Below are positions 1-64,000 of a stretch of DNA of 64,000 nucleotides, in pieces. Below the pieces are notes generated by a model. The model worked only from the letters and a program-made list of their open reading frames with translations. It was not told the DNA's origin and ran no database searches. The translations under genes and the position numbers were made by a program. This DNA comes from Actinoallomurus bryophytorum (lineage in GTDB: Bacteria; Actinomycetota; Actinomycetes; Streptosporangiales; Streptosporangiaceae). Location of the stretch: NCBI RefSeq assembly GCF_006716425.1, contig NZ_VFOZ01000001.1, positions 4,712,001 to 4,776,000 on the forward strand. Direction: 5' to 3'. Every line of letters begins with the position of its first letter. Position 1 is the first letter of the stretch.

Positions 1-389
1 GCCTGTGGGTCGTGGTCGGACAGTTCGCTGGACAGGCTGCCGAGCGGGCAGCCCCCGGTGCCGCCGTACTGCCGGGCAGCGTCGACGACGACATCGCGCC
101 ATGCCTTCAGGGCGTCGAGGCTGTCGAGCCGGGCCAGCAAGGGGGCCTGGTTCGCGAGGATCGCCTCGGTTTGGTAGGCGATGACCGCCCGGGTGAGATC
201 GTCCTTGTCGGCGAAGTAGTGGTAGATCTGCGATGAGCTGACTCCGGCGACGTCGCGTAGCGCCGGGGTGCTCGTGCCGGCCGCTCCGTGCCGGTACATC
301 AGATCCGCTGCGGCCGCGATGATCCGGTCGCGGGTCGCGCGGCCCTTCTTGGTGCTCGGCGCGTCCTGCCGCGCTGTCCGCGTTGACAT
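1..389 (-). CDS. TetR-family repressor (3' end beyond window)
   Basis: A minus-strand reading frame opens with ATG at 389 and runs off the left edge of the window, so about 129 residues are visible. The N-terminus has the TetR helix-turn-helix: a region starting RDRIIAAAADLMYRHG is followed by ALRDVAGVSSSQIYHYFADK (about residues 40-65). Downstream lies GGCPLGSLSSEL, typical of the TetR subgroup with a C-terminal effector domain of the LmrA/YxaF type. It faces an NmrA-like oxidoreductase gene with an inverted-repeat region between them, so control of that neighbour is likely. The effector pocket is mostly outside the window and the ligand cannot be guessed. Confidence 0.9.
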   Translation of the reverse strand, partial: MSTRTARQDAPSTKKGRATRDRIIAAAADLMYRHGAAGTSTPALRDVAGVSSSQIYHYFADKDDLTRAVIAYQTEAILANQAPLLARLDSLDALKAWRDVVVDAARQYGGTGGCPLGSLSSELSDHDPQ

Positions 390-417
390 CCGCTCACCCC
401 TGAAACTGGATTTGACG

Positions 418-458
418 ATCCAATCTTAGCCATCCTAGATTGGATAGCCCAATCCAAT
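418..458. promoter_or_regulatory. Three ATCCAAT/ATTGGAT half-sites, probable TetR operator
   Basis: ATCCAATCT at 418-426 is inverted exactly as AGATTGGAT at 437-445. A third half-site, ATCCAAT at 452-458, again inverts the second. The set lies just upstream of the divergent TetR gene start at 389 and before the plus-strand genes. Inverted half-sites in a divergent TetR promoter are the classic operator arrangement. Binding is inferred. Confidence 0.7.
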
Positions 459-474
459 TTGGCGGAGCGTGGCC

Positions 475-627
475 ATGGCTTCCGAACCGACAACCGCGTT
501 GATCACCGGTGGAACCTCGGGCATCGGCCGCGCCGTCGTGCGGCTTTCCAGCCGCCAGGGCGGGCAGGCCCGGCCGATCACCGGCACCGTCCCGGCCGTC
601 GACGCCGGACGCGCCTCCGCACTCTGA
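475..627 (+). pseudogene. Internally deleted SDR oxidoreductase remnant
   Basis: A 50-codon frame begins with the SDR nucleotide-binding start TALITGGTSGIGRAVVRL (glycine motif TGxxxGIG). It passes directly into ITGTVPAVDAGRAS, which resembles the extreme C-terminus of SDRs (TGxxxxVDGG). The whole central fold, including the Ser-Tyr-Lys active site, is missing while the reading frame is kept. The simplest reading is an in-frame deletion of about 200 codons in a classical SDR gene that once followed the TetR operator. The product could not be a working enzyme. Whether it is translated is unknown. Confidence 0.75.
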
Positions 628-660
628 CCTTTTGCGACCCGCCTACGAGGGAGAACATCA

Positions 661-1497
661 ATGATTCTGGTAACCGGCGCGTCCGGAAAGGTGGGCTCCG
701 AAGCCGTCCGGCTGCTCGGCGCGCAGCACCAGTCCACGAGAGCGCTGGTACGCGATGCGTCCCGCGCGCCCCGAGCCGACGTCGAGATCGTCACCGGCGA
801 CTTCGACCGCCCGGACACGCTCGACGCGGCCATGCGCGGCATCGAGACCGTCATCCTGGTCAGCCCGGCCGTGCCCGCCCAGGAGATCGCGGTCATCGCC
901 GGCGCCGTGCGCCAGGGCGTACAGCACATCGTCAAGATCACGAGCAAGGCGTCGGCCGATTCCCCGGTCGAGCGCCGTCGCGGTCAGGCGCGGATCGAGG
1001 CTTATCTGCTGACCGCCGGACTTTCCTACACGCTGCTGCGGGCGAACGCCTACATGCAGAACCTCCTCACCCTGGCTCCGATGATCAAACAGTCAGGCGG
1101 GTTCCTGATGTCCGCCGGCGACGGCCAGGTCGGCATGGTCGATGCCCGTGACGTCGCCGCGACCGCCGTGAAGGTGGCCGCCTCGCCGGGGACACACGCC
1201 GGCCGGACGTACTGGCTGACCGGGCCGGACCTGATCACCTACAACGACGTCGCCAAGGAGTTGTCCGAGGCGCTCGGACACACGGTCGATTACCGCCGGA
1301 CCACTCCCGCCGAGCACCGGGTGGCGATGGTCCAGGCGGGCGTGCCCGAGACGGTCGCGACCTCCAACGCCCAGGCCTTCGGGCTGGTCGCCGAGGGTGA
1401 CGCGGCATGGCTGTCGGACGAGGTCGCATCGGTCACCGGCGCGGCGCCGCGCCCGCTGCGCACCTTCATCGCCGACCACATCGCGGCATTCACCTGA
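661..1497 (+). CDS. NmrA-like NAD(P)-binding oxidoreductase (atypical SDR)
   Basis: This 278-residue protein starts MILVTGASGKVGSEAVRLLG, the glycine-rich Rossmann motif of atypical SDRs (TGAxGxVG, residues 5-12). The rest, with FDRPDTLDAAMRGIETVILVSP and RANAYMQN, follows the NmrA/QorB-like layout, where many members reduce quinones or act as redox-sensing NADP-binding proteins. A GAGGGAGA ribosome site lies just before the ATG. No classical YxxxK pair is expected in this subgroup. It follows the SDR remnant and the TetR operator region, so repression by the TetR protein encoded at 1-389 is likely. The substrate is unknown. Confidence 0.85.
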   Translation: MILVTGASGKVGSEAVRLLGAQHQSTRALVRDASRAPRADVEIVTGDFDRPDTLDAAMRGIETVILVSPAVPAQEIAVIAGAVRQGVQHIVKITSKASADSPVERRRGQARIEAYLLTAGLSYTLLRANAYMQNLLTLAPMIKQSGGFLMSAGDGQVGMVDARDVAATAVKVAASPGTHAGRTYWLTGPDLITYNDVAKELSEALGHTVDYRRTTPAEHRVAMVQAGVPETVATSNAQAFGLVAEGDAAWLSDEVASVTGAAPRPLRTFIADHIAAFT

Positions 1498-1554
1498 ACG
1501 TCGACACCAGCACGTCGATATCGGCCGTCTTCGAACCCGGGCTCATGCGAGGAC

Positions 1555-2130
1555 CTAGCCGGGCTGGGTGGCCGGCTCCGGCATGAGCAGTCGCACACTC
1601 CTGATCAGTAGCGCGGCGAAGGCGAGCTGGAACGCGAGCTGCCCCTGGATGAGGAATCCATGCTCGGGCAGCACGAAGATCGCGGAGAAGACGCCGCTCG
1701 CGAACTGCGCCAGGAGGAGGCACGTGGCCCACGAGTCGCCGCCGGTCCAGCCCAGCAACCGCGCGCCGAGCGCGAGCTGGAGGACGAAGACCGCGGCGCC
1801 GAGCAGCGTGTGCACCCAGTCGAACATCAGGTTCACGCTGTACGGCGTCAGGACGACGCCCGCCGACATCGCGGCGAGACCGCTCGCCATCCCGCGTATG
1901 TAGGGCGGCGCGGGCCAGGCCGGTGCCGCCCAGCAGAGGGCACGCCAGGTGAACAGGCCGGAGCCGATCAGGGCGATGGCGTACGGTACGACCGTCCGCC
2001 GGAAGGTGCCGTAGTAGCTGATGCCGTCGTTGGCGATCAGGCCGTGCGGTTTGAGCACGACGCACATCAGCAGCCCGCCGAACAGACAGGCCTGGGCCAG
2101 CATGAGGTTGCTGATCACCTTGCGACTCAT
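1555..2130 (-). CDS. Four- to six-helix integral membrane protein of unknown function
   Basis: The frame encodes 191 residues from the ATG at 2130, chosen because a GAGAGGA ribosome site precedes it; the reading frame stays open upstream to 2202 without a better site. The sequence is dominated by hydrophobic stretches, including LMLAQACLFGGLLMCVVL near the start, and VVPYAIALIGSGLFTW, HTLLGAAVFVLQLALGARLL and LAFQLAFAALLI further on. I do not recognise the family. It lies tail to tail with the NmrA-like gene and is followed on its own strand by nothing obviously coupled. Confidence 0.75.
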   Translation of the reverse strand: MSRKVISNLMLAQACLFGGLLMCVVLKPHGLIANDGISYYGTFRRTVVPYAIALIGSGLFTWRALCWAAPAWPAPPYIRGMASGLAAMSAGVVLTPYSVNLMFDWVHTLLGAAVFVLQLALGARLLGWTGGDSWATCLLLAQFASGVFSAIFVLPEHGFLIQGQLAFQLAFAALLIRSVRLLMPEPATQPG

Positions 2131-2363
2131 GGACGAGCGATCCTCTCCCGGGGGACTTCGCGCCGCGGACTCCGGTCGACCCGGTGGACCACCGCAGAGC
2201 ACGAGGGTAACCGACGAGGACCGCCGCTACCGCCTCTGACCTGCGCTCCTATGGTCTGCGGCGCGCTCGCGGCCGGCATCGAGATCGCCAGGAACCGCCG
2301 CCCCGGCCCGGCGGTCCGGCGTCGAGCCGGGGCTCTTCAGCTCCGCCTGTCAATGACGGGGGC

Positions 2364-3308
2364 TCAGTCCCGCAGGGAGGCGATCAGCAGGTTGGGGTCG
2401 CCGCCGCCGAAGTACGCGCCGTCGGTGACGTAGACGTCCTTGCCGCGCACCGCCACGGCCGTGGGGTTGTCCAGACCGTCCGCCGAGGTCAGAACGTCTT
2501 CGGCCCGGCCGCTTCGATCGATCATCACGACCTTGTTCTCCTGGTTGACGGCCGCGAGCACGGTACGGCCGCCGCCGGTGAAGGCGAAGTCGTCGACCGG
2601 CCCGAGGTCTTTCGCGACCACGCTCGGGGCGCCGGAGGTTCCGGTCCGTCCGATCGGGATGCGGATCAGGGTCCCGGCGCCGATGTTCGACACCCATACC
2701 GCTCCGCCGTGCACCTTGACGCCGTTGGCGCCGAACCCTCCGGCGGGCGTCAGGACGTCGCCGGTGGCCCACTCCGCGGGAGCGCCACCGCCGGCGGGCA
2801 TACTCCAGATCACCGGGTGGGCGGAGTCGGCGACGTACAGCCTCCCCGTCCGCCAGTCGGCGGCCATGCCGTTGAGGAAGCCGTCGGCCGGCAGCGCGGC
2901 GATCCGTACGGGGGCCGTACCAGGCCGGACGCGGTAGACGCCGGTGCCGCCCGCAGTGCCCGTGGACACCGTGACGTAGAGCGCGCCGTCCGGGGCACGG
3001 ACGATGCCGCCGAGAAAGATCTTGTGGTGGTCGCCCGGGACGTCGCCGTCGCCGGGGACGGGGATCCGTCCGACGATCCGGACCCGGCCGGTCAGGTCGA
3101 CCCGTGCGATCTCGCCGGTGTAGGCGAACGTGAGGTCGGCGGACCCGTCCGGCTCCAGGGCGATGTTCTCCGGCTGCTGACCCGTGGCCTGGTCCAGGTG
3201 GACCAGGACCCGCGGGTCGCCGACCGGAGGCGCCGAGGCGAGCGCGGGCGTGCCGGCGAGGATCGCGGCCAGGGCGGCCGCGATCGCGGCGTTGCTGAGA
3301 AAGGACAT
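2364..3308 (-). CDS. Secreted ScyD/SMP-30-like beta-propeller protein
   Basis: The protein has 314 residues. It begins with a signal peptide (MSFLSNAAIAAALAAILAG, then TPALASA), so it is exported. The mature part is made of propeller-type blades: VRAPDGALYVTVS, GMAADWRTGRLYVADS, GANGVKVHGGAVWVSNIG, DDFAFTGGGRTVLAAV and VAVRGKDVYVTDGAYFGG. This pattern is that of the ScyD/ScyE and SMP-30/gluconolactonase-like exported proteins common in actinomycetes, whose ligands are mostly unknown. The start at 3308 is preceded by GGAGATTT at a normal distance; longer in-frame starts would destroy the signal peptide. No catalytic claim is made. Confidence 0.85.
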   Translation of the reverse strand: MSFLSNAAIAAALAAILAGTPALASAPPVGDPRVLVHLDQATGQQPENIALEPDGSADLTFAYTGEIARVDLTGRVRIVGRIPVPGDGDVPGDHHKIFLGGIVRAPDGALYVTVSTGTAGGTGVYRVRPGTAPVRIAALPADGFLNGMAADWRTGRLYVADSAHPVIWSMPAGGGAPAEWATGDVLTPAGGFGANGVKVHGGAVWVSNIGAGTLIRIPIGRTGTSGAPSVVAKDLGPVDDFAFTGGGRTVLAAVNQENKVVMIDRSGRAEDVLTSADGLDNPTAVAVRGKDVYVTDGAYFGGGDPNLLIASLRD

Positions 3309-3439
3309 GGTGAAATCTCCGATTGACCGTGGTGAGGTAAGCGGTGACCAGTCTTGGCGACGGCACAGAGGGAGCACAAAGACCGGTTGAGTCCCGCGCG
3401 CATACCTCTCGGGTATCGCCTCAATTCTCGAAGTGGGTG

Positions 3440-3469
3440 TTGAACGGCGCCGGGCATATTTGCTAACGT
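3440..3469 (+). promoter_or_regulatory. Probable sigma-70-type promoter of the S1-domain gene
   Basis: TTGAAC at 3440-3445 and TAACGT at 3464-3469 are separated by 18 bases, in an AT-richer patch within GC-rich DNA. They lie about 140 bases before the S1-domain start, leaving a long leader. This is a motif match only. Confidence 0.4.
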
Positions 3470-3606
3470 AAAGAACGTGATTGCCGGATCGGCCATGGGC
3501 CACGAGCGAGAGAGTTCTCCGGCAATGCCTTGATCGCCGGGCGGGCCCGCGGCCCGCCGGATCTCCGCGCTTCGCGAAACGACGTGTGCGGAGAGGAGGT
3601 GATCAC

Positions 3607-3861
3607 ATGAGTCAGCCGCATACCCCGGTTTCGCTGGAGACCTGGCAGGACTTCCTGGCCGCCCACGCCGTCGGCGGGGTCGTCGACGGGCACGTGAGCA
3701 GCGTCGTTCCCTTCGGTGCGTTCGTCGAGGTGGGAGACGGCATCCACGGTCTGCTGCACCGGGACACCTGGTCCGCCCCGCCGGAGGTCGGCGCCGGCAT
3801 TCGGGTCAGAATCCTCGCCGTCGACCTCGAAGGCCGCCGGATGAGCCTTTCTGAGGCCTGA
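3607..3861 (+). CDS. Single S1-domain RNA-binding mini-protein
   Basis: The product is 84 residues, almost all one S1/OB fold. GGVVDGHVSSVVPFGAFVEV, DGIHGLLHRD and GIRVRILAVDLEGRRMSLS carry the hallmark S1 positions (G-x-V, FGAFV, G-L-x-H, RRxxLS). Such domains bind single-stranded RNA and are usually part of ribosomal protein S1, PNPase or similar proteins; here the domain stands alone. The ATG at 3607 is preceded by a very strong GAGAGGAGGTGATCAC, which nearly matches the whole anti-Shine-Dalgarno sequence. A strong hairpin terminator follows. Stand-alone S1 mini-proteins in actinomycetes are uncharacterised. A role in RNA handling or translation is inferred. Confidence 0.85.
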   Translation: MSQPHTPVSLETWQDFLAAHAVGGVVDGHVSSVVPFGAFVEVGDGIHGLLHRDTWSAPPEVGAGIRVRILAVDLEGRRMSLSEA

Positions 3862-3871
3862 CAAAGGGCAC

Positions 3872-3905
3872 GCATGGCGGCCGGGTCCGAGACCGGCCGC
3901 CATGC
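3872..3905. terminator. Hairpin terminator after the S1-domain gene
   Basis: A perfect 13-bp stem (3872-3884 with 3893-3905, GCATGGCGGCCGG and its complement) encloses an 8-base loop. It begins 10 bases after the stop codon and is followed by a short T-rich patch near 3914. Confidence 0.75.
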
Positions 3906-3938
3906 AATGCTGCCATTTTCAAGAATGGCTGTCTCAGG

Positions 3939-4175
3939 ACCCCGAAAGGCGGTCGCGAGGCGGGTGAGGGCCGCCCGTATGCCATTGCCGTAATCGTCGT
4001 CCCCGAGCGCGCCGGCCCGGTGTCCGGCCTCGGCGAGATGGTGCCGCGCCCTGTCCGGCTCGCCGAACCGCCGGTAGTCCTCGGCCAGGTTGAGATGCAG
4101 CGAGGGGTAGAAGCCGCGTACCCGACCCGCTCCATCACCTCGTCCTGAGGGCTCATCGACGATCGCCTTCCGCAT
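3939..4175 (-). pseudogene. C-terminal remnant of a TPR-type protein
   Basis: Reading leftwards from 4175, the peptide GFYPSLHLNLAEDYRRFGEP, then DRARHHLAEAGHRAGALGDD and YGNGIRAALTRLA, matches the conserved C-terminal end of a family of about 160-residue actinomycete TPR-like proteins (remembered pattern YPSLHLNLxEDxRxxGxxxxAxxHL...DDxYGxxIR). No N-terminal TPR units lie upstream, where the region runs into the LysR promoter. The frame continues past the usual end through the terminator into DNA antisense to the S1 gene. Loss of the front half and of the natural stop suggests decay. The family match is from memory. Confidence 0.55.
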
Positions 4176-4247
4176 CTCGCCACGCCTTTGCCGAGCCTAG
4201 GCATGGGCACCGACACGCCTGGTGGGCAAGGGGCATACCGTGTTGGC

Positions 4248-5150
4248 GTGGTGGTCGATTTGCGTCTTATGAGGTATGTCGTCGCGGTTGCGGATGAGGG
4301 CGGGTTCCAGCGGGCGGCCGAGCGCCTGCACATGGCTCAGCCGCCGCTGAGCCGGCAGATCCGCGACCTCGAACGCGAGCTGGGCGTCCGGTTGTTCGAG
4401 CGGCGGCCGACCCGGCTGACCGAGCCCGGCCGGGTGTTCGTCGAGTCGGCGCGACGGGTCCTGGCCGCCGCCACCGGTCTGGTCGAGGACACCCGGCGTG
4501 CCGGCCGCGGGGAGACCGGCCTGGTGCGCGTGGGCTACATCCCCAGCGCGGCGCACGAGACACTGCCGCACCTGCTCGCGGTGATGGCGGACGAACGCCC
4601 CGGGGTCCAGGTCGACGTACGCGAGGCATGGTCGGCGGAGCTGGACCACGCACTGCGCGAGGAGCGCGTCGACGTCGTCCTCGCCCGCGGCATCCCGGAC
4701 CGTGACATGTACGCGCGGGAGACGCTGCGAAGCGAGCCGCTCGCCGTGGTCCTCGGCGAGCGGCATCCGCTGGCGTCGCGCGAGGCGGTCCATCTGCGGG
4801 ACCTGCGGGGACAGGCGTTCTGTTTCTTCCCTCGCCACGTCGCGCCGGACTCCTACGACGCGGTGCTCGCGGCGCTCACGCACACCGGTGAGCGGTTCGA
4901 CGCCTGGGAGAGCCCGATACCGCAGGCCCGCCACGACCGGCTACGTACGGGGGAGGGCTTCACCGTCGTGCCGCGCTCGCTCCGCGACGACCCGCCCACC
5001 GGGACGGTGAGCCTCGACATCCTCGACGACCTGCCCTCGGTGGACCTCGAGCTCGTCTGGCGCCAGGACTCGCTCTCCCCATCCGCGGGCGCCCTGATCG
5101 AGGTGGCGCGGCGCCTCGCGGTCGGCGACTCCTGGACGCCGGCTCACTGA
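4248..5150 (+). CDS. LysR-family transcriptional regulator
   Basis: The protein is about 300 residues, the normal LysR length. The N-terminal winged helix reads LRLMRYVVAVADEGGFQRAA, then ERLHMAQPPLSRQIRDLERE and LGVRLFERRPTRLTEPG. The remainder is the two-lobed effector domain. GTG at 4248 (or 4251) is chosen because the LysR fold starts there; no ribosome site is visible, so a leaderless transcript is possible. The gene ends 7 bases inside the convergent SDR gene, so the two share their 3' ends. Its targets are not evident. The effector domain resembles the BenM/CatM-like class, but this is weak. Confidence 0.9.
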   Translation: MVVDLRLMRYVVAVADEGGFQRAAERLHMAQPPLSRQIRDLERELGVRLFERRPTRLTEPGRVFVESARRVLAAATGLVEDTRRAGRGETGLVRVGYIPSAAHETLPHLLAVMADERPGVQVDVREAWSAELDHALREERVDVVLARGIPDRDMYARETLRSEPLAVVLGERHPLASREAVHLRDLRGQAFCFFPRHVAPDSYDAVLAALTHTGERFDAWESPIPQARHDRLRTGEGFTVVPRSLRDDPPTGTVSLDILDDLPSVDLELVWRQDSLSPSAGALIEVARRLAVGDSWTPAH

Positions 5151-5977
5151 GTCACGTCGGCGTGGCCGACGAGCTTCAGGCTGCGGTTCCACAGCTCGGT
5201 ACGTGCCGCGGCGTCGTACGCCTGCGCGCCGGCCTCGGCCTCGCGGGTCCGGTCGAAGAACCTGCCCGTGGTGGCCGCCAGGCTCTCGTCGCTGACGAGC
5301 CGGTCGGTGGCCGCGACGCCGTCCTCGAGGGTGTCGATGCTGCGGCCGCGCTCCGCCAGGACCATCTTGGTCGGCATGTACGTCGAGGGATGCAGGCTGT
5401 TGACCGTGACCTCGGCGGCCGGGATCCGCGCGGCCAGCTCGAAACCCGACATGATCTGGGCGAGCTTGCTCTGGCCGTACGCGCGGCCGCCGCTGTAGCC
5501 CTTCTCGATCATGAGGTCGTCGAAGTCGATCGGGTACTGGCCGAGGGAGGCGACGTTGACGATCCGCGCCGGCGCCGACCGGCGCAGCAGCGGGAGGAGT
5601 TCGAGCGTGAGGAGGAACCCCGCCAGGTAGTTCACGGCGAAGCGCAGCTCGTACCCGTCGCGGCTCGTGCCGCGCTCGCGCCCCTCGGGCAGGCCACCGC
5701 CGATGCCCGCGTTGCTCACGAGCACGTCCAGCCGGTCGGTCGCGCCGCGTACCTCATCGGCCAATCGGCGCACCTGGTCGAGTTCGGCCAGGTCCGCGCG
5801 CAGCGTGATCGGCCGCCGTACGCCCCGGATGCCGTCGGCGACGGCGTCGAGCCGGCCCTGGTCCCGGCCGTGCAGGATGAGAGTGGCACCTGGATCGGTC
5901 GAGGCCAGGTGGCCGGCGAGGGCGCGGCCGAGGCCGTCCGTCGCTCCGGTGATGAGGATCGTTCGCTGGTCGGTCAT
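5144..5977 (-). CDS. SDR-family oxidoreductase (retinol-dehydrogenase-like)
   Basis: This is a 277-residue short-chain dehydrogenase. TILITGATDGLGRALAGHLA supplies the TGxxxGxG cofactor motif (about residues 10-17), LDVLVSNAGIGGG the structural NAG, IVNVASLGQYPIDFDD the catalytic Ser region, and AYGQSKLAQ the Tyr-xxx-Lys pair. The insertion after the Ser and the overall length are like the retinol dehydrogenase/WWOX-type subgroup. The start overlaps the stop of the upstream TetR gene by 4 bases (5974-5977), so both are made from one transcript and the regulator probably responds to a substrate or product of this enzyme. The substrate is unknown. Confidence 0.9.
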   Translation of the reverse strand: MTDQRTILITGATDGLGRALAGHLASTDPGATLILHGRDQGRLDAVADGIRGVRRPITLRADLAELDQVRRLADEVRGATDRLDVLVSNAGIGGGLPEGRERGTSRDGYELRFAVNYLAGFLLTLELLPLLRRSAPARIVNVASLGQYPIDFDDLMIEKGYSGGRAYGQSKLAQIMSGFELAARIPAAEVTVNSLHPSTYMPTKMVLAERGRSIDTLEDGVAATDRLVSDESLAATTGRFFDRTREAEAGAQAYDAAARTELWNRSLKLVGHADVTQ

Positions 5978-6558
5978 CTGTCTCTCCTGGTCAGCAGGGC
6001 GATCAGTTCCTCGATGAGCTGCTGGTCGACGTCCCTGCGGGTGGCGAGTATCCGGTACCAGAGGGTGCCGAACACGATGTCGATGGCGGTCTCGGGCGGC
6101 GGGCTCGCGGGGAGGTCACCGCGGACGCGTGCCTGGTCGAGGACCGTCCCCAGGGCGTCCCGGCGGTGCCTGAGGAACATCTCGCGGAACCGCTCGCCGA
6201 ACTCCGAGTCGATCTGCGCCTCGGCCATCAGCGCGCGGAGCAGGTCGACCACCTGCGGCCGGCTGCCGAGCGCGAAGGTGGAGCCGAGGAACGCGCGCAG
6301 ATCGGCTTCGTACGTCCCCTCGTCCGGCACCGGGATGTGCAGCTCCGCCTTGGCGACCAGCGCGTCCAGGAGCACGTCGGCCTTTGACGGCCACCAGCGG
6401 TAGATCGTCTGCTTCCCCGCGCCGGAGCGGGCCGCGATCCCCTCGATCGTGAGTCCGGCGTAACCGACCTCGAGGGTGAGCTCCACCGCCGCCGCGATGA
6501 TGGCGAGCCGGCTCTCCTCGCTGCGCTTGCGACCTGGGCGTCCCGGTTGATCGTTCAC
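5974..6558 (-). CDS. TetR-family repressor of the SDR pair
   Basis: The 194-residue protein has a TetR HTH at about residues 15-60: LAIIAAAVELTLEVGYAGLT, IEGIAARSGAGKQTIYRWWP, SKADVLLDAL. The C-terminal half (FLGSTFALGSRPQVVDLLRA and so on) resembles the TetR_C_11-type ligand domain. It is co-transcribed with the SDR at 5144-5977 and divergent from another SDR at 6616, so it probably controls both. The 57-base divergent gap contains the near-repeat GAGACGAGACG and a TAACGGTTCG element but no perfect palindrome that I can defend. Confidence 0.9.
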   Translation of the reverse strand: MNDQPGRPGRKRSEESRLAIIAAAVELTLEVGYAGLTIEGIAARSGAGKQTIYRWWPSKADVLLDALVAKAELHIPVPDEGTYEADLRAFLGSTFALGSRPQVVDLLRALMAEAQIDSEFGERFREMFLRHRRDALGTVLDQARVRGDLPASPPPETAIDIVFGTLWYRILATRRDVDQQLIEELIALLTRRDR

Positions 6559-6615
6559 GGAGCCATGCTAGCTTGATTCGAGACGAGACGTAACGGTTCG
6601 AAATTGGGAGCGATC

Positions 6616-7335
6616 ATGAGTGTCAGCACCGCGCTGGTCGTCGGAGGAACCTCCGGCATCGGGCTCGCCACCGCACGCCGCCTCCGCGAGGCGGGAGCGG
6701 CCGTCCACGTCGCCGCACGCGGCGAGAAAGGGCTCGCCGATCTCGCGGCCACCGATCCCACGATCACCGGCCACCGCGCCGACGGCGGGGACCGCTCCGC
6801 GATCGGGGCGGTCGCCGCGGAGATCGGGGCGGTCGACTGGCTCGTCGTCGCGTTGAGCGGGAGGGAGGGGCCGGGCCCCATCGCGGATCTGGATCTCGGC
6901 ATGCTGCGCCGGGCCTTCGACGCCAAGTTCTGGGGTCACCTCACCACCGTCCAGGCGGTGCTGCCCTACCTTGCGCCCACGGGCTCGATCACGCTGCTCA
7001 GTGCCATCACGGCCCGTACCGGCATGCCCGGCACCGCCGGTGTCGCCGCGATCAACGGTGCCGTCGAGGCCCTCGTACGCCCGCTCGCCGCCGAGCTCGC
7101 GCCCGTACGGGTCAACGGGGTCTCGCCGGGCTTCGTCGACACGCCCTGGTGGAGCGCTCTGCCCGAGGACGCGCGGCGGGAGTACTTCGCCCAGGCCGCC
7201 CAGGCGCTCCCGGTACGGCGCATCGCGACCGCGGAGGACGTGGCGGAGGCGGTGGTCCTGGCGGCCACGAACCCCAACCTCACCGGCACGGTGATCGAAA
7301 CGGACGGCGGCGCCCGCCTCGTGTCGATGGCGTGA
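6616..7335 (+). CDS. SDR-fold protein lacking the YxxxK active site
   Basis: The protein has about 239 residues from the ATG at 6616, which has GGGAG five bases upstream. The Rossmann start ALVVGGTSGIGLATARRL and the end TGTVIETDGGARLVSM are normal for SDRs. VNGVSPGFVDTPWW is the conserved post-active-site segment. However, where YxxxK should stand the protein has GVAAINGAVEAL, so both the catalytic Tyr and Lys are absent; SAITAR occupies the Ser strand. A known SDR subgroup (I recall it as PRK07041) shows the same change, so this is probably a real lineage rather than recent decay. It may bind cofactor without classical dehydrogenase chemistry. It is divergent from the TetR/SDR operon. Confidence 0.85.
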   Translation: MSVSTALVVGGTSGIGLATARRLREAGAAVHVAARGEKGLADLAATDPTITGHRADGGDRSAIGAVAAEIGAVDWLVVALSGREGPGPIADLDLGMLRRAFDAKFWGHLTTVQAVLPYLAPTGSITLLSAITARTGMPGTAGVAAINGAVEALVRPLAAELAPVRVNGVSPGFVDTPWWSALPEDARREYFAQAAQALPVRRIATAEDVAEAVVLAATNPNLTGTVIETDGGARLVSMA

Positions 7336-7346
7336 GCGCCCCGGCG

Positions 7347-7378
7347 GGACGGTGAGGGGTCCAGGCCCCTCACCGTCC
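7347..7378. terminator. Bidirectional hairpin terminator
   Basis: A perfect 13-bp inverted repeat (GGACGGTGAGGGG at 7347-7359, complement at 7366-7378) with a 6-base loop lies between two convergent genes, 11 bases after one stop and 8 bases before the other. It can serve both strands. Confidence 0.8.
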
Positions 7379-7386
7379 TCGGTGGG

Positions 7387-8520
7387 TCAGCGCGGCAAGG
7401 GCCCGTTCACCCAGACGGCGCCGTCGGAGGTGTTCCGGTCGGCGGGGAACACCTCGCCTACCGCCCAGGTGGAGCCGCTGTGCGGCACGGTGGTCACGTC
7501 GTTCACCCGGAGCACCTTTCCGTCCGGGCGCTGAGGCCGTACCTCGGTCCACTGCCCGTCCGCGTAGTGCAGCAGCTCCGGAGCGTCGTACGGCTCGTCC
7601 ACCGAGGGCGTGACCCAGACCCCGCCGTGGCCGTCGGAGGTCACGTCGCCCAGGATGCCCTGGCCGGTGGAGGGCGGATCGAGCCGCTGCCAGGAGTGCC
7701 CGTCGAAGTGCAGCGCGAGGGGCGTGTAGCTCCAGTCGTCACCGCTCGTCCGGTATTCGTCACCGACGATCCACACGTCCTGTGGCGACGTCGCGTGGAT
7801 CGCGTGGAACTCCGCGAAGTGGGTCTCTTCCTGTGGCAGACCTGGAACGTCCACCCGCGTCCACGTCCGGCCGTCCCATCGGGAGAGTACGTTGTCGCGG
7901 CCGACGTCATCGGTGCCGATGGCCCAGATGTCGTCGGGCGCCACGGCACTCGCCCGTGCCAACTGCCCGTCCGGCGTCTCGACCTGCTTCCAGGAGCGGC
8001 CGTCGTAGTGCCAGGTGCCGATTCCTGGGCCGATGTGGGAAGAGCCGAAGACCCACACGTCACGCGCGCTCAGCACCGCCGCGTCGGACAGGATGTCGCT
8101 GCCGGGCCATCGCTGGGCGACGCTCCACCGCTGACCGTTCCAGCGGAGCGCGTACGCGTCGCCTGCCTCGTCGCCCCCCGCGAACGCCCAGACGTTACCC
8201 GGCCCGGTGGCGTCGGCGGCCGTGATCCCGCGTTGGAGGCCGGCCGGCAGGGTGGCTCCGGTCCACGACCGTCCGTTCCAGCGGCGCGCCACCGGGGACC
8301 ACTGGCCGTCGGTCGTCAGCGACCCGCCGAACGCCCAGGCGTCCGCCGGTCCGGTCGCGACCGTCGCTCTCAGTGCCTCATAACCGGTCGGCCGGTTGCC
8401 CGCGTAGGCGATGCGCCAGGTCCCGGTGTCGGCCGCGACCGCTGGAACCACTCCGGTGGTGAGGCCGAGAGCGGCGATCGTTCCCACGACCGCCGCTCGC
8501 AAGCTGTTTCCGCCAAGCAT
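7387..8520 (-). CDS. Secreted W-G repeat (propeller-like) protein
   Basis: This is a 377-residue exported protein. A signal peptide (MLGGNSLRAAVVGTIAALGL, then TTGVVPAVAA) is followed by six or seven repeats of a two-part unit: an aspartate-hydrophobic-Trp strand (DAWAFGG, NVWAFAGG, DVWVFGSS, DIWAIGTD, DVWIVGDE, GVWVTP) alternating with a Trp-rich strand (RRWNGRSWT, LRWNGQRWS, WHYDGRSWKQ, SRWDGRTWTRV, LHFDGHSWQRL, LHYADGQWTEV). The regular 45-55 residue spacing suggests a beta-propeller. Such DVWAVG-type proteins are common in sporulating actinomycetes but have no assigned role that I know of. No membrane anchor or sortase motif is visible. Confidence 0.85.
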   Translation of the reverse strand: MLGGNSLRAAVVGTIAALGLTTGVVPAVAADTGTWRIAYAGNRPTGYEALRATVATGPADAWAFGGSLTTDGQWSPVARRWNGRSWTGATLPAGLQRGITAADATGPGNVWAFAGGDEAGDAYALRWNGQRWSVAQRWPGSDILSDAAVLSARDVWVFGSSHIGPGIGTWHYDGRSWKQVETPDGQLARASAVAPDDIWAIGTDDVGRDNVLSRWDGRTWTRVDVPGLPQEETHFAEFHAIHATSPQDVWIVGDEYRTSGDDWSYTPLALHFDGHSWQRLDPPSTGQGILGDVTSDGHGGVWVTPSVDEPYDAPELLHYADGQWTEVRPQRPDGKVLRVNDVTTVPHSGSTWAVGEVFPADRNTSDGAVWVNGPLPR

Positions 8521-8617
8521 GACTGTCCCCGTCCTTGTTCCCCTGCCCGGAAGAGTGGAGCGGGGGAGGCGGTCGCCCGGGTTAACGAAACCGCCATATA
8601 TGTGACGCGCACGGGGC

Positions 8618-8637
8618 CCCGGCGGATGACCGCCGGG
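8618..8637. terminator. Short hairpin at the 3' end of the carotenoid oxygenase gene
   Basis: CCCGGCGG at 8618-8625 pairs with CCGCCGGG at 8630-8637 around a 4-base loop, 5 bases beyond the minus-strand stop at 8643. It has a strong stem but no clear T-run. Confidence 0.5.
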
Positions 8638-8642
8638 CGAGA

Positions 8643-9986
8643 TTAGAGGTCGGCGAGCCAGCTGCCGTGGAAGCCGTAGGGGACGCGGCCGGGAAGATGG
8701 ACCGTGGCGACCGGCGGGGCGCTCAGGTCCGCGGAGTCGAGGATGACCAGGTCGCTGCGGTCGGTGGCGGCGTCGTAGACGTACGTCACCAGCCAGCCGG
8801 CGCCGCCCGGTGAGTCGTCGGCGGGGGCGAAGGCCGCCTCGGCGGGGAACCTGCCGGGGCCGAAGTCGTGCTCGACCACCGCGCCCGTGCGCAGGTCGTA
8901 GCGGAGCAGCGCGCCCGACTCACGGTCGTCGCCCGTACCGACGGCCGTGGCGTGCCCGTAATGGGCGTCCAGGCCCACGAGACGGTCGTCGACACGCGGG
9001 AACTCGGCGGCGCGGTCGTCGACCTGCTCCTCCGACACCGTCCCGGTGGTCAGGTCGATGGTCCAGCGCCACAGCGTCGGGCGCTGGTTGACGGCGTTCT
9101 GGTCACGTCGCCACAGCTCCGGATAGCGCATGACGTACACCACGATCCGGTCGCCGTCGTCGTGCGCGTTGAGCGGGTGGAACACATAGCACGGGTCGAT
9201 GTCGAACCACCGGACCGTCCCGTACGGGTCGTCGCGCCGCAGGACGCCGAGGCGGGCGCCGTACCCGTCGTCCCAGCGGTACGGCATGGTGCCGGCGAAG
9301 GCCAGCTCCATGTCGAAGACGACCGGCAGGTCCATGAAGACGACATGCCCGGCGGTGAGGTTGAAGTCGTGCAGCATCGTCGGGCCGGGCACCTCGACGG
9401 GCCGGCTGACGACCAGGTCACCGTTCGCGTCGGCCCGGTGGTAGGTCAGGTAAGGCGCCTCGATGCCGTACCCGAAGAAGTGCATCTCCCCGGTGAGCGG
9501 ACAGGTCTTCGGGTGCGCCGTCATCGCGGTCGTCAGCTTGCCGCCGAAGTCGTACGGGCCGGCCGTGTCCAGGTCGCAGGCTCCGGAAGGAAGGGGACCG
9601 GACCCGGACAGGTGCATCTCGTGCGGGAAGGAGGATTCGACCAGGGCGAGCGTACGGCCCGCGTGCCGTACGACGTGGGTGTTGGCGACACCCGCGGCCA
9701 GGTCGAGGTTGCCCTTGTCGTCGCGCAGGGGGACATCGTCGGTGAAGGTCTTGGTGCGGACCCACCGGTTCCGGTACGACGTGGCGCGGCCCCCGTCGAG
9801 ACGTACGCCGTGGATCATGCCGTCGCCGAAGAACCAGTGGCCGGAGGCGGCGTCGTGCGGGTTGGGGCCGTTGCGCAGGTACCAGCCGTTCAGGGTGTCC
9901 GGGACACGGCCGGTGACGGGCAGGTCGTACGCGGTGAGTTCCTCGGTGACGGGGGCGTAGTTCCCGGCCAGGTGTGCGGGTGGCAT
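8643..9986 (-). CDS. Carotenoid cleavage oxygenase
   Basis: This 447-residue protein of the RPE65/carotenoid-cleavage family uses a four-His non-haem iron to split a double bond in carotenoids or related compounds. The conserved start LNGWYLRNGPNPH is present, and the four iron ligands can be placed at His158 (TAHPK), His206 (MLHDFN), His270 (YVFHPLNAH) and His440 (YGFHGSW). GGxxTxAMTAHPK and FMDLPVVFD are family signatures. No signal peptide is present, so the enzyme is cytoplasmic. It is preceded on the same strand, after 36 bases, by a membrane-protein gene, and that pair faces a PadR regulator. No carotenoid biosynthesis genes are in the window, so the substrate (apocarotenoid, lignostilbene-like or other) is open. 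Confidence 0.93.
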   Translation of the reverse strand: MPPAHLAGNYAPVTEELTAYDLPVTGRVPDTLNGWYLRNGPNPHDAASGHWFFGDGMIHGVRLDGGRATSYRNRWVRTKTFTDDVPLRDDKGNLDLAAGVANTHVVRHAGRTLALVESSFPHEMHLSGSGPLPSGACDLDTAGPYDFGGKLTTAMTAHPKTCPLTGEMHFFGYGIEAPYLTYHRADANGDLVVSRPVEVPGPTMLHDFNLTAGHVVFMDLPVVFDMELAFAGTMPYRWDDGYGARLGVLRRDDPYGTVRWFDIDPCYVFHPLNAHDDGDRIVVYVMRYPELWRRDQNAVNQRPTLWRWTIDLTTGTVSEEQVDDRAAEFPRVDDRLVGLDAHYGHATAVGTGDDRESGALLRYDLRTGAVVEHDFGPGRFPAEAAFAPADDSPGGAGWLVTYVYDAATDRSDLVILDSADLSAPPVATVHLPGRVPYGFHGSWLADL

Positions 9987-10022
9987 CGAATGCTCCTTGT
10001 GACTCGATCGACTGCGGGCAGG

Positions 10023-10580
10023 TCAGCTGAACAGGGCCTTGACCTTGGCCTCGACGTGGGCGACGTACAGCTTGGTGAAAACGATCGGGATGGCGAGACC
10101 GGCGACCTGGACGGTCACGATCGCGGCCACGTTCCCGCCCGCGTGGGCGATGAGCGTCGCGGCGACGGCGGACACGACGAACGACGCGGTCCAGACGGAC
10201 GTGATGATCATGTTGATCTTGAGGAACTCGGGCAGGTCCCAGAACTCACGCGGCGTCGTCTGCTTGGCGATGCCGAGGGTGAACGGCCTGCGGATCGCCA
10301 GGGAGATCCCGGCGATGAGGGCCAGCGTCCCGTTGGCGAGCGCGGCGGAGTAGGGGTGCAGGCCCGAGTCCGGGTCGGCGAAGGCGATGACCGTGAGCGC
10401 CGCGAAGAAGACCGAGGAACCGATCTCGATGGTGATCGCGTCGGCGCCCCGGCCGGCCCGGGTCTGCACGACGATCGAGGCGATCGCGACGACGAGGGCG
10501 GCGAGCGCTCCCCACTGCCAGCTGCCCGACGGCACGACGGCGTAGACGATCCAGGGAAGGAAGCTGCGGACGTACATCAT
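10023..10580 (-). CDS. Integral membrane partner protein of the oxygenase operon
   Basis: The protein has about 185 residues from the paired ATG codons at 10575-10580, preceded by AAGGAGC. It has about five or six hydrophobic segments: FLPWIVYAVVPSG, ALAALVVAIASIVV, SVFFAALTVIAFA, GTLALIAGISLAI, MIITSVWTASFVVSAVAATL and VQVAGLAIPIVFTKLYVAH. The loop REFWDLPEFLKIN resembles a motif seen in small actinobacterial membrane proteins of about this size, but I cannot name the family. The gene precedes the carotenoid oxygenase by 36 bases. A role in moving or positioning a hydrophobic substrate is only inferred. Confidence 0.8.
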   Translation of the reverse strand: MMYVRSFLPWIVYAVVPSGSWQWGALAALVVAIASIVVQTRAGRGADAITIEIGSSVFFAALTVIAFADPDSGLHPYSAALANGTLALIAGISLAIRRPFTLGIAKQTTPREFWDLPEFLKINMIITSVWTASFVVSAVAATLIAHAGGNVAAIVTVQVAGLAIPIVFTKLYVAHVEAKVKALFS

Positions 10581-10608
10581 CGGAGGGCTCCTTGTGACAT
10601 TCCTATTC

Positions 10609-10647
10609 TGACATGTCGAGAGTAGAAGCTCCACTTTCGACATGTCA
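10609..10647. promoter_or_regulatory. Perfect inverted repeat, probable PadR operator
   Basis: TGACATGTCGA at 10609-10619 is inverted exactly as TCGACATGTCA at 10637-10647. Each arm itself contains the palindrome GACATGTC, giving two sites 28 bases apart centre to centre. It sits between the divergent membrane-protein/oxygenase operon and the PadR gene, so autoregulation and control of the operon are likely. Confidence 0.75.
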
Positions 10648-10671
10648 ACACTGGAAGGTAGAATCGCTCTC

Positions 10672-11184
10672 ATGAGTCTTCGCCATGCCCTGCTCGGACT
10701 GCTGGTCGATCGGTCGGCCAGCGGCTATGACCTGCTCAAACTCTTCAACACCTCACTGGCCAACGTGTGGCCCGCCACACAGAGCCAGCTCTACACCGAG
10801 CTCAACAAGCTCGCCGAGGCCGGTCTGATCGCCGTCGCGGCAGAGGGTCCGCGAGGCCGCAAGCAGTACGCGCTCACCGACGAGGGGCTCGCCGAACTGC
10901 GCCACTGGCTGACCGAGACCGAGCCGCAGCACCAAGGCCGCAGCGAGGTGCTGCTCCGGGTGTTCTTCCTCGGAGTGGTGAGCCACGAACGGGCGCGCGA
11001 GTACCTCGCCGACCTGAGCACCCTGTTCGCCGAGGAGAGCGCCGACCTGCGAGAGCTGGAGCGGTCGATCGACTGGGAGGACGGCGACCTGGCGGTGTAC
11101 GGCCGGATCGCGCTGGAGTACGGGCTGCGCTTCAACGCCATGCGACAGGAGTGGGCCGATTGGGCGATCCAACAGATCAAGTGA
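10672..11184 (+). CDS. PadR-family transcriptional regulator
   Basis: The 170-residue protein has the full PadR architecture. The N-terminal winged helix reads SLRHALLGLLVDRSASGYDL, then FNTSLANVWPATQSQLYTEL, NKLAEAGLIAVA and GPRGRKQYALTDEGLAEL. A C-terminal helical Vir-like dimerisation domain (VLLRVFFLGVVSHERAREYL, and on to AMRQEWADWAIQQI) follows. PadR proteins usually repress detoxification or efflux genes until a small aromatic or drug-like ligand binds. The start at 10672 begins the conserved fold; no strong ribosome site is visible. Confidence 0.93.
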   Translation: MSLRHALLGLLVDRSASGYDLLKLFNTSLANVWPATQSQLYTELNKLAEAGLIAVAAEGPRGRKQYALTDEGLAELRHWLTETEPQHQGRSEVLLRVFFLGVVSHERAREYLADLSTLFAEESADLRELERSIDWEDGDLAVYGRIALEYGLRFNAMRQEWADWAIQQIK

Positions 11185-11260
11185 TGCGTTATGTACGTCG
11201 ATCTCCGGCAATGTCCGTACGGTGGCACCCCGTACGCAGCCCGGCCGACGGAGGAGATGC

Positions 11261-11746
11261 ATGGCGACGCACGTCTGCTCACTGAAGTTCGACGCGGCCA
11301 AGGACGGCGGCCCACTGTCCGTCACCCCCGGTGAGGATTACCACCTCGTGCCGTTCCCGTACGCGGCGGCGGAGTCCTACGACGCCGACGACATGCACGC
11401 CGAGACCTGGGACGGCACGGCGCACCCCTTCCCGGCCGATCCGGCAAGTGCCCTGATCCGGCCCGCGCACGAGTCGTGGGGCCGGCTGTACGCGATGATC
11501 CAGTGGGAGGTCGCCTCGGGCGACGAGGCGACCGAGCTGCGCGACCAGTTCGCCCGCGACCCGCTGGGCACGCTCGACACGACCTGCACCGAACACCGCC
11601 GCGCGTCCCCGGGCATGCAGTGCTTCGCGAAGGCTTGGGCGATCTTCGTCTCCCCGGACGTCCCGCTCGGGCTCCGGGTCGCCCACAACGCCTCCGGCTC
11701 GCTGAACGTCGTCCTGGCCGAGTTCAAACTGGAGTACGACGCCTAG
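11261..11746 (+). CDS. Unrecognised 161-residue cytoplasmic protein
   Basis: ATG at 11261 follows a good GGAGGAG site. The product starts MATHVCSLKFDAAKDGGPLS and is acidic, soluble and without repeats or membrane segments. Its segments include WGRLYAMIQWEVASGDEATE, DTTCTEHRRASPGMQCFAKA and GSLNVVLAEFKLEYD. Three cysteines are present. I do not recognise the family. It ends 12 bases before the dehydrogenase gene and is probably co-transcribed with it, though nothing in the sequence links their functions. Confidence 0.7.
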   Translation: MATHVCSLKFDAAKDGGPLSVTPGEDYHLVPFPYAAAESYDADDMHAETWDGTAHPFPADPASALIRPAHESWGRLYAMIQWEVASGDEATELRDQFARDPLGTLDTTCTEHRRASPGMQCFAKAWAIFVSPDVPLGLRVAHNASGSLNVVLAEFKLEYDA

Positions 11747-11758
11747 GAGAGTGAGCCA

Positions 11759-12778
11759 GTGCGTGCCTGTGTCGTCCATGGAGCCGGTGACCTGCGCGTG
11801 GACGAGGTCGCCTCGTCCGTACCCGGTCCCGGGCAGGTCGCGGTCGACGTCGCCTTCGGCGGGATCTGCGGGACCGACCTGCACTACTACCACGACGGCA
11901 GGGTGGGCGACTTCCGCGTGGTCGAGCCCATGATCCTCGGCCACGAGGTGGCCGGCCGCGTCGCGATGGACGGCGACGGCACGCACGCGCCGCCGCCGGG
12001 CACCCCGGTGGCGATCCATCCGGCCACCCCCTGTGACGAGTGCCGCGAGTGCCGGGCCGGGCGGCGCAACGTCTGCGCCGCCACGCGTTATCTCGGCAGC
12101 GCCGCCCGTGTCCCGCACGTCCAGGGCGGCTTCGCCCAGCGGATCGTGGTCCCCGCCGGGCAGGTACGCCCCCTGCCACCGGGACTCCCGCTACGCCTCG
12201 CCGCACTCACCGAGCCGCTTTCGGTGGCTCTGCACGCCGTACACCGGGCCGGGGAGGTGCGCGGCCGCCGGGTCCTGGTGACCGGGGCCGGTCCCATCGG
12301 CTGCCTGGTCGTCGCGGCGCTGCGGCACGCCGGTGCCGCCGAGGTCATCGCGGTCGACCTCGTCGACGAGGCGCTCGCGCTGGCGGCACGCGTCGGCGCC
12401 ACGTCGACCGTACGCGCCGGCGACCGGGCCGCCTGGCCCGATGAGGTGGACGTCGCGATCGAGGCGTCCGGCGCGCCGTCGGCGTTCGCCGACTGCGTGG
12501 GCACCGTACGCCGCGCGGGCACCGTGGTCATGCTCGGCATGCTTCCGCCGGGGGAGGTCGGGCTCGTGGCGAGCACCGTGATCACCCGCGAGCTCCACCT
12601 CGCGGGCGCGTTCCGCTTCGACACCGAGTTCGACGCGGCGCTCGGCCTGCTCGGCGCCGGCCTGGACGTCGAACCGGTGATCACCCACACCGTCCCCCTG
12701 ACCGAGGCGCGGGCCGCGTTCGACCTCGCCGGTGACCGTACGGCCGCCTCCAAAGTCCTCCTCGACCTTGGCGTTTGA
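11759..12778 (+). CDS. Zinc-dependent alcohol dehydrogenase, L-idonate 5-dehydrogenase type
   Basis: This 339-residue medium-chain dehydrogenase starts with GTG at 11759, with AGGAGAG just upstream. It has the catalytic zinc Cys (GGICGTDLHYY), GHEVAGRV with the zinc His, the structural-zinc cysteines CDECRECRAGRRNVC, and the NAD-binding glycines VLVTGAGPIGCLV. The combination GTDLHYYHDGRVG with EPMILGHEV and YLGSAAR...QGGFA is characteristic of L-idonate 5-dehydrogenase, which converts L-idonate and 5-ketogluconate. Actual specificity for an idonate-like polyol is inferred. No sugar kinase or transporter lies next to it. Confidence 0.88.
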   Translation: MRACVVHGAGDLRVDEVASSVPGPGQVAVDVAFGGICGTDLHYYHDGRVGDFRVVEPMILGHEVAGRVAMDGDGTHAPPPGTPVAIHPATPCDECRECRAGRRNVCAATRYLGSAARVPHVQGGFAQRIVVPAGQVRPLPPGLPLRLAALTEPLSVALHAVHRAGEVRGRRVLVTGAGPIGCLVVAALRHAGAAEVIAVDLVDEALALAARVGATSTVRAGDRAAWPDEVDVAIEASGAPSAFADCVGTVRRAGTVVMLGMLPPGEVGLVASTVITRELHLAGAFRFDTEFDAALGLLGAGLDVEPVITHTVPLTEARAAFDLAGDRTAASKVLLDLGV

Positions 12779-12876
12779 CCACGGACGTATGCCATTTTTA
12801 CGGCTGATACGAGAAATGTCGGACCCGTTCGTTACGGTGTCGGCAACACGATCGGCTGGACGTCTGTGGAGGCACG

Positions 12877-15800
12877 GTGCGGCGCTGGGAATTCGTCGGT
12901 GGCAAATCGGAGAAGTTCTGGGAAGCCGGACTGGGCGGCACCGCGGTCACCAGTAGATACGGGCGAATAGGAACGAACGGCCAGACGACGGTCAAAGAGT
13001 TTGATTCCGCCGCCAAGGCCGAGTCCTATCTGCGGCGTGTCATCGCCGAGAAGGAGAAGAAAGGCTACTCCGAGGTCGCCGGAACTCCCGAGAACGCCAT
13101 TACGGAAACGGTCGTCGCGGAGAAAGCGGAAGAGGTACCGAAGCCGTACCAGGCCAGGGACGAGGAGACCTTTGAGCTCCCGGACTCCTGGCGCCGTGTC
13201 CTTCACCCCCGACGCGGCGGGATCCCCCGCCCGACGGCCGAGGCCGACAAGGACGCGGCACGTGAGGTGGCGGGCGCGATCCGCGAGTTCGCCGAGCTCC
13301 TCCGCCGGATACTCGACGACCCCCACAGCGACGCACGTCTCGTCGAGGAGGCCCAGGCGCAACTCGACGGCGACGAGACCCCGCGCGGCGCCGCCCTCAT
13401 CGGCGCGATGGTCATGGTGAAGCGCACCATCGAGGTGTCGCGGTTCGCCGACGCGTGGGTCGAGACGCACGGCCTGGTGTTCGCGGCACGGGCCGTCGCG
13501 GAGGTGGCCGAGTTCACGATCGGATGGAGCCCCGGCCGGAACCACCCGGACACTCTCTACCTCCGGTCCCGGCCGGCGGGGGAGTACCTTGGCTGGCGCT
13601 GGCCTTGGCAGCCGGCCGCCGCGCGGCTGCGCGCCCTGCTGGCCTGCGCCGGGGAACGCGACTACCAGGAGGTCGTCGGCGCACTTGCCGGTCACCGCCG
13701 CGGTACGGCGCAGCGGCTCGTCGTGTCCTATCTCCTGCCGACCGAGAAGGACTGGGTGGACGAGTGCTGCGCCACCCCGCCGGTCGGCCGCGACAGTGCC
13801 ACCGACCGCACTCTTCTCTTCTGCGCGCTCGGCTCCGCCGATCAGGTCGCCGCGCTGGGGTCGCAGGCCAGGCTCGGATGGGACCAGTGGGCGCTGGACG
13901 TCCTCGCCACGACGGCCGAGGGCGTCGGCACGAGCATCGCTCCCATGCTGGTCGGCGCGTTGGACGAAGACTCCGCCCACATCCGCAAGCTGGCGTTGGG
14001 CGTGCTGAGCCAGGTGCCGAGCGACGAGGCCTTCCAGTCCATGCTGGACCGGGTCGACCAGAAGTACGTCCAGCCCGCGCTGCTGGAGGCGATGCGGCGC
14101 TATCCGGTACGCGCGCTCCGCCTGCTCGCCCAGGCCGGCGACGGATCGTCCAAGCACACCGCCTCGGCCCGGCGGCTGCTGACCGGCCACCTGCTCGCCG
14201 AGCCCGAAGTTACCGCCGCCGCGCTTCCCGGCCTCGCCGCGGAGGTACGGGAGACCGTGGAGAGGATGACCGCCGAGCTGGTGCGGATCGAGGCGGCCTC
14301 GCCCGGGTCCCTGCCCCGCCCGCTCGCCGACCCGCCGTGGGCGCGTCAGGCCAGGACCGCCAAGCCGGTGGTCATCACGGGCATGGAGCCGCCGGCCGAG
14401 TCCCGCGTCTCGTGGGCGCCAGGGGAGAAGGAGCAGTGGGCCGTCGCGCCGGCCCACTACTCGCACTGGCGGAGTGAGCACTGGGACGAGGCCGTCCGGC
14501 GCTACCACGACCCCCAAGCCGAGATGCTCCGTGGCCACGAGGAGGTCGGCCTCTTCCTGCACGGTCCGGAAGACCTCGTACGCCCGCTCCTGCCCGGCTG
14601 GAGGCCGCGCTACGACTGGGACGTGGAGAGCTGGATGAAGCCGATCGTCGCGAGATACGAGCTCGCGGTGCTGGACGCCGTGCTCGACGCCGCCGTCACG
14701 AATCGCACGCATCCGGGGACGTTGCTGCTTCCCTACGTCGACGTCCGCGTGGCCCGGCTCATGGCCGACTGGCTGGTCCGGCTCAAGTCGGGTCGCAGGA
14801 CCGCGCTCGCGTGGTTCGGGCGGCACGGCGGCGAGGCGGCGAGGCTGCTGGTCCCGGACGCGGTCGGCGTGACCGGCCGGGCACGCGCGGACGCCGAGGC
14901 AGCGCTGCGGGCCATCGCCTCCGCACACGACGACGCCACGGTCCTGCGGGCCGCGCGAAGCCACGGTGCGGAGGCGGAGGCGGTGGTCGGGACACTCCTG
15001 GCCGCCGACCCGCTGGACACCGTCCCGGCCCGCATGCCCAAGATCGGCGCGTGGGCGGACCCCGCCCTGCTGCCGCAGGTCCTGCTCCGCGACCGCACCC
15101 TCGCGCTGCCGCCGGAGGCCGTCGGTCATCTCCTCACCATGCTGAGCATCTCCCGGCCCGGCGAGGTGTACGCGGGGCTCGCGGTCGTCCGTGAGACCTG
15201 CGACCCCGCGTCGCTCGCGGAGTTCGGCTGGGCGGTGTTCGAGGGCTGGCGGATGGCCGGCATGGCCGCCAAGGACGGCTGGGCGCTCACCGGGCTCGGC
15301 TGGATCGGTGACGACGAGACCGTGCGACGGCTCACGCCGGTCATCCGCGCCTGGCCGGGCGAGGGCGGTCATACGAAGGCGGTCGCGGGTCTCGACGTGC
15401 TCGCCGCGATCGGCACCGAGATCGCGCTGGTGCACCTGAACGGGATCGCCCAGCGGATCAAGTTCAAAGCGCTCCAGGAGCGTGCGCGGGAGCGGATCGA
15501 GAAGGTCGCCGAGGGACTCGGGCTGACCCGTGAGCAGCTCGCGGACCGGCTCGTTCCGGACTTCGGGCTGGACGAGGACGGCAGCGTGGTCCTGGACTAC
15601 GGGCCGCGCCGCTTCACCGTGGGGTTCGACGAGCGGCTCAAGCCGTACGTCGAGGACGAGAGCGGTAAGCGCCGCAAGGACCTGCCGGCACCCGGCGCGC
15701 GCGATGACGCGGAGGCGGCGACGGCGGCGCGCAAGCGGTTCGCCGACCTGAAGAAGGACGTACGTACGGTCGCCGGTGACGTGATCCGGCGGCTGGAGAC

Positions 15801-16461
15801 GGCGATGGTGGAGCGGCGTGACTGGTCGGTCGCCGAGTTCACCGACCTGTTCGTGCGTCATCCTCTGACCTGGCACGTCGCCCGGCGTCTGGTCTGGCTG
15901 AGCGACGGCACGGCGTTCCGCGTCGCCGAGGACCGTACTCTCGCGGGCGTCGAGGACGACGCCCTGAAACCACTCGACGGCGCCCGGGTACGCCTGGCCC
16001 ACCCGCTGGACCTCGCCGGCTCGCTCGACGCCTGGTCGGAGGTGTTCGCCGACTACGAGATCCTTCAGCCGTTCCCGCAGCTCGGCCGGGCCGTGTACGT
16101 ACTGACCGACGAAGAGCGGGCCGATTCGTGCCTCACGCGGTTCGAGGACCTCACCGTGACGACGGGCAAGGTGCTCGGGCTGGAGCGGCACGGCTGGGCG
16201 CGCGAATCCCCCCAGGACGCCGGCATACAGGGGTCGATCTCACGTGCGGCCGGTGAGGGACGCTTCGTCGTGGTCGGCCTGGACCCGGGCATCGCGATGG
16301 GAGCCCTGGACGTGTTCCCCGAGCAGCGACTCGGCTCGATCTGGATCGCGGGCCATCCGGACAGCTGGGGGCGGCGCGACGAGGACCCGGTGCGGTTCGG
16401 GGACCTCGACCCGGTGACGGCCTCCGAGGTCATCGCCGACCTGACCGAGCTGACCAGCTGA
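12877..16461 (+). CDS. WGR-DUF4132 giant protein (YehI/MolR-like), copy A
   Basis: The protein has 1,194 residues from GTG 12877 (GTGGAGG upstream). Residues 1-80 form a WGR domain (RRWEFVGGKSEKFWEAGL, SRYGRIGTNGQTTVKEFDSA), a module known from PARPs and bacterial proteins. After a short charged linker, residues about 98-1194 are a long helical-repeat body, including LRRVIAEK, QPALLEAMRRYPVRALRLLA, GWALTGLGWIGDDETVRRL and VLAAIGTEIALVHLNGIAQR. It ends in the DUF4132 region (KKDVRTVAGDVIRRLETA and on to LTELTS). E. coli YehI (MolR) has the same WGR-DUF4132 build. It is the first gene of a six-gene operon with MoxR, VWA and SWIM proteins. Its biochemical role is unknown; a scaffold or sensor for the AAA+/VWA pair is inferred. 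Confidence 0.9.
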   Translation: MRRWEFVGGKSEKFWEAGLGGTAVTSRYGRIGTNGQTTVKEFDSAAKAESYLRRVIAEKEKKGYSEVAGTPENAITETVVAEKAEEVPKPYQARDEETFELPDSWRRVLHPRRGGIPRPTAEADKDAAREVAGAIREFAELLRRILDDPHSDARLVEEAQAQLDGDETPRGAALIGAMVMVKRTIEVSRFADAWVETHGLVFAARAVAEVAEFTIGWSPGRNHPDTLYLRSRPAGEYLGWRWPWQPAAARLRALLACAGERDYQEVVGALAGHRRGTAQRLVVSYLLPTEKDWVDECCATPPVGRDSATDRTLLFCALGSADQVAALGSQARLGWDQWALDVLATTAEGVGTSIAPMLVGALDEDSAHIRKLALGVLSQVPSDEAFQSMLDRVDQKYVQPALLEAMRRYPVRALRLLAQAGDGSSKHTASARRLLTGHLLAEPEVTAAALPGLAAEVRETVERMTAELVRIEAASPGSLPRPLADPPWARQARTAKPVVITGMEPPAESRVSWAPGEKEQWAVAPAHYSHWRSEHWDEAVRRYHDPQAEMLRGHEEVGLFLHGPEDLVRPLLPGWRPRYDWDVESWMKPIVARYELAVLDAVLDAAVTNRTHPGTLLLPYVDVRVARLMADWLVRLKSGRRTALAWFGRHGGEAARLLVPDAVGVTGRARADAEAALRAIASAHDDATVLRAARSHGAEAEAVVGTLLAADPLDTVPARMPKIGAWADPALLPQVLLRDRTLALPPEAVGHLLTMLSISRPGEVYAGLAVVRETCDPASLAEFGWAVFEGWRMAGMAAKDGWALTGLGWIGDDETVRRLTPVIRAWPGEGGHTKAVAGLDVLAAIGTEIALVHLNGIAQRIKFKALQERARERIEKVAEGLGLTREQLADRLVPDFGLDEDGSVVLDYGPRRFTVGFDERLKPYVEDESGKRRKDLPAPGARDDAEAATAARKRFADLKKDVRTVAGDVIRRLETAMVERRDWSVAEFTDLFVRHPLTWHVARRLVWLSDGTAFRVAEDRTLAGVEDDALKPLDGARVRLAHPLDLAGSLDAWSEVFADYEILQPFPQLGRAVYVLTDEERADSCLTRFEDLTVTTGKVLGLERHGWARESPQDAGIQGSISRAAGEGRFVVVGLDPGIAMGALDVFPEQRLGSIWIAGHPDSWGRRDEDPVRFGDLDPVTASEVIADLTELTS

Positions 16462-16499
16462 GCATCGACCCCCTACGAGCCAGGAGCCGGGTTCCCAGC

Positions 16500-19400
16500 A
16501 TGAACAGCGCTGATATCGAACTTCCCGATGAGCACACCTTCGAGATGCCGTCGTCCTGGCGGCGGGTCCTGCGCCGCCGGCGCGGAGGCCTCCCCGGGAC
16601 TCCGGTCAAGATCAACGACCGGGCGGCCGAGAAGGTACAAGAGTGGACCGAGCGTGCCGCGGCGCGTACGGCGCAGGCGGTGGACGACCCGGAGAGCGAC
16701 CGGCTACTGGCCGAAGACGTACGGGCCCACCTCGCCGGCCGTGCGACTCCGCGCGGCGCCGCCGCGCTCGCGCTGATCCTGAGCGAGCCCGACGGCGATG
16801 AGCACACCGACGTCGACAGCCCTGCGGTCTTCGCCGACGCGTGGGTGTCCGCGCACGGCCTGGCCTTCGCCGTCCAGGCCATGGCCGAGCTCGGCGACGT
16901 CGCGGTCCAGCCGTGGTACCCAGGAGGCAACCGGCGGCTGCGCACGTGCCGGCTCCGGGCCGGCCTCGCAGGCCAGCGGGCCTTCTGGCGGTGGGCCTGG
17001 CAGCCGGTCGCGGACCGGCTGCGCGACATTCTGGCCGACGCGGGCGAGGCGGACTACCGTGCGGCGGTCGAGGCGCTCGCCGGCCACCGGCGGACCCAGG
17101 CCCAGCGGGTGATCGTGTCCTACCTGGTCCCGACTGAGAAGGACTGGGTGGACGAGTGCTGCGCCGCAGGGCGGCAGGACGACGCCCTGCGGACCATGCT
17201 GTTCTGCTCCGTGGGTTCGGCCGAGCAGCTCGCCGCGCTCACCGCGCACGTGGGGGTCGGCTTCGGCCAGTACTCACGTGGCGTCATCGCCACGCTGATC
17301 GAGGTCGTCGGCATGGACGTCGTGAAGCTGCTGACCAGCGCCTTCGACAACGCCTTCAACTGGGCGGACGAGCGCAAGGTGGCGGTCAGCGTGCTGAGCC
17401 GGCTGCCCACGGACGAGGCGTTCCAGCTGATGGTGGACCATCTCGACCAAAAGCACGTCCAGCCCGCCGTGCTCGAGGCGATGAAGCGCTACCCCGTACG
17501 CGCACTGCGGCTGCTGGCCCAGGCCGGCGCCGGCACGTCGCCGAACGCCTCGGCCGTACGGGACCTGCTGACCGGCCACGTGGCGGCCAACCCGGACCTG
17601 ACCGCGGCCGCGCTCCCCGGCCTCCCGCCGGAAGTGCGGGAGGCGATCGAGCGCCTGCACGAGGACCGGACCGCCGGAAAGCCGGACCGGGTGGAGGACG
17701 CGCCCGCCGCCGTACTGCCCCCGCTCCTCGCCACCCCGCCGTGGACGCGGCGTCCCAAGGCGGTGAAACCGGTCGTCATCACCGGCCTGGAACCACCGTC
17801 CGAGGCCGCCGTCACCTGGGTGGAGGGCAGCCGGGAGGAGTGGTCCAACGGCGCCTCGGACTACTTCCACCTGCGCGAGAATGACTGGCCGGCCGTGATC
17901 CGCCGATACCAGGACCGCGAGTTGAACTACATGTGGGAGGTCGCCCTCTTCGTCAACGGCCCGCAGGACCTGCTCCGCCCGCTCGTCCCCGGCTGGAGGC
18001 CATCACCCCTCTACGGCTCCGAGGTGTGGATGAAGACGGTCATCGCCAGGTTCGAGCTCGACGCTCTGCCGACGGTGCTCGACATCGCCGCCCAGGACAA
18101 CCCGGCGGTCTGCGGCGTGCTGTTGCTGCCCTTCTTCGACGCCCGTGTGGCCCGGTTGATGGCCGACTGGCTCGCCCGGCTGAAGTCCGTGCGCAGGACC
18201 GCGACCACCTGGTTCGCCTGGCACGGCGTCGCCGCGGTCCGGCTGCTGGTGCCCGACGCGGTAGGGACGGTAGGCCCGCCACGGACGGGCGCGGAGGCGG
18301 CGCTGCGACACGTCGCCTCGGTGCACGGCGACCAGGCCGTCATCGAGGTGGCGCGCGAGTACGGCGACGAGGCCGCGACGGTCGTCGCCGCGCTGCTCGC
18401 CGCCGACCCGCTCGAGAACCTCCCGGCCCGGCTGCCCAAGCCGGGTTCATGGCTGGAACCGTCGCGGTTGCCCCAGGTGCTGCTCGGCGACCGCACCCGG
18501 GCGCTGCCGCCGGAGGCCGCCGGCCACATCCTCACGATGCTGAGCATCTCCCGTCCCGGCATGGAGTACGCGGGTCTGGAGACCGTCCGTGAGACCTGCG
18601 ACCGCGCCTCGCTCGCGGAGTTCGGCTGGGCGGTGTTCCTGCAGTGGCAGGCCGGGGGCATGCCGGCCAAGGACGGCTGGGCGCTCACCGGGCTCGGGTG
18701 GATCGGTGACGACGAGACCGTGCGACGGCTCACGCCGGTCATCCACGCCTGGCCAGGGGAGGGCGGTCACTCGAAGGCGGTCGCGGGCCTTGACGTGCTC
18801 GCCGCGATCGGCACCGAGATCGCGCTGATGCACCTGAACGGGATCGCCCAGCGGATCAAGTTCAAGGGCCTCAAGGAGCAGGCGCGGTCGAAGATCCAGG
18901 AGGTCGCCGACGGCCTCGGGCTGACCCCTGAGCAGCTCGCGGACCGGCTCGTTCCGGACTTCGGGCTGGACGAGGACGGCAGCATGGTCCTGGACTACGG
19001 GCCGCGCCGCTTCGTGGTCGGCTTCGACGAGCAGCTCAAGCCCTACGTTCTGGATGAGGGCGGCAAGCGCCGCAAGGCCCTCCCCGCTCCCGGCGCCCGT
19101 GACGACGCGGGGCCGGCGACTGCGGCGCGCAAACGGTTCGCCGACCTGAAGAAGGACGTACGCACGGTCGCCGGTGACCTCATCCGGCGGCTGGAGACGG
19201 CCCTGGTGGAGCGGCGCGACTGGTCGGTCGCCGAGTTCACCGACCTGTTCGTGCGTCATCCTCTGACCTGGCACGTCGCCCGGCGTCTGGTCTGGCTGAG
19301 TGACGGCACGGCGTTCCGCGTCGCCGAGGACCGTACTCTCGCCGACGTCGAGGACAGGGCGCTGGCGCCACCCGACGGCGCCCGGGTACGCCTGGCCCAC

Positions 19401-19859
19401 CCGCTCGACCTCGCCGGCTCGCTCGACGCCTGGTCGGAGGTGTTCGCCGACTACGAGATCCTTCAGCCGTTCCCGCAGCTCGGCCGGGCCGTGTACGTAC
19501 TGACCGACGAAGAGCGGGCCGGTTCACGCCTCACGCGGTTCGAAGGCGTCACCGTGACGACGGGCAAGGTGCTCGGGCTGGAGCGGCACGGCTGGGCGCG
19601 CGAATCCCCCCAGGACGCCGGCATACAGGGGTCGATCTCACGTGCGGCCGGTGAGGGACGCTTCGTCGTGATCGGCCTGGACCCGGGCATCGCGGTGGGG
19701 TCCCCGGAGATCTTCCCCGAGCACGAACTCCATTCGATCCAGATCTCGGATCATCCGGACGGCTGGGGGCGCCGCGACGCGAACCCGGTCCGCTTCGGGG
19801 ACCTCGACCCCGTGGCGGCCTCCGAGGTCATCGCCGACCTGACCGAGCTGACCAGCTGA
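16500..19859 (+). CDS. DUF4132 giant protein, copy B (no WGR domain)
   Basis: The protein has 1,119 residues, with AGGAG about 13 bases before the ATG. It aligns end to end with residues about 98-1194 of the preceding gene (same starting pattern: TFEMPSSWRRVLRRRRGGLP here, TFELPDSWRRVLHPRRGGIP there) but lacks the WGR domain. Both keep EKDWVDECCA, KPVVITGxEPP, LTMLSISRPG and IKFK, and both finish with the same SEVIADLTELTS. The last third is nearly identical even at silent positions, while the first third has diverged strongly. It is a tandem paralogue, 38 bases downstream, in the same operon, perhaps forming a heteromer with copy A. Confidence 0.9.
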   Translation: MNSADIELPDEHTFEMPSSWRRVLRRRRGGLPGTPVKINDRAAEKVQEWTERAAARTAQAVDDPESDRLLAEDVRAHLAGRATPRGAAALALILSEPDGDEHTDVDSPAVFADAWVSAHGLAFAVQAMAELGDVAVQPWYPGGNRRLRTCRLRAGLAGQRAFWRWAWQPVADRLRDILADAGEADYRAAVEALAGHRRTQAQRVIVSYLVPTEKDWVDECCAAGRQDDALRTMLFCSVGSAEQLAALTAHVGVGFGQYSRGVIATLIEVVGMDVVKLLTSAFDNAFNWADERKVAVSVLSRLPTDEAFQLMVDHLDQKHVQPAVLEAMKRYPVRALRLLAQAGAGTSPNASAVRDLLTGHVAANPDLTAAALPGLPPEVREAIERLHEDRTAGKPDRVEDAPAAVLPPLLATPPWTRRPKAVKPVVITGLEPPSEAAVTWVEGSREEWSNGASDYFHLRENDWPAVIRRYQDRELNYMWEVALFVNGPQDLLRPLVPGWRPSPLYGSEVWMKTVIARFELDALPTVLDIAAQDNPAVCGVLLLPFFDARVARLMADWLARLKSVRRTATTWFAWHGVAAVRLLVPDAVGTVGPPRTGAEAALRHVASVHGDQAVIEVAREYGDEAATVVAALLAADPLENLPARLPKPGSWLEPSRLPQVLLGDRTRALPPEAAGHILTMLSISRPGMEYAGLETVRETCDRASLAEFGWAVFLQWQAGGMPAKDGWALTGLGWIGDDETVRRLTPVIHAWPGEGGHSKAVAGLDVLAAIGTEIALMHLNGIAQRIKFKGLKEQARSKIQEVADGLGLTPEQLADRLVPDFGLDEDGSMVLDYGPRRFVVGFDEQLKPYVLDEGGKRRKALPAPGARDDAGPATAARKRFADLKKDVRTVAGDLIRRLETALVERRDWSVAEFTDLFVRHPLTWHVARRLVWLSDGTAFRVAEDRTLADVEDRALAPPDGARVRLAHPLDLAGSLDAWSEVFADYEILQPFPQLGRAVYVLTDEERAGSRLTRFEGVTVTTGKVLGLERHGWARESPQDAGIQGSISRAAGEGRFVVIGLDPGIAVGSPEIFPEHELHSIQISDHPDGWGRRDANPVRFGDLDPVAASEVIADLTELTS

Positions 19860-19880
19860 ACCATGTCCAGGAGCATCTGA

Positions 19881-20969
19881 ATGACAGAAGAGAACCTCCA
19901 GCGGCCACCCGCCGAGATCCGGTACGCCGACGAGCTGGCCAGGCTGCGGGAGACGGACAAGGGCAACCGCCCGCCCGGCTGGTGGCTCAGCCTGGAGGCG
20001 GCCCGCCGGTTCATCGTCGGCGACGAACGACAGGGGATCCGGCGCAAGTTCGTCGGGGACCCGTCGCTGATCGACCGTGCGCTCGTGAGCCTGGCCACGA
20101 GCCGTGGCCTGCTGCTGGTCGGCGAGCCGGGTACCGCCAAGTCGCTGCTGTCCGAGCTCATCGCCGCCGCGGTCAGCGGCACCTCGACGCTCACCATCCA
20201 GGGCGGCGCGGCCACCACCGAGGACCAGATCAAGTACTCCTGGAACTACGCGCTGCTCGTCTCCGAGGGGCCGTCACCACGGTCGCTGGTGCCCGCCCCG
20301 ATGCTGCGCGGGATGGAAGAAGGCAAGATCGTCCGCTTCGAGGAGATCACCCGCTGCCCGCTGGAGGTGCAGGACTCGCTGCTGTCGCTGCTGTCCGAGC
20401 GGGTGGTCGCGATCCCCGAGCTCGGCGACGCGAACGGCATGGTCTTCGCCCGCCAGGGCTTCAACGTGATCGCCACCGCCAACACCCGCGACCGCGGAGT
20501 GAACGAGATGAGCGCGGCGCTGAAGCGCAGGTTCAACTTCGAGACGGTCTTCCCCATCGCGGACTTCGCCACCGAGCTGGACCTCGTCGAGGCCGAGGCG
20601 CGCGGGCTGCTGGAGAGCTCGGGCGTCACCGTGCCGCCACGGCGTGACGTCCTGGAGGTGCTGGTCGCGACCTTCCGTGAGCTGCGGGCGGGAATGACCG
20701 CGGACGGCGGGTCCATGGACCGGCTGTCGGCCGTGATGAGCACCGCCGAGACCGTGTCGGTCGCGCACGCGGTCGGGCTGCGCGGCTGGTTCCTGCGCGG
20801 CGAGGCGGGCACGGCGGCCGACATCGTCGCCTGCCTGGCGGGCACGGCGGCCAAGGACGACGCCGAGGACCTTGCCCGGCTGCGCCGCTACCTCGAACAG
20901 CAGGCGCCGCGAAGGCGCGGCGAGCAGTGGAAGGCCCTGCACGACGCCCGGCACCTGCTCCCCGGCTGA
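19881..20969 (+). CDS. MoxR-family AAA+ ATPase (YehL-like)
   Basis: The 362-residue protein is a single AAA+ module. Walker A is GEPGTAKS (residues 81-88), Walker B IVRFEE (150-155), sensor 1 ATANTRD (Asn201), and KRRF (215-218) is at the arginine-finger position. The MoxR class is shown by the insert between Walker A and B and by the segment MEEGKIVRFEEITRCPLEVQ. MoxR ATPases act as chaperones that load or remodel targets, usually with a VWA partner, and here a VWA gene lies two genes downstream. The gene starts 21 bases after copy B of DUF4132 and its stop overlaps the next start by one base. ATP hydrolysis looks intact. Confidence 0.93.
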   Translation: MTEENLQRPPAEIRYADELARLRETDKGNRPPGWWLSLEAARRFIVGDERQGIRRKFVGDPSLIDRALVSLATSRGLLLVGEPGTAKSLLSELIAAAVSGTSTLTIQGGAATTEDQIKYSWNYALLVSEGPSPRSLVPAPMLRGMEEGKIVRFEEITRCPLEVQDSLLSLLSERVVAIPELGDANGMVFARQGFNVIATANTRDRGVNEMSAALKRRFNFETVFPIADFATELDLVEAEARGLLESSGVTVPPRRDVLEVLVATFRELRAGMTADGGSMDRLSAVMSTAETVSVAHAVGLRGWFLRGEAGTAADIVACLAGTAAKDDAEDLARLRRYLEQQAPRRRGEQWKALHDARHLLPG

Positions 20970-23239
20970 TGCCCGCTCATCTCATCGGGGTCCGCCACCA
21001 CAGCCCCGCGTGCGCCCGGCTCGTCGGCCGGACCATAGAGTCGCTGCGCCCGGCGTACGTGCTGGTCGAGGGGCCGGCCGACATCAACGACCGGCTGGAC
21101 GAGCTGCTGCTCGGCCACGAGCTGCCGATCGCGGTCTTCAGCCACTACCGGGACGAGGACCGCTCGCACCTGTCGTGGGCCCCGTTCTGTGAGTACTCAC
21201 CCGAATGGGTCGCGATCACGGCGGGCCGCTCCTGCGGCGCCGAGGTACGCCTCATCGACCTGCCGGCCTGGCATCCGGCCCTCGCCGGCCGCCGTAACCG
21301 GTACGCCGACGCGGAGCAGCGCTATGCCGACGCGGCCGAGCGGCTGTGCCGGGCGTTCGCCGTGGACAACGTGGACGCCCTGTGGGACCGCCTGGTCGAG
21401 GTCGAGCCGGACGACGGGCTGGAGGAGCGGCTGGCCACCTACTTCGACCTCGTACGCGGCGACTCCGCGGCGGGCGAGGAGGACACCGCACGCGAGGAGT
21501 ACATGGCCGGATGGGTGCGCGCGGCGGTCGCGGACGCCGGGGACCGGCCGGTCGTGGTCGTGACCGGCGGCTTCCACCGGCCCGCCATCCTCGCGCTGAC
21601 GGAGCGACCGGCCGTGGGGGACTCGCCGGAGCCCTCCTGGCCGGAGGTCCCGCGGCCGCTGGAGGGTTCGGTGGCCGGGAGCTATCTGGTGCCCTACTCG
21701 TTCCGGCGGCTGGACGCCTTCTCGGGCTACCGGTCGGGCATGCCCTCGCCGGAGTACTACCAGCGGCTGTGGGCGCAGGGTGCCAAGGCCGCCGCCGACG
21801 GGCTGGTCGAGGCGGTCGCCACCCGGCTCCGCGGACGCGGGCAGAGCGTGTCGACCGCGGATCTGATCGCGGCGCGCACACTCTCGGAGGGGCTGGCCCG
21901 GTTGCGCGGTCACCCGCATCCGGCCCGTACCGACATCCTCGACGGGCTGGTCAGCGCGCTCGTCTCGGACGACCTGGACCAGCCGCTGCCGTGGACCCGC
22001 CGCGCCTCGCTCGCTCCCGGTGCGCATCCCGTCGTCGTGGAGATGGTGGCCGCGCTGAGCGGCGACCGGGTGGGCCGTCTGCATCCGGGCACACCCGCTC
22101 CGCCGCTCGTCCACGACGTGGACGCGGAGCTGCTACGCCTGGGTCTCGACCGCGAGGGTGAGGTCGACCTGGACCTCACCCTCGCCGGTGACCTGGACCG
22201 CAGCCATGCCCTGCACCGGCTCGTCGCGCTGGGCGTGCCCGGGTTCGAGCGTCGGTCGGGGCCGTCGTCCGGGGCGGACCCGGTGCTCGACGAGCAGTGG
22301 GTGCTCACCGCCCACGACGCGAGGGTGGCCGCCCTGATCGAGGCGGGAGCCTACGGCGGCACCCTCCGCGACGCCGCGGCCGCCGTGCTCGCCGAACGCA
22401 TCGCCGAGGCAGGGACCGAGCCCGGACGGCTCGCCGGGGTGCTGTTCGCGGCCGCCCTGTGCGGGATCACGGATCTGCCCGAGCGGATCGCCGAACTGAT
22501 CGCGGCCGGCATCGCCGGCGCGCGCGAGCCGGGCCCGCTGGGTGAGGCGCTGGCCATGGTGCTCGGACTCTGGCGGCACGACCGGGTCCTGGGGACCGCG
22601 AACAGCCCGATGTACGCCACGGTCATCGACGGCGCGGTCACCCGTCTGCTGTGGCTCGCCGAAGGCATCCACGGCGGCCCCGCTCCGGCCGACCGGGCCA
22701 GGCTCCATGCGCTCACCGCGACCAGGGACGCGTTGCTGCACGCGCCCGAGGTGCTCACGACCGGGCGGGACGTCGCGCTGGACGTGATGGCGCGCATCGG
22801 CGCCGACCGTACGGCGCCGCCGGACCTGCGCGGTGCGGCCTTCGGGTTCGGGTGGTCGCTCGGCGCGTCCGGCGATCCGGTACGCGCCCTGCGCGGCGTG
22901 GCCGGCGCGGACACGCTCGGCGACTGGCTCTCCGGGCTGTTCGCGCTGGCCAGAGACGAGGTGCTGGCAGGCACCTCCGGCGTGCTGGAGGTGCTCGACG
23001 ACCTCATCACCTCGATGCCGGAGTTCCTGCCCGGGCTGCCCGCGCTCCGCCAGGCCTTCGGGTACTTCCCGCCGCGCGAACGGCAGCTGATCGCCCAGCG
23101 GTTGCTGGAGCGCCGTGACCTGACCGGATCGGCCCGCGCCCTGCTCCGTACGACGGCGGACCCGCTGTTGATCGCCGAGGCACAGCTGCTGGAAGAGAAG
23201 GTGAGCCGGCTGCTCACCAGGGAGGGGCTTCGCCCATGA
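20969..23239 (+). CDS. DUF5682-like large protein (YehM-like)
   Basis: The protein has 756 residues. The ATG at 20969 shares a base with the preceding TGA, so translation is coupled. The start LIGVRHHSPACARLVGRTIE, then YVLVEGPADINDRLDELL, is the signature of DUF5682 proteins (IRHHGPGSA...LVEGPxD), as I remember it. A second motif region, VVVVTGGFHRPAILALT and SYLVPYSFRRLDAFSGYRSG, follows near residues 195-260. The rest is helical. The family is uncharacterised; E. coli YehM occupies the same position between YehL and YehP. The N-terminal fold resembles ChaN/TraB-like proteins in its HH...EG pattern, but that is a weak suggestion. It overlaps the next gene by 4 bases. Confidence 0.85.
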   Translation: MPAHLIGVRHHSPACARLVGRTIESLRPAYVLVEGPADINDRLDELLLGHELPIAVFSHYRDEDRSHLSWAPFCEYSPEWVAITAGRSCGAEVRLIDLPAWHPALAGRRNRYADAEQRYADAAERLCRAFAVDNVDALWDRLVEVEPDDGLEERLATYFDLVRGDSAAGEEDTAREEYMAGWVRAAVADAGDRPVVVVTGGFHRPAILALTERPAVGDSPEPSWPEVPRPLEGSVAGSYLVPYSFRRLDAFSGYRSGMPSPEYYQRLWAQGAKAAADGLVEAVATRLRGRGQSVSTADLIAARTLSEGLARLRGHPHPARTDILDGLVSALVSDDLDQPLPWTRRASLAPGAHPVVVEMVAALSGDRVGRLHPGTPAPPLVHDVDAELLRLGLDREGEVDLDLTLAGDLDRSHALHRLVALGVPGFERRSGPSSGADPVLDEQWVLTAHDARVAALIEAGAYGGTLRDAAAAVLAERIAEAGTEPGRLAGVLFAAALCGITDLPERIAELIAAGIAGAREPGPLGEALAMVLGLWRHDRVLGTANSPMYATVIDGAVTRLLWLAEGIHGGPAPADRARLHALTATRDALLHAPEVLTTGRDVALDVMARIGADRTAPPDLRGAAFGFGWSLGASGDPVRALRGVAGADTLGDWLSGLFALARDEVLAGTSGVLEVLDDLITSMPEFLPGLPALRQAFGYFPPRERQLIAQRLLERRDLTGSARALLRTTADPLLIAEAQLLEEKVSRLLTREGLRP

Positions 23240-24363
23240 CGGATCCGGGGCTCGAACGCTGGCGGCTCGTCCTCGGCGCGCCCGCCGAGCAGTGCACGGG
23301 CGGGCTGGGCGCCGAGGCCGCCGCGCGTGACGCGGCGCTGGACTGGCTCTACGGCCGCGACCCCGACCTGGGCCGCCGTGGCGTACGGCGCGGGGGCACC
23401 CGGAGCGCCGGCTCGGACCCGTCGGTGCTGACCACGGTCGACTGGCTCGATGACATCCACCGGCTGTTCCCCAAGGAGACCATCGAGCGGCTGGAGCGGG
23501 ACGCCGTCGAACGCTACGAGATCCACGAGGTGGTCACCGACCCGGAGGTCCTGGCCCGCATCGAGCCGAACGCCACGCTGCTGCGCGCCGTGCTGCGCAC
23601 CAAGCACCTGATGAACCCCGAGGTCCTGCGCCTCGCCCGCCGCATCGTCGAGACCGTCGTCCGCGACCTGATGAAGAAGCTCGCCCCGGAGGTGCGGCAG
23701 GCGTTCTCCGGCACCCGGTCGCGGCGGCCGAGCCGGTTCCGTCAGGCGCGCGACTTCGACTTCCACGCCACGGTCCGTGCCAACCTGGCGCATTACCAGC
23801 CCGAGGAGCGGCGGCTCCTGATCGAGCGGCCGAGGTTCGTCTCCCGCGTCCGGCGCCACCTCGACCAGTGGCAGCTCGTGCTGATCGTCGACCAGTCGGG
23901 GTCGATGGCCGGGTCGGTCATCCACTCGGCCGTCACGGCCGCGTGCCTGTGGAGCCTGCCCGGCCTGAAGACCCACCTCGTCGCCTTCGACACCAACGTG
24001 GTGGACCTGACCGCCGACGTCGCCGACCCTGTCGAGCTCCTGCTCAAGGTGCAGCTCGGCGGCGGCACCGACATCGCGAGGGCAGTGGACTACGGAGCGA
24101 GCCTGATCGAGAATCCGCGCCGGTCGATCCTCGTCGTCATCACCGACTTCTACGAAGGGGGCGATGAGTATCGGCTCGTACGGACCGTCGCCCGCCTCGC
24201 CGATCAGGGCACACAGGTCCTCGGGCTCGCCGCCCTCGACGAGGAGGCGAACCCGTCCTACGACCGGGCACTGGCGCAACGCCTCGCCGACGCCGGCGCC
24301 CATGTCGGGGCCATGACACCGGGCGAGCTGGCCGCCTTCGTCGCGGAACGGCTCAGCCGGTGA
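23236..24363 (+). CDS. VWA-domain protein with intact MIDAS (YehP/CoxE-like)
   Basis: The protein has 375 residues. The first 200 are helical; the C-terminal half is a von Willebrand A domain with a complete metal-ion-dependent adhesion site: Asp219, Ser221 and Ser223 in LIVDQSGSMAG, Thr278 in GGGTDIARAV and Asp304 in VITDFYEGG. VWA proteins of this class work with MoxR ATPases, as with CoxE/CoxD and RavA/ViaA, presenting client proteins through the metal site. It has no signal peptide or membrane segment, so it is cytosolic. Its start and stop both overlap neighbouring genes by 4 bases, which ties its output to them. E. coli YehP is the equivalent. Confidence 0.92.
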   Translation: MTDPGLERWRLVLGAPAEQCTGGLGAEAAARDAALDWLYGRDPDLGRRGVRRGGTRSAGSDPSVLTTVDWLDDIHRLFPKETIERLERDAVERYEIHEVVTDPEVLARIEPNATLLRAVLRTKHLMNPEVLRLARRIVETVVRDLMKKLAPEVRQAFSGTRSRRPSRFRQARDFDFHATVRANLAHYQPEERRLLIERPRFVSRVRRHLDQWQLVLIVDQSGSMAGSVIHSAVTAACLWSLPGLKTHLVAFDTNVVDLTADVADPVELLLKVQLGGGTDIARAVDYGASLIENPRRSILVVITDFYEGGDEYRLVRTVARLADQGTQVLGLAALDEEANPSYDRALAQRLADAGAHVGAMTPGELAAFVAERLSR

Positions 24364-26306
24364 TCCGCACCGACCTGCTCGCCCTCGACACCGACGTCCT
24401 CGTGGCGCTGGCCAACCGGGGACTGGTCAAGCGCGCGGCCAAGGAGCTGGACGCGGGTGTCGTACCGCTCGTGTCGGCCGACGAGGACGGCACCGTACGC
24501 GCCCGGTTCGCCGACGACGTCGAGGCGGCGTTCCCGGTGGGCGCCGGGCTGGACACGGCCACCTGCACCTGCCCGGCGACGGGCGTCTGCCGTCACCGGA
24601 TCGGCCTGGTCCTGGCGTACCAGCGTCAGACGCAGGGGGAGGCTCGGCCCGAGGAGACGACGGAGGAGTGGTCGCCCGGGAGCATCGGCGATGACGAGCT
24701 GCGGCAGGTGCTGGGCGCGCGTACGGTCACCGCGGCGCGCCGGCGGTTCGCCGCCGGGTATCCGGCGCACCTCGATCGGGGCTCTCCGCCGCGCGTGGAC
24801 CTGCCGGCCTGCACGGTCCGCTTCCTGGTGCCGGGAGAGCTCGGCTACGCCCACACCGACGCCACCGGCCCGGACCGGGGAGAGGCGATCGCGCTGGCCG
24901 TGTGGGCGTTCCGCGCGGCCGACGAGCGAGGACTGACCGACCGGGAGCTCCGCCTCGACGTGGGCGGGCCGTCCCCCGGTTCGGCGGAGCGGACCGGCAT
25001 CGAGCCCGCCGTGGAGCTCGCCACCGAGCTGCTGTTCGCCGGCGCGATGCACGCCGGGCCGGTGCTCGGCGCCGCACTGCGCCGGATGAGTGAGAACGTC
25101 GCCGGCCAGGGCCTGCACTGGGCCGCCGGGGCGCTGGACGACCTCGCCGGCCAGCTGTCGGCGTACGCGGACCGTGGCGCCCGGTACGAGGCGACGCGCT
25201 ACGCGACGCTGCTGACCGAGCTGCACGCGAGGCAGCGGGCGGTGGCCGGTGGTGGGTCACGTTCCCAGGTCCTGGGCGCCGATGTGCCGGGGCGGACGCC
25301 CTTGAGCCGGATCCGGCTCGTCGGGCTCGGCTGCCGGATCGGCGGCACCCTGGACGACCGCGTCGCGGACGTGTTCTTCACGCATGCCGGAGACGGCACC
25401 GTCCTCGTACTCCGGCGGCGCTGGGACGCGGAGCGGGACCGGGGGGCGACCGGCCACGAGCTGGCCGGACGCCGGGTGGCGAGGACGACGCTGGGGGCGC
25501 TGGCCACCGGCAACCTGGTCTCCGAGTCCGCCTCCCGCAGCGCCAGCCGTGTCGTGCACATCGCCGCGGGCCGGATCGCCAAGACGACGGTCACCCCGGT
25601 GGGAACGTCCTGGCAGAGCCTGCCCGCCTCGGTCGTGGTCGAGGACCTCGCCGCCGCCGGACGCGCGCTGGCGGACCTGCCGCCCCGGCTGATCCGGGCG
25701 CGGGTCGAAGCCGAGTTCGTCCGGGTCGTACGGATCTCGGAGGTACGCGCCCTTGGCTACGATCCGGGCGACCAGCGCCTGGAGGCTCTCGTCGTCGATC
25801 CGGCCGGCGGCACCGCGACCGTGTCGGCGGAGTACCGGAGCGAGTGCCCTGGCGCCCTGGACGCGCTGGCCGCCGCGCTGGGCGGCGACCGCGGCGAGCC
25901 GCGCTTCGTCAGCGGCGCCCTGCGCCGCGACCGGGGAACCCTCGTGATCGACCCGGTCGCGGTCCTCACCACGGACGGCGTCACCGTTCCCGACCTGGCA
26001 CCGGGAGACGGGGGTACGGACCTGTACGCCTACGCCGGCCGCCGTCCGGACCGGCTCGGCGCGGCCCTGGACACCGCCCTGACGACACTCGCCGAGATCG
26101 CCCATCGCGGCCTGCGCCACGCCACCCCGGGGGTGCACGCGAGGGTCGAGGAGGCCGCCGCCGGGCTGCGCGGAGTGGGACTGGCCACCTCGGCGGCGCT
26201 GCTCACCGCCTTCCTGGCCGCCTGCCGGACCGGTGACCCCGAGTCGATGGCCGGAGCCTGGGTGGACGCCCAGCTTCGCCTCGTCACCGCCGCCGAGCTG
26301 CGCTGA
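24360..26306 (+). CDS. SWIM zinc-finger protein (YehQ-like)
   Basis: The 648-residue protein starts with a GTG that overlaps the previous stop (GTGA). A SWIM-type zinc finger with pattern CxC-x5-CxH is seen at Cys69, Cys71, Cys77 and His79 (ATCTCPATGVCRHRIGLVLA). SWIM fingers bind DNA or proteins. The remainder includes a region of beta-strand character (VVVEDLAAAGRALADLPPRL) and a helical C-terminus. It closes the operon, exactly as YehQ closes the E. coli set. It converges on the HAD-like gene with a 23-base overlap (26284-26306) and no hairpin between. DNA contact by the whole complex through this finger is inferred. Confidence 0.88.
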   Translation: MIRTDLLALDTDVLVALANRGLVKRAAKELDAGVVPLVSADEDGTVRARFADDVEAAFPVGAGLDTATCTCPATGVCRHRIGLVLAYQRQTQGEARPEETTEEWSPGSIGDDELRQVLGARTVTAARRRFAAGYPAHLDRGSPPRVDLPACTVRFLVPGELGYAHTDATGPDRGEAIALAVWAFRAADERGLTDRELRLDVGGPSPGSAERTGIEPAVELATELLFAGAMHAGPVLGAALRRMSENVAGQGLHWAAGALDDLAGQLSAYADRGARYEATRYATLLTELHARQRAVAGGGSRSQVLGADVPGRTPLSRIRLVGLGCRIGGTLDDRVADVFFTHAGDGTVLVLRRRWDAERDRGATGHELAGRRVARTTLGALATGNLVSESASRSASRVVHIAAGRIAKTTVTPVGTSWQSLPASVVVEDLAAAGRALADLPPRLIRARVEAEFVRVVRISEVRALGYDPGDQRLEALVVDPAGGTATVSAEYRSECPGALDALAAALGGDRGEPRFVSGALRRDRGTLVIDPVAVLTTDGVTVPDLAPGDGGTDLYAYAGRRPDRLGAALDTALTTLAEIAHRGLRHATPGVHARVEEAAAGLRGVGLATSAALLTAFLAACRTGDPESMAGAWVDAQLRLVTAAELR

Positions 26307-26841
26307 CCGCCCGTGGCCAGGAGAGCAGCCGGTCCACGTGACGGCGGGTGAGCCCGGCGCCGGGGTCCACCGGAACGAGCAGGATCCCCCGGTAGGGCCA
26401 CGCCTGACGCCTGATCCGCGAGGGGATGACATCGTCGATCCAGGCGAACGGGCGGCCGTCGGCGTGGCGGAGGATCGGCGCCCACTTGCGCGTCTCGAAG
26501 AGCTGCATGATCGGGAACCGCGGATCGCCACGTCGCCGGCGGTAGGCGGAGAACTCCACGACCGGCAGGTCCGGCAGGCCGAGCAGCGGACCGAGATGCT
26601 CGTTGGCGAGACGCTCCCAGGTCGTGGCCCAGACGAGGTCGTAGTGCTCCGCCAGCTCCTTCAGCCAGTCGCCGTGGGCGGAGGAGACCCTGAAGGTGAG
26701 CACGTCGGCGCGGTGCTCGACGAAGCCGCCGGGGGCCGTTGGCGCGAGAGGATTCAGCACGCCGTCGATGTCGAGGTACAGCAGCGGTCGTGCGGCGGGC
26801 CGGCTGCCGGGTTGCGGAACGTCGCCGATGCCCCATGCCAT
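26284..26841 (-). CDS. HAD-like hydrolase-fold protein
   Basis: The protein has about 185 residues from ATG 26841; a longer frame to 26961 exists but has no conserved content. RPLLYLDIDGVLNPL carries the DxDG motif I of the haloacid dehalogenase fold. HYDLVWATTWERLANEHLGP is motif II, with Thr in place, and PFAWIDDVIP matches the acidic motif IV. This set occurs in small actinomycete proteins usually named HAD-domain or hypothetical proteins. A phosphatase or nucleotidase activity is possible but not shown. A TGGTATAC element upstream could be a -10 site for a leaderless transcript. Confidence 0.82.
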   Translation of the reverse strand: MAWGIGDVPQPGSRPAARPLLYLDIDGVLNPLAPTAPGGFVEHRADVLTFRVSSAHGDWLKELAEHYDLVWATTWERLANEHLGPLLGLPDLPVVEFSAYRRRRGDPRFPIMQLFETRKWAPILRHADGRPFAWIDDVIPSRIRRQAWPYRGILLVPVDPGAGLTRRHVDRLLSWPRAVSAARRR

Positions 26842-26908
26842 GCGCCACGTATACCACCGATCGTCCGGCCCGACCCGGGCCCGGCCGGGTGAGGGTCCTC
26901 GCCGTGGC

Positions 26909-28009
26909 TCAGACGGCGCGCGCGTACTGGTCCGGCCAGGTCGGCTCGGCGCCGAGCTCACGCGCGGCGCGGTTCGGCCAGTACGGGTCGCGCAGCAGCT
27001 CGCGGGCCAGCAACACCGCGTCGGCCTGCCCGGAGGTGATGATCTCCTCGGCCTGCCGGGGCTCGGTGATCTCCCCGACCGCCGCGACGTGCAGGTCGGT
27101 CTCGGCCTTGGCCAGTGCCGCGAACGGCACCTGGTAGCCGGGTCCGGTGGTGATGACCGCTCCGGGCGCGATTCCCCCGCTGGAGGTGTCGAGCAGGTCG
27201 ACGCCGTGGGCCAGCAGCTCCTTGGCCAGGCGCACGGTGTCGGCCGTGGTCCAGCCTTCGCGGTCGTCGCCCGGGTTCTCGCTCAGCCAGTCCGTCGCGG
27301 ACGCGCGGTAGAACACCGGAAGCCCGGCCGGCCAGACCGCACGTACGGCGTCGACCACCTCGAGCGCGAACCTGATCCGGTTCTCGAACGAGCCGCCGTA
27401 CTCATCGGTGCGGTGGTTGGTGTGCGGGGAGACGAACTCATGGATCAGGTAGCCGTGCGCGCCGTGGATCTCGACCACCTGGAAGCCCGCGTCCAGGGCC
27501 CGCCGGGCGGCCGCGGCGAAGTCGGCGGCGATGCCGTGGATCTGGTCGCGGCTCAGCTCGGCCGGTACCGGGTCGCCGTCGCGGAACGCGACCGGGCTCG
27601 GCGCGACCGGCCGCCAGCCGTACGGGTCGTCCGGATGGATGGACCGCCCGCCGCGCCAGGGGCGTTCGGTGGACGCCTTGCGTCCCGCGTGGGCGAGCTG
27701 GATGCCGGGCACCGCGCCGTGGCCGCGCAGGAACGCGGCGATGCGGGCGAGCCCCTGCTGCTGACGGTCGTTCCAGAGGCCGAGGTCGGCGGGGCTGATC
27801 CGGCCCTCGGCGTTGACCGCGGTGGCCTCGGTGATGATCAGACCGGCACCGCCCACCGCGCGGGCGGCCTGGTGCGCGAGGTGCCAGTCGCCGGCGACCC
27901 CCGTGTCCGGTCCCTCGTCGGCGGCGGAGTACTGGCACATCGGTGACATCCAGACCCGGTTGGGAAGGGTCAGGTTTCGCAGCTTCAGGGGCTCGAACAA
28001 CGCACTCAC
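26909..28009 (-). CDS. Old yellow enzyme, YqjM-class NADPH:flavin oxidoreductase
   Basis: This 366-residue FMN-dependent ene-reductase belongs to the thermophilic-like (YqjM) class. The start LFEPLKLRNLTLPNRVWMSP, then MCQYSA, contains the class-specific Cys25. GIQLAHAGRKAS supplies the substrate-binding His, HGAHGYLIHEFVSPHTN the flavin-contact region, and DEYGGSFENRIRF the conserved loop. The C-terminal GQADAVLLARELLRDPYWPN closes the TIM barrel. These enzymes reduce activated C=C bonds of enones and maleimides in electrophile detoxification. It is divergent from an ArsR regulator with two operator-like sites between, so induction by an electrophile or redox cue is likely. Confidence 0.93.
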   Translation of the reverse strand: MSALFEPLKLRNLTLPNRVWMSPMCQYSAADEGPDTGVAGDWHLAHQAARAVGGAGLIITEATAVNAEGRISPADLGLWNDRQQQGLARIAAFLRGHGAVPGIQLAHAGRKASTERPWRGGRSIHPDDPYGWRPVAPSPVAFRDGDPVPAELSRDQIHGIAADFAAAARRALDAGFQVVEIHGAHGYLIHEFVSPHTNHRTDEYGGSFENRIRFALEVVDAVRAVWPAGLPVFYRASATDWLSENPGDDREGWTTADTVRLAKELLAHGVDLLDTSSGGIAPGAVITTGPGYQVPFAALAKAETDLHVAAVGEITEPRQAEEIITSGQADAVLLARELLRDPYWPNRAARELGAEPTWPDQYARAV

Positions 28010-28039
28010 GGCCGTACTCCGTTCGTCTCGGCGTCTTAG

Positions 28040-28089
28040 TACGAAACACGTCGTAGTACGTAATGTATCAAACTACGAAGACCGTCGTA
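28040..28089. promoter_or_regulatory. Two TACGA-N6-TCGTA sites, probable ArsR operators
   Basis: Identical inverted repeats TACGA-N6-TCGTA lie at 28040-28055 and 28074-28089, 34 bases apart, in the gap between the old-yellow-enzyme gene and the ArsR gene. One is close to each start. Two equal sites in a divergent control region strongly suggest binding by the adjacent regulator. Confidence 0.75.
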
Positions 28090-28122
28090 CAATGGCGGAA
28101 CCAGCTCCGAAGGGATCCGCCC

Positions 28123-28470
28123 GTGCCGACCGCGACCGCCCGGACTCTCGACCACCCCGTACGCGCGGAGATCCGGCTCGAGGCCGTGCTCCACGCGCTC
28201 TCCGATCCCGTACGCCTTCAGGTCGTGCGTTTCCTCGCGGGCCTGGCGGACGGCGAGGAGGCGGCGTGCTCGGCCCTTGACCTCGCTGTCACCAAGTCGA
28301 CCTCGACCCACCACTACCGCGTGCTCCGCGAGGCCGGCCTGATCCGGCAGGTCTACCGGGGGACGGCCAAGATGAGCGTCGTGCGCCGCGAGGACCTCGA
28401 CGCGCTCTTTCCCGGCCTGCTCGACACCGTGCTGACGGCCGACGCCGCCCAGCGGCGCCGCCTCAGCTGA
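28123..28470 (+). CDS. ArsR-family winged-helix repressor
   Basis: The protein has about 115 residues. The winged helix reads ALSDPVRLQVVRFLAGLADG, then SALDLAVTKSTSTHHYRVLR and EAGLIRQVYRGTAKMSVVRR. No CxC metal-binding pair is present in the helices: the only cysteine, in EEAACSALDL, could be redox-active but not a metal trap. It is therefore likely a non-metal ArsR that senses redox or electrophile stress, in line with the divergent ene-reductase. GTG 28123 is taken as the start since the upstream in-frame ATG (28063) would lie inside the second operator. It ends 8 bases into the convergent aldo/keto reductase gene. Confidence 0.88.
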   Translation: MPTATARTLDHPVRAEIRLEAVLHALSDPVRLQVVRFLAGLADGEEAACSALDLAVTKSTSTHHYRVLREAGLIRQVYRGTAKMSVVRREDLDALFPGLLDTVLTADAAQRRRLS

Positions 28471-29527
28471 CCGGGATCGCGGGCCGGATGACCCGGCTCG
28501 CGTCGCCGCCCAGGAGGATGTTCCGCTGCGCGGCGACGACGTCGTGCGGCATGCCGAGCGGCACGGCGCTGACCTCGTCGAGCCGGGTGAACTGCGCGTC
28601 GGTGAGCTCGACGTCGAGGGCGCCGAGGTAGTCGTCGAGCTGCCGGGTGTCACGCGGACCGATGATCGTCACGAGGGTCGTCGCGGCGCGGGCCGCGCGC
28701 TCGCGCAGCCAGGCGACCGCGACCTGGGCCGGTGCCGCACCGATCTCGGCGGCGATCTCCAGTACGGCGTCGACGGTCGCGGTCTTCTGCGCGCTGGTCT
28801 CGGTGTGAACCAGGCGGCCCCACTCGGACAGCCGTCCCGCGTCGCTCTTCCGGTACTTGCCGGTCAGCAGCCCGCCGCCGAGCGGCGACCAGAGGGCGGC
28901 GCCGAGACCGAGCGACTCGGCCATCGGGAACAGCTCCCGGTCCGCGGTCCGCTCGACCAGGCTGTACTCGAGCTGGATGCCGGCGGTCGGTGACCAGCCC
29001 CTGAGGTCGGCCAGCGTCGCGGCGCGCGACACCCGCCAGGCGGGGAAGTTCGACAGGCCCCAGTGGAGGATCTTGCCGGAGCGTACGAGGTCGTCGAAGG
29101 CGCCCGCGATCTCCTCGGTCGGCGTGATCTCATCCGGGAAGTGCGCCCAGTAGAGATCGATGTAGTCGGTGTTCAGGCGCCGCAGGCTCGCCTCGACCGA
29201 GGCGATCATGGCCTTGCGGCTGTTTCCGAGCCGGGAGATGTCCGGCTTCCCGTCGTGCGTCCAGGTGCCGTTGGAGTACTTGGTGGCCAGCACGAAGTGG
29301 TCGCGGTCGGCGGCGAGGAACCCACTCAGCATCTCCTCGGACTGGCCGACCTGGTAGCCGTCGGAGGTGTCGATGAAGGTCCCGCCCGCCTCGGCGAACC
29401 GGTCGAAGACCTTCTGGGCCTCCGGGCGCTCGGTCCCGGTGCCCCAGCCGGTGCCGAAGTTGCCGGCACCCAGCGCGTACTCCGAGACGCGCAGTCCGGT
29501 CCGGCGGCCGAAAGTCGTGTAACGCAT
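28463..29527 (-). CDS. Aldo/keto reductase
   Basis: The protein has 354 residues from ATG 29527, with GGAGGA immediately upstream. It is an (alpha/beta)8 NADPH-dependent reductase: FIDTSDGYQVGQSEEMLSGF holds the catalytic Asp and Tyr, VLATKYSNG the Lys and DYIDLYWAHFPD the His. The C-terminal cofactor segment is VTIIGPRDTRQLDDYLGAL. The fold resembles the YajO/Tas and potassium-channel-beta-like group that reduces aldehydes and quinones. It is divergent from a TetR repressor with paired operators, so it is probably derepressed by a toxic carbonyl or similar compound. Confidence 0.92.
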   Translation of the reverse strand: MRYTTFGRRTGLRVSEYALGAGNFGTGWGTGTERPEAQKVFDRFAEAGGTFIDTSDGYQVGQSEEMLSGFLAADRDHFVLATKYSNGTWTHDGKPDISRLGNSRKAMIASVEASLRRLNTDYIDLYWAHFPDEITPTEEIAGAFDDLVRSGKILHWGLSNFPAWRVSRAATLADLRGWSPTAGIQLEYSLVERTADRELFPMAESLGLGAALWSPLGGGLLTGKYRKSDAGRLSEWGRLVHTETSAQKTATVDAVLEIAAEIGAAPAQVAVAWLRERAARAATTLVTIIGPRDTRQLDDYLGALDVELTDAQFTRLDEVSAVPLGMPHDVVAAQRNILLGGDASRVIRPAIPVS

Positions 29528-29547
29528 GCTTCCTCCACGGAAGGTAA

Positions 29548-29603
29548 ACCGATCGTTGTACCTCGAAGCTAACAGGAGTTCGCGGCGAAGTAAAACGATC
29601 GGT
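29548..29603. promoter_or_regulatory. Paired TetR operators with ACCGATCGTT core
   Basis: ACCGATCGTT at 29548-29557 is inverted exactly as AACGATCGGT at 29594-29603. Each arm is itself close to a palindrome around CGATCG, giving one site near the aldo/keto reductase start and one just before the TetR start. Confidence 0.75.
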
Positions 29604-29615
29604 ACCATAGTGGGT

Positions 29616-30224
29616 GTGACCACACCTTCAGCGCCGGTCCGGCAGAGCCGCGGGGGCCGCGGGGCTCGGGGCCGAATCCTCGAGACGGCGACGCGGCTGT
29701 TCTACGAACAGGGCATCAACGCCACCGGCATCGGGGAACTGACCGAGGTCGCGCACGTCTCCAAGCGCACTCTCTACCAGCACTTCGAAGGCAAGGACGA
29801 GCTGGTCGCGGCGTACCTGCGGCGATTCGAGGAGGAGCGGCTCCTGCCGCGAGAAGAGGTGCTGACGCGTACGGACCTGGCCCCGCGCGACCGGCTGCTG
29901 GGCCTGTTCGACGACCTGGGGGAGGCAGGCCAGGGCCCGTTCCGCGGCTGCCCGTACGCCAACGCCGCCGCCGAGATCGCCGACCCCGGCCACCCGGCGA
30001 GACGGCTGGCCGCCGAGCACAAACGCGCCTTCCGCGAGCTGATACGGGAGACCGCCCGCGAGGCCGGCGTCAGCGATCCCGGCACTCTGGCGGACCGGCT
30101 CGCGATCCTCTTCGACGGCGCGCTGGCGCAGAGCACCCTGCTGAACGACCGCGCACCCCTCCGCCACGCCCGATCGGCCGCCGATGCCCTGCTGACCACG
30201 GCAGGCTCGCCCCCGCCGCGCTGA
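29616..30224 (+). CDS. TetR-family repressor of the aldo/keto reductase
   Basis: The protein has about 202 residues. GTG 29616 is preferred; GTG 29610 is equally possible. The HTH reads GRILETATRLFYEQGINATG, IGELTEVAHVSKRTLYQHFE and GKDELVAAYL. The ligand domain contains GPFRGCPYANAAAEIADPGH, the conserved RGCPxxN motif of the YxaF/LmrA-like TetR class that binds aromatic or flavonoid-like ligands, where the Cys is often functionally important. It is divergent from the aldo/keto reductase, which is the obvious target. Confidence 0.92.
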   Translation: MTTPSAPVRQSRGGRGARGRILETATRLFYEQGINATGIGELTEVAHVSKRTLYQHFEGKDELVAAYLRRFEEERLLPREEVLTRTDLAPRDRLLGLFDDLGEAGQGPFRGCPYANAAAEIADPGHPARRLAAEHKRAFRELIRETAREAGVSDPGTLADRLAILFDGALAQSTLLNDRAPLRHARSAADALLTTAGSPPPR

Positions 30225-30249
30225 CCCACGGCGCGGTGCGCGGTCATTT

Positions 30250-30954
30250 CTACCGGGCATTGAGAAAGGCGAGGACCGCGAGGACGCGACGATGGTCCGC
30301 GGTCGTCTCCGGGAGGCACAGCTTGGTCAGGATGCTGTGGACGTGTTTCTCCACCGTCGGCTCCGTGATCCACAGCTTGTGGACGATGCCGGCGTTGGAC
30401 CGGCCCTCCGCCATCAGCGCGAGGACCTCGCGTTCGCGGGCGCTCAGCTTGGCCAGGGGGTCACCGCGCCGGTGGGCCGCGAAGAGCCGCTGCACCAAGA
30501 ACGGGTCGATGACCGAACCGCCCTTGGAGATCCGGTCGAGGGCGTCGATGAGCTCGGCCACGTCGGTGACCCGCGTCTTGAGCAGGTAGCCGATGCGGTT
30601 GCCGCTGGACAGCAGCTCCAGGGCGTGCTCGACCTCGACGTAGGCGGACAGCACCAGGATGGCGATCGAGGGGAACTCCTTGCGGATCTCCGACGCCGTC
30701 TGCAGCCCTTCGGTCGTGCCGGTCGGGGGCATGCGCACGTCCACGATGGCCAGGTCGGGAACGTGCTCGCGGACGAGTTCGAGCAGCCGGGTGCCGTCAC
30801 CGGCCTGTCCCACCACGTCGAAGCCCTCGCGGGTCAGGAGACTCGCCACGCCCTCGCGGAGCAATACGTCATCGTCGGCCACGATCACGCGCCCCCGAGG
30901 GGAAACCGGACCGTTACTCTCGCGCCCGACCTCGGGCAGCCTGTGTCCTGCCAT
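30250..30954 (-). CDS. NarL/LuxR-type response regulator
   Basis: The protein has about 234 residues. The receiver domain (VIVADDDVLLREGVASLL...) has acidic residues in VADDD, phosphorylation Asp72 in LAIVDVRMPP, and Lys in YLLKTRV. The C-terminal LuxR HTH is KLSAREREVLALMAEGRSNA, then GIVHKLWITEPTVEKHVHSI and LTKLCL. Start choice is uncertain: ATG 30954 has no clear ribosome site, and GTG 30888, at the first receiver strand, is possible. It is divergent from the large HAMP-array hybrid kinase at 31542, a likely partner in a phosphorelay. Confidence 0.88.
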   Translation of the reverse strand: MAGHRLPEVGRESNGPVSPRGRVIVADDDVLLREGVASLLTREGFDVVGQAGDGTRLLELVREHVPDLAIVDVRMPPTGTTEGLQTASEIRKEFPSIAILVLSAYVEVEHALELLSSGNRIGYLLKTRVTDVAELIDALDRISKGGSVIDPFLVQRLFAAHRRGDPLAKLSAREREVLALMAEGRSNAGIVHKLWITEPTVEKHVHSILTKLCLPETTADHRRVLAVLAFLNAR

Positions 30955-31541
30955 CGCCAGGTCAATGATACTCGACACCCGCGACCACCAGCGGAAACGC
31001 CGCTGCTGCGGCCCGGGGTCCTCGTGTGTGACACGCACACGAAAAGACCCGAAAAGAAGGCATATTTAGATGTCTGACGATTAATCAGGCTAGTAATCAC
31101 GCATTGTATAGATGATCAGCAAAAACCAGGCAAAGTGTAACGATGTACTCGCCATATATTGGCTTGTCCTCTAATCTCGTCCCTGTGCGGCGACGGGGGG
31201 AATCGTCGTCGAAAGCGACGTAGCCGGCCTCAGGGCACGGCTCACCACGGCTTCATCTCCCGGGCCCAGCGCCCTGGACACGTCCTTCTGTCGAAGGGCA
31301 CGGATAGAGCGGTTCGTCCAACTCCGCCCGCCGGACGGCGGTCGCGGGCCACCGCCGATGCCCTCGCTCCTCTACCACCTTTCCCGTCCGGCGTTCCGGC
31401 TCGCGATCCGGCGTGAACCGCGTGAGCGCGTCCCATTTCTGGAGACGGCGCGCGGTACGTAAGCCCGAGGTCGTCAGGGCGACACCCGACCGACGTAGTG
31501 GCGAACGGGCTACGTCTGCTCGCCATTAGGGGGACTTCTGC
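30955..31541. other. Long divergent control region with an AT-rich island
   Basis: About 590 bases separate the response regulator from the hybrid kinase. Positions about 31055-31165 are strikingly AT-rich for this genome (CATATTTAGATG, GATTAATC, TTGTATAGATGATCAGC, CCATATATTGG) and are the likely site of the divergent promoters. The remaining 370 bases up to 31541 look like a long 5' leader with no convincing frame. I saw no tRNA, strong hairpin or riboswitch that I could name. Confidence 0.5.
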
Positions 31542-35693
<4,152 letters not shown>

Positions 35694-35799
35694 GCGTCAC
35701 CACGGACCCGGCCGGCGACGGCGAGGGAACCGGCGCCGTACGTGAGCGGGCCGGGGCGCCATTCGCCCGAAACCGCCCCCGGTCCGGCGACCCGGCCCG

Positions 35800-36530
35800 C
35801 GCCAGGCCTGGCCGGTGAACGGCGGGACGGACGCGAGCAGGTAGACGCCCGCGAACACGACGAGCGTGACGGACAGCCCCGACAGCTCGGTGCCGGCGCC
35901 GGCGAGCAGACCGCCGAACGGCATCCCGGCGGGGAACGCCGAAGCGGATCAGGGCCGCCGACACCAGGAAGGTCGATCCGTCGATGAGCAGGAGGTTGCT
36001 GGGGCCCAGCCAGACGATGAGCACTCCCGCGAGGGCGCCCCGACCATCTTGGCGCCCCGGTAGGCGCCGTCGTACGCGGCGGTGGCCCCGCTCCATGGTG
36101 AAGCGCGCGCGCCCGGCGAGGTCGGGGATCAGGGCCTCGCGTGCCGTCTCGCCGGGCGTGGCCAGCAGCCACCGGACGAACAACAGCGCCAGGAGTAACT
36201 CGTACGAGAGCCCCGTGGTGAGGTGCAGGACCGGGATCACGAGCACGATCAGCCCGCTGCCCAGGTCGGACAGCACGCTCTAACGCCGCAGGCCCAGCCG
36301 GTCGATCAGCGTGCCGGCGAAGGTCGCGGAGATGACGACCGGCAGAGTCGAGGCGAAGGCCGCCAGTCCCGCGCGCGCCGGGCTGCCCGTCGTCATCAGG
36401 ACGAACCACGGCACGGCCGGCGTCGAGAGCACGTTGCCGGTGAGGGAGATGACGTTCGCGGCCAGCAGGACGATGAGCGGCCGCCTCGCCAGCGCCTCCC
36501 GTGACAGCCCATGGACCGCCCTGAGCCCGT
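35800..36530 (-). pseudogene. Decayed MFS transporter
   Basis: Reading leftwards from about 36530, one frame gives RPLIVLLAANVISLTGNVLS, then PWFVLMTTGSPARAGLAAFA and FAGTLIDRLGLRR: the first helices and the conserved loop of a major facilitator exporter. A TAG stop interrupts it at about 36282. The same frame continues SVLSDLGSGLIVLVIPVLHL and LAGRARFTME, then shifts. The sense resumes in other frames as AGVLIVWLGPSNLLLIDGS and, much later, LSVTLVVFAGVYLLASVPPF. A large middle part is missing. With a stop, at least two frameshifts and a deletion, it cannot make a transporter. Confidence 0.85.
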
Positions 36531-36657
36531 CGGCGGGGTGGCCGGGCGCCCAGCCCGCGTCGCGCCCTCCACGCTAGCCCCCGGCGGCGGCGTACGACAC
36601 GGGGGAGAACGCCCGGAGCTTTCCCCTGCGGCGCCGTATCCGACAACTAAGAAGGTC

Positions 36658-36675
36658 TTGACAAAAAAGTTTGTC
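36658..36675 (+). promoter_or_regulatory. TTGACA box within a GACAAA/TTTGTC inverted repeat
   Basis: TTGACA (36658-36663) overlaps the inverted repeat GACAAA-N4-TTTGTC (36660-36675). A consensus -35 box inside a palindrome suggests a repressible promoter for the DHFR-like gene 120 bases downstream. I could not define the -10 box. Confidence 0.45.
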
Positions 36676-36793
36676 GGTGTGAAGGTTGGGGCACGTCGAC
36701 CTCGAGGGCACGGACCGGGAGATCACCCGGTACGTAAGCCGATGGGGCCGGCCGACTGGCAGGACGGGCCTGCCCCCTGGCTGAGGAGCACCG

Positions 36794-37414
36794 ATGAAGC
36801 TGACCGTGACGACCTTCCTGTCCCTCGACGGAGTCATGCAGGGCCCCGGCGGTCCGGAAGAGGACCCGAGCGACGGTTTCGACCTGGGCGGCTGGCTCGT
36901 GCCGTTCGCCGACGAGGACATGAACCGCTACGTCACGGCCTGGTTCGACACGGTGGACGCGTTCCTGCTGGGGCGGAGGACCTACCAGATCTTCGAGGCG
37001 TACTGGCCCCACGTGACCGGCGAGGACGACCCGGTCGCCTCGAAGCTCAACAGCCTGCCCAAGTACGTCGCGACCACGACCCTGGACAGCGCGGACTGGG
37101 CCGGCACGACGCTGCTCAAGGGCGACATCGTCAAGGAGATCACCGAGCTGAAGAGCAGGCCGGGCCGCGACCTGCAGGTCCACGGGAGCGCCGGCCTCAT
37201 CCAGACGTTGATCGAGAACGACCTCGTGGACGAATACCGGATCTTCGTCTATCCCGTGCTGCTGGGCCGCGGCAAGCGTCTCTTCGGATCCGGGACCGTA
37301 CCGGCCGCCCTGCGCCACGTCGACACGAGGACGACCGGAGCCGGCGTCACCGTCCACACCTACGAGCGGTCCGGAGGCCTGGAGTTCGGCTCCTTCGCGC
37401 TCGACGCCGAGTAG
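36794..37414 (+). CDS. Dihydrofolate-reductase-like (RibD C-terminal) protein
   Basis: The 206-residue protein has the DHFR/RibD_C fold: TVTTFLSLDGVMQGPGGPEE, then FDTVDAFLLGRRTYQIFEAY, KYVATTTLDSADWAGTTLLK, LQVHGSAGLIQTLIENDLVD and IFVYPVLLGRGKRLFGSG. ATG 36794 follows GAGGAGC. Actinomycete genomes hold many of these stand-alone copies. They bind NADPH, but the substrate is rarely known and they are not the housekeeping folate enzyme. It stands alone after the decayed MFS gene. Confidence 0.9.
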   Translation: MKLTVTTFLSLDGVMQGPGGPEEDPSDGFDLGGWLVPFADEDMNRYVTAWFDTVDAFLLGRRTYQIFEAYWPHVTGEDDPVASKLNSLPKYVATTTLDSADWAGTTLLKGDIVKEITELKSRPGRDLQVHGSAGLIQTLIENDLVDEYRIFVYPVLLGRGKRLFGSGTVPAALRHVDTRTTGAGVTVHTYERSGGLEFGSFALDAE

Positions 37415-37506
37415 GGCCCCCGGGCTTGGGCGGATCCGCGAAGGCGACGAGGGAGGCCGGGCCGATGGCCCGGCCTCCGGCCGCTGCCACGAGATCGAAG
37501 GGGCGT

Positions 37507-38196
37507 CTATCCCCGGCCGGGGAGCAGGCCCTTACGGGTGGCGACCGCGATCGCCTCGCGGCGGGTGTGCGCTCTGAGCTTGGCCATGACCCGCTTGATG
37601 TGGCTGTGCGCCGTGTGCGGGCTCACGCCGAGGCGCTCGGCGATCGCCTGCGCGCCCAGACTCTCGTTCATCAGCGCGAGGACCTCCTTCTCCCGGCCGG
37701 TCAGGCAGGTCCAGTCCTGCCGGTCGCCGGCCTGACCGGAGCTGCCACCACGGACCTCGGCCACCAGGGCCGCGAACGTGTCGGCCGCCATCATGACCCG
37801 TCCCCCCGGTGACGTACGGATCGCCGCGAGGACGTCGGGGAACGGCCCGCCCTTCGACAGGAAGCCCGCCGCACCGGCCGCGACGGCGTCGGCGAAGAGT
37901 TCCGGGGTGGCATCGGCGGTCAGGATGAAGACGCGGGCTTCGGGGCGGACCGCCTTGATCCGCCGGGTTCCGGCGATCCCGTCGGCCCCCGGCAGGTGGA
38001 TGTCCATCACCACGACGTCCGGGCGCCGCGCGCCCGCGATGACAAGTGCCTCCTCGGCCGACTCCGCCGCGCCCACGCACTCCATGTCTGGCTGGGCGTC
38101 GATGGCGATCACGAGAGCCTCGGCCAGCGTCCGCTGATCCTCCACCAGCAGTACGCGTGTTGGGGCATGCCGGTCCCCGACCTGTGCTTGGCCCAT
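37507..38196 (-). CDS. NarL/LuxR-type response regulator beside the Kai operon
   Basis: The protein has about 229 residues from ATG 38196, with TTGGAGG upstream; in-frame starts up to 38286 lack conserved content. The receiver has the acidic pair in LLVEDQRTL, phospho-Asp65 in VVMDIHLPGADG and Lys in GFLSKGGPF. The C-terminal LuxR HTH is LTGREKEVLALMNESLGAQA, then IAERLGVSPHTAHSHIKRVM. It is divergent from the KaiB-KaiC-kinase operon, whose last gene is an orphan PAS histidine kinase. The four genes together make a plausible complete signalling unit. Confidence 0.92.
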   Translation of the reverse strand: MGQAQVGDRHAPTRVLLVEDQRTLAEALVIAIDAQPDMECVGAAESAEEALVIAGARRPDVVVMDIHLPGADGIAGTRRIKAVRPEARVFILTADATPELFADAVAAGAAGFLSKGGPFPDVLAAIRTSPGGRVMMAADTFAALVAEVRGGSSGQAGDRQDWTCLTGREKEVLALMNESLGAQAIAERLGVSPHTAHSHIKRVMAKLRAHTRREAIAVATRKGLLPGRG

Positions 38197-38368
38197 GGCT
38201 GAGCAGCCTCCAAGTGCGCCCCTGTGGCCGCTGGTCAGGACGAGTGTCCGAACCTGATGGTGTGGGTAGGGCGAGAAACAGGACATCTCCGAACGTACCC
38301 AGACAACTGCCTTGATATGGGGGCGGCCGGTCGTTACGAGGGAGAAACGTCGAAAGCGGACCCCACTT

Positions 38369-38671
38369 ATGACGGATTTCGCGTTCAGGCTTTACGTTGC
38401 CGGGCGGACCGCCAGATCCGAGGCGGCCGTCGCCAACCTGCGCTTCCTTTGCGAGTCCCGTCTTCCGAACCGGCACGCGATCGAGGTCATCGACGCCCTC
38501 GAGCGGCCGGACCTGACGGAGCAGGCGCGGATCCTGGCCACCCCCACCGTCGTACGGCTCGAACCCCTGCCCCAGCTGAGGGTGATCGGCGATCTGTCCG
38601 ACCATGGCCGGGCCGCGGCCGTACTCGGCCTGCCCGACCGCGAGGACGTGCTGTCGGAAAGGAGGCCGTGA
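38369..38671 (+). CDS. KaiB-like protein
   Basis: The 100-residue protein follows KaiB closely. FRLYVAGRTARSEAAVANLR matches the thioredoxin-like first strand and helix (LYVAGxTxxSxxA). AIEVIDALERPDLTEQARIL and ATPTVVRLEPLPQLRVIGDL keep the VIDxLxxPxL, ILATPT and RxIGDLS signatures. In cyanobacteria KaiB is the fold-switching partner of the KaiC clock ATPase. Outside them KaiB/KaiC pairs are linked to stress or redox sensing. ATG 38369 is used because the KaiB fold begins there; the site before it is weak. The stop overlaps the kaiC-like start by one base, so the two are translationally coupled. Confidence 0.92.
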   Translation: MTDFAFRLYVAGRTARSEAAVANLRFLCESRLPNRHAIEVIDALERPDLTEQARILATPTVVRLEPLPQLRVIGDLSDHGRAAAVLGLPDREDVLSERRP

Positions 38672-40203
38672 TGTCCCGCGGCGGGCCCGTGCAGCGGCTG
38701 CCCACCGGCATCAGCGGCTTCGACGACATCGCCCTGGGCGGGCTCCCCGCGGGCCGTCCGACGCTCGTGACCGGCACGACGGGCAGCGGCAAGACACTCT
38801 TCGCGATCGAGTTCCTCGCCCGCGGCATCCTGGGCTTCGGCCAGGCCGGCGTCTTCGTGACCGCGGAGGAGACCGCCGGCGCGATCCGCCGGAACGCGAT
38901 CTCCCTCGGCTTCGACATCGAGAAGTGGGAGGCGGACGGCCTGTGGGTCTTCGTCGACGCCTCGGCCGACATCGGCGTGGACGTGCATACCGTCGGCGCG
39001 TACGACTTCGGCGCGCTGATGGCCCGCATCGAGCACGCGGTGCGCCGGAGCGAGGCGCGCCGGGTCAGTTTCGACTCCTTCGGCTCGATCTTCAGCCGCT
39101 TTCACGACCCGGGTCTCATCCGGCACGAGCTGGTACGCATCGTCGCCGCTCTCAAGTCGCTCGACGTCACGCTGCTGCTCACCTCCGAACGGCTCGAGGA
39201 GTACGACGGGCTCTCGCGGTACTCCGTCGAGGAGTTCGTGCTGGACAACGTCATCGTGCTCCGCAACGTGCTGCGCGACGAGCGGCGCCGCCGGACCGTC
39301 GAGATCGTCAAGTTCCGCGGCATCCCGCACCGCACCGGCGAGTGGCTGTTCACGATCGACACACGGGAGGGCTTCGTCGTCATCCCTCTCGGCATCACCG
39401 GCGGGCTGGAACGCGCCTCGCACACCCGGGTCTCCACCGGCAATCCCGAGCTGGACCGCATGGTCGGCGGCGGCCTGTTCCGTGACGCGATCGCGCTGCT
39501 CACCGGCCCCACCGGGGTGGGCAAGACGCTGGCCGCGCTGCAGTTCGCGAACGCCGCGATGGCCGACGGCGGCCGGTGCCTGTTCCGCACCTTCGACGAA
39601 ACCCGTGGTCAGCTCGTCCGCGACGCCGGCAGCCTGGGCCTCGACCTCGACGCGATGGAGGCGGCGGGACGGCTGCGAGTGATCGCCGACTATCCGGAGG
39701 CGGCCTCGGTCGAGGACCACTTCCTGCGGCTCAGGCAGGCCGTCACGGACTTCGCGCCGACCCGTGTCGTGATCGACACACTCTCCTCGCTGGAACGCGT
39801 CGTCTCGGCACGGTCGTTGATCGATTTTGTCATCGCGCTGACGGCGGTGTTCCGCGAGCGCGAGATCACCACGCTCATCACGACGTCGCCGCTCGGTTCG
39901 GCCGCGCCGGGCGGGTCGCAGGCGAGCCCGGTCGAGATGGCCAGGGTCACGGACGTGATGATCATGCTCCGCTACGTCGAGCGCACCGGTGACATCCAGC
40001 GCGCGATCGCCGTGCTCCAGGTACGGGGAAGCAGTCAGGACCATGCCATCAGGCAGGTCACCGTCGACGGTGCTGGAATGCACATCGGCGATCCGCTGCC
40101 CAGGGTCGCCCACGTGCTGTCCGGGAGCGCCGCGCTCACCGAACATCCGCCCTGGCCCGCCGAGCCGGAAAGCGCCGCTTCCGACAGTGGCATCGGGACA
40201 TAG
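38671..40203 (+). CDS. KaiC-like double-domain ATPase lacking the phosphorylation pair
   Basis: The protein has 511 residues from ATG 38671, with GGAAAGGAGG just upstream. It has two RecA-like halves. CI has Walker A GTTGSGKT (35-42) and catalytic Glu66/67 in VTAEET. CII has Walker A GPTGVGKT (279-286) and Glu310 in TFDE. The halves begin LPTGISGFDDIALGGLP and VSTGNPELDRMVGGGLF. In cyanobacterial KaiC, Ser431/Thr432 precede ITD and are the phosphorylated pair. Here the aligned residues are Ala424/Arg425 (VEMARVTDVM), so that autophosphorylation cannot occur. ATPase function in both halves appears intact. With KaiB upstream and a histidine kinase downstream it is likely a signalling switch, not a circadian oscillator. 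No KaiA gene is present. Confidence 0.93.
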   Translation: MSRGGPVQRLPTGISGFDDIALGGLPAGRPTLVTGTTGSGKTLFAIEFLARGILGFGQAGVFVTAEETAGAIRRNAISLGFDIEKWEADGLWVFVDASADIGVDVHTVGAYDFGALMARIEHAVRRSEARRVSFDSFGSIFSRFHDPGLIRHELVRIVAALKSLDVTLLLTSERLEEYDGLSRYSVEEFVLDNVIVLRNVLRDERRRRTVEIVKFRGIPHRTGEWLFTIDTREGFVVIPLGITGGLERASHTRVSTGNPELDRMVGGGLFRDAIALLTGPTGVGKTLAALQFANAAMADGGRCLFRTFDETRGQLVRDAGSLGLDLDAMEAAGRLRVIADYPEAASVEDHFLRLRQAVTDFAPTRVVIDTLSSLERVVSARSLIDFVIALTAVFREREITTLITTSPLGSAAPGGSQASPVEMARVTDVMIMLRYVERTGDIQRAIAVLQVRGSSQDHAIRQVTVDGAGMHIGDPLPRVAHVLSGSAALTEHPPWPAEPESAASDSGIGT

Positions 40204-40213
40204 GGATCGATCA

Positions 40214-41257
40214 ATGGAGACCACACGGACAGGCCGCGAAGAGGCGGGGACCATGCTTTCGCTGCGGGCCGACGCGGAGCAGGCGATCATCTCGGCCTCC
40301 GCCGACGGAATCGTCGCGGTCGACGCCGAGGGCCGGATCCAGGTCTGCAACCCCGCCGCGGAGGAGTTGTTCGGCCGTCACGCGGAGGTGCTCCTCGGCA
40401 CCCAGTTCGGCTACCCGATCGTCGCCGGCGGCGCGACCGAGGTGGAGCTGATGCTGCCCGATGGCGGCAAGCGGATCGTCGAGATGCGCGTGACCAGCAC
40501 GATTCTGGAGGGCCAGCGTCTCCACGTGGCGGCGCTCCGCGACGTCACGCGGCGCAGGCGCGCCGAACAGGACCTCCAGCAGGCGCTGGAACGCCAGCAC
40601 ACGACCGCCGCGGTGGTGGCCCACGAGCTGCGCAACCCGCTGGCGACGATCAGCGCGCTCACCGAGGCACTGCGCGACCCCGGAGGCACGCTGACGGCGG
40701 AAGAGCGGACCGACGTCATCGACCGGATCGCCGACCGTACGACCTGCCTGCAGGCCATGGTGTCCAAGCTTCTCACCGCCTCCAGGATCGACGTCGACCT
40801 CGCACGGGCGCCCCTGCAGCGTGTACCCGTCCTCGAGCTCACCCTCGAACGGCTGGCGGAGTTCGGCGACAGGTCCGGTGAGGTGTGCGTCTCGTGCGCC
40901 CCCGCCCTGAGCGCGCACGTGAACCGCGACGAGCTGTCCGAGATGCTCGTCAACTGCCTGGAGAACGCCTTCGCGTACGGCCGTCCGCCGATCGAGGTAC
41001 GCGTGGCCGAGGAGGAGGGCTGGATCGAGGTCCGGGTGCAGGACAGCGGGACCGGCGTCCCGGAGGACTTCGTCCCGCACCTGTTCGACCGCTTCACCCG
41101 CGAGACCGGCGTCAAGCGGCAGACCGAGGGGTCGGGGCTCGGGCTCTGGATCGTCCGGAGCCTGGCCCGCGCCAACGGCGGCGAGGCCCACTACGAGCCC
41201 GGCGACCGCGGAGGAGCCTGCTTCTGCCTCAGCCTCCAGCTCGCACCGTCGTCCTGA
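40214..41257 (+). CDS. PAS-domain soluble histidine kinase of the Kai operon
   Basis: The 347-residue protein starts at ATG 40214, 10 bases after the kaiC-like stop. A PAS domain occupies about residues 20-115 (AIISASADGIVAVDAEGRIQ, CNPAAEELFGRHAEVLLG...). The kinase follows, with phospho-His137 in VVAHELRNPLATIS, N-box VNCLENAFAYG, G-box DSGTGVPEDF and GSGLGLWIV. There is no membrane segment. In cyanobacteria the Kai clock passes its state to SasA, a kinase with a KaiB-like sensor domain; here the sensor is PAS instead, and a KaiB-like gene stands alone. The divergent LuxR-type regulator is the probable receiver. Confidence 0.92.
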   Translation: METTRTGREEAGTMLSLRADAEQAIISASADGIVAVDAEGRIQVCNPAAEELFGRHAEVLLGTQFGYPIVAGGATEVELMLPDGGKRIVEMRVTSTILEGQRLHVAALRDVTRRRRAEQDLQQALERQHTTAAVVAHELRNPLATISALTEALRDPGGTLTAEERTDVIDRIADRTTCLQAMVSKLLTASRIDVDLARAPLQRVPVLELTLERLAEFGDRSGEVCVSCAPALSAHVNRDELSEMLVNCLENAFAYGRPPIEVRVAEEEGWIEVRVQDSGTGVPEDFVPHLFDRFTRETGVKRQTEGSGLGLWIVRSLARANGGEAHYEPGDRGGACFCLSLQLAPSS

Positions 41258-41317
41258 CCGGGCGCGGCACCTTCGGGGTGGCAGCCTGTACGGGTACCCC
41301 CCGACACGAGGAGCCCG

Positions 41318-42382
41318 ATGAGAACGAAGGTGCGAGTCGCCCTGGTCGGCCTGGGCCGGATGGGCCGGATCCACGCCGGAAACCTCGCGGCGCGCTGCCG
41401 GTCGGCCGAGCTCGCGGTCGTGGCCGACGCCGACCCCCGTCAGGCCGCCGCGGTGGGCGCCGAGCTGGAGGTGCCGTGGACGACCGACCTCGACGAGGTG
41501 TTCGGCGATGACACCGTTCAGGCGGTCGCCGTCGCCACCCCCACCGCCACTCACAGCGACCTGGTGATCGGCGCGGCACGGGCCGGCAAGCACGTCTTCT
41601 GCGAGAAGCCGATCGCCCTCGACCGGCCGGCGACCGTACGGACGGTCGAGACCGTCAGGACGACCGGCGTGAAGTTCCAGGTCGGCTTCCATCGGCGGTA
41701 CGACCCCGACTGGGTGGCGGCGACCGGGCGTATCCACGCGGGCGAGATGGGCGAGCCGTACCTGTTCCGTACGTCGCTGCGCGACATGAAGCCGCCGCCG
41801 GTGGAGTTCCTGGCCGGCTCCGGCGGGTTCTTCGTGGACGTCACCATCCACGACCTCGACACCGCACGCTGGATGGTCGGCGAGATCGTCGAGGTCAGCT
41901 CGTACGGGTCGGCACTCGCGGACCCGGCGATCCGCGCGATCGGCGACATCGACACCGCCCTCGTCGTGCTGCGGTTCGAGAGCGGGGCGCTGGGCGTGAT
42001 CGACAACAGCCGGGCGGCCGGCTACGGCTACGAATGCTCGACCGAGGTAATGGGGGAGCTGGCCACGACGCGGATCGACCGGCCGCAGCGCCGGCACTAC
42101 GAGTGGCTGACACCGGGCGCGTCCACCTATGGCCTCAACCGTGACTTCGAGGATCGCTACCCACTGGCGTACGCCGAGGAGATGGAGGCCTTCGCCCGCT
42201 GCGTCCGCGACGACACCGCTCCGGCGGTCACCGGCCTGGACGCGCTCGCCGCCTTCGACCTGGCCACCGCCGCCGACCTGTCCTGGCGCACCGGCCGAGC
42301 GGTCCCGGTGGTGCCCGAGCGCAGGGACGGCGGCGTGGTCTACACCTTCGAAGGACAGGACACGGCCGGTCAGGGGCCGTAA
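41318..42382 (+). CDS. Gfo/Idh/MocA-family dehydrogenase (inositol-2-dehydrogenase-like)
   Basis: The 354-residue protein has an N-terminal Rossmann domain (VALVGLGRMGRIHAGNLAAR, with the GxGxxG cofactor motif) and the family signature EKPIALD at about residues 94-100. The C-terminal beta-sheet domain has GFFVDVTIHDLDTARWMVGE, which supplies the catalytic Asp/His pair. FQVGFHRRYDPDW is typical of myo-inositol 2-dehydrogenase-like proteins. ATG 41318 follows CACGAGGAG. No inositol catabolism genes are nearby, so the polyol or sugar substrate is open. Its 3' end overlaps the convergent small-protein gene by 13 bases. Confidence 0.92.
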   Translation: MRTKVRVALVGLGRMGRIHAGNLAARCRSAELAVVADADPRQAAAVGAELEVPWTTDLDEVFGDDTVQAVAVATPTATHSDLVIGAARAGKHVFCEKPIALDRPATVRTVETVRTTGVKFQVGFHRRYDPDWVAATGRIHAGEMGEPYLFRTSLRDMKPPPVEFLAGSGGFFVDVTIHDLDTARWMVGEIVEVSSYGSALADPAIRAIGDIDTALVVLRFESGALGVIDNSRAAGYGYECSTEVMGELATTRIDRPQRRHYEWLTPGASTYGLNRDFEDRYPLAYAEEMEAFARCVRDDTAPAVTGLDALAAFDLATAADLSWRTGRAVPVVPERRDGGVVYTFEGQDTAGQGP

Positions 42383-42636
42383 GCGCCGCTCTGGTGGATA
42401 TGGCAGAAGTGCGTCCTCCTGCACAGCGCGTTGCGGCTGGAGCTCCGGCCGCCGGCATTGGCGTTCGAGATGGCCTGGACGCCGCCGTTGCGGGTCGGGC
42501 TGCGGATGGAGAACGCGTTGTGGTTGTACGTGCCGTTCCCGTTGTGGTTGGTGTCGGCGTACGCCCGCGGCGACGCGACGAGGCAGGTGCCCAGGGTGAG
42601 GACCAGGAGGAGCCCGCCGTTCCCGATCCCTGCCAT
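42370..42636 (-). CDS. Small exported Asn-rich protein, family member 1
   Basis: The product is 88 residues. The N-terminus MAGIGNGGLLLVLTLGTCLV, then ASPRAYADT, is a signal peptide, so the mature part is about 60 residues. The mature part reads NHNGNGTYNHNAFSIRSPTR, NGGVQAISNANAGGRSSSRN and ALCRRTHFCHIHQ. The pattern GNG-x2-NxN-x-[FI]-[ST]-[IV]-x-SP-x2-N-x-G-x-Q, then NxNA, then C-x5-C-x-I-x-Q is shared with the two genes downstream, yet they differ strongly elsewhere. The two cysteines probably form a disulphide. I do not know this family. AAAGGA lies before the ATG. The composition recalls surface amyloids or adhesive peptides, which is only a guess. Confidence 0.8.
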   Translation of the reverse strand: MAGIGNGGLLLVLTLGTCLVASPRAYADTNHNGNGTYNHNAFSIRSPTRNGGVQAISNANAGGRSSSRNALCRRTHFCHIHQSGAYGP

Positions 42637-42829
42637 TAGTGGTTCCTTTCGGCGCGAGAACGGCGGGCGCCCCGGCGGTGGCCCGTGCGGATCAGCCCGC
42701 GCGGATTGGTCGGTGTGGATCGGTCCGCGCGGATATCGAGTGCGTTCCTCTACTTACCCGGTGACCGTACGCGCATCGCCGATTTCATCTCTTCGGGCCG
42801 TTTGTTGCCCCGTCTTTTCTCTTCCCCGA

Positions 42830-43381
42830 TCAGCCGAAGAAGCCCAGCGGGATATGGAACCCGCCGCCCGCCGATGACCCGAAAGTGGCGGGTGCGGTCG
42901 AGCCGGGTGCCATCAGGACGAATCCATCCGCGCCCATGTACATGAAAGGCCCGCGCACGTGACGCTCGGCCGGACGCGGGATGGTCTGGATCTCGGGCTC
43001 GGCCATCCGCTGCGGCACGACCGGCTCCAGCAGGGCCTGGACGGGCGTGGCGGGAGCCGACGCGGGCGGCGTCGGCTGGATGATGTTGACCTTCTGGGTG
43101 ATCGTGCAGACGGTGACATGGCGGCAGAGCGCGTTCTGCACGGGGTTCGTCCCGCCGGCGTTGCTGTTGTTCGTGTGCTGGTAGCCGCGGTTGTGGGTGG
43201 GACTACGCACCGAGATGATGTTCCGGTTGTGATGGCCGTTGCCGTCGTGGTGATGGCTCCCGTCGCGAGCCATCGCCGCCGGCCTTCGTGCCGCCTTCGG
43301 GTACTTCGTGGCGTTCGTCGTGTGCGCGGAGAACAGCGCATTGCCCGTCAGCGCGGAAGCGGCGACAAGATGATGGATCAT
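42830..43381 (-). CDS. Asn/His-rich exported-type protein, family member 2, with extra C-terminal domain
   Basis: The product is 183 residues. The shared core lies at about residues 46-97: HDGNGHHNRNIISVRSPTHN, RGYQHTNNSNAGGTNPVQNA and LCRHVTVCTITQ. After it the protein has a Pro/Ala-rich linker and an extra 70 residues with MAEPEIQTIPRPAERHVRGP and MGADGFVLMAP, absent from the other two. The N-terminus (MIHHLVAASALTGNALFSAH) is a poor signal peptide, and the start may be misplaced or export may be lost. An AAAGG lies nine bases before the ATG. Function unknown. Confidence 0.7.
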   Translation of the reverse strand: MIHHLVAASALTGNALFSAHTTNATKYPKAARRPAAMARDGSHHHDGNGHHNRNIISVRSPTHNRGYQHTNNSNAGGTNPVQNALCRHVTVCTITQKVNIIQPTPPASAPATPVQALLEPVVPQRMAEPEIQTIPRPAERHVRGPFMYMGADGFVLMAPGSTAPATFGSSAGGGFHIPLGFFG

Positions 43382-43539
43382 TCCTCATGGCCTTTGTGCG
43401 TCGGGGATTGCCCAGTCCGTTGGAGGGGCTACCCCGCGCAGAGACCTTGATCGTGACCGCGCCGATCCGGGAGGAGATTATTACCGCGCCGTTGTCATGA
43501 CGCGCGGCCAAAGCGGCCGATCTGGCCAAAGGCCGGGCC

Positions 43540-43863
43540 TCAGGGCCCGAAGACGTTGAGACGCTGGCTGATCCGGCAATGCCGGAACTTCTTCTTGCAG
43601 AAGGATGCCTGGGTGTTGGTGATCCCGCTGGCGTTGGTGTTCGTGATGTGCTGGATGCCGTGGTTGTACTCCGGGCTGTTGACGGTGATCGAGTTCCTGT
43701 TGTTCCGGCCGTTTCCGTTCCCGCTGCCATCGGTGACCAGCGTCGCGCCGGCCCGTAGTGGCACACCGCCCACGATGACCACGACGACCAGCAGGATCAG
43801 CGTGACGCGACCGGCACCGCCGACCGTACGCTCGGGCGGTCCGTCGCTACCGTGATGGGACAT
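43540..43863 (-). CDS. Small exported Asn-rich protein, family member 3
   Basis: The product is 107 residues. A hydrophobic segment at about residues 20-42 (RVTLILLVVVVIVGGVPLRA) acts as a signal peptide or anchor after a charged start. The mature part NGNGRNNRNSITVNSPEYNH, then GIQHITNTNASGITNTQASF and CKKKFRHCRISQRLNVFGP, carries the same core as the two preceding genes, here with C-x6-C. AGGAG lies nine bases before ATG 43863. The three genes are in tandem on one strand with gaps of 158-193 bases, the sign of local duplication. Confidence 0.8.
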   Translation of the reverse strand: MSHHGSDGPPERTVGGAGRVTLILLVVVVIVGGVPLRAGATLVTDGSGNGNGRNNRNSITVNSPEYNHGIQHITNTNASGITNTQASFCKKKFRHCRISQRLNVFGP

Positions 43864-44062
43864 TCAACTGCGCTCCTGGCCGTCGGGCCGCCCGGCGGCG
43901 GACACTTCCTGGGGCTGGGCACCGGGAGGCATACCCGTGGCCCCAGGGTGATCGCGTCGGCCGGGAAATACGGGCGCAGATGATTACTCGCTCTTTAATG
44001 CCACAACGGCCACGGGCGCCGATATCGCCCCGAGGGCGGTCGGCGCCGCGTGGCCGTCGTGC

Positions 44063-44094
44063 GAAGGGCCCGCCGCGGGGGCGGCGGGCCCTTC
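44063..44094. terminator. Strong hairpin terminator downstream of the PepSY gene
   Basis: A perfect 14-bp stem (GAAGGGCCCGCCGC at 44063-44076 with its complement at 44081-44094) and a GGGG loop lie 15 bases past the minus-strand stop at 44109. Confidence 0.8.
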
Positions 44095-44108
44095 ACCGGG
44101 GGTGTCCG

Positions 44109-44663
44109 TCAGCGGCCGCGTCCGCGGTGGCCGTCATCGCCGCCGTGGTGGTCCTCGGCCTCGCCGTGCCGTCCGTGGTCGTCGCCCGGCTCGGCCTCGC
44201 CGTGCCGGTGCTCGGCCTCACGGGCGTGGTCGTCGCGGGGTTCGGCCTCGCCGTGCCGGTGTTCCGCCTCGCGCGCCCGGTCGTGACGGCGCTCGGGCGC
44301 GGCGGGCCGGGCGTGGTCGTCCCGGTCGCTGATGACCTTGCCGGTGTAGGCGTTGATGTCCAGGTCGTGCCGTACGCCGCCCTTGGTGACGTGCACCGAC
44401 CAGACCGGAGCCCCGTGCTCGCTCTCGAGCTCGGCGGAGGTGACCCGGCCCCCGGGGACCGCCGTGAGCGCGATCTGCTCCGCCTCCGAACGGCTGATCT
44501 TCGTCACCGTGGGGCTGCTGGTCGGCCGTACCTGAGAGACGGCGCTGGTGCCGGCCGTGGTTCCTGCGGCCGAGGCCGTGCCGCCCCCGTTCAACGCGAG
44601 CGCCAGTCCACCGCTGAGAACGGCGGCTGCCACGCCCGTGGTGATGGCTGCCTTCTTGCGCAT
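44109..44663 (-). CDS. Exported PepSY-domain protein with His/Asp/Glu repeat tail
   Basis: The protein has 184 residues from ATG 44663, with GGAGGG upstream. A signal peptide is present (MRKKAAITTGVAAAVLSGGL, then ALALNGGGTASA). A PepSY domain follows at about residues 52-115 (VTKISRSEAEQIALTAVPGG, then VWSVHVTKGGVRHDLDINAY, TGKVIS), a module usually linked to protease inhibition or cell-envelope regulation. The last 65 residues are a highly charged repeat: REAEHRHGEAEPRDDHA, then REAEHRHGEAEPGDDHG, then RHGEAEDHHGGDDGH. Histidines with acidic residues suggest binding of Zn, Ni or Cu in the exterior. The tail is unusual for PepSY proteins. Confidence 0.88.
   Translation of the reverse strand: MRKKAAITTGVAAAVLSGGLALALNGGGTASAAGTTAGTSAVSQVRPTSSPTVTKISRSEAEQIALTAVPGGRVTSAELESEHGAPVWSVHVTKGGVRHDLDINAYTGKVISDRDDHARPAAPERRHDRAREAEHRHGEAEPRDDHAREAEHRHGEAEPGDDHGRHGEAEDHHGGDDGHRGRGR
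44148..44285 (-). repeat. 17-residue His/acidic repeats in the PepSY tail
   Basis: DNA encoding three imperfect copies of a 17-residue unit (REAEHRHGEAEPxDDHx). The first two copies differ at only a few bases over about 51 bp; the third is shortened. Slippage or unequal exchange probably changes its length. Confidence 0.75.
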
Positions 44664-44765
44664 TCGAAACCCTCCTCGCATTCGGCCCCCGTCCCGTGGG
44701 GACCGCATGAGGAGAGACTCGCCCGAAGGACGATAGTGCCGCGCTGCGAGATCCCTAAGGCCCGG

Positions 44766-45649
44766 CTAAGAAACCCGGCCGGCGTCACGCTCGCCGAGCC
44801 ACCGTGCGCCGTCGCCCTCCGCCTGGTCGTGGTCGGTGGAGATGCTCAGGTGCTCCCACCTTTCGTCCTCCTCCAGGCGCCGGGACCAGGCCGCGCGTCC
44901 ATAGGCGTAGGCGTCAGTGCCCAGCAGCAGGCGCAGCGGGCGTTCGTCGAGGCCGGCGACGGTGAGGACGACCTGGGCGACCTTGGCGGGGTCGCCGTTG
45001 GCCTCTTGGGCGAAGTCGCGCATGGCTTCCGCGGCGGCCCCGACGGTGGCCTGGTACGGGCCGCTGACGGGCGGGGTGTGCATGGACGATCCGGCCCAGT
45101 CGGTGCGCATGCCGCCGGGTTCCAGGACGGTGACCTTGATGCCGAGGGGTGCGACCTCGGTGGCGAGGACCTCGGAGAAGCCGCCGACGGCCCATTTGGC
45201 GGATTGGTACGCGGTCATGCCGGGCTGGCGATCCGGCCGCCGACGGAGGAGATCTGGATGATGTGGCCTCCGCCCTGCCGGCGCAGGACGGGCAGGGCGG
45301 CCCGGCTGAGGTGGACGGTGCCGTAGAAGTTGGTGTCGATCTGGCGGCGGAACGCCTCCAGGGTGGTGTCCTCCAGGGAGGCGCGGTCGCCCTGGCCCGC
45401 GTTGTTGACCACGACGTCCAGGCGCCCGAACGCGTCGACGGTCTCACGGACGACCTGCTCGGCGGCACCGGGGTCGGTCACGTCGAGCCGGGCGGCGCGG
45501 ATCCGGTCGCCGTGGGTGGCGACCAGATCGTCCAGGGCTCGCGGGTCGCGGGCGGTGGCCATCACCCGGTGTCCGGCGGCCAGGGCCGCAGTGACGATCT
45601 CGCGGCCCAGGCCACGGGAGGAACCGGTGACCAGGAATACCTTCGGCAT
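44766..45649 (-). pseudogene. SDR-family oxidoreductase interrupted by a frameshift
   Basis: From ATG 45649 the frame encodes a normal SDR N-terminus: VFLVTGSSRGLGREIVTAAL, LDVVVNNAGQGDR and IIQISSVGGRIASP. It then stops with TGA around 45219. The next frame continues at once with MTAYQSAKWAVGGFSEVLAT, the expected YxxxK segment, and on to a C-terminus typical of about 290-residue SDRs. Restoring one base in CCCGGCATG (expected CCCGGGCATG) would join them. This is either a true frameshift or a base-call error in a G run. The promoter faces a TetR gene with strong operators. Confidence 0.85.
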
Positions 45650-45703
45650 GGGGACGGGCTCCGTTCATCGTCGGCCGCGCCCCCGGTACGGCCGCGAGCG
45701 CTC

Positions 45704-45772
45704 AACGCAATCGAATTGCGTTATCTCTACGTTAACGTGTCCGGCCGCTTAACGCATCCTGCTAGCGTTAAG
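45704..45772. promoter_or_regulatory. Two strong palindromes, probable TetR operators
   Basis: AACGCAAT-N3-ATTGCGTT (45704-45722) and CTTAACGC-N9-GCGTTAAG (45748-45772) are perfect inverted repeats sharing an AACGC element. Between them lies ACGTTAACGT. They fill the divergent gap between the frameshifted SDR and the TetR gene. Confidence 0.75.
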
Positions 45773-45780
45773 GTGGGAAG

Positions 45781-46422
45781 ATGCACAGCCGGGCCCGCTC
45801 ACAGGAGGCCAAACTCCGCCGCGCCGAAGACCTCCTCGACGCCGCTCGTGCCCTGGCCGCCGACCGCGGCGGGGTCCGCCACATCACTCTCTCGGCCGTC
45901 ACCGAGGCCGCCGGCCTGCACCCCTCCGCCGTCCGCCGCTACTTCGACAGCAAGGAAGAACTCCTGCTCGAACTGGCCGAACGCGGCTGGAACCAGTGGC
46001 GTGACCTCCTCACCGCCCACCTCGCCGACGTCCGCGACCTCGCCCCGGGTCAGATCGCCGCCGCCGTCGCCACCACCCTCGCCGCGCAGCCGCTGTTCTG
46101 CGACCTGCTCACCCATGTACCGCTCAGCCTCGAAGGCGAGGTCGGCATCGAGCGCGCCCGGCGCTTCAAGACCAGTTCCTTCGCCGCTTACGACACCATC
46201 GTCGACGCCCTGACCGCCGCCGGCACGATGACCACCGCCCAGGTGCAGGGACTCCTCACCGTCGCGCTGGGGCTGACGGCGAATCTCTGGCAGCTTTCCC
46301 ACCCCACGCCCACCCTCGCCGAGCTCTACGCCCAGAATCCCCGCTGGGGGCACGTCGCACTCGACTTCGAACCACGCCTGACCCGCCTGCTCCAGGCCAC
46401 CGCCGTCGGCCTCGCCCTCTAG
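45781..46422 (+). CDS. TetR-family repressor
   Basis: The protein has 213 residues. The HTH is AEDLLDAARALAADRGGVRH, ITLSAVTEAAGLHPSAVRRY and FDSKEELLLELAERGW. The C-terminal part (LFCDLLTHVPLSLEGEVGIE...) resembles TetR proteins of the TetR_C_17-like type (HVPLSLE is a recurring motif). ATG 45781 follows directly on the operator pair, within 8 bases, leaving almost no leader and no ribosome site, so the transcript is probably leaderless. The divergent SDR is its likely target even though that gene is now frameshifted. Confidence 0.9.
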   Translation: MHSRARSQEAKLRRAEDLLDAARALAADRGGVRHITLSAVTEAAGLHPSAVRRYFDSKEELLLELAERGWNQWRDLLTAHLADVRDLAPGQIAAAVATTLAAQPLFCDLLTHVPLSLEGEVGIERARRFKTSSFAAYDTIVDALTAAGTMTTAQVQGLLTVALGLTANLWQLSHPTPTLAELYAQNPRWGHVALDFEPRLTRLLQATAVGLAL

Positions 46423-46554
46423 GAGTGGTCCGGGTCCGCAGGCTCTCGACCGGCGGGCGATCGGCGGCGTACGGTCGAACGATCAGCCTCTTACTTCCTG
46501 GGGAGTCCGCCCGGTTCGGTACGGACGTGCTGGCCGGCACGGACGAGGTCGTGG

Positions 46555-47452
46555 CCATCGGCGAGTCGGTGCGGCGGCTGGTCGGCCTCGATGTGGCCTC
46601 CGGTGGCGACCGGACGTCGGTTCTCGCGACGCGGGCTCTCCAGACGCCGAGGCCATGCTGATGCCGGGCGCCCACGACCGGAGAGCCGGCCGCGACCTGC
46701 GAGCGGCAGTGGCCGAGCTGGCCGAACTCACCGGCTGGCTGCTGTGCGACGCGAATCGCCATTCCGCGTCCCTGGCCCGCAACCGTGAGGCCCTCGAGTT
46801 AGCGCGGCTTGCCGGGGACCGGTCGATGGAACTCTTCGTCATCCACAACCTGAGCCTGCAGGCCACCTACCTGCGGCGTCCCCAGCGCTCACTGGAGCTC
46901 GTACGGCCGGTCCTGGATCGGGGTGGCCTCACGCCCCGGCTCGGCGCGATGTTCCGGCTCAGGATGGCACGGGCCTACGCCCAGATGGGCCTGCGGTCCA
47001 TGGCGCTCAAGGCGATGGACACGGCGGTCGGCCTGTTCCACGAGGGGACCGGCGCCCGCGACCCGGCGTGGTCATGGTGGATCTCCGAGCGCGGGTTCGA
47101 CCACGCCACCGGGGCGATGCTCGGCGGTCTCGGCGACTGGAGGGCGGCGATCGATCCCGTGCAGCGCGCCCTCGCGGCCGCACCGGACCACGCGGCCCGG
47201 GATCGCTTCCTCTACCTGTGCGTTCTCCTCCACGCACAGCTGAAGGCCGGCGCGTGGCACGACGCGGAAGCGACCGCGGAACTCCTCGGTCCCCTGATCG
47301 GGCAGGTCGGATCCGCCCGCCCTCTCGCGCGTCTCGTGGCGACCGTCGACGGCCTGCCGGCCGCCGCGCGATCCGCCGTCCCGGGCGGCGTGGTCGCCGC
47401 GGTCGAGCACGCCCTCGCGGCCCGAGGTGCCCGGCCTCGTCAGCCGGCCTGA
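46555..47452 (+). pseudogene. Truncated and frameshifted HTH-TPR regulator
   Basis: Conserved text starts at about 46557 in one frame (GESVRRLVGLDVASGGDRTS, then VLATRALQT) and moves to another near 46652. From there it runs MLMPGAHDRRAGRDLRAAVA, ELAELTGWLLCDANRHSASL, NREALELARLAGDRSMELFV and MFRLRMARAYAQMGLRSMAL to a stop at 47452. These are recognisable parts of the TPR half of large actinomycete XRE-type regulators (remembered pattern RLVxLDVAHGGxRT...ELAEVAGWLxYDA). The N-terminal HTH half is missing because the TetR gene ends just upstream, and one base must be restored to join the frames. Confidence 0.75.
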
Positions 47453-48723
47453 GCCCCCGCGAGATCGAGCGTGACGAGGGCGCCGCCGGACGCCGAGCCG
47501 CCCACGGACAACGAGCCGCCTGAGGACTCCGCGGTGCGGCGGACGATGTCCAGGCCGAGCCCGCTGGAGCCCGCCCCGCTCACGCCGCGTTCCAGCGGGT
47601 CGGAGGTGGCGAACCCCGGGCCGTCGTCGGAGACGGTCAGCCGGGCACCGCCGCCGGGACGTGGTTCGAGGCCCACCGCGAACCCGGTGCCCTCGGGCGT
47701 GTGCGCGAAGACGTTCCCGAGCAGGGCGTCGACGCAGGTCGCGAGGTCGTCGGAGGAGAGGGAGACCGGCAGCGGCGGCCCGCCGGCGGCCGGCGCGGTG
47801 AGCTGGCGGTCCTGGTCCTCGGCCAGTACGGCCCAGAACCTCACCCGGTCCGCGACCACCTCCGCGGCGTCGCACCGCCCCGCCTCGGTACGCGCGGGGC
47901 GGCGCGTGTCGGCGATGATCTGGCTGACCGCGCGTTCGAGGCTCTCCACCGACGCCTCCGCGCGCGCGGCCTCCTCGGGGTCGTGCAGCGACTCGAGTTC
48001 GAGGCGGAGCGCGGTCAGCGGGGTACGCAGCCGGTGGGAGAGGTCGGCCGCGGTCTCGCGTTCCTGGGCGAGCAGCTCCTCGATGCGGCCGGCGAGGTGG
48101 TTGAGCGCGGCCCCGACCTCGCCCAGCTCCGGCGTGCCGCCCGGCCCGGCCCGCGCGTCGAGCCGTCCCGCGGCGAGCTGGTGGGACACCGCAGCCAGGT
48201 CGCGCGTCGAGCGGACCAGAGAGCGGGCGAGCCGGTCGGCGACCAGCAGGCCGAGCCCGAGCAGCACGACCCCGAGGAGCCCGAGGATCAGCCAGGCACG
48301 CCTGACGCCGCGCCCGAGCTCGCTGTCCGGCACGTACGTCCGTACGACCGCGGTGCCTCCCGGCGTGCCCTGGACGGCGACGAGGATCTCCCGTCCACCG
48401 GGGACGCGCGCCGTGACGCTGTTGCCCTGCGCGGCCAGGTCGACCGCGGCCGACCGGCGTGCGGACGCGCCCACCGTGCTGCCGTCCGGGAAGAAGACCG
48501 TGATCGGCGGACCGCCGTTCGCGCCGGCAGATTCGAGCGTCAGGGCGAGGGAGCTCCGGTCCGCCGTCGTCACCAGGGACGAGAGCGACTCGACCTCCAG
48601 CGTGGCCACGCCGACCGCCCGGTCGACGGCGACCATCCGCACCAGCAGGGCCAAGGGCACCAGGAAGGCGACGACGACCAGGGAGGTCGTCGCCGCGACG
48701 AGCAGGGTGAGCCGGCGTCTCAT
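47440..48723 (-). CDS. Membrane sensor histidine kinase of an OmpR-type system
   Basis: The protein has 427 residues from ATG 48723. TM1 lies at about residues 5-30 (LTLLVAATTSLVVVAFLVPL) and TM2 at about 144-163 (WLILGLLGVVLLGLGLLVAD), bracketing a 115-residue external sensor. HAMP follows (LARSLVRSTRDLAAVSHQLA), then HisKA with phospho-His230 in DLSHRLRTPLTALRLEL, N-box CVDALLGNVFAHT, G1 DDGPGF and G2 GSSGLGLDIV. It is co-transcribed 7 bases after the response regulator. Its 3' end overlaps the TPR remnant by 13 bases. The signal is unknown; the small exported protein across the regulator promoter is a possible target or input. Confidence 0.92.
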   Translation of the reverse strand: MRRRLTLLVAATTSLVVVAFLVPLALLVRMVAVDRAVGVATLEVESLSSLVTTADRSSLALTLESAGANGGPPITVFFPDGSTVGASARRSAAVDLAAQGNSVTARVPGGREILVAVQGTPGGTAVVRTYVPDSELGRGVRRAWLILGLLGVVLLGLGLLVADRLARSLVRSTRDLAAVSHQLAAGRLDARAGPGGTPELGEVGAALNHLAGRIEELLAQERETAADLSHRLRTPLTALRLELESLHDPEEAARAEASVESLERAVSQIIADTRRPARTEAGRCDAAEVVADRVRFWAVLAEDQDRQLTAPAAGGPPLPVSLSSDDLATCVDALLGNVFAHTPEGTGFAVGLEPRPGGGARLTVSDDGPGFATSDPLERGVSGAGSSGLGLDIVRRTAESSGGSLSVGGSASGGALVTLDLAGAQAG

Positions 48724-48730
48724 CGCGGTC

Positions 48731-49414
48731 TCACGGGCCGGGGACGACGAGCTTGACGCCCACGCCACGTACGGTGTGCAGGTAGCGCGGCTGCTGCGCC
48801 GTCTCGCCCAGCTTGCGGCGCAGCCAGGACAGGTGGACGTCGACCGTCTTGTCCGCTCCGCCGTACGGCACGCGCCACACCTCGGTGAGCAGGTCCCGTT
48901 TGGTGACCACCTCGCCGTGCCGTGCGGCGAGATGGTGCAGCAGGTCGAACTCCTTCGGGCTGAGGTCCAGCGTGACGCCGTCGAGGACCGCCTCGCGCGC
49001 CCGCGGCGAGACGGTCAGCCCGCCGATCGTGATCGAGGGACTGGTCTCCTGCTCGGTGGCGCGCCGCAGCACCGCACGGATGCGGGCCTCCAGCTGGGCC
49101 GCGCCGAACGGCTTGATGAGGTAGTCGTCGGCGCCGGCGTCGAGCACGCGGACGATCTCCTCCTCGTCGTCGCGCGCGGTCGCCACGATCACGGGTACGC
49201 GGCTGACCGCTCGCAGCATGCGCAGGACCTCGCGTCCGTCCAGGTCGGGCAGTCCGAGGTCCAGCACCACGACATGCGGGCGGTCCTCGACGGCCTGCCG
49301 CAGCCCGCTCATCGCGGTGTGCGCGGACGAGACCGCATGGCCCTGTTCGCTGAGCGCCCGCACCAGTGAGGTGCGGATCTGGTTGTCGTCCTCGACGATG
49401 AGCACCTGGGGCAC
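48731..49414 (-). CDS. OmpR/PhoB-type response regulator
   Basis: The protein has 227 residues. The receiver has acidic residues in LIVEDDNQIR, phospho-Asp52 in VVVLDLGLPDLDG, Thr/Ala in VIVATARDD and Lys in DDYLIKPFG. The C-terminal winged helix is LDLSPKEFDLLHHLAARHGE, VVTKRDLLTEVWRV, KTVDVHLSWLRRKLGE and LHTVRGVGVKLV. It lies upstream of its histidine kinase and divergent from a small exported protein. The strain of evidence for a complete TCS is strong. The target genes are not visible beyond the divergent neighbour. Confidence 0.94.
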   Translation of the reverse strand: MPQVLIVEDDNQIRTSLVRALSEQGHAVSSAHTAMSGLRQAVEDRPHVVVLDLGLPDLDGREVLRMLRAVSRVPVIVATARDDEEEIVRVLDAGADDYLIKPFGAAQLEARIRAVLRRATEQETSPSITIGGLTVSPRAREAVLDGVTLDLSPKEFDLLHHLAARHGEVVTKRDLLTEVWRVPYGGADKTVDVHLSWLRRKLGETAQQPRYLHTVRGVGVKLVVPGP

Positions 49415-49515
49415 ATGTGCACGGTAACCGGTACCGGTACGACCCCGCTTGTGGCCGGACGCGCCTTATTAGCGCCTTAACCCCGTCTTAGAGGTCGAGA
49501 GGTCATGATGGCGGA

Positions 49516-50004
49516 ATGAACCGGCGCGTCATTCTCGGCATCGTCAGCTGGCTCGTGGTCGGAGGCGCCGCCACCACCGCGGGGATCGCCGCGATCGACG
49601 TCCTCGAGGACGGGATCACCGGCAAGAACGTGCGCCCGCTGGACGACGACGCGGTGCACCGCGCCCTGAGCCGGGCCGGTGTCACGCGTACCCCCTCGGC
49701 CCCCGTTCCCTCGCCGGCCGCGTCCACGGCCGCGGGCGTGACCCGCAACCTGGCCGCCCGCGGCGGCGGCACGGTGACGGCCCGCTGCGAAGGCGGGAAA
49801 GTGACGATCCTCGCGGCCACCCCGGCCCAGGGGTTCCACACGGACGGCTTCGATCGCGGCCCGGCGACCTCCTCCTCGCTCACCTTCGAGTCCGCGGAGG
49901 AGGAGTTCGCCGTGACGGTCGACTGCCAGGGCGGCTCCCCGGCCGTCCACGTGGCGCAGGACGACGGGCACCGAGGCCGCCACGGAGGCCGCGGCCGTGG
50001 CTGA
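49516..50004 (+). CDS. Small exported protein beside the two-component system
   Basis: The protein has 162 residues with one N-terminal hydrophobic segment (RVILGIVSWLVVGGAATTAG, then IAAIDVL), a signal or anchor. A Ser/Pro/Ala-rich linker (TPSAPVPSPAASTAAG) follows, then a folded part with one Cys pair (TVTARCEGGKVTILAATPAQ and EFAVTVDCQGGSPAVHV) that probably forms a disulphide, and a basic Gly/His/Arg tail. I recognise this as a common actinomycete type (septum-formation-like or hypothetical) without a clear function. Divergence from the OmpR regulator suggests it belongs to that regulon. Confidence 0.78.
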   Translation: MNRRVILGIVSWLVVGGAATTAGIAAIDVLEDGITGKNVRPLDDDAVHRALSRAGVTRTPSAPVPSPAASTAAGVTRNLAARGGGTVTARCEGGKVTILAATPAQGFHTDGFDRGPATSSSLTFESAEEEFAVTVDCQGGSPAVHVAQDDGHRGRHGGRGRG

Positions 50005-50052
50005 GCCGCTTGGTAATCTCTGCGGCGACGTATCGGGGTGAGGAGTCTTGTG

Positions 50053-50766
50053 ATGAAGCCGGCCGGTCGAGTTCACATGGTCATCAGCGATCGGCACGGT
50101 GGCGTCAGCGACGCACCGTACGACAGCCGCAACCTCGGCGGGGCGGTGGGCGACGACCCCGCGGCGGTACGCGAGAACCGCGACAAGACGGCGCTGGAGT
50201 TCGGCGTGGCCCCCGGGCGCGTCGTCTACATGCGGCAGGTGCACAGCGCCGACGTCGCGTACGTGACCGAGCCCTTCGGCGAGACGCCGCCGGAGCTGGA
50301 CGCGGTGTTCACCGACATTCCCGATCTGGCTCTCTGCGTGCTGGTCGCGGACTGTGCCCCGGTGCTGGTCGCCGACGCGGAGGCCGGTCTGGTCGGCGCC
50401 GCGCACTCCGGGCGGGTCGGCACCACCCTTGGCGTGGTGCCCGCGCTCGTACGCGCGATGGCCGGGCACGGCGCGGACCCCGCGCGGATGACGGCCCTGG
50501 TCGGGCCGAACGCCTGCGGGCTCTGTTACGAGGTCTCCGCGGAGCTGCGCGACGAGGTCTCGGCGGTGCTGCCGGAGTCGCGGTCCACGACCCGGCAGGG
50601 CACACCCGCCCTGGACGTACGCGCCGGCATCGCCGCGCAACTCGCCGCCGAGGGCGTCGAGGACGTCCGCCACGACGGGCGCTGCACGATGGAGACGCCC
50701 GAGCTGTACTCCTACCGGCGCGAGGGGACGACCGGCCGGTTCGCCGGCTACATCCGCCTCGGCTGA
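50053..50766 (+). CDS. PgeF/YfiH-type purine-nucleoside or peptidoglycan-editing protein
   Basis: The protein has 237 residues from ATG 50053, with AGGAG seven bases upstream (GTG 50050 is possible). YfiH family members carry a His-Cys-His metal site: here His64 in MRQVHSADV, Cys101 in LVADCAPVLVAD and His118 in GAAHSGRVG. SDRHGGVSDAPYDSRNLGG and GRCTMETPELYSYRRE are family signatures. The usual AHAGWRG is changed to AHSGRVG. E. coli YfiH/PgeF acts on UDP-MurNAc precursors, while mammalian FAMIN-like proteins are purine enzymes. In most actinomycetes this gene sits after ftsZ; here it is away from any cell-division genes, so it may be a second copy. Confidence 0.9.
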   Translation: MKPAGRVHMVISDRHGGVSDAPYDSRNLGGAVGDDPAAVRENRDKTALEFGVAPGRVVYMRQVHSADVAYVTEPFGETPPELDAVFTDIPDLALCVLVADCAPVLVADAEAGLVGAAHSGRVGTTLGVVPALVRAMAGHGADPARMTALVGPNACGLCYEVSAELRDEVSAVLPESRSTTRQGTPALDVRAGIAAQLAAEGVEDVRHDGRCTMETPELYSYRREGTTGRFAGYIRLG

Positions 50767-50814
50767 CATGGTGCCGGATGCGTGGGCCCGGTCAGGGTGT
50801 GCCATTTTGGAGAG

Positions 50815-51222
50815 ATGATTCGTCGCTGGAGTCCGGACGGTCTGGCCGCACCGATCGGGCAGTACAGCCACCTGGCCGCGGCGCCGCCCGACCATGAGCT
50901 GATCTTCATCGCCGGTCAGGTCGGTGTACTCGAGGACGGCACACTGGCCGGTACGGACGGGGAGTCGCAGACGCGTCAGGCGTTCGCCAACATCGGTGTG
51001 CTCCTCAACTCGCTCGGCGCCGGTCCGGAGAACCTCGTGAAGCTGGTGACCATGGTCTCGGCGCGCGAGCACCTCGCGGGCTGCCGCGCCGCGCGCGAGG
51101 AGGTCTTCGCGGCCTGGTACCCCGGCGGCGACTGGCCCGCCCACTCGCTCATGGTGGTCGACTCGCTCGCCACGCCCGAGCTGACCGTCGAGATCGAGGG
51201 CTTCGCCGCGGTACCGAGGTGA
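50815..51222 (+). CDS. RidA-family protein
   Basis: The protein has about 135 residues. PIGQYSHLAAAPPDHELIFI and AGQVGVLEDGTLAGTDGESQ carry the opening of the RidA/YjgF fold. ANIGVLLNSLGAGPENLVKL and LMVVDSLATPELTVEIEGFA supply the rest. The catalytic Arg of true RidA enamine deaminases (usually in a CIRA/RxxV motif near residue 105) is not visible; PAHSLMVVDSL stands there, as in the Rid5-7 groups. It is therefore a RidA-like protein whose deaminase activity is doubtful. ATG 50815 follows TTGGAGAG. It lies 48 bases after the YfiH gene. Confidence 0.88.
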   Translation: MIRRWSPDGLAAPIGQYSHLAAAPPDHELIFIAGQVGVLEDGTLAGTDGESQTRQAFANIGVLLNSLGAGPENLVKLVTMVSAREHLAGCRAAREEVFAAWYPGGDWPAHSLMVVDSLATPELTVEIEGFAAVPR

Positions 51223-51265
51223 CGGCACGGCCGCCGGGCGGTTCCGGCTGTACCACGAGCGGTAT

Positions 51266-51853
51266 CTAGAGCGATTCCGGCGTCGGGCCCCGGAGTGCTC
51301 GGCGGAAGATCGCCTCCACCCCCTCATGCGCGGGCGGGGGGTCGGCCAGCAGGGCCTGCATCAGCAGGCCGCAGAAGGTCGCCGCGAGCAGCTGCCCGGT
51401 GACGTCGTCCGTGCGGGAGGCGAACAGCTCCACCAAGGCGTCGTCCCACCCCACGCTCGCTCGCCGCAGGGACGGCCGGTGCAGCGCCGCGACGTACAGC
51501 TCGTACTCCACGACGGTCTGGGCACGCTCCTCGGTGAGCCCGCGCACCACCAGGTCGGCCAGGGCGACGGCGAGGTCGGCGTCCGGGCGCAGGCCGCGTT
51601 CCCACTCGCGCAGCCGGGCGATGTTGTGGTCGGCGGCCGTGTGCAGTGCGACGACCAGCAGGTCGTCGAGTGTGGCGAAGTGGTAGGTGGTGGAACCCAG
51701 GGGCACGCCGGCCGCCGCGGCCACCGCGCGGTGGGTGACGCCCTCGATCCCGCGTTCGGCCACGACCGCGATCGCGGCGTTCGCGATCCGCTCCCGCCGG
51801 TCGGGGTCGGTCGGGCCGCGGCCCCGCCTGCCGAAATGCCCGCGCGTCGACAT
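51266..51853 (-). CDS. TetR-family repressor of the choline/betaine genes (BetI-like role)
   Basis: The protein has 195 residues. The HTH is RRERIANAAIAVVAERGIEG, VTHRAVAAAAGVPLGSTTYH and FATLDDLLVVALHTAA. This RAVA..VPLGSTTYHF pattern belongs to the TetR subgroup that includes BetI-like and RutR-like proteins. The ligand half has VVEYELYVAALHRPSLRRA. It is divergent from the betaine-aldehyde dehydrogenase/permease/choline dehydrogenase operon with 127 bases between, so regulation of that operon is likely. Choline or its aldehyde as inducer is inferred from context. Confidence 0.88.
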   Translation of the reverse strand: MSTRGHFGRRGRGPTDPDRRERIANAAIAVVAERGIEGVTHRAVAAAAGVPLGSTTYHFATLDDLLVVALHTAADHNIARLREWERGLRPDADLAVALADLVVRGLTEERAQTVVEYELYVAALHRPSLRRASVGWDDALVELFASRTDDVTGQLLAATFCGLLMQALLADPPPAHEGVEAIFRRALRGPTPESL

Positions 51854-51907
51854 GAACCAGAGTCTCCCTCAGCTACTTCTCGCTCTCATAACGTCGCAGG
51901 TCGCGCA

Positions 51908-51937
51908 TTGACACTGGTCACGCGACTTGTGTACAAA
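51908..51937 (+). promoter_or_regulatory. Promoter of the choline/betaine operon
   Basis: TTGACA at 51908-51913 (perfect -35) and TACAAA at 51932-51937 are 18 bases apart. TGTGTACA overlaps the -10 and could be part of an operator. A transcript starting near 51944 excludes the in-frame TTG at 51927 as a start codon. Confidence 0.6.
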
Positions 51938-51980
51938 CGTACGCAAGGGGAGCGACGGGGTAAACGGAGAGGAAACTGGC

Positions 51981-53450
51981 ATCAAGGACCTCTACATCGA
52001 TGGGATGTGGACGGCTTCCTCGTCTTACACGACGTCGCCGACCCTCAATCCCTTCGACGCGAGCGTGCTGGACACCGTCGCCGAAGCCACCGCCGATGAC
52101 GTCGACCGCGCCGTGGCCGCCGCCCGCTCCGCCTTCGTGTCCGGCCCCTGGCCGCAGACGCCCGCCGTCGAGCGTGGCCGTACGCTCTCGCGCATCGCGG
52201 ACCTGCTGCAACGGGACCGGGAGACGATCGCTCGGGCCGAGAGCCTCGACACCGGTAAGACCCTCAAGGAGGGCCAGGCCGACGTCGACGACGTCACCGC
52301 GGTCTTCCGCTACTACGCCGGGCTCGCGGGCACCCACGCCGGCCGCGTCGTGGACGCCGGCCTGCCGAACGTCATCAGCAGGATCGTGCACGAACCCGTG
52401 GGCGTCTGCGCGCTGATCGCGCCGTGGAACTATCCGCTGCTGCAGATGTCGTGGAAGCTCGCCCCCGCGCTGGTGGCCGGCAACACGACGCTGATCAAGC
52501 CCAGCGAGCTCACCCCGCTCACCACGGTGGCACTCGTCGAGCTGGTCGAGGAGGCCGGGGTCCCACCGGGCGTCGTCAACCTCCTGCTCGGCCGCGGCGA
52601 CGTCGTGGGGCGGGCCATGGTGGCCCATCCGGGCGTCGACCTGATCTCGTTCACCGGCGGCCTCGCCACCGGCCAGGAGATCATGGCGGCCGCCGCCAAG
52701 GGCGTACGGCGGGTGGCGCTCGAGCTGGGCGGCAAGAACCCCAACGTGGTGTTCGCCGACACCGACTTCGATACCGCGGTCGACTACGCGCTCACCGGCG
52801 CGTTCCTGCACTCAGGGCAGGTCTGCTCGGCCGGCTCACGGCTGATCGTGCAGGAGGAGCTCCACGACCGGTTCGTCGCCGAACTGGCCGCGCGTGCGGA
52901 CCGGATCCGGCTCGGCAGCGGACTGGACCCGGATTCTGAGTGCGGGCCCCTGGTCTCGGCCGAGCACCGCGCCAAGGTCGAGGCCCACATCGAGCGGGCC
53001 ATCGCCGACGGAGCGACGCTGCTCGCGGGCGGCATGCGCCCGCCGGAGCCGGCGCTCGCCGACGGGTTCTTCCTGCGCCCGACCGTGCTCGCGGACTGCA
53101 CCCGCGACATGGCGGTCGTACGCGAGGAGGTGTTCGGGCCGGTCGTGACCGTGGAGCGGTTCGGCACCGAGGAAGAGGCGGTACGTATCGCCAACGACAC
53201 CGACTACGGCCTGGCCGGCGCGGTCTGGACGGCGGACGCGGGCCGGGCGGAGCGGGTCGCGGCGGCGCTGCGGCACGGCACCGTGTGGATCAACGACTTT
53301 CACCCCTATCTCCCGCAGGCCGAATGGGGCGGCTTCGGCAAATCGGGAGTCGGCCGTGAGCTGGGGCCCTCCGGGCTCGACGAATACCAGGAAAAGAAGC
53401 ACATCTACCACAACGCCGCTCCCCAGCCGATGCGCTGGTTCTCCGGCTGA
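51981..53450 (+). CDS. betB: Betaine-aldehyde dehydrogenase
   Basis: This aldehyde dehydrogenase of about 490 residues oxidises betaine aldehyde to glycine betaine with NAD. Counting from 51981, APWNYPLLQMSWKLAPAL has the conserved Asn150, LELGGKNPNVVF the general-base Glu248 and GQVCSAGSRL the nucleophile Cys282. The ends LYIDGMW and PYGLA... to YQEKKHIYHN are those of BADH. The start is odd: the conserved N-terminus begins at ATC 51981, which has an ideal GGAGAGGA seven bases upstream. The in-frame ATG at 52005 would cut the first eight residues and has no site, and TTG 51927 is upstream of the promoter -10. Operon: BADH, permease, choline dehydrogenase. Confidence 0.9.
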   Translation: MKDLYIDGMWTASSSYTTSPTLNPFDASVLDTVAEATADDVDRAVAAARSAFVSGPWPQTPAVERGRTLSRIADLLQRDRETIARAESLDTGKTLKEGQADVDDVTAVFRYYAGLAGTHAGRVVDAGLPNVISRIVHEPVGVCALIAPWNYPLLQMSWKLAPALVAGNTTLIKPSELTPLTTVALVELVEEAGVPPGVVNLLLGRGDVVGRAMVAHPGVDLISFTGGLATGQEIMAAAAKGVRRVALELGGKNPNVVFADTDFDTAVDYALTGAFLHSGQVCSAGSRLIVQEELHDRFVAELAARADRIRLGSGLDPDSECGPLVSAEHRAKVEAHIERAIADGATLLAGGMRPPEPALADGFFLRPTVLADCTRDMAVVREEVFGPVVTVERFGTEEEAVRIANDTDYGLAGAVWTADAGRAERVAAALRHGTVWINDFHPYLPQAEWGGFGKSGVGRELGPSGLDEYQEKKHIYHNAAPQPMRWFSG

Positions 53451-53478
53451 GCGGCGTTGACCGAACAAAGGAGCTGCC

Positions 53479-55050
53479 ATGGCAGTCCATGGCGAATCAC
53501 TCCCCGTGAATCCCCAACCACAGATCGACGGCAGTGCCGATATCGCCGACCTCGCCGAGTTCGGCTACAAACAGCAGTTGGAACGCTCCCTCGGGTCGTT
53601 CTCCAGCTTCGCCTCCGGGTTCAGCTACATCTCGATCATGACCGGGGTCTTCCAGCTGTTCTTCTTCGGCTTCGGCTCCGGCGGACCCGCGTTCATCTGG
53701 ACCTGGCCGCTGGTGTTCGTCGGGCAGCTCGCGGTGGCGCTCTGCTTCGCCGAGATGGCCGGCCAGTATCCGCTCGCAGGGTCGGTCTACCAGTGGTCCA
53801 AGCAGATCGCGCGGCCGGTGACCTCGTGGTTCGCCGGCTGGATCATGATCATCGGTGCGGTCGTGACCGCCGCCGCGGTCGCCGTGGCGTACCAGATCAT
53901 CCTTCCGCAGGTCTGGTCGGGCTTCCAGATCGTCGGGGGTAAGGACGACATCGGCGCGACGTCGACGCCCGGCGGCGCCGAGAACGCGATCATCCTGGGT
54001 CTCGGGCTCGTCGTCTTCACCACGATCATCAACATGGTCGGCGTCAAGGTGATGGCGAAGATCAACAACTTCGGTGTCGCGGTCGAGCTCGGCGGAATCA
54101 TCCTCCTGATCATCGCCCTGGCGATCCACATCCGCCGCGGCCCGCAGGTGGTGTTCCAGACTGCCGGCACGGGTTCTGGCCACTCTCTCGGCTACCTCGG
54201 CGCGTTCCTGGTCGCCTCGCTGATGAGCGCCTATGTCTTCTACGGTTTCGACACCGCGGGCTCGCTCGCGGAGGAGACGCGTGAGCCCCGCAAGCACGCC
54301 CCTCGCGCGATCATCCGCGCGATCACCGCGGCCTTCGTGGTCGGCGGCCTGCTGATGCTGGTCGGCATGATGGCGGTGGGGAACATCCACGCCAAGGAGC
54401 TCAGCGTCTCCGGCATGCCGTACCTGCTCAAGTCCACGCTCGGCAACACGCTCGGCGACATCTTCCTCATCTGCTCGGCGATCGCGATCACCGTCTGCTG
54501 CCTCGCCGTCCAGACCGCCGCGATCCGGATGATCTTCGCGATGGCCCGCGACGGCCGGCTGCCCTTCGGCGAGGCCATCGCCAGGGTCTCGCCGCGCTCG
54601 AAGACCCCCGTCGTGCCCGCCCTGATCACGGGCCTGCTCACCGTCGTGGTGCTGCTGATCAACATCGGCAACCAGCGGGCGTTCTTCGTCCTCACCTCGA
54701 CCGCGATCATCCTGTTCTACATCCCGTACCTGCTGGTCACCGCCCCGATGCTGCTGCGGCGCCTGCGCGGGCAGTGGCCCGGAACGGGCCACGGACCCTT
54801 CTTCAAGATGGGCCGCTTCGGCGTCGTCGTGAACGCGTTCGCGGTGCTCTACGGCATCGGCATGATCATCAACCTCTTCTGGCCGCGCGGCGCCGTCTAC
54901 GGCACCGACCACTGGTACTACCAGTGGGGCGCCCTGCTGACGAGCGCACTGATCGTCGTCATCGGCGGGATCATGCTGCTGGTCCGCCGCTCGTGGACGC
55001 TTCCGCACACCCAGCGGGAGGCCGCGGTCCCTGTCGGGGAGACGCTGTGA
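53479..55050 (+). CDS. APC-family amino-acid/choline-type permease
   Basis: This 523-residue integral membrane protein has about 12 helices. The amino acid/polyamine/organocation signature is seen in the first helices: [40 protein letters not shown] and [20 protein letters not shown]. The TM6-like [20 protein letters not shown] (the APC FxGFD...EE motif) follows, then [20 protein letters not shown]. Its place between betaine-aldehyde and choline dehydrogenases suggests that it imports choline, a related quaternary or biogenic amine, or ethanolamine. It is not the BCCT or ABC transporter more usual for choline. Its stop overlaps the next GTG. Confidence 0.9.
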
Positions 55051-56696
55051 GCCGGGAGGAGTACGACTTCGTCATCGTCGGCGGAGGCTCGGCGGGCAGC
55101 GCGCTGGCCAACCGGCTGTCGGCGGACGCCGCGCACCGGGTCCTGGTGCTGGAGGCGGGCCGGCCGGACTACCGGTGGGACGTCTTCATCCACATGCCGG
55201 CCGCGCTGACCTTCCCCATCGGCAGCAGGTTCTATGACTGGAAGTACGAGTCCGAGCCCGAGCCGCACATGGGCGACCGGCGGATCTACCACGCGCGCGG
55301 CAAGGTTCTCGGCGGCTCCAGCAGCATCAACGGGATGATCTTCCAGCACGGTAACCCGCTGGACTACGAGCGCTGGGCCGGCGACGACGGCATGAAGGAC
55401 TGGGACTTCGCGCACTGTCTGCCCTACTTCAAGCGCCTGGAGAACTGCCTGGCCGGCGACGACGAGTGGCACGGGCACGACGGCCCCCTGGTGCTGGAGC
55501 GCGGGCCGGCCACCAACCCCCTGTTCGAGGCGTTCTTCGACGCCGCCGAGCAGGCCGGCTACCCGCGTACGGAGGACGTCAACGGCTACCGGCAGGAGGG
55601 CTTCGCCGCCTTCGACCGCAACGTGCACCGGGGCCGCCGCCTCTCGGCGGCGCGCGCCTACCTGCACCCGGTGATGGGCCGCCCGAACCTCACCGTACGG
55701 ACGCGCGCGTACGCCACCCAGGTCCTGTTCGAGGGCGAGCGCGCCGTGGGCGTGCGCTACCGCAAGGGCCGCGGGACACGCGAGGTGTACGGCAAGGAGA
55801 TCATCCTGTGCGGCGGCGCCATCAACACCCCGCAGCTGCTCCAGCTCTCCGGCGTCGGCAACGCCGGCGAGCTGGGTGAGCTGGGCATCGACGTGGTGGC
55901 CGACCTGCCGGGCGTGGGGGAGAACCTCCAGGACCACCTCGAGGTCTACGTCCAGTACGCGTGCAAGCAGCCGGTCTCGATGCAGCCGGCGCTGGCGAAG
56001 TGGAAGCGGCCCTTCATCGGGGCGCAGTGGCTGTTCCTGCGGTCCGGGCCCGCCGCGACCAACCACTTCGAGGGCGGCGGCTTCGTCCGCAGCAACGCCG
56101 AGGTCGCCTACCCGAACCTCATGTTCCACTTCCTGCCGATCGCGATCCGCTACGACGGCTCGGCGCCCGGTGGCCGCCACGGCTACCAGGTCCACGTCGG
56201 GCCGATGTACGCCGACACCCGCGGCACCGTCAAGATCCGTTCTACCGACCCCGACGAGCACCCGGCGCTGCGCTTCAACTACCTGTCCACCGAGCAGGAC
56301 CGGCGCGAGTGGGTGGAGGCGGTCCACGTCGCCCGCGACATCCTCAACCGGCCGGCGATGGAGGAGTTCAACGACGGGGAGCTGTCGCCCGGACCCGGCG
56401 TCCAGACCGACGAGGAGATCCTCGACTGGGTCGCGCGGGACGCCGAGACCGCGCTGCACCCGTCCTGCACCGCCAGGATGGGCACGGATCCGCTGTCGGT
56501 CGTGGACCCGTCGAGCATGCGCGTGCACGGTCTGGAAGGGCTGCGGGTCGTCGACGCGTCCGTGATGCCCTACATCACCAACGGCAACATCTACGCGCCG
56601 GTGATGATGGTGGCCGAGAAGGCCGCGGACCTGATCCTCGGCAACACACCGCTCGAACCGGACCACGCCGCGTTCTACCGAGCCTCCGCCGATTGA
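55047..56696 (+). CDS. betA: Choline dehydrogenase (GMC oxidoreductase)
   Basis: The protein has 549 residues; GTG 55047 overlaps the permease stop (GTGA), so translation is coupled. The FAD motif is [21 protein letters not shown] signatures follow: [20 protein letters not shown], and the second at [18 protein letters not shown]. The active-site His region is [20 protein letters not shown]. The C-terminus has [20 protein letters not shown]. It is closest to BetA choline dehydrogenases, which oxidise choline to betaine aldehyde for the BADH upstream. A broader alcohol specificity cannot be excluded. It probably associates with the membrane or acts as an oxidase in the cytosol. Confidence 0.9.
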
Positions 56697-56735
56697 TCGC
56701 CTGACGGGGCGTGCCGGGCCTGGTTCACTGGCCGG

Positions 56736-57887
56736 GTGGCGCGGATTCTGATCGTCGGTGGCGGTGTCGGAGGGCTCGCGGTCGCGCTGGCCCTGCACAA
56801 GGCCGGCGCCGAGCCGGTCGTGTACGAGGCGCATCCGTCCAGCGGGCAGGACCTCGGCGCGTTCCTCACCCTCGCGAGCAACGGGATGGTCGCGCTCGCC
56901 CAGGTCGACGCGGCCCCGGTGGTCGCCGAGGCAGGGTTCCCGCTCACCACGATGCGCGTCGTCGCCGCGACCGGGGCCGAGGTCGCCACCGTCCCGCTGG
57001 GACTGCACGAGGACCCGCTGACCCGCTATCGCTGCCTGCGCCGTGCCGAGCTGTGCGCGGCGTTGCGGGCCGAGGTGCTCCGGCGCGGCATCGTCGTACG
57101 GCACGGAAAGCGGCTCGTCTCCGCGACCGAGGCTTCCGGAGCGGTGACGGCCGTCTTCGGTGACGGATCCACGGCCACCGGCGAGCTGCTCATCGGCGCG
57201 GACGGCCTGAACTCCGTCACGCGCTCGCTCATCGACCCGGGCTGCGCGCCACCGCGGTACGCGGGGCAGCGTGTCTTCTACGGCTACACCACCGTCGCGT
57301 ACGGCCAGGCGGAGCGGATCGAGATGATCCGCGGCAGCGGGGCCGCGTTCGGGCACGCGGTCTCGCCCGCGGGGGAGACGTACTGGTTCGCGCGCGTGCC
57401 CGGCGAGGAGCTGCCGGCCGAGCGGATCGCCGCCACCGCGCCCGAGCTGTGGCGTGAATGGCTCGTGGCGCTGCTACGGCCCGACGCCACGCCGGCCGCG
57501 GACATCGTCGCCGCCACCGGCGACCGGCTGATGGTGACCAACGCCTGCGACCTGCCCGCGGTCGAGCGCTGGCGCACCGGGCGCATGCTGCTGATCGGCG
57601 ACGCGGCGCACGCGGCCTCACCGGCGACCGGCCAGGGCGCATCGATGGCGCTGGAGGACGCGATCGTGCTGGCCAAGGCGTTGCGCGACGCGCCGTCCAT
57701 GGACGCGGCCCTGGAGACGTACGAGCTGCTGCGCCGCCCGCGGGTCGAGCACAACATCGCCAACAGCGCCCGGCTCACCGCCGGCCGTGCCCCGAGCCCG
57801 GCACGCCCGCGTCCCGCGGGGCCGGCCGGCGTCCCGGAAGAGGAGCTGGTCCGGCAGCTCGACTGGGCGGCTCCGATCTCGGGCTAG
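56736..57887 (+). CDS. FAD-dependent monooxygenase (PHBH fold)
   Basis: The protein has 383 residues from GTG 56736. The FAD-binding GxGxxG is in RILIVGGGVGGLAVALALHK. The second motif is GELLIGADGLNSVTRSLI (the DG region), and the third GD motif is RMLLIGDAAHAASPATGQGA. The p-hydroxybenzoate hydroxylase fold hydroxylates aromatic or other activated carbons using NADPH and O2. No aromatic degradation cluster is nearby, so its substrate is unknown. It follows the choline dehydrogenase after 39 bases and might be transcribed with it, but I see no functional link. Confidence 0.9.
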   Translation: MARILIVGGGVGGLAVALALHKAGAEPVVYEAHPSSGQDLGAFLTLASNGMVALAQVDAAPVVAEAGFPLTTMRVVAATGAEVATVPLGLHEDPLTRYRCLRRAELCAALRAEVLRRGIVVRHGKRLVSATEASGAVTAVFGDGSTATGELLIGADGLNSVTRSLIDPGCAPPRYAGQRVFYGYTTVAYGQAERIEMIRGSGAAFGHAVSPAGETYWFARVPGEELPAERIAATAPELWREWLVALLRPDATPAADIVAATGDRLMVTNACDLPAVERWRTGRMLLIGDAAHAASPATGQGASMALEDAIVLAKALRDAPSMDAALETYELLRRPRVEHNIANSARLTAGRAPSPARPRPAGPAGVPEEELVRQLDWAAPISG

Positions 57888-57955
57888 GGGTTTTGTCCGA
57901 GGTGTCATCTACGATGCGGTGCGCCGGTATTCGTGCTGACTTATAGGACGACCTG

Positions 57956-58294
57956 ATGACCAACCAGCGCTTCGCGCAGGCGTTGGAGTCGATGCGGAGC
58001 CAGGACGCACGGCTCAGCACCCGCGGCTTCGACTTCCTGCGCGAGCACGCGGACGCGTACGTGGACGAACTCATCGCCGAATTCCCGCGGGAGGAGAACG
58101 ACGAGCTGCGCTGCTGGCTTCTCGAACTCATCTCCGAGGCCCGGTCACCGGACGCGCTGCGCGTCCTCGCCGGCCAGTTGGAGAGCGACGACGAGTCGCT
58201 GCAGTTCTGGGCGATCAGAGGCCTGGAGATGCTGGACACCCGAGAGGCGCGGCACGAGCTCAACGTGGCACGGAAGAACGGCTGGATCACCTGA
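57956..58294 (+). CDS. Small HEAT-repeat protein
   Basis: The protein has 112 residues, all helix: RFAQALESMRSQDARLSTRG, FDFLREHADAYVDELIAEFP, DELRCWLLELISEARSPDAL, LESDDESLQFWAIRGLEMLD and TREARHELNVARKNGWI. The two- to three-fold helical pairs with the leucine pattern of HEAT repeats (immunity-protein-like arrays) are evident. Such small stand-alone HEAT proteins in actinomycetes are often antitoxin or immunity-like or SMI1-like partners, but no toxin gene adjoins. A perfect 17-18 bp hairpin follows the stop. Function unknown. Confidence 0.8.
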   Translation: MTNQRFAQALESMRSQDARLSTRGFDFLREHADAYVDELIAEFPREENDELRCWLLELISEARSPDALRVLAGQLESDDESLQFWAIRGLEMLDTREARHELNVARKNGWIT

Positions 58295-58307
58295 TCTCCG
58301 GCCGGAG

Positions 58308-58349
58308 CGCGGATGCCGGGAGTCCGTGAAGGGACTCCCGGCATCCGCG
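58308..58349. terminator. Very strong bidirectional hairpin terminator
   Basis: A perfect 17-bp inverted repeat (58309-58325 with 58332-58348) extends to 18 bp with one more pair. It has a 6-base loop and lies between the convergent HEAT-repeat and lipase genes. No T-run follows, as usual in GC-rich actinomycetes. Confidence 0.85.
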
Positions 58350-58370
58350 TCGCGGGGCTCAGGGCGTGGG

Positions 58371-59264
58371 TCAGCCGTGGGACAGGCAGGTGGACTTGGT
58401 GGCGTGCGCGGGGTCGAGGGCGTTCTCGGTCTCGTGCAGGACGATGGGGTCGAAGGCCATCGCGGCGTGCTCGGAGAGGTCGACCGCGCACAGGTTCTGC
58501 AGCGTCACGTTGTGCGTGCCGCCTCCGCTGAGGAACTGGGACGAGTACGGCGTCACGACCTCGTCGTACCGGGTGGAGATCACCGTGTACGCGACGCCGG
58601 GCACGGTGTCACCGCCGGAGTTCAGCCGGGCGAGCAGGCTGGACCCGATGGTCTGGTCGCCGCAGGCGGGACAGGCCGAGTTGAGGACGTCGATCGCGCC
58701 GGGGAACGCCTGGGCCAGGATCGCGAGCCCGTTCAGCGTCGTGCCGTGGTTCGACGGGGCCAGGCCGACGAGGGTGTGCACCTTGCCCGCGCCGCCGAGG
58801 AACTTCAGGTAATAGCGCGGCATCATTCCACCTTGGGAATGCCCGACGATGTCGACCTGAGACGTCCCCGTCGCGGCGAGGACGCCATCGACGAACGTGG
58901 CCAGTTGCGCGGCGGAATCGGCCACCGGCGCGATGGCGCGTAGCACCGGAACGCCGGCCTTGGCGCCGTAGGTGAGCGCGAAGACGCAGTAGCCGCGCGA
59001 CGCGAGAATGGGAGCGTCAGAAAGCCAGTTGACGGTGCCATTGGCGAATGTGCCGTGGACGAGGACGACCGGGCGCGGGTGCGCGGCGCTGGGCTTGCAG
59101 GACCAGTTGTTCGCGCCGGGCAGGTCGGGGGCGGCCAGTGCCTTGGCGGCGTCGACCGGGCCGGCGGCGCCTGCGCTGAGGGGGTTCGCGAGGACGAGGC
59201 CGCCGCTCAGGAAAGCGGTGGCGATGACGAGTAGCGAGCGTAGGGGCCGAGGGTGGGGCAGCAC
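58371..59264 (-). CDS. Secreted triacylglycerol lipase/esterase (alpha/beta hydrolase)
   Basis: The protein has about 297 residues. GTG 59264 is chosen because GGGAGGA precedes it at three bases and the signal peptide starts there (PLRSLLVIATAFLSGGLVLA). The mature enzyme has the oxyanion motif PVVLVHGTFANGTVNW, the nucleophile elbow IVGHSQGGMMPRYYLKFLG with Ser143, and a later GVAYTVISTRYDEVVTPYSS with the acid. The catalytic His is in HAAMAFDPIVLHETENAL. Cysteine pairs (SCKPS; YCVF; CPACGD; NLCAVD; CLSHG) suggest disulphides in an exported enzyme. It resembles Streptomyces-type secreted lipases of the lipase-2 family. Confidence 0.9.
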   Translation of the reverse strand: MLPHPRPLRSLLVIATAFLSGGLVLANPLSAGAAGPVDAAKALAAPDLPGANNWSCKPSAAHPRPVVLVHGTFANGTVNWLSDAPILASRGYCVFALTYGAKAGVPVLRAIAPVADSAAQLATFVDGVLAATGTSQVDIVGHSQGGMMPRYYLKFLGGAGKVHTLVGLAPSNHGTTLNGLAILAQAFPGAIDVLNSACPACGDQTIGSSLLARLNSGGDTVPGVAYTVISTRYDEVVTPYSSQFLSGGGTHNVTLQNLCAVDLSEHAAMAFDPIVLHETENALDPAHATKSTCLSHG

Positions 59265-59308
59265 GGTTCCTCCCGGGGGCGTGGAGGCAGGGGACGGCGC
59301 GCCACAAG

Positions 59309-59324
59309 TGTGAAGCAGATCACA
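59309..59324. promoter_or_regulatory. CRP/FNR-type site TGTGA-N6-TCACA
   Basis: TGTGA-N6-TCACA at 59309-59324, with one more flanking pair (GTGTGA/TCACAC), is a perfect match to the consensus for CRP-family regulators. It lies 45 bases before the lipase start on the minus strand. Nutrient-linked control of a secreted lipase would be sensible; the binding protein is not in this window. Confidence 0.7.
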
Positions 59325-59331
59325 CAAGAGG

Positions 59332-59380
59332 TTACTGACCGGTAAGCTAACTCGCGTGCCGAAGTTTTACCAGCCGGTAA
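59332..59380. promoter_or_regulatory. Two direct copies of a TTAC-N6-GGTAA-type palindrome
   Basis: TTACTGACCGGTAA (59332-59345) and TTACCAGCCGGTAA (59367-59380) are near-palindromes 35 bases apart. A regulator of either divergent gene could bind here; none is encoded next to it. Confidence 0.6.
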
Positions 59381-59591
59381 TGCATAACGTTTCGGTAACA
59401 CGGCGGCGTTTGCGGCCGTGCGGAGGGCCATTGGCCCATCGAATGCGGTCGCATTCTCCGGCAATGGTGAAAGTGCTTCCCCGGGTCATTCCGTGCCCTC
59501 TGGCCTGGGAATTCCCGCCGCGACCGTGGCCCGCCCGGCCCGCCGGGCGCGTGATGATGCATCATGGGCACGGCGTCGGGAGGAGAGACTC

Positions 59592-60308
59592 GTGGAGGAC
59601 GTGCGCACGACGCTCGCGGAGATCGACCAGGCGAGCGAGCGGCTGATGGAGACCGCGGAGAAGCTGACCGACCAGGATCTGAGTGCCCCGTCGAGGCTGC
59701 CGGGCTGGAGCCGCGGGCACGTGCTCGCGCACCTCGTACGCAACACCGACTCGTGCTGGAACCTGCTCGAATGGGCGCGTACCGGCGCGGAACACCCGCA
59801 GTATCCGAGCAACGAGTCCCGTGACGCCGGCATCGAGGCGAACTCCGGCCGCCCCGGCGACGAGTTGCGCGCCGAGCTGCGGATCGCGGTCGAGCGTTTC
59901 GCGCTGCAGGCCGCCACGATGCCCGAGGTCGCCTGGCAGTCCATGATCAAAGCTCGCGCCGGTTGGGCCCATCCGGCCTGGTTCGTCCTCAACCGGCGGT
60001 GGCGTGAGATCCAGGCGCACCACATCGACCTGGACTTCGGCTACGTCTACACGGACTGGCCGCTCGCGTACGTCCGCTGGGAGCTGGCCGAGACGCTGGA
60101 CGCGATCAGGCTCGACGGCGGCCTGGCCGCCGGCCGCGTCCGCGCCACCGACCTCGACGTGGACGTACGGCTGGGCGACGGCCCCGAGGTCAGCGCCCCG
60201 GCGCACGAGCTCCTGGGCTGGCTGACCGCACGCGGCGGCCCGTCGTCCGCCGGGTGGCCCACCCCGCCGCCCTGGCCGCCACCCAGCGCCGGGTGGCGTC
60301 CGGCCTGA
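59592..60308 (+). CDS. Mycothiol-dependent maleylpyruvate isomerase-like protein
   Basis: The protein has 238 residues. GTG 59592 is preferred, with AGGAGAG upstream. The MDMPI/DinB-like four-helix N-terminus is TTLAEIDQASERLMETAEKL, then LPGWSRGHVLAHLVRNTDSC and RRWREIQAHHIDLDFGY. Three metal ligands (His in GHVLAHL; Glu and His in EIQAHHIDLD) match the Zn site of the mycothiol-dependent maleylpyruvate isomerase family. Actinomycetes use mycothiol as their main thiol. The C-terminal region ends in a Pro/Trp-rich tail that overlaps the next gene. The particular substrate is unknown. Confidence 0.85.
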   Translation: MEDVRTTLAEIDQASERLMETAEKLTDQDLSAPSRLPGWSRGHVLAHLVRNTDSCWNLLEWARTGAEHPQYPSNESRDAGIEANSGRPGDELRAELRIAVERFALQAATMPEVAWQSMIKARAGWAHPAWFVLNRRWREIQAHHIDLDFGYVYTDWPLAYVRWELAETLDAIRLDGGLAAGRVRATDLDVDVRLGDGPEVSAPAHELLGWLTARGGPSSAGWPTPPPWPPPSAGWRPA

Positions 60309-61435
60309 CCGCGAACAAGGCATTGCGGGTCGTTCACGACAAAGCCGATACTGCGCTGGTGAGTGACACGTCTCCGCAGGTACTGCGGTCCCTGTTCCTG
60401 CACGCGCCGATTCGCCGCGGGCCACGCGTCGTGCTCGAGCGGATGCTCGAGCTCGTGGACGCCGACACACCGCCCGACGGACCGGACGGGCCGATGGCGG
60501 TGCTGGAGCGGCGGATCGCGGGCCTGCTGGGCAAGGAGGCCGCGCTGTTCTTCCCCAGCGGGACGATGGCGCAGCAGGCCGCGCTGCGCGTGCACGCCGA
60601 GCGCAGCGGGCGCCGAGGGTTCGCCGCGCATCCGCACTGTCACCTCGACCGGTGGGAGATGCAGGGCTACAACGCGGTGCACGGCCTGTGGTTCCACCGG
60701 GCCGGGGACCCCAACGAGCTGATGACCGCCGTCGACCTGAGGGCGGTCGGCGAGCCGCTGGCCGCGGTGCTGTGGGAACTGCCCCAGCGCGACCTCGGCG
60801 GCCTGCTTCCCGAGTGGGACGCGTTGGAGGAGCAGGTCGCCGTCGCACGGGCGGGCGGCGCCGCACCGCACCTGGACGGAGCACGGCTGTGGGAGGCGCA
60901 GACCTACTACCGCCGGCCTCTCGACCAGATCGCCGGGATCTTCGACACGGTCTACGTCTCCCTTTACAAGGGCCTGCAGGGCACTCGCGGCGCCGTTCTG
61001 GCCGGTGACGCGGCAACGGTGGCCGCGGCCGGTGTGTGGCGTGCGCGGCTAGGCGGCGCGATCCCCGACGCGTGGCCGCTGGCCCTGACCGCGCTGGCCG
61101 GTCTCGACACGATCCCGCCCCGCATGCCGGCCTTCCGCGACCACGCACTCGCGATCGCCGCGGCGATCAACGCCGACGGCGCGGCACGTACGTGTCCCGA
61201 GCCGCCGCAGACGCCGCTTTTCCATGTCCATCTACCGGCGCCCGCGCGTGCGGTCGAGCGTGCCGGCGCGGCGATACTCGCGGAGAGCGGCGTCCAGCTG
61301 TTCCCGCGGATACGCACCCTGCCGGACCCGCGCCAGTGCGCCTTCGAGATCACCGTCGGCGAGAACGCCATGGACTTCACCCCGGACGAGGTCGTCGCGC
61401 TGGTCCGCGAACTCCTCGATCGAGCGGCCGCCTAG
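60254..61435 (+). CDS. Threonine-aldolase-like PLP enzyme
   Basis: The protein has 393 residues from GTG 60254, overlapping the isomerase-like gene by 55 bases; a later start near 60293 is possible. PLP fold type I: MAVLERRIAGLLGKEAALFF, PSGTMAQQAALRVHAE and AAPHLDGARLWEAQTYYRRP hold the cofactor Asp. VYVSLYKGLQGTRGAVLAGD carries the Schiff-base Lys. It belongs to the low-specificity L-threonine aldolase/beta-eliminating lyase family, which splits threonine or related beta-hydroxy amino acids to glycine and an aldehyde. A large overlap with the upstream frame suggests translational coupling or a wrong start. Confidence 0.85.
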   Translation: MAHPAALAATQRRVASGLTANKALRVVHDKADTALVSDTSPQVLRSLFLHAPIRRGPRVVLERMLELVDADTPPDGPDGPMAVLERRIAGLLGKEAALFFPSGTMAQQAALRVHAERSGRRGFAAHPHCHLDRWEMQGYNAVHGLWFHRAGDPNELMTAVDLRAVGEPLAAVLWELPQRDLGGLLPEWDALEEQVAVARAGGAAPHLDGARLWEAQTYYRRPLDQIAGIFDTVYVSLYKGLQGTRGAVLAGDAATVAAAGVWRARLGGAIPDAWPLALTALAGLDTIPPRMPAFRDHALAIAAAINADGAARTCPEPPQTPLFHVHLPAPARAVERAGAAILAESGVQLFPRIRTLPDPRQCAFEITVGENAMDFTPDEVVALVRELLDRAAA

Positions 61436-61466
61436 AGCCCTACGGCCTGTCTGGAAGTCCTCGGTC

Positions 61467-61935
61467 GGGCCCGCCCGTCGTGGGGGCCTACCCGTCTGGG
61501 GCCCGCCCCGGTCTGGGGCCCGCCCGTCCTGGGGCCCCGCCCCGCACCCCGTCCTGGGCCCGCCTGTCGTGGGGCCCGCCTGTCGTGGGGCCCGCCTGTC
61601 GTGGGGCCCGCCTGTCGTGGGGCCCGCCTGTCGTGGGGCCCGCCTGTCGTGGGGCCCGCCTGTCGTGGGGCCCGCCTGTCGTGGGGCCCGCCTGTCGTGG
61701 GGCCCGCCTGTCGTGGGGCCCGCCTGTCGTGGGGCCCGCCTGTCGTGGGGCCCGCCTGTCGTGGGGCCCGCCTGTCGTGGGGCCCGCCTGTCGTGGGGCC
61801 CGCCTGTCGTGGGGCCCGCCTGTCGTGGGGCCCGCCTGTCGTGGGGCCCGCCCGTCTGGGGCCCGCCCGCCTGGGGCCCACCCGCCTGGGGCCCACCCGC
61901 CTGGAGCCCACCCGCCTGGAGCCCGCCCGCCAGTG
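61467..61935. repeat. 16-bp GC-rich tandem repeat array
   Basis: From 61561 to 61848, eighteen perfect, uninterrupted copies of the 16-base unit CGCCTGTCGTGGGGCC stand head to tail. The flanks (61467-61560 and 61849-61935) hold degenerate 15-17-base versions (CGCCCGTCTGGGGCC, CACCCGCCTGGAGCC and others). Each unit contains the palindrome GGGCCC. Since 16 is not a multiple of 3, all frames are open by chance on both strands (three units encode a repeated 16-residue peptide); no start or ribosome site is convincing. It lies between the aldolase-like gene and an IS110 element. No spacers occur, so it is not a CRISPR. Confidence 0.9.
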
Positions 61936-62070
61936 AGAATGGTGGGGCAGGCGATGCTGGTGTGGTTTGGCTCTTTGCCCGCCCGACCTCGTGAGTGAGT
62001 GTCTTTCCCCGGATCTGTCGGCCGTGCTGGTGTGTCTGCGGGGTGTGCGCTGGGCCGGTGCCGTGACTTG

Positions 62071-63266
62071 ATAAGAGCTCGGCCTAGGAGCCTCATCACT
62101 GGTCTGTCCGATGCACCGGCCCAGCGCGTGCCACGTCTCGTTTCCCTCACGAGGATTGGCAGGTTCAGGATGGCACGCAGGAGCAGGCGACCGGACAAGC
62201 GGCGGGTCGTGGGTGGGGTCGACACCCACCACGACACCCATCACGCCGCGGTGGAGTTGATGAACGGCGGCCGGATCGCGGACGCGCAGTTTCCCGCCAC
62301 GGTTGAGGGCTATGCGCGGTTGCTGGCCTGGATGGAAGGCTTCGGCCGGATCCACGCGGTCGGGGTGGAGGGCACCGGCTCCTACGGAGCGGGCCTGACC
62401 CGGTACCTGCGCGGTGAAGGTGTCACCGTGGTGGAGGTGAACCGGCCCGACCGCCGTCAGCGCCGCAGTGTCGGTAAGTCCGATCCGTTGGATGCTTATG
62501 CCGCCGCTGATGCGGTGCTGGCCGGCCGCGCCCGCGCACTGCCCAAAGGCAACGACGGGATCGCCGAATCGATCCGGGTGCTGCACCTGACCCGGACCGG
62601 AGCCATCAAGGCCCGCACCGCAGCCATCAACGAACTACGAGCCGTGCTGGTCACCGCACCGGCACAACTTCGCGAACACCTCACCGGCAAACCCACCCCG
62701 GCACTGATCAGCGCATGCGCACGGCTGCGCCCAGGCACCGACCTGACCGACCCGCTCCACGCCACCAAACACGCCCTCCGCGCGCTGGCCCACCGCCACC
62801 AGCACCTGACCACCGAAATCGATGGTCTCAACCTGCACCTGAAAGCCTTGATCACCCAGACCCGCCCCGACCTGCTCGCCATTTACGGCGTCGGGGTCGA
62901 GACCGCCGCACAGCTGCTGATCACCTGCGGCGACAACCCCGACCGCCTCACCACCCCAGCCGCCTTCGCCGCTCTGTGCGGGGTGGCCCCGATCCCTGCT
63001 TCCAGTGGCAAGACCACCCGGCACCGGCTCTCACGCGGCGGAGACCGCCAAGCCAACCGCGCCCTCTACCTGATCACCATCACCCGCATGAGCCACTGCG
63101 CCCGAACCCGAACCTACGTCCAACGCCGCACCAGCCAAGGCAAACCCAAACCCGAGATCATCCGCTGCCTCAAACGCTACCTCGCACGCGAACTCTTCAA
63201 AGCCCTCACCAGCACAAACACCACCAACAAACAGCTACCAGCCGCCACTTGACACCACATAAGAGC
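62071..63266 (+). mobile_element. IS110-family insertion sequence (approximate limits)
   Basis: An IS110-type transposase gene (62170-63252) is bracketed by the same 8 bases, ATAAGAGC, at 62071-62078 and 63259-63266; ACTTGA precedes both copies, directly on the left and after an 8-base gap on the right. IS110 elements usually have no inverted repeats and make no target duplication, so limits are hard to read; these shared words are my best guess. About 100 bases upstream of the gene could hold the left end and the start of the non-coding RNA that IS110 elements use. Confidence 0.5.
62170..63252 (+). CDS. IS110-family transposase (DEDD recombinase)
   Basis: The protein has 360 residues from ATG 62170, with an AGG nearby. 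The N-terminal RuvC-like DEDD domain has Asp18 (GGVDTHHDTHHAA), Glu67 (GVEGTGSYGAGL), Asp105 and Asp108 (GKSDPLDAYAAADAV). The C-terminal Transposase_20 domain (YGVGVETAAQLLITCGDNPD, AFAALCGVAPIPASSGKTTR, HRLSRGGDRQANRALYLITI) includes the helix-hairpin-helix and the conserved Ser residues of the second active site. Full length and no stop, so the element may be active. IS110 enzymes act with a bridge RNA encoded by the element next to the gene. Its 5' non-coding space is short here. Confidence 0.94.
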   Translation: MARRSRRPDKRRVVGGVDTHHDTHHAAVELMNGGRIADAQFPATVEGYARLLAWMEGFGRIHAVGVEGTGSYGAGLTRYLRGEGVTVVEVNRPDRRQRRSVGKSDPLDAYAAADAVLAGRARALPKGNDGIAESIRVLHLTRTGAIKARTAAINELRAVLVTAPAQLREHLTGKPTPALISACARLRPGTDLTDPLHATKHALRALAHRHQHLTTEIDGLNLHLKALITQTRPDLLAIYGVGVETAAQLLITCGDNPDRLTTPAAFAALCGVAPIPASSGKTTRHRLSRGGDRQANRALYLITITRMSHCARTRTYVQRRTSQGKPKPEIIRCLKRYLARELFKALTSTNTTNKQLPAAT

Positions 63267-63473
63267 ATCCGGGGGTGCCATCCCACTCTCATTGTCCAGC
63301 GGGAACAGCGGCGGGCGGAAGTAGAGCGGGGTTCTGTGGATAACGTCGTGTGGTTCCAGGCGGCGCCGCACGGCAACAGCACGACTAATACACAGACCCT
63401 AGAGGGCCCCGGGCCCTGTCCGTTCTGCGGCTTCCCGTTCGTCGTACGGGTAGGACGGTACGAGGAGGACTCA
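63253..63473. other. Intergenic region before the sigma-factor gene
   Basis: About 220 bases follow the transposase stop. A frame in phase with the sigma factor stays open from GTG 63336 and would add 46 residues including PCPFCGFPFVVRVGRYEED, with a CxxC pair; this may be chance. AGGGCCC-C-GGGCCCT near 63402-63416 is a short perfect palindrome. GAGGAGGA before GTG 63474 is the better start signal. No promoter could be fixed. Confidence 0.4.
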
Positions 63474-64000
63474 GTGAGGGACACCGAGGCCACCCCCGGT
63501 CACGGCGGCGGCGACATGACCGACGCGGTCGCGCAGGCGTTTCGCGACGAGTGGGGGCAGGTCGTCGCGACTCTGATCCGGGTCACCGGCGACTGGGACC
63601 TGGCCGAGGAGTGCGCGCAGGACGCCTTCGCGCTGGCCCTGCGACGCTGGCCGCGCGACGGGATCCCGCGCCGGCCCGGCGCCTGGCTGACGACCACCGC
63701 GCGCAACCGCGCGGTCGACCGGCTGCGTCGTCAGGCGGTCGGCGCCGCCAAGCTACGGGAGGTCGCGATCTTGTCCCCCGAACCCGAACCCGAACCCGAA
63801 CCCGAACCCGAACCCGAACGCGAGCTCGACGACACCGGCGTCCCCGATGACCGCCTGCGCCTGATGTTCACCTGCTGCCATCCCGCGCTCGCGCCGGAGG
63901 CCCAGGTCGCGCTCACCCTGCGCACGCTGGCCGGGTTGACCACCGCCGAGATCGCGCGTGCCTTCCTGGTCGGCGAGCAGACGATGTCCAAGCGGCTGAC
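63474..64000 (+). CDS. ECF sigma factor of the DUF6596 (ECF42-like) group, 5' part
   Basis: About 175 codons from GTG 63474 (GAGGAGGACTCA upstream) to the window edge. The protein starts with sigma region 2: AFRDEWGQVVATLIRVTGDW, DLAEECAQDAFALALRRWPR, and RPGAWLTTTARNRAVDRLRR (RNRAxDxLRR). Later, LRLMFTCCHPALAPEAQVAL, then TLRTLAGLTTAEIARAFLVG, is the sigma region 4 of the group with a long C-terminal domain. Between region 2 and region 4 lies an acidic Pro-Glu repeat (PEPEPEPE..., six or seven copies). These sigma factors are usually paired with DGPF/YCII-domain proteins encoded next to them, which would lie outside this window. Confidence 0.92.
   Translation, partial: MRDTEATPGHGGGDMTDAVAQAFRDEWGQVVATLIRVTGDWDLAEECAQDAFALALRRWPRDGIPRRPGAWLTTTARNRAVDRLRRQAVGAAKLREVAILSPEPEPEPEPEPEPERELDDTGVPDDRLRLMFTCCHPALAPEAQVALTLRTLAGLTTAEIARAFLVGEQTMSKRL
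63777..63818 (+). repeat. Hexanucleotide microsatellite inside the sigma-factor gene
   Basis: Seven perfect copies of CCCGAA code for a Pro-Glu run in the linker of the sigma factor. Because six bases are two codons, gain or loss of units changes linker length but not the frame. Confidence 0.9.

Follow-up and report, generated by a model that had tools for sequence, protein, structure and literature searches.

The six-gene operon at positions 12877–26306 of the window, the 64,000-nucleotide stretch of Actinoallomurus bryophytorum DNA analysed here, is best explained as a yeh-type MoxR-VWA chaperone system. It would be induced by DNA damage and use ATP to remodel its target, with a putative metallo-hydrolase among its subunits; we put the probability of this reading at roughly 0.6. 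The operon has a conserved six-part anatomy. Sequence comparison places a promoter motif of the PafBC type, which marks a RecA-independent DNA-damage response, before it in many actinomycetes, with some groups lacking the motif. The six-gene set ranges from soil actinomycetes to Escherichia coli and appears to answer to DNA-damage control in three bacterial groups that are not related to one another. The yeh genes are found in nearly every complete Escherichia coli genome, yet their open-access literature is thin: in the literature searched, DUF5682 was not named, and DUF4132 and combinations of at least two of yehL, yehM, yehP, yehQ and yehI were rarely named. With apparent damage-type control and an enzyme-like subunit, the role of the set becomes testable: the regulatory signature points to the time after DNA damage as the one to examine, and the TIKI-like domain to metal-dependent hydrolysis as the activity to assay.

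Anatomy and conservation of the operon

The operon is real. Its genes all lie on the forward strand in the order WGR-DUF4132, DUF4132, MoxR AAA+, DUF5682, CoxE-type VWA and SWIM, as the first-pass annotation had read it, and both open reading frames and Pfam uphold that order. The first protein, P0001 (12877–16461; 1194 aa), has a WGR domain at residues 8–67 (12898–13077; Pfam 57.9 bits) and a DUF4132 domain (15664–16197; 190.4 bits), and a search of solved-structure sequences matched its residues 5–68 to an uncharacterised Bacteroides protein, PDB 2ra8 (1.2e-11). P0002 (16500–19859; 1119 aa; DUF4132 192.7 bits) has no WGR domain and is 66% identical to P0001 over 1116 columns, with a nearly identical C-terminal part. 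The MoxR AAA+ ATPase P0003 (19881–20969; 362 aa; Pfam AAA_5 122.8 bits) has a Walker A motif, F-E-E at Walker B and an arginine pair that are invariant in 61/61 rows (the window protein and its first 60 relatives). The MIDAS of the CoxE-type VWA protein P0005 (23236–24363; 375 aa; VWA_CoxE 192.1 bits) had been called complete, and indeed its D-S-S-T-D is equally invariant in 61 of 61 rows. Judged by these motifs, an AAA_5 ATPase with a VWA partner of intact MIDAS, the pair would be a MoxR-VWA chaperone. Between the two lies the DUF5682 protein P0004 (344 bits), which probably begins at ATG 20969 (20969–23239) rather than at GTG 20927, where the longest open reading frame starts. The last protein, P0006 (24360–26306; 648 aa), scores 16.3 bits against Pfam SWIM, under the 19.6 cut-off; the proposed SWIM label holds nonetheless because the ligands of its C69-x-C71...C77-x-H79 motif (24564–24596) do not vary across the 22 sequences aligned. 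Gaps of 38 nt (P0001/P0002) and 21 nt (P0002/MoxR) are followed by the claimed short overlaps, which measure 1 base (if DUF5682 starts at ATG 20969), 4 bases and 4 bases. An alcohol dehydrogenase gene lies upstream of the operon, and an FMN oxidoreductase gene lies downstream on the other strand.

The same genes recur together elsewhere, the point on which the annotation had staked the operon. Of the 80 best relatives, 79 keep the MoxR-DUF5682-VWA-SWIM order and one is truncated by the edge of its contig; a DUF4132 ORF is found immediately upstream of MoxR in 75 of the 79. Fusions of DUF5682 to VWA support a complex. The only further genome searched from the window's genus has no DUF5682. The proposed resemblance to the E. 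coli yeh set also proved correct: K-12 carries yehF (WGR), yehH (a pseudogene), yehI (DUF4132), yehK, yehL, yehM, yehP (VWA) and yehQ (SWIM), and yehM is annotated as DUF5682 in other E. coli records. With DUF4132, MoxR, DUF5682, VWA and SWIM in order, the window operon has the composition of a yeh-type (YehL) MoxR system; seven MoxR subfamilies are named in an excerpt of PMC3893208. The presence of yehM in 5284 of 5426 E. coli genomes marks it as core rather than island-like.

Promoter motifs of DNA-damage type

The first-pass annotation had offered a damage- or phage-response machine. The DNA-damage half of that suggestion gained support from promoter motifs and from papers on LexA and DdrO; the phage half did not. 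The damage-type motif upstream of the operon and the TIKI-superfamily look of DUF5682 both go beyond that annotation. An initial scan of the window with the PafBC pattern at up to two mismatches found nothing at the operon, and the signal emerged only from comparison of the relatives. The candidate PafBC/RecA-NDp-like element, ATGTCGGAC-8nt-TACGGT, lies at 12816–12838 on the forward strand, about 61 nt upstream of the first start codon. It has three mismatches to tTGTCRgtg-8nt-TannnT, and the window holds 36 matches at up to that number of mismatches on both strands, so that it is weak by itself; its position and spacing are those seen in relatives, and the nearest relative has ATGTCAGACCCCCTCGATACGTT at the same distance upstream of the first gene. 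The PafBC pattern is confirmed in PMC5656591.

Counted over 62 loci, the motif precedes the first DUF4132 gene at up to two mismatches in 35 and at up to three in 51. These loci are the window and 61 of the 80 relatives, three others having no forward-strand DUF4132 gene above 150 bits and 16 having too little upstream sequence. Permuted motifs (200 of them) reached a mean of 1.07 loci against the 35 of the real motif, and at up to three mismatches the control regions gave 5/79 (upstream of MoxR) and 0/80 (upstream of SWIM). A spacer of 8 yielded the 35 loci, while other spacers between 4 and 12 yielded at most 11. The motif was also found just upstream of MoxR in three of five loci checked that were cut or had no nearby DUF4132 gene. 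Eleven of the 62 loci stood at 4–6 mismatches, including the second-nearest relative, an Actinoallomurus, and the motif was missing from five (L160–L163 and L168) of ten other-subtype core loci scanned. The upstream RecA-NDp motif expected of a PafBC regulon is strongly supported for the locus group; the window copy would not stand alone.

The motif also marks repair genes. In the window's genome it occurs at up to one mismatch 37 times, against 6 for a reversed control, and precedes recA, radA and an AlkZ-like glycosylase gene, though several genes downstream of it are not repair genes. That genome also has a pafB-pafC-like pair, tandem WYL genes of which the second matches HTH_PafC at 97.9 bits; the ORF upstream of the pair has no Pfam match, hence no confirmation of a pafA. 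In seven genomes of one genus (g62), 14 of the 15 DUF5682 loci have an exact motif no more than 8 kb away where 0.83 would be expected, an expectation taken from whole-genome motif totals, with three genomes represented only by contigs that carry the DUF5682 locus. In this genus, as seen in genome G188, the exact motif precedes recA, uvrA, uvrB and radA; G188 contains 40 copies, and none of the reversed pattern. Thirty of these 40 sites were retrieved and nine of the thirty scanned, picked for a recognisable-looking protein; in G188 the motif also precedes an O6-methylguanine methyltransferase gene, dnaX, genes for a dGTPase and a DinG/YoaA-type helicase, and the gene of a SWIM protein that adjoins a DUF5682 locus. 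The exact motif occurs nowhere in 8 of 15 DUF5682-bearing genomes searched, and genome G110 has five copies, none on the contig with its DUF5682 gene. According to an excerpt of PMC9380542, S. venezuelae did not seem to conserve the PafBC motif in an initial search; the exact-motif counts nevertheless suggest a PafBC-type regulon in streptomycetes, which that paper doubted.

Other damage switches appear to serve relatives of the operon. The scans for LexA boxes used consensus patterns. LexA control of the actinomycete operon was rejected, with GAACN4GTTC upstream in 1 of 61 loci and window matches at chance level, and no LexA-type box was found near the operon start in the Sinorhizobium, Rhizobium, Methylosinus and Iodobacter plasmid loci. 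In E. coli, one CTGTN8ACAG-type match, CTGGATAAAATTACAG, lies 9 nt upstream of yehF; at one mismatch the pattern has 13 matches in 26 kb against 7.7 expected, a count that is not significant. The E. coli gene named molR corresponds to yehF/H. In excerpts of PMC11039860, PMC3978071 and PMC4576408, molR is listed as a LexA-regulated or SOS gene. For Deinococcus, part of PMC8533742 places DRA0166 (DUF4132) and DR2173 (WGR) in the DdrO regulon, raised by mitomycin C. A DdrO pattern assembled in part from three sites printed there picked out a palindrome 19 nt upstream of the SWIM-DUF5691-MoxR-DUF5682-VWA operon of Deinococcus taeanensis; the scan gave three matches over both strands, two of them from a single exact palindrome, against 0.87 expected, and 8 of 100 shuffles reached three.

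The N-terminal domain of DUF5682

The TIKI motif pattern consists of G-x-x-H in a first strand, E in a second, R-E-x-x-M in a helix and GG-x-H in a further strand. The N-terminal domain of DUF5682 (residues 14–267; 20966–21727, forward strand) has invariant R23 H24 H25 P27, E48, R189 E190 M193 and G214 H217, and models and weak profile matches support, but do not prove, that it adopts a TIKI/TraB/ChaN-like fold, a metal-dependent hydrolase or protease fold. AlphaFold2 modelled P0004 with pLDDT 90.1 and pTM 0.86 (N-terminal domain, pLDDT 88.7). Among 61 DUF5682 members, 25 match ChaN PF04187 (best E 0.0027) and five match TraB PF01963, all below the curated Pfam cut-offs; the window member matches neither.

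A Foldseek search with the domain placed three Tetrahymena complex IV chains (383–384 residues) at the top, with a best E of 1.3e-3, a probability of 0.99 and a low TM of 0.35. The legend of a figure in PMC10060162, seen in excerpt, names a TraB-family protein as an accessory subunit of this complex; the putative TraB identity of the matched chain rests on that legend, because neither E. coli YbaP (TraB family) nor one actinobacterial TraB, searched against PDB sequences, matched a chain with TraB in its name. PDB 2qgm, at rank 48 of the domain search, is an esterase relative. Neither P0004 nor two DUF5682 profiles found a credible match among the sequences of solved structures. With the whole P0004 chain no Foldseek match reached E 0.001, and the 50 matches listed were mostly helical-repeat proteins. 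Comparison with the erythromycin-esterase family gave no support: when hhalign set the DUF5682 N-terminus against 13 aligned proteins of that family, the result (P 0.16) did not stand out from the MoxR (0.06), VWA (0.11) and SWIM (0.27) controls. DUF5682 looks like a hidden, putative protein-cutting enzyme.

Proposed mechanism, alternatives and related systems

In the proposed scheme, DNA damage would lead the PafBC activator to switch the operon on, and the VWA protein would bind a target on which the MoxR ring pulls at the expense of ATP. Recruitment to damaged nucleic acid, or to the proteins that sit on it, may fall to the WGR and SWIM modules together with the large DUF4132 proteins, and the DUF5682 domain might cut the target or act on it otherwise.

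Two other readings seem unlikely, to a similar degree. One is metal-cofactor maturation, in which the MoxR-VWA pair would serve to insert a metal or to activate a metalloenzyme, as do CoxDE, NorQD and magnesium chelatase, the name molR then reflecting molybdate. The VWA is of the CoxE type and the ATPase of the MoxR type, and characterised relatives do this work (PMC9976466 and PMC13036017, and CoxD-CoxE in PMC7159879, all in excerpt). However, no enzyme gene is a constant neighbour, as no flanking ORF family occurs in more than 8 of the 80 loci; the promoter evidence favours damage; and part of PMC8533742 reports differential expression of the WGR and DUF4132 genes but not of moeA and moeB. 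The other is a general stress chaperone like RavA-ViaA (a precedent in the excerpt of PMC3893208), in which damage control would be only one branch of a wider stress regulon and DUF5682 would serve as a non-catalytic scaffold. The non-repair genes downstream of the motif and the accessory role of the Tetrahymena subunit fit this reading, but repair genes make up many of the recognisable genes downstream of the motif, and DUF5682 has invariant H, E, R-E and H at its putative catalytic positions. Phage defence is not supported, and an anti-phage or conflict system akin to the ternary vWA-MoxR systems is very improbable: MoxR-VWA pairs do occur in conflict systems (PMC7159879, excerpt) and near CRISPR loci (PMC10910872, excerpt), DUF5682 relatives are in 35 of 72,556 plasmid-collection records (several chromosome-sized), and there is a weak bpMoxR match that falls short of its cut-off (25.1 bits against 27), but P0001–P0006 contain no VMAP-type third component at E 0.01, the sole PADLOC match is WGR_XIII (12.7 bits, E 0.0077), one match was found among 50,697 phage records, yehM is core, and the promoter motif is common to DNA repair genes.

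A damage-inducible remodelling machine could take a more specific form, which we regard as speculative and rather unlikely. The AAA+ ring and VWA adaptor, guided by WGR and SWIM, would feed nucleic-acid-bound proteins to DUF5682 as a TIKI-fold metalloprotease, and the LexA, DdrO and PafBC responses would have taken up the system independently. If true, bacteria would widely conserve a DNA-damage machine that had escaped recognition and that corresponds in function to the clearance of DNA-protein crosslinks in eukaryotes.

Several known systems resemble parts of the operon. The CoxD-CoxE, NorQ-NorD and RavA-ViaA pairs likewise combine an AAA_5 MoxR ATPase with a CoxE-type MIDAS VWA; they have dedicated enzyme targets and are not known to have a DUF4132, DUF5682 or SWIM partner. 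The TIKI/TraB/ChaN superfamily has in common with the DUF5682 N-terminus the pattern G-x-x-H, E, R-E-x-x-M, GG-x-H, whereas DUF5682 falls below the family cut-offs and continues for about 500 residues, mostly helices. The SWIM-DUF5691-MoxR-DUF5682-VWA operons of Rhizobium and Deinococcus (and in part Methylosinus) have the MoxR, DUF5682, VWA and SWIM core, but DUF5691 replaces DUF4132 and SWIM comes first. The E. coli yehF/H-I-K-L-M-P-Q set has the parts and order of the window operon, with WGR and DUF4132 genes ahead of MoxR; it differs in that yehK separates yehI from yehL, yehH is broken, and damage control is reported in parts of the literature as LexA, where the window operon has a PafBC-type motif.

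Operon anatomy and conservation

The operon is a further member of the uncharacterised yeh type, consisting of six plus-strand ORFs that span 12877 to 26306. Pfam assigns the first five to WGR + DUF4132, DUF4132, AAA_5 (MoxR), DUF5682 and VWA_CoxE; the sixth scores 16.3 bits against SWIM, below the cut-off of 19.6, and the SWIM ligands C-x-C...C-x-H are invariant in 22 of 22 aligned sequences. The gene overlaps read in the first-pass annotation are correct provided that DUF5682 starts at the ATG at 20969. The usual form of Walker B is D-E; that of the MoxR protein is F-E-E (20337-20345, residues 153-155), invariant in the 61 rows examined. As the two DUF4132 proteins are 66% identical and relatives carry one to four DUF4132-type ORFs per locus, their sequences suggest a lineage-specific duplication of these genes. 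Two more DUF4132 genes lie elsewhere in the 9.47 Mb genome (G000:C1:2824498, locus L165; G000:C1:4653716, locus L164), and the operon holds its sole DUF5682 match. A tRNA-Thr (cgt) called by ARAGORN at 14599-14694 on the minus strand, inside the first DUF4132 gene, is probably a false call. The nearest relatives found were Actinomadura sp. DC4 (86%) and Actinoallomurus iriomotensis (82%).

The likeness in gene order to the E. coli yeh genes was borne out in E. coli K-12, and the genes do occur together elsewhere, the order MoxR-DUF5682-VWA-SWIM being found in 79 of the best 80 loci, a selected set, all titled as Actinomycetota. The exception, L069, has its first part cut off by a contig end that falls inside DUF5682, and another contig end truncates SWIM in L055. 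A DUF4132 ORF ends less than 500 nt upstream of MoxR in 75 of the 79 ordered loci; it lies several kb off in L050 and L066, and none was present within the stored flank of L071 and L090. Clustering of flanking ORFs gave no family outside the set common to more than 8 of the 80 loci, which indicates that the operon genes move together as one block. A less selected set of 198 genomes from the phylum had DUF4132 in 11 (10 over the cut-off) and DUF5682 in 17; in 8 of those 11, a DUF4132 and a DUF5682 stand no more than about 7 kb apart. Of 61 sampled genomes from the window's family, 42 carry DUF5682; the window's genus contributes one further genome to this sample, which lacks it. Other versions of the operon have DUF5691 in place of DUF4132 and SWIM first. 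DUF5682 and VWA form a single protein in Streptomyces atratus and three fetched stretches, and such fusions argue for a physical complex.

A probable TIKI-type fold in DUF5682

The AlphaFold2 model of DUF5682 (pLDDT 90.1) shows an alpha/beta domain followed mostly by helices. Residues invariant across 91 sequences include R23, H24, H25, P27, E48, G49, R189, E190, M193, G214 and H217, a pattern that we take to be that of TIKI/TraB proteins. When N-terminal domains were scanned alone, 25 of 61 matched ChaN of the Tiki superfamily (best E 0.0027) and 5 matched TraB, all weakly, with any other family save DUF5682 itself reaching at most 3; whole proteins gave 5 ChaN and 5 TraB matches among 58. 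The window's own domain matched neither ChaN nor TraB. Its domain model (pLDDT 88.7) had as its top three PDB matches Tetrahymena complex IV chains of 383-384 residues (E 1.3e-3, 0.01 and 0.04; probability 0.99, 0.89 and 0.77; TM 0.35-0.37). That complex includes a TraB-family protein according to a figure legend (PMC10060162), for which the matched chain is only a candidate. Overall, a TIKI-type fold for the N-terminal domain is likely. One paper describes Tiki proteins as metalloproteases tethered to the membrane (PMC12329661). Kinship with the erythromycin-esterase family was also considered; the profile comparison failed.

Links to DNA damage

The RecA-independent damage promoter of mycobacteria is given as tTGTCRgtg-8nt-TannnT (PMC5656591), and the motif bound by PafBC is reported to be closely similar (PMC8223512). 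We scanned 200 bp upstream of the first DUF4132 gene in the window and 61 relatives, counting loci irrespective of kinship (n = 62). The best match had no mismatch at 10 loci, one at 10, two at 15, three at 16 and four to six at 11. Control regions upstream of MoxR and SWIM gave 5/79 and 0/80 at up to 3 mismatches; 200 permuted motifs averaged 1.07 loci at up to 2 mismatches, the maximum of 20 coming from words that retained TGTC. A spacer of 8 nt gave 35 loci, other spacers of 4 to 12 at most 11. In three of the five loci that are cut or have no nearby DUF4132 (L050, L066, L069, L071, L090), the motif stands before MoxR instead. The window's copy (12816-12838, ATGTCGGACCCGTTCGTTACGGT) has 3 mismatches, and since the window holds 36 such matches on both strands, it counts only through its position and agreement with relatives.

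The window's genome, which has a pafB-pafC-like pair, holds 37 matches at up to one mismatch versus 6 for a reversed control. One scan took in 10 of the 37 sites. Genes directly behind the motif include recA, radA, an AlkZ-like glycosylase, an RNase_T-type exonuclease and a DEAD/ResIII helicase, together with a nucleotidyltransferase, a HAD hydrolase, a mycothiol transferase, DUF2397 and transposases, which do not look like repair genes. An exact motif lies 34 nt ahead of a DUF2397 gene start (L174, G000:C1:7277850). In genome G188, of a genus (g62) inferred to be Streptomyces, there are 40 copies of the exact motif and none of its reversal. It precedes recA, radA, uvrB, uvrA, an O6-methylguanine methyltransferase, dnaX, a dGTPase and a DinG/YoaA-type helicase, nine of 30 fetched loci having been selected as recognisable and others being transposase-like or unclear. 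It also lies 8 nt before the start of a SWIM protein adjoining the second DUF5682 locus of G188, whose counterpart in G242 contains DUF5691. Across seven g62 genomes, 14 of 15 DUF5682 loci, of several subtypes, lie less than 8 kb from an exact motif (0.83 expected), and named Streptomyces loci (L068, L070, L089, L112, L117) also have one. These results disagree with a remark that the motif, judging from a first search, did not seem to be conserved in S. venezuelae (PMC9380542). Against its generality, the exact motif is absent genome-wide from 8 of 15 searched DUF5682-bearing genomes and, in a ninth (G110), from the contig bearing DUF5682, and 5 of 10 other core loci scanned (L160-L163, L168) have no motif near the operon.

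IS200/IS605 OrfB/TnpB-like genes follow PafBC-type motifs by 7-50 nt in the window's genome (L175, L185, L193) and in G188 (L236, L237), called by Pfam for L185 and by sequence likeness for the others, suggesting that their expression may be damage-linked. At L166/L247 in G188 (C1 3873865-3876029), a lone DUF4132 gene follows a 130-aa ORF that has an exact motif 8 nt before it, a pair resembling the DdrO-controlled drA0165-drA0166 of D. radiodurans (PMC8533742).

Other bacteria offer further links. In E. coli, molR is listed among LexA-regulated or SOS genes (PMC11039860, PMC3978071, PMC4576408), and yehF is preceded, at 9 nt, by a LexA-like site bearing a single mismatch; four proteobacterial plasmid loci had no LexA-type box near the operon start. 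D. radiodurans DRA0166 (DUF4132) and DR2173 (WGR) are reported as DdrO regulon members that mitomycin C raises in the wild type, an effect not seen in an irrE mutant (PMC8533742), and in D. taeanensis a DdrO-type palindrome lies 19 nt upstream of a SWIM-DUF5691-MoxR-DUF5682-VWA operon. Parts of the system appear to have been taken up by three unrelated damage regulators, with the E. coli leg drawn from papers, and this is the strongest argument for a damage role. Neither this convergence nor the DUF5682 fold assignment came up in searches of open-access papers.

Phage defence and the proposed machine

The first-pass annotation had proposed a damage- or phage-response machine. The DNA-damage link is supported by the promoter motifs and damage regulons. 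Two results speak against phage defence as the main job: PADLOC gave nothing beyond a 12.7-bit WGR match for the operon, and yehM is present in nearly all complete E. coli genomes (5284 of 5426), with 5289 of 5291 places chromosomal. One E. coli yeh region is carried by an IncF plasmid, where IS26 copies and resistance genes flank it (L004, NZ_CP103756.1), and a transposon has been described in the chromosomal metG/DUF4132/yeh region (PMC9334617).

The simplest reading is a machine that would be made after DNA damage and would clear or remodel proteins on damaged nucleic acid, for which we infer the complex, substrate and catalysis. What the sequences establish is the operon's anatomy, its conservation and the regulatory motif. 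In PARPs, WGR makes contact with DNA breaks. Known MoxR-VWA pairs remodel a target by means of an ATPase ring together with a MIDAS adaptor. In this operon the companions of the pair are a putative hydrolase, a SWIM finger, a WGR domain and large DUF4132 proteins.
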